This document shows, in pieces, positions 1-8,377 of a stretch of 8,377 nt of DNA. Source of the stretch: Actinomycetes bacterium. Lineage in GTDB: Bacteria; Actinomycetota; Acidimicrobiia; Acidimicrobiales; Palsa-688. Every line of letters begins with the position of its first letter. Position 1 is the first letter of the stretch. Under the pieces are notes generated by a model that worked only from the letters and a program-made list of their open reading frames with translations, did not search any database and had not been told where the DNA came from. Both the position numbers and the translations under genes were made by a program. Where the stretch lies: assembly GCA_021808425.1 (NCBI GenBank), contig JAKBBS010000145.1, positions 1-8,377 of the forward strand, given 5' to 3'.

Positions 1-1
1 A

Positions 2-250
2 GCTGCCACGCCTGCGTCGCCCGCCGAGCACGTTGCTGCGACTTTTGCCGCCGACGGGTTCGCTACCGACCCCTACCGTAGGGCCGGTACAACGACACCC
101 ACCACGGCACCCACTTCTTCGAAGCGCCGCTGGCGTCAGCGGTTCGCGGCTGCCCGGCCGGCCGGTGACGTTGCCCGGCTGCCCGGGGCGTGGATTGGGC
201 CACCGGGTCGGGTGGCTACTTGCCAAAGCAACCAAGGTATGTCATGGTGA
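2..250 (+). CDS. C-terminal tail of an unidentified upstream protein (5' partial)
   Basis: A reading frame is open from the first full codon of the window to TGA at 248-250, giving 82 residues. Codon third positions are mostly G or C, like the neighbouring genes, and this is the best coding signal in the first 250 bases. The tail is Ala/Pro/Thr-rich, then basic (a KRRWRQRF stretch), and ends in GMSW. The last seven bases overlap the next gene (ATGGTGA, with ATG at 244), an arrangement typical of translational coupling, which supports both genes. No domain is recognisable because the body of the protein lies outside the window. Since the next gene encodes an HTH protein of excisionase type, the missing part could be a replication or mobilisation protein, but that is only context. 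The frame is fairly well supported; the function is unknown. Confidence 0.5.
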   Translation, partial: AATPASPAEHVAATFAADGFATDPYRRAGTTTPTTAPTSSKRRWRQRFAAARPAGDVARLPGAWIGPPGRVATCQSNQGMSW

Positions 251-678
251 CATATGTGGGACAAGCGAAAAACAGCCCGGCTAACGAGCTGGCAACTATA
301 CGCCAACGGTTGGTTGAGGCTGAGGAGGAGTACCGACGGACCCGAGCCGAGGACTACGTGGTTCGCCTCGTCCGGGACGCAACGATCGTGGATGCCCACC
401 GTGGCGGAATGTCCTCCCGGGAAATCAGCGCCCTCGTTGGTGACATCGGTCAGCCCAACGTCGTCCGCACCCGGCGGCGGGCTATAACCAGGCGGGACAC
501 AGTACCTCACGGCCTTCTGGATCCCGCTGACGCCGTCAGGGCCTCTGGCATGGGACCGGCCGCCTTCATCTCCGCCGTCCGGGAGGGACGGATCAAGCCC
601 GTGGAGCTGGCAGGCGGCGCCAAGGCTTTCCTTACAGAGGACGTCGAGGGCCTGGCCACCAGAGCGTCCGATCGCTAA
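244..678 (+). CDS. Helix-turn-helix protein with two predicted DNA-binding segments
   Basis: This 144-residue protein probably starts at ATG 244. An AAGG lies just upstream and the start overlaps the stop of the preceding gene. An in-frame ATG at 190 is possible but lies inside the upstream gene and has no clear ribosome site. Residues about 14-45 are a charged helix (ELATIRQRLVEAEEEYRRTR), probably a coiled coil. Residues about 52-75 contain an HTH-like segment (MSSREISALVG) followed by a basic run (RTRRRAITRR). Residues about 91-137 (LLDPADAVRASGMG, then AFISAVREGRIKPVEL) resemble the MerR/excisionase-type winged helix and match in pattern the separate HTH protein at 1665-1850. A likely role is a transcription regulator or recombination directionality factor of a mobile region; the target cannot be inferred. 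The coding call is strong and the function is family-level only. Confidence 0.75.
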   Translation: MVTYVGQAKNSPANELATIRQRLVEAEEEYRRTRAEDYVVRLVRDATIVDAHRGGMSSREISALVGDIGQPNVVRTRRRAITRRDTVPHGLLDPADAVRASGMGPAAFISAVREGRIKPVELAGGAKAFLTEDVEGLATRASDR

Positions 679-692
679 GCCGGGCGGCCGCA

Positions 693-878
693 GTGCCCGC
701 TGATGTGCCCATCAGGTTCTCCCTGGAGGAGATGGCGACCATCATCGAAGACCTCATGAGGATCGCTGACGAGCTGAACCGGGGCGGGGACGAGGTGAAC
801 GGATACCTGCTGGACCTCGTGACCAACAGGCTCCTCGACCGGAGCTTCGGCGGCGACGTAGGTCCAGATCCCAGCTGA
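693..878 (+). CDS. Small acidic helical protein, module copy 1
   Basis: A 61-residue frame starts at GTG 693, 14 bases after the stop of the HTH gene, on the same strand; an in-frame GTG at 705 is an alternative start and neither has a strong ribosome site. The product is acidic and predicted helical (SLEEMATIIEDLMRIADEL, then a second helix around YLLDLVTNRLLDRSF). No catalytic motif, signal peptide or membrane segment is visible. The pattern SL-E-E followed by two short helices resembles the 65-residue protein at 1471-1668, which also sits next to an excisionase-like HTH protein, so the two may be diverged copies of one family. A small partner protein of the adjacent HTH regulator is a reasonable guess. 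The family is not recognised. Confidence 0.55.
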   Translation: MPADVPIRFSLEEMATIIEDLMRIADELNRGGDEVNGYLLDLVTNRLLDRSFGGDVGPDPS

Positions 879-1230
879 TCACTCGGGTAAGTAAGCAACA
901 GCCCACTCATGGCTCTGCCGCCCGCCGCCTCGGCCTCTGCCTTTACAGTCGGGGTGCGTTCCAGCGCCGCGACGCTGACCAGGTTGAGCAACGGCAGCAT
1001 GAGCTGGTTGACAACCGGCGTCACGCTGTAAGCGAAGATGGTCGTGGCGTCTGGGCCGCGCCCGGCGGCAAGGTAGTCACCAGCCCACGGACGTAGTCAG
1101 CGAGACCGCCGACGCTGCCGCAGTTGCTGATGACTTGGTAGTCGGCCACCAGCACGAAGACCTCCACCCCAAGCCGTTGCAGGCGCATCCGGTTGACGAA
1201 GGCGGCGAAGTAGTACCCGAGCGGCCTGTT
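879..1230 (-). pseudogene. trpS: Tryptophanyl-tRNA synthetase fragment, frameshifted and truncated at both ends
   Basis: Read on the - strand, two successive frames together match the class I TrpRS N-terminal half. The first part (about 1230 to 1080) gives PLGYYFAAFVNRMRLQRLG, which falls at the HIGH-motif helix, then EVFVLVADYQVISN. The second frame (about 1080 to 884) gives DYLAAG, ATTIFAYSVTPVVNQLMLP, AALERTPTVKAEAEAAGG and AMSGLLLTYPSDQ, matching the family pattern DYLA-G, TTIF-S, NQL-LP, LERNPTVKAE, and SGLL-TYPVHQAAD. The frame changes near 1077-1083. Homology begins right at the HIGH region (the start and Rossmann strand are missing) and stops at the TYP-Q element, so the KMSKS loop and anticodon-binding domain are absent. 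It cannot encode a working enzyme. It lies opposite the surrounding small + strand genes, so it is a relic of a rearrangement. TrpRS assignment is confident; exact ends are approximate. Confidence 0.82.
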
Positions 1231-1261
1231 TACTGAACACAAGGACGCGAGCTGGGCCGGG

Positions 1262-1441
1262 GTGCGCGAAGAGCTGGCCGTCTGGCTCGGGCTTCTCGCG
1301 CTGCTCGGGTTGCGAGCCGGCGGCTCTGACGTGGGGCTGCCTGCAAGAGGGCAGCCGGTCGTGGTGGATGGGCAAGGGTCGGCGTCCTCCGAGCAGGGTG
1401 ATCCCACTGCCCCTGGCTTGGGTCGCAGCCGCGGGCTGTAA
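1262..1441 (+). other. Unassigned open frame, possible gene remnant
   Basis: Between the trpS relic and the next small gene, one + strand frame is open from 1214 to a TAA at 1439-1441, with its only usual start a GTG at 1262. Codon third positions are mainly G/C and it encodes a Leu-rich helical stretch (REELAVWLGLLALLGLRAGG) followed by a Gly/Ser/Pro-rich tail. No family is recognised and there is no clear ribosome site. It may be the 3' scrap of a gene cut at the trpS junction near 1230, or chance in GC-rich DNA. Otherwise 1231-1470 holds nothing I can name. Confidence 0.25.
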
Positions 1442-1470
1442 CCGTCACAGGGCGATAGCAGTCTGACGCC

Positions 1471-1668
1471 GTGAACGACAACGGCGATCCAGTTCCCCTC
1501 GAGCTGATCCTCAGCCTGGATGAAACGTTCCGAGTTCTGGAGGCGCTGGAGGACTCTCTGTCCACCATCGAGAATGCCGGTTTCGCGCCCGGGCTCATCG
1601 ACGAGCGGGCGACAGTAATCAGGTTCCTACACGGTAGGTTGGGTCTCGACGAGGGAGACTTGCGGTGA
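1471..1668 (+). CDS. Small acidic helical protein, module copy 2
   Basis: A 65-residue protein starting at GTG 1471 (MNDNGDPVPLEL). It is strongly acidic and predicted helical: LSLDETFRVLEALEDSL, a short Gly/Pro break (NAGFAPG), then RATVIRFLHGRLGLDEGD. Its stop overlaps the GTG start of the following HTH gene (GTGA at 1665-1668), so the two are very probably co-translated. The arrangement of a SL-[DE]-E opening and two helices resembles the 61-residue protein at 693-878. No enzymatic motif, transmembrane segment or signal peptide is present and the family is not recognised. Because it is tightly coupled to a DNA-binding protein, a co-regulator or antitoxin-like partner are both possible. The ribosome site for this start is weak. 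Confidence 0.6.
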   Translation: MNDNGDPVPLELILSLDETFRVLEALEDSLSTIENAGFAPGLIDERATVIRFLHGRLGLDEGDLR

Positions 1669-1850
1669 CTGGCTTGGAGATTCTGAGACCCGCCGAGGCG
1701 GCCAAGCGTCTGGGCGTCAGGACCCGAGTGATCATCGAGGCGATGTACTACGACCGGCTTCCTCGTGTCCGACTCGACGACGGGACCTTGGGTATTCCAG
1801 CCGATGCTCTCGACGATTTCGATCCGAGCGTGCAAGTAAGGAGCAGTTGA
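1665..1850 (+). CDS. Excisionase/MerR-like helix-turn-helix protein
   Basis: A 61-residue protein starting at GTG 1665, with GAGGGAG seven or eight bases upstream inside the preceding gene, which it overlaps by 4 bases (GTGA). Almost the whole chain is one winged-helix domain: residues about 6-17 (LRPAEAAKRLGV) form the first helix and turn, about 18-30 (RTRVIIEAMYYDRL) the recognition helix, and about 31-47 (PRVRLDDGTLGIPADAL) the wing and closing helix. This is the layout of excisionase-type DNA-binding domains, where the usual pattern is PAEAA-LG- followed by V-R-L--G--R-P---L. The C-terminal domain of the protein at 244-678 has the same pattern. It may regulate its own operon or act as a directionality factor, but no integrase gene is visible nearby. 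Confidence 0.68.
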   Translation: MTGLEILRPAEAAKRLGVRTRVIIEAMYYDRLPRVRLDDGTLGIPADALDDFDPSVQVRSS

Positions 1851-1880
1851 AGTGGCTCAAGGAGTTTTCCCGACACTTGA

Positions 1881-2096
1881 TCGCTGAAACTCCCCACCTT
1901 TGAGCTGGGTGAAGACCTGGAGGCTGATGCAGTGTTCAAGCGGGGCTGGTCCGTTTCAGCTATCGACCACCATCTCGGCCGTGACCGTAGAACGGTCCCG
2001 TCGTATCTTCCCGGGGAGCGTTTTCACCACGCGCCGGGTGTAGGAGCAGGGCGTCGAAATCGCAGATTCGCCGCCCGTCGCGGCGGGCTATATTAG
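1881..2096 (+). pseudogene. Transposase N-terminal HTH remnant, IS21-like
   Basis: One + strand frame, open from after TGA 1878-1880 to TAG 2094-2096, contains DAVFKRGWSVSAIDHHLGRD and then RRTVPSYLPGER. This matches the N-terminal HTH of actinobacterial IS21-family (IstA-like) transposases, whose common form is F--GWS-SAIARHLGRDRKTVR-YL-GER. The similarity ends near 2030 and the frame closes after an Arg/Gly-rich tail. There is no DDE catalytic domain and no IstB-like helper gene, so only about 50 residues of the transposase remain. The likely start codon (GTG 1932) has no ribosome site. It is a scrap of an insertion sequence rather than a working gene; a small HTH regulator of the same fold is a less likely alternative. 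No terminal inverted repeats were found. Confidence 0.6.
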
Positions 2097-2104
2097 CCTC
2101 GAGC

Positions 2105-2128
2105 GTTATACCGGTTATACTCAGAAGG
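2105..2128 (+). promoter_or_regulatory. mazE promoter with tandem GTTATAC repeats; leaderless start
   Basis: TATACT at 2116-2121 is a good -10 element lying exactly 7 nt before the GTG at 2129, so transcription probably starts on the initiation codon. GTTATAC occurs twice, at 2105-2111 and 2114-2120, nine bases apart, the second copy overlapping the -10. ACCGGT between them is palindromic. Ribbon-helix-helix antitoxins commonly bind tandem short repeats at their own promoter, so this is a plausible autoregulatory operator. The -35 region (TTAGCC at 2093-2098) is weak. Confidence 0.5.
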
Positions 2129-2374
2129 GTGAAGACAGCCGTATCCCTGCCGAACGAACTCTACGAGCGTGCCGAGCAGGCGGCCGCACAGCTTGGCGTG
2201 AACCGGTCCCAGCTCTACGCGCGAGCCTTGACCAAATACCTCCAAGACGTCGGACCAGACCCGGTTACGGACCGACTGAACGAGCACGCCGACGAGCACG
2301 CCAAGGACACGACGACCCCCGGATCGTCCGCGGCAGCTCGCTTCCTGATCGACTCCGGGGGCTGGACGTGGTAG
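2129..2374 (+). CDS. mazE: MazE-type antitoxin, ribbon-helix-helix
   Basis: An 81-residue antitoxin of a type II toxin-antitoxin pair. Residues 1-8 (MKTAVSLP) form the DNA-binding beta strand, and 9-41 (NELYERAEQAAAQLGVNRSQ, then LYARALTKYL) the two helices of a ribbon-helix-helix domain, as in actinobacterial MazE proteins. Residues about 45-81 are an acidic, probably disordered tail (NEHADEHAKD) ending in FLIDSGGWTW, the part expected to wrap around and block the toxin. The stop (TAG 2372-2374) lies inside the start of mazF, giving a 7-base overlap that enforces co-translation. The start is GTG 2129; GA-rich bases directly before it are too close for a normal ribosome site, which fits a leaderless transcript. 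It should neutralise MazF and repress the operon through the upstream repeats. Confidence 0.88.
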   Translation: MKTAVSLPNELYERAEQAAAQLGVNRSQLYARALTKYLQDVGPDPVTDRLNEHADEHAKDTTTPGSSAAARFLIDSGGWTW

Positions 2375-2703
2375 AGCGCGGAGAAGTCTGGTGGACCGAC
2401 TTCGGCGATCCAGTCGGCTCGTCGCCCGGGTATCGAAGGCCGGCCGTCGTAGTGTCCTCCGACCGCTTCAACCGTTCTCGAATCAAGACCGTGATCGTGG
2501 TCGCAGTCACATCCAACACAACGCTCGGCCGCCAGCCCGGGAACGTGGCGCTGCCCGATGACCTTCTGGCGAAACCGTCTGTCGTCAACGTGACGGCCTT
2601 GTTCACAGTCGATCGCGACCAACTCGTCGACCACGTAGCCGACTTGCCCGCTCGTCAGTCCAGATCACTCGACGACGGGCTGCGGCTGGTCCTCGGCATC
2701 TGA
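2368..2703 (+). CDS. mazF: MazF-type toxin, mRNA interferase (PemK/MazF family)
   Basis: A full-length 111-residue MazF/PemK toxin, which in this family cleaves single-stranded RNA at short specific sequences and arrests growth. The start of the SH3-like barrel is clear: RGEVWWTDFGDPVGSSPGYR at residues 4-23, followed by RPAVVVSSD (24-32), where the family's catalytic Arg lies, then VVAVTSNT (44-51) with the conserved Thr, and SVVNVTALFTVDRDQL (71-86). The C-terminal helix is present, so it looks intact. It starts at GTG 2368, overlapping mazE, the normal order for this family. It ends 2 bp before the stop of the convergent nucleotidyltransferase gene. Cleavage specificity cannot be read from sequence. 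Confidence 0.92.
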   Translation: MVERGEVWWTDFGDPVGSSPGYRRPAVVVSSDRFNRSRIKTVIVVAVTSNTTLGRQPGNVALPDDLLAKPSVVNVTALFTVDRDQLVDHVADLPARQSRSLDDGLRLVLGI

Positions 2704-2716
2704 GACTAGCTCAGAT
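2698..2716. terminator. Hairpin shared by two convergent genes
   Basis: ATCTGAG (2698-2704) and CTCAGAT (2710-2716) form a perfect 7-bp stem with a 5-base loop, centred on the gap between the mazF stop (2701-2703) and the convergent stop at 2706-2708. Being symmetrical it could end transcription from both sides. There is no T-run on either side, so it is at best a weak or non-canonical terminator. Confidence 0.35.
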
Positions 2717-3395
2717 CCTCGAAGGTCTCCGTCTCATAGAGAGTAACGGGCGTGATTCCGAGCTGGTCGCGCTGATCAACATCCCACGCTATCGACAAAA
2801 GCGGGTTGCGGCCCTTCAGGTAGGACTGAAGCGCCCTCTCCGGGTAGCCGAGACGCCCCATGAAACTAGACGGGTTCGCACCGCGGCTTTCGATGAACTT
2901 CTCGATATGATCCCACATCCTCTGCGAGCCGCCGCTCCAGCGCCTAAACGTGAACACCTGCAGGTCCACATCACCCACAGGATCGATCTGTGGATCTGCG
3001 AAGCTGCCGTACAGTTCTACCTTGGCCACACCACTGAGCCACCCGCTGCCCCGCTGGTTGACCAGGGCCACCCGTTCCAAGAAGCCATCGAGAGTCGCCT
3101 GTGCCTTGTGACGTGAGACGGGTTGGATGAACTTCGCAATAGCCAGCGCGTTGCCCCTGTAGGTCGTCTGCCACAAAATTTCGTCCGAGGTCCTTTCAGG
3201 CGTCTCGATCCTTTCGATCAACCCTTCACCTTCGAGTATGGCGGCCACTTGCTCCATCGGCTCGTGAAACAACACACCGAGCACGCGTGTAGGAACGCCA
3301 TTCTGGCGATCGCATCGGCTCCGCAACTCTCTCATGTAGCCGCGCAGTTCCTTCGCCTGGTACCCCGCGACCATATCGGTCGAGACGAATCTCAT
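2706..3395 (-). CDS. Winged-helix plus MNT-type nucleotidyltransferase protein
   Basis: A 229-residue protein. The C-terminal half holds the polymerase-beta-type nucleotidyltransferase signature: VELYGS (126-131), then exactly ten residues to DVD (142-144), i.e. the GSx10DxD pattern of minimal nucleotidyltransferases; D205 or D207 (SIAWDVD) may be the third metal-binding carboxylate. Residues about 38-90 (LGVLFHEPMEQVAAILEGEG, then LIERIE and a TTYRGNALA wing) look like a winged helix. Such enzymes transfer a nucleotide or nucleotides to protein, RNA or small-molecule targets; MNT proteins often act as antitoxins of HEPN toxins, but no HEPN gene is nearby. The ATG at 3395 has a strong GGGAGGGGAAGG upstream. 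The gene is convergent with mazF and divergent from the lipoprotein gene. Substrate unknown. Confidence 0.82.
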   Translation of the reverse strand: MRFVSTDMVAGYQAKELRGYMRELRSRCDRQNGVPTRVLGVLFHEPMEQVAAILEGEGLIERIETPERTSDEILWQTTYRGNALAIAKFIQPVSRHKAQATLDGFLERVALVNQRGSGWLSGVAKVELYGSFADPQIDPVGDVDLQVFTFRRWSGGSQRMWDHIEKFIESRGANPSSFMGRLGYPERALQSYLKGRNPLLSIAWDVDQRDQLGITPVTLYETETFEDLS

Positions 3396-3549
3396 CTACG
3401 TTGGCCTTCCCCTCCCGTTATCGACATGCTTGCGCTCCAGCCAGCCAGATCATCGAAACCCCCGCCAACGCCATCGACCACAACGCGCCCGGTATCTAGT
3501 ACGGTCCAGCTTCTCATCAAAGCTTCGAAACTCAAGGGGGAGGCGCCCC

Positions 3550-4134
3550 GTGACGCACCGCAGATCCACGAGGGCCTCCTTCGGAATCGTCGTCGCAGCG
3601 ATATCGGGACTCGTCGGCGGATGCACATCGTCGGGCGTGCACAGTAGCGCAGTAGTACAAGTCAAGCCCGCCTCTTCGGCACACAGCATGACTGCGCTAC
3701 CGGTCGCGACTTACCTACCGGCGGGCTACGCCAAACCAAATTCGATCGCGTCGGATCCAAGCGCACCGGGAGTCTGGTTTACCGCTGCTCTACAAGGCGA
3801 AGTCGACCTGTTCCACGTTGTCTCCCCCGGGCTGATCTCTCAGACGATCGTGCTCTCACACACACAGGTTGCAGCAGCCTCGTCTGTCACATCACAGATC
3901 GCCGTTACCCCGTCGGGTCAAGTATGGCTGAGCCTAGGGCTCACCCTTTACCACTTCGACCCGTCGACTGGTTCAATCGACACGATTTCCCTCCCCGCGA
4001 TCCTCGACAACAACACAGCGCAGAGCTTCCTCCCAGCCGGTCTGAAGGGATTCCACTTCATTAGGACTCGTCATCGACGGTGTTGTGGTCGACGGCGTCG
4101 TGACTGGTGTTGTGGTCGGACTAGCCGCCGTTGA
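3550..4134 (+). CDS. Lipoprotein with beta-propeller beginning, apparently 3'-truncated
   Basis: The start is GTG 3550, preceded by AAGGGGGA at 8-9 bases. Residues 1-24 form a lipoprotein signal peptide: basic THRRSTR, hydrophobic FGIVVAAISGLV, then the lipobox VGG before Cys25, so the mature protein would be lipid-anchored outside the membrane. Residues about 50-165 look like the first blades of a streptogramin-lyase (Vgb)/NHL-like beta-propeller: SIASDPSAPGVWFTAALQGE, then SQIAVTPSGQVWLSLGL and LYHFDPSTGSIDTISLP. A propeller needs several more blades, yet from about residue 171 (base 4062) the frame turns into Arg/Cys-rich sequence (RTRHRRCCGRRRRDWCCGR), the antisense of a Thr/Pro linker encoded on the other strand. 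The gene therefore appears cut near 4060 and fused to foreign DNA. A propeller lyase or binding protein is inferred; the product is probably non-functional. Confidence 0.72.
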   Translation: MTHRRSTRASFGIVVAAISGLVGGCTSSGVHSSAVVQVKPASSAHSMTALPVATYLPAGYAKPNSIASDPSAPGVWFTAALQGEVDLFHVVSPGLISQTIVLSHTQVAAASSVTSQIAVTPSGQVWLSLGLTLYHFDPSTGSIDTISLPAILDNNTAQSFLPAGLKGFHFIRTRHRRCCGRRRRDWCCGRTSRR

Positions 4135-4403
4135 GGTAGATAGTAGCGTGGTCAGCGTAGTGCGGGTAGACCCCGTCGAAAACGGCTGAACCGTTGCAGT
4201 CCCGGAACTGACACGCACCTCCTGAGAGGCCTGGTCTGCCCAATCGTGAGAGATAGTGCGACAGCGAGAACCATGGCAGCGACGGCACCTCCAGCCAGAC
4301 CGAGGCGACCAAAACGGCGCCGATTCGAGGGTCGTCGGACTTCATCCAGTCGCTCCACAGCCCGGGATCGTTCGGACGGGTTTGGATTGTCATCAAGTAG
4401 CAT
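3973..4403 (-). pseudogene. Membrane-anchored Thr/Pro-rich protein, frameshifted and 3'-truncated
   Basis: ATG 4403 has AGGAAGG eight bases upstream and opens a typical actinobacterial anchored protein: a charged cytoplasmic segment (NPSERSRAVERLDEVRRPSN, RRRFGR), then one transmembrane helix (LGLAGGAVAAMVLAVALSL). Soon afterwards this frame becomes Arg-rich and stops at 4152. The -1 frame instead continues plausibly from about 4240: ASQEVRVSSGTATVQPFSTG, then an exported-protein linker (TTTPVTTPSTTTPSMTSP) with a 9-residue, 27-base repeat. A frameshift around 4215-4245 therefore seems likely. Past about 4062 the frame is antisense to the lipoprotein gene, so the outer domain is lost. A caution: a third frame of 4121-4396 has more G/C-ending codons, so the choice of frame is not certain. 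Function unknown; perhaps a surface or regulatory anti-sigma-like protein. Confidence 0.45.
4079..4118. repeat. Two 13-bp direct repeats in the Thr/Pro linker
   Basis: GGTGTTGTGGTCG occurs at 4079-4091 and again at 4106-4118, 27 bases apart. On the - strand this equals a 9-residue protein repeat, so it reflects the repeated Thr/Pro linker rather than a regulatory array. Confidence 0.7.
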
Positions 4404-4564
4404 TGGTCGGCCTTCCTGCGCTCCGCCTCGGACGGAGAGTCACCAATAACGAAATGCTCGGCGCGCTGGAGCCCGAGCGCGGATTGTGCCGTCTGAACGG
4501 CGCTGGCACAAAACTCTTTAATGCCAAGAGTCGTTTGCCAAAAGGTGGGAAAACACGCTTCAAA

Positions 4565-4601
4565 TGGTCAGGCGTGTCGCGACTCCCGAGACTCCTGACC
4601 A
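4565..4601 (-). terminator. Hairpin downstream of the ABM gene
   Basis: TGGTCAGG (4565-4572) and CCTGACCA (4594-4601) form a perfect 8-bp inverted repeat around a 21-base loop. It lies 23 bases beyond the stop of the - strand ABM gene, where a terminator is expected. No T-run follows immediately, and an operator or recombination site is possible. The rest of 4404-4623 holds no supportable gene. Confidence 0.4.
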
Positions 4602-4623
4602 ATTCGCACACTAACGCCAGCCG

Positions 4624-4920
4624 TCACGCGGCCGACACCGGTTCGAAGTGCTCCACGACTGGAAACGGCTCGTAGAAGTGGTGGAGAAGCCGACGCCACT
4701 CCTCGTACTGCGGCGACCCTCGGAATCCCACCATATGAGCATCGACGTTTGACCATTCGACAAGTAGAAGGTAGGTGTCGGGACGTTCCAGGCAACGGGA
4801 CAGCGAAAGTCCCATGAATCCGGGCATACCCGCAATAATCGCCTTTGCCTCAGCGAACGCCGCCTCGAAACGGGACTCTTCACCGCTCCTGACAGGCAGC
4901 AACGCGTGCTCAATAATCAT
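4624..4920 (-). CDS. ABM-domain (antibiotic biosynthesis monooxygenase-like) protein
   Basis: A 98-residue protein forming a single ABM domain, a ferredoxin-like fold that dimerises. Order of elements: strand MIIEHALLPV (1-10), the helix RFEAAFAEAKAIIAGMPGFM (17-36) with the typical MPGF turn, strand LSLSRCLERPDTYLLLVEW (38-56), then the W-SNVDAHMVGFRGSPQYEEW helix (56-75) and the C-terminal HHFYEPFPVVEHFEPV strand. The R-G-SP-Y-E/W and H-F segments are characteristic of small ABM proteins of about 95-105 residues. Members include cofactor-free monooxygenases, haem-degrading enzymes and proteins of unknown role, so substrate cannot be given. The start is ATG 4920; longer upstream frames do not fit the family. 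It has no clear ribosome site, but CATAAT sits 6 nt before the ATG. Confidence 0.88.
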   Translation of the reverse strand: MIIEHALLPVRSGEESRFEAAFAEAKAIIAGMPGFMGLSLSRCLERPDTYLLLVEWSNVDAHMVGFRGSPQYEEWRRLLHHFYEPFPVVEHFEPVSAA

Positions 4921-4926
4921 CGCAAC

Positions 4927-4932
4927 ATTATG
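4927..4932 (-). promoter_or_regulatory. Putative -10 of the ABM gene, leaderless start
   Basis: On the - strand CATAAT (reverse of 4927-4932) ends 6 nt before the ATG at 4920, and no Shine-Dalgarno-like sequence lies between, so transcription may begin at the start codon. No good -35 is visible. Confidence 0.35.
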
Positions 4933-4984
4933 CTGCAAACGACAGCCTCCAGAATGTGCACGAACTTGCCGCGCTCGACACGGA

Positions 4985-5010
4985 CACGCGTGCGCGGAAC
5001 CGAAGTTCGG
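4985..5010. promoter_or_regulatory. Two perfect palindromes upstream of the ABM gene
   Basis: CACGCGTG (4985-4992) is an 8-bp palindrome and CCGAAGTTCGG (5000-5010) a perfect 5-1-5 palindrome. Both lie in the 104-bp gap between the mazF-like stop and the ABM start, 65-90 bases upstream of the ABM gene. They could be regulator sites or a small hairpin ending the toxin transcript; nothing decides between these. Confidence 0.25.
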
Positions 5011-5024
5011 CCGTCGAAGACCTC

Positions 5025-5369
5025 TCAGGAAGGTAAGTCGAGCATAACGGCGATCGTCTCGCGGATCTGGGCGAGCGTCGCAGCCCCCACATTGCCGCGA
5101 ACCGTAATGATCCGGCCGGTCGACGCCACCCGAAGGTGCTGACACTGCGCTGCTGAGCTACTCGCGAGACCGTTGTGATCGTCGGGATCGATCCGGATCT
5201 CTGAGTGGAAATCCCGAAGCGTCGACGTCAGCGGAACCACATAGACCACAGAGGGCTCGGCGGTGAGAATCCGCTGGGCAGACACGACCACGGCGGGATG
5301 ACGAAACCTCGCCTCGTGACCATGAGGTAGTCCGAGGTCGAGATCGACGGTGTCACCCGAGTTCAGCAT
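5025..5369 (-). CDS. Second MazF/PemK-type toxin
   Basis: A 114-residue mRNA-interferase-type toxin. The family order is visible: SGDTVDLDLGLPHGHEARFR (4-23), then HPAVVVSAQR (24-33), where the Arg before the PAVVV strand is the catalytic candidate (R23), VVYVVPLTST (41-50) with the conserved Thr, HSEIRI (55-60), SSAAQCQHLRVASTGRI (70-87) and a C-terminal helix ending in MLDLPS. Nothing is missing and no internal stop occurs, so the toxin looks intact although it is quite different from the toxin at 2368-2703. ATG 5369 lies inside the end of the antitoxin frame (17-base overlap), the standard antitoxin-toxin order. That antitoxin frame has an in-frame TAG, so how this toxin is expressed or held in check is unclear. 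Cleavage site unknown. Confidence 0.85.
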   Translation of the reverse strand: MLNSGDTVDLDLGLPHGHEARFRHPAVVVSAQRILTAEPSVVYVVPLTSTLRDFHSEIRIDPDDHNGLASSSAAQCQHLRVASTGRIITVRGNVGAATLAQIRETIAVMLDLPS

Positions 5370-5547
5370 CGAGCCAGGAGGACGCGGCGGCTAACAGCGG
5401 TTGAGTGAGCTGCTTCCCCATTCGGTCTTGGCGTAGAGCACGAACAGCGGCAACGACTGCGCCTCCGACGGTCGTCCCTAGATCCTCCGCTAGCTACTTC
5501 AATTCTTGGTGAGTCTCACCGTCGATCCGCACACTCGTCGATTGCAT
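5353..5547 (-). pseudogene. MazE-like antitoxin interrupted by an amber codon
   Basis: From ATG 5547 the frame reads MQSTSVRIDGETHQELK, a ribbon-helix-helix beginning (strand then first helix), then TAG at 5496-5494, then continues in the same frame LAEDLGTTVGGAVVAAVRAL, RQDRMGKQLTQPLLAAASSW and LDAELG to TGA at 5353-5355. The two parts join into a typical 64-residue RHH antitoxin that overlaps the toxin start by 17 bases. Only the one codon is wrong, consistent with a single-base change such as CAG or AAG to TAG. A restart just after the stop is not obvious (the next in-frame ATG is codon 43, which would omit the DNA-binding domain but keep part of the toxin-binding tail). TAG ends other intact-looking genes here, so it is not obviously reassigned. 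A sequencing error or a suppressor remain possible. Confidence 0.82.
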
Positions 5548-5554
5548 GCAAATC

Positions 5555-5560
5555 AGCATA
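5555..5560 (-). promoter_or_regulatory. Putative -10 of the second toxin-antitoxin pair, leaderless start
   Basis: On the - strand TATGCT (reverse of 5555-5560) ends 7 nt before ATG 5547, the same spacing as at the first pair. There is no ribosome site, so a leaderless transcript is likely. TTGGAC lies 14 bases further upstream, a rather short spacing for a -35. The rest of 5561-5750 holds no supportable gene. Confidence 0.4.
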
Positions 5561-5750
5561 CACGGGCCGGCGATGTCCAACGCAGCGTCGACCCCTTGGG
5601 TTGCGATGGCTCGGACCCACGACGACGGCGAGGACCGACGAAAGCAGCGACGGCCAGATCCCAGCGGTAGAAGTCGGCGTAGCTGTCGAGCCGACCGAAA
5701 GCACAGTAGGCAGGCCATCTGGAGTCTGAGCCGGTCCCGACGGGGCGACC

Positions 5751-7058
5751 CTAGCAAGATGTCACGGACGGCTGAGCGGAGCCATAGGTTACCGTCAGCG
5801 AGTTGTCGATTTCTGCGACGAGCTGTCGCAATTCCTGGTACGAGCCCACAGCGCCTTTAACCGCGAGGAGGTACCCGGTCGCACCGCCCTCGCGAGCGTC
5901 CAGTCGGTCGCCTTGTCGCTTGTTTTGGGCGATGCTCTCGACTCCAGGTAAGGCGCGCAAACGATCTATGCCAGCGATCTCATCGAGATCCGTCGCACTG
6001 GCTGGAGAGGGGATCCAGCGAGCGAATGAGATGAGTGGGCTGACAATAGCGGGGGGCGGCTCAACCTCGAGACCGAGGGCCAGCCGAAACGCCAACGCCG
6101 CCAAAGGGGGCCCACCGAGTCGTGCTATGAGGAAAGCGATAAGTCCACCGACTCGAGGATTGATCTCGATGAGTCTCGGACCCGAGGGTGTCAGTTTGAT
6201 TTCCGTATGCACTGCGCCGTGGCTAAGGCACAGCGAGCTAATGGCCGCGGTGGCTAGCGTTAGCACAGCCCTACGGTCTTCCAATGAGCAGTCACTTGGA
6301 AAGAAGCTTCCAGTTTCGCGGAAGGGCGGAGCAAATGAGAATCGCCCAGTAACGCCGAAATGATGGGCGACGCCATTCAAGAGGACGCTCTCAACGGAGA
6401 CAATGTCGGCACCGACCTTCGATGCCGGCTCGGGTGACCCCTCAAGGAACTCTTCCAAGATGAAGTTCTCCTTGTCGCACAGCTCCAAAGTTTTCCGAAG
6501 ATCTGCGTCGTCACGAACGAAGAACGTGTCACGACTACCCGAGCCATGACAGGGCTTCAGAACGGCCGGATACGCCAGGGGCAATGGACGATCGGTGGCT
6601 TTCGGGAAGTCGGAGGGTGTCAGTTTCATGAATCCGGGTACCGGAATACCAGCCTTCTGCAACGCTGAGCGCTGCTCGTATTTGTCACTCGACCGGCGAG
6701 CAGCGTCGACGCTATTGAAGGGCAAGCCGAACGAAGCGGCCACTGTGGCTGCCAACACCTGGGGTGAATCCGTGAAGGCGACTACTCCCTGCAGTTCATA
6801 CGGCCGCAGAAGGTCCAGCACCTCCTTTTCGGTGTTCCCCGTTATATCGACAAGCGCTCCGAGGCGCGCCATGATCCTGTCCGGAAACGTCATCTCCGCC
6901 TTAGACCTAGACCAACCAACAACCCAAACAATGCGACAGAGGCCACGGGCCGCGTCCGCGAGTTCGAGCGGCGAGGCCGATGCCTGCTCCCAAAAGACCG
7001 CCACCCGCGGAAGCTCGGCTTGACCCGGTTCTTTTACGTCATCGCCAAGCGACCTCAC
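5751..7058 (-). CDS. ATP-grasp ligase (carboxylate-amine/thiol ligase superfamily)
   Basis: A 435-residue protein with the full ATP-grasp layout. Residues about 17-120 are the pre-ATP-grasp Rossmann-like domain (PRVAVFWEQ, GVVAFTDS). The lead-in SSDKYEQRSALQKAGIPVPG (123-142) precedes the ATP-grasp domain: YPAVLKPCHGSGSRDTFFV (163-181) with Lys168 and the Gly-rich loop, the hinge FILEEFLEG (199-207), SVESVLLNGVAHHFGVTGRF (221-240), and the metal site HTEIKLTP (284-291) with RLIEINPRVGG (295-305), where E298 and N300 bind magnesium. These enzymes activate a carboxylate as acyl-phosphate and join it to an amine; relatives include amino acid ligases and dipeptide/natural-product enzymes. The substrate is not readable. 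GTG 7058 is the longest start; GTG 7004 (V19), just before AVFWEQ, is a shorter alternative. TAAACT lies 8 nt before GTG 7058. Confidence 0.88.
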   Translation of the reverse strand: MRSLGDDVKEPGQAELPRVAVFWEQASASPLELADAARGLCRIVWVVGWSRSKAEMTFPDRIMARLGALVDITGNTEKEVLDLLRPYELQGVVAFTDSPQVLAATVAASFGLPFNSVDAARRSSDKYEQRSALQKAGIPVPGFMKLTPSDFPKATDRPLPLAYPAVLKPCHGSGSRDTFFVRDDADLRKTLELCDKENFILEEFLEGSPEPASKVGADIVSVESVLLNGVAHHFGVTGRFSFAPPFRETGSFFPSDCSLEDRRAVLTLATAAISSLCLSHGAVHTEIKLTPSGPRLIEINPRVGGLIAFLIARLGGPPLAALAFRLALGLEVEPPPAIVSPLISFARWIPSPASATDLDEIAGIDRLRALPGVESIAQNKRQGDRLDAREGGATGYLLAVKGAVGSYQELRQLVAEIDNSLTVTYGSAQPSVTSC

Positions 7059-7281
7059 GCTCCGTGAGTTTACTGGGACTCACCAGAGGTCCCCATCCAA
7101 CCGTGGCAATATTCTTGTTTCGCCAAGTCAGTGAGCGTCGCGTTCGAGTGGGGTCTCATCGACGCCAACCTAAGCGCGCAACGCTGAACCGCCCACCACG
7201 GGATCATCTCCCGGCCGTCGCTGCCGATTGAGCGACTGAACTCGTCGCGCTCTGCCTACGACGCCCAGCAATCCAGCGCGA

Positions 7282-7659
7282 TCACAGTCGGATGCCGCTT
7301 GGTGTCGACTCGCTGACGATTGTCGCGAGACTGTCCATTGCTTCAGCGACTAACGCGGCCACTTTGTCCAAGGAGGAGCTCCGAGCGATGCTCGCTGCGG
7401 CTACTTCTGTCCGACTCTGTGTGCTGCCTCCAGAGCGGAAGAACCGGCGCCTCACTCGGCCGGCTACCACCACAGACTCGCCGACATCGAGATCCTCGCC
7501 CCAGGCCGGTGCACCGAGCCATGAGACGGGTATCGTCTCGGCCGGTCCGTCGGGTCTGCGGACCGTGACCTCGAGCGCCAACAGTCTCGTGCCTGAGGGC
7601 AATTCGACCAGTTGGGAAGGCCGTGCGAGCACGCCTTTCACGACTACTACGTTCAGCAT
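7282..7659 (-). CDS. Single-stranded DNA-binding (SSB/PriB-like OB-fold) protein
   Basis: A 125-residue protein whose first 80 residues form an OB-fold like bacterial SSB: MLNVVVVKGVLARPSQLVEL (1-20), PSGTRLLALEVTVRR (21-35), ETIPVSWLGAPAW (41-53, matching the F-V--W---A- strand), GESVVVAGRVRRRFFRSGG (60-78) and TEVAAASI (84-91). The C-terminal part is short and lacks the acidic DDDIPF-type tip of the main replicative SSB, so it is more likely an accessory paralogue such as those found in actinobacteria. It would bind single-stranded DNA in replication, repair or uptake. The start at ATG 7659 is well supported by GGAGGT eight bases upstream. Its neighbours are the TPR gene on the same strand 377 bases upstream and the ATP-grasp gene downstream, 223 bases away. 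Confidence 0.8.
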   Translation of the reverse strand: MLNVVVVKGVLARPSQLVELPSGTRLLALEVTVRRPDGPAETIPVSWLGAPAWGEDLDVGESVVVAGRVRRRFFRSGGSTQSRTEVAAASIARSSSLDKVAALVAEAMDSLATIVSESTPSGIRL

Positions 7660-8036
7660 TTTCCCACACCTCCGAGTATCGAGCCTCGGCCGACACCGTC
7701 CCCGCGGCTAAGGCGCCTGTGGGGGGAATGCGGTCGCGGCTACACTTTGTAACCTGAAGTAGGTCGACGTCCTGCGTCGGCGAGAGGCGGCTCACGTTCC
7801 GTCGAGTGCCTGGCGAATACCATAACGAGTAGGTGTGACCATGAAGGAGTCGGAGCTGGCGGCATCGACGTCGCCCCGAGATTGAACGAGCTGCCTCGGT
7901 GCCACTGGTACCAGTCGGACGACATCGGCTGCACTCGCGACAACCTCAAGGAACTGATGGACCGAGCGGAGGGCGGCGGGATCGAGGTGCTGGCCCCTCA
8001 CACCAATATTGCTGAAGGAATCACGGCATGGCCGGC
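7660..8036. other. 377-bp region without an assignable gene
   Basis: Between the SSB-like and TPR genes two overlapping short frames look mildly coding. The + frame from TTG 7882 gives LPRCHWYQSDDIGCTRDNLK and ELMDRAEGGGIEVLAPHTNI; the - frame from GTG 8001 to 7792 gives LDPAALRSVHQFLEVVASAA and ends RYGIRQALDGT. Neither has a ribosome site or a family I recognise, and they overlap on opposite strands, so at most one is real. CGCGGCTA occurs twice (7703-7710 and 7735-7742), 32 bases apart, in the likely upstream region of the SSB-like gene. Confidence 0.3.
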
Positions 8037-8377
8037 TCAGCGCAGAGCGGTCAGACGTCCACGCACGTCGAAAGAGTCGGGGTCGACCGACGCGACCCGG
8101 TTAAAGAGGTCTCTGGCGCGCGGCAAGTCCCCTGCCCGCTCGTAAAGGTCGGCTAGCGCATACCACTGTCGTAGATGCCTCTCCGAGGGCTGCGCGACCT
8201 TGCGGGACGCCTTTTCGAGCATCAGGATCGCTCCTGCCAGGTCACCGCAATCAGCCTTGACCTCTGCAGCGACTATGCGTCCTTCAGCGACGACGTCGCC
8301 GCTCGGGGAGGCCTCACGCAATTCAGCCCAAAGCTGTTCGGCGTCTTCGTAGCGACGAAGAGCGCGGTAGCAGTCGG
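8037..8377 (-). CDS. Tetratricopeptide-repeat protein, C-terminal part
   Basis: The frame runs off the window edge on the - strand, so only the last 113 residues are seen: CYRALRRYEDAEQLWAELRE at the start and RGRLTALR at the end. It contains TPR helices: CGDLAGAILMLEKASR, then RHLRQWYALADLYERAGDLP and RARDLFNRVASVDPDSFDV, where the W-L---Y-RAGDLPRAR--F--V---DP pattern is characteristic. No start codon is in the window; the TTG at 8321 is only an internal possibility. TPR proteins form protein-binding scaffolds, and this one is a soluble, Arg-rich actinobacterial type, commonly a housekeeping gene of unknown role. Its stop TGA lies at 8037-8039 and no coupled gene follows. Partial, but the domain call is solid. 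Confidence 0.82.
   Translation of the reverse strand, partial: DCYRALRRYEDAEQLWAELREASPSGDVVAEGRIVAAEVKADCGDLAGAILMLEKASRKVAQPSERHLRQWYALADLYERAGDLPRARDLFNRVASVDPDSFDVRGRLTALR

Follow-up and report, generated by a model that had tools for sequence, protein, structure and literature searches.

The ccdO157 locus of E. coli, reportedly the subject of Mine et al. in 2009, is a decaying chromosomal toxin-antitoxin (TA) module. Chromosomal TA systems are described in PMC7167474 as decaying through deletions and nonsense mutations, and orphan toxins are common in MAGs, with 4386 of them reported from a single marine set (PMC12654330). In Mycobacterium tuberculosis, the organism of the toxin MazF-mt1, TA transcripts are commonly leaderless: according to PMC3898074, this holds for 32 of the 37 TA pairs for which a primary start was mapped, and 73% of primary starts have a TANNNT box centred 7-12 bp ahead of them.

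The module analyzed here lies in a window of 8,377 nucleotides (the whole stretch of DNA that was examined) from an uncultured actinobacterium. Its toxin resembles MazF-mt1 (MazF9; PDB 5hjz and 6kyt), the best match among solved structures (profile E 5.3e-15; TM about 0.7 for the predicted fold), and its transcript is likewise predicted to be leaderless. As in decaying chromosomal modules such as ccdO157, loss of TA function through deletions and nonsense mutations is the probable process. Unlike the ccdO157 type of decay, however, here the antitoxin is interrupted whereas the toxin frame is open, and the closest intact antitoxin is a protein entry, P0121. The toxin frame lacks a working neighbour antitoxin, as do the orphan toxins of PMC12654330, but, in contrast to these, what is left of its cognate antitoxin can be fully recognized. 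In the literature, titles and beginnings of abstracts among the matches listed contained no description of this family or of the TAG allele. The locus is probably a type II MazEF-like module that lost its antitoxin, probably recently, by a nonsense mutation and is now decaying, with the toxin probably silenced.

Organization of the locus

Translation of the minus strand reproduced both the coordinates and the description in the original prediction, namely, a 64-codon antitoxin frame with a TAG at codon 18 and a 17-nt overlap with the toxin, and this TAG (5494-5496) is the sole premature stop in the frame. The features of the locus are as follows.

5353..5547, minus strand: antitoxin frame of 64 codons plus TGA (translation), homologous to the other 19 scan loci and interrupted at codon 18
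5559, minus strand: alternative upstream ATG, four codons earlier, yielding a 68-codon antitoxin frame (translation)
5494..5496, minus strand: in-frame TAG at antitoxin codon 18 (translation), with the identical codon in a second assembly, L001
5353-5355, minus strand: natural antitoxin stop, TGA (translation)
5025..5369, minus strand: open frame of a MazF/PemK-family toxin, 114 aa (ORF list, Pfam, Foldseek)
5353..5369, minus strand: 17-nt overlap of the antitoxin and toxin frames, with predicted translational coupling; the toxin ATG lies here in 46 of the 47 other distinct loci
5419..5421, minus strand: ATG at codon 43, the sole in-frame ATG, GTG or TTG past the TAG; a restart here would yield a 22-residue tail
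5555..5560, minus strand: predicted -10 box TATGCT (TANNNT), 7 nt ahead of the 64-codon ATG; a leaderless promoter is predicted
5543..5562, minus strand: predicted operator with half-sites TGTATGC (5556-5562) and TGCATGCA (5543-5550), from column conservation in 45 loci

We discarded the ATG at 5559 as the probable start, since it falls inside the putative -10 box and is missing in several relatives. The ribbon-helix-helix character of the antitoxin is a resemblance only, as judged from sequence profiles: three intact relatives, P0121 and the antitoxins of loci L002 and L013, matched RHH_1 or RHH_4 with 13-15 bits, below the cut-offs of 20.5 and 25. A search of solved structures with the antitoxin profile gave 13 matches, with designed repeat proteins at the top, which were judged to be due to chance.

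Elsewhere in the window, the frame at 3430-4134 (plus strand) has, by eye, a lipoprotein-like start and no match in Pfam or NCBIfam. Two frames overlap on one strand at 4121-4403 (minus strand), possibly representing a frameshifted gene; one of these, 4152-4403, has a weak N-terminal match to the CU044_5270 family (20.7 bits vs 100). PADLOC gave no result for 5 proteins.

The toxin

The toxin matches the Pfam family PF02452 (PemK/MazF) with 56.9 bits, against a cut-off of 23.1, whereas the NCBIfam equivalog for the endoribonuclease MazF, NF007386, was not reached (30.3 bits vs 120). A first structure model, built from toxin alignment A1, was too poor for use (pLDDT 40); the second, from alignment A3, is modest (pLDDT 61.4), and all 21 Foldseek matches obtained with it at E up to 0.001 are MazF chains (TM 0.65-0.75). 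The rows for MazF-mt1 chains within this E-value range show 25-29% identity.

PemK/MazF toxins have a catalytic Arg and a catalytic Thr. In the window toxin, Thr48 is invariant in both alignments, and the Arg position is occupied by His24, with Arg23 adjoining. The Arg that precedes the conserved Pro in MazF-mt1 aligns with His in most of this subfamily, where the Arg is found one place earlier: residues 23-24 (5298-5303, minus strand) and the following Pro read Arg-His-Pro in most members, vs Gln-Arg-Pro in MazF-mt1.

Among the homologues, plasmid matches came from 5 Rhodococcus records (38-40% identity), and scans of viral contigs with the single sequence or with alignment A1 found no toxin relative. 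For the comparison of residues, we used the 112 relatives of length 114 from the best 120 of 1667 matches. Position 21 is G in 110 of these; at position 81, A is found in 104 and S in the other 8. Neither of the residues introduced by G21R and A81V in the window toxin is present in any of the 112. The original prediction called the toxin intact, a wording that is slightly strong in view of these two substitutions.

If these substitutions, of which G21R lies in the region of the beta1-beta2 loop, had weakened the toxin at an earlier stage, it might be made and yet harmless, permitting the loss of the antitoxin. We regard this sequence of events as unlikely. It gains some weight from the absence of both residues among the same-length toxins, from P0001, a 95% identical toxin that keeps G21 and A81, and from the lowered activity of MazF-mt3 upon removal of loop residues (PMC11394972). 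On the other hand, P0001, too, carries rare residues at conserved sites, three in all, and MazF-mt1 has a different residue at the position of G21, which shows that this site is not strictly required. Decay of the toxin itself is not apparent, which counts against the decay reading of the module. The window toxin has no excess of unusual residues, given that 54 of the 113 toxins (the window included) carry at least two rarities at conserved sites, and its median dN, 0.14 in comparisons with 12 relatives, is inside the range of the relatives themselves (0.10-0.17).

The stop codon in a second assembly and among relatives

The original prediction listed an assembly error among the possible sources of the stop. 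The same locus is present in a second assembly, L001 (MAG contig JAKCEB010000090.1), which carries the same TAG. L001 matches the window at 100% over 2707 bases (263-2969) and with 2 mismatches, at 4208 and 7987, over 4813 bases (3565-8377), both mismatches being outside the antitoxin/toxin operon; opposite 2970-3564 of the window, L001 has a 100-N gap. Because the sequences differ in places, the two are not one copied record. Given the agreement of the two assemblies on the TAG, an assembly error is unlikely, although their reads are possibly not independent. In a broader form, in which the TAG is a minority variant in the population or a consensus error, an artefact might draw on the low coverage of L001 (5.74) and on the presence of the intact P0121 in public data; with two assemblies that agree at this codon and differ elsewhere, we consider it very unlikely. 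The TAG is a real, and probably recent, nonsense allele in a module of a known kind.

A genome scan with the toxin alignment identified 20 loci, L001 included, labelled as Acidimicrobiaceae (8), Acidimicrobiia (1), Actinomycetes (8), Actinomycetota (1) and Acidobacteria/Acidobacteriota (2). Codon 18 encodes an amino acid in all 19 of the others, in an antitoxin frame that has equal length, equal overlap with the toxin and no stop; because these loci share both frame and overlap, free of stops, neither is due to chance. When 395 class genomes were searched, the antitoxin matches listed numbered 68, in 55 genomes, and a stop is found in only one of the 68, namely in G001, the MAG to which L001 belongs. 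Since no more than 15 candidates were scored for each genome in the first look, heavily damaged copies may escape this count. The inactivating stop is thus absent from the relatives (scan loci, P0121 and class genomes), as in a decaying TA module. Furthermore, a shorter antitoxin starting after the stop is not the norm, either in the 19 scan loci or in 47 distinct loci, in agreement with the original reading of the frame as a full-length antitoxin with a single stop.

The 46-residue part past the stop, searched by itself against public proteins, had 67 matches, of which 66 with at least 64 residues were used, as were the 62 with Met at the 64-residue start. The best match, P0121, is a protein of 68 aa, 98% identical over the 46 post-stop residues, that represents a cluster on 12 contigs. 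The existence of such a close intact relative makes the stop look recent. P0121 and the window differ at two places in the 64 codons, the stop and one glutamate lost in the window, and one further difference lies ahead of the ATG at 5547. The lost glutamate, which belongs to the tail past codon 43, is kept in 65 of the 66 antitoxin relatives, and its loss is as expected once selection was lifted.

After codon 18, the median dN of the antitoxin to 12 of the 19 relatives is 0.24, vs 0.04-0.13 among the relatives. We rejected this fast change as a sign of decay because the intact P0121 has it in common with the window, that is, it predates the stop.

Expression layout

In a motif-filtered set of 45 distinct loci that have the N-terminal motif and enough upstream DNA and that include the window's own copy (L021), conservation ahead of the 64-codon ATG covers positions -15 to -1 and is only weak further out. 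In this set, TANNNT is located 7 nt before the antitoxin ATG in 37 of the 45 loci and at 6-8 nt in 42, and each of the remaining spacings between 0 and 53 has it in at most 4 loci. A coordinate-based recount without the motif filter covered L002-L020 and L065-L093 (48 loci, 47 distinct, the own locus excluded), restoring L089, L091 and L093, and placed TANNNT exactly 7 nt before the ATG in 37 of the 47 distinct loci and at 6-8 nt in 44. Given the relatedness of the loci, these counts do not represent independent events. The three exceptions are L009 and L087, with no TANNNT near the ATG, and L081, with one only at 10 nt or more. This layout points to a leaderless mRNA that would start at the antitoxin AUG.

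The conserved block also contains TGTATGC and TGCATGCA, which likely form an operator, with binding predicted from this arrangement. In many of the loci L071-L121, an extra GCATGC-like half-site, absent in the window, is seen by eye about 12 nt before TGTATGC, suggestive of three half-sites spaced 12 nt upstream of the antitoxin in many loci of this range.

The toxin ATG is within the 17-nt overlap in all of the 47 other distinct loci except L093; with the antitoxin upstream and the pair conserved, this is the arrangement of a type II TA operon. In 18 of the 20 scan loci, anti-SD pairing ahead of the toxin ATG reaches at most -5.0 kcal/mol, and it is the weakest of all 20 in the window, at -1.5 kcal/mol; L013 and L016, which go against this trend, exceed the 5% tail of random stretches. 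In none of the 45 motif-filtered loci is there a TANNNT before the toxin ATG at spacings of 0-59. Together, the overlap, the weak anti-SD pairing and the lack of a TANNNT of its own suggest that translation of the toxin falls mainly to ribosomes arriving from the end of the antitoxin. This family-wide layout of leaderless type, with the 17-nt overlap, is new here.

Probable decay of the module and silencing of the toxin

Under the explanation that we favour, the operon would give rise to a leaderless mRNA that begins with the antitoxin AUG, and the toxin, which appears to lack a good ribosome-binding site, would normally be translated by ribosomes ending the antitoxin at the overlapping TGA. 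The TAG lies 124 nt before the toxin AUG. Ribosomes would now halt that far short of it, so that little toxin would be made and the loss of the antitoxin would be tolerated; the TAG would thus silence both proteins, and the toxin frame would still be open because the nonsense event was recent. Among the five options put forward in the original prediction, silencing of the toxin through lost translational coupling best fits the layout, the coupling itself being predicted from sequence. Two further damaged copies are present in the class, with toxin matches that start at residue 12 (L111) and residue 31 (L123). Both matches lack the N-terminus, and their genomes have no antitoxin among the matches listed; L123 retains a remnant of the antitoxin end.

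Another of these options, cross-protection by the mazE at 2129-2374, found no support in sequence comparisons. The neighbour mazEF (2129-2703) is a distant pair, with toxins only 25% identical, and BLASTP gave no alignment of its antitoxin with the intact relative P0121. Apart from a chance-like match of 12.6 bits, the MAG, which may be incomplete, showed no other antitoxin homologous to the broken one at E up to 1. This second mazEF also looks leaderless (2116-2131, plus strand), with a TATACT that ends 7 nt before the GTG start at 2129.

A restart is possible at the in-frame ATG of codon 43 (5421), as originally proposed, and the resulting 22-residue tail might still bind and inhibit the toxin: in PMC11394972, the last antitoxin helix alone bound MazF-mt9 with the affinity of the whole antitoxin. 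The same paper, however, reports a minimal inhibitory effect of the last helix alone on MazF-mt3; the tail encoded here is without the glutamate kept in nearly all relatives; the Met is not conserved, being present in 2 of the 20 sequences of antitoxin alignment A2 (P0121 and L008); and so short a peptide would likely be unstable. We therefore hold rescue by this tail to be highly improbable.

Read-through or suppression of the TAG, which would provide some full-length antitoxin, could be imagined from the frame past the stop, which is open and nearly identical to that of P0121. The proposal is nevertheless unsupported and exceedingly unlikely to be correct: 18 of 60 long open frames in stretches of the MAG end in TAG (by a crude filter), a near-invariant residue past the stop is changed, and none of the 35 tRNA genes in the MAG has a CUA anticodon, the latter being weak evidence because the set is incomplete, with no tRNA for Gly, Asp, Phe or Ile. 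Hardly credible, too, is a gate in which the TAG shuts off antitoxin and toxin on the leaderless coupled operon and the restart tail or rare stress-induced read-through restores a little antitoxin tail and toxin, resulting in a low-cost dormant toxin allele beside intact ones in the population.

Implications

Decay with silencing of the toxin, our preferred explanation, suggests how a host can survive when a type II module loses its antitoxin first: provided that synthesis of the toxin relies on antitoxin translation, a nonsense codon would disarm both. The locus itself is one more ordinary decaying TA pair, and the transferable point is the overlapping layout of leaderless type. With a leaderless-type promoter and a likely operator across the family, these loci present a clean case for TA expression in little-known actinobacteria.
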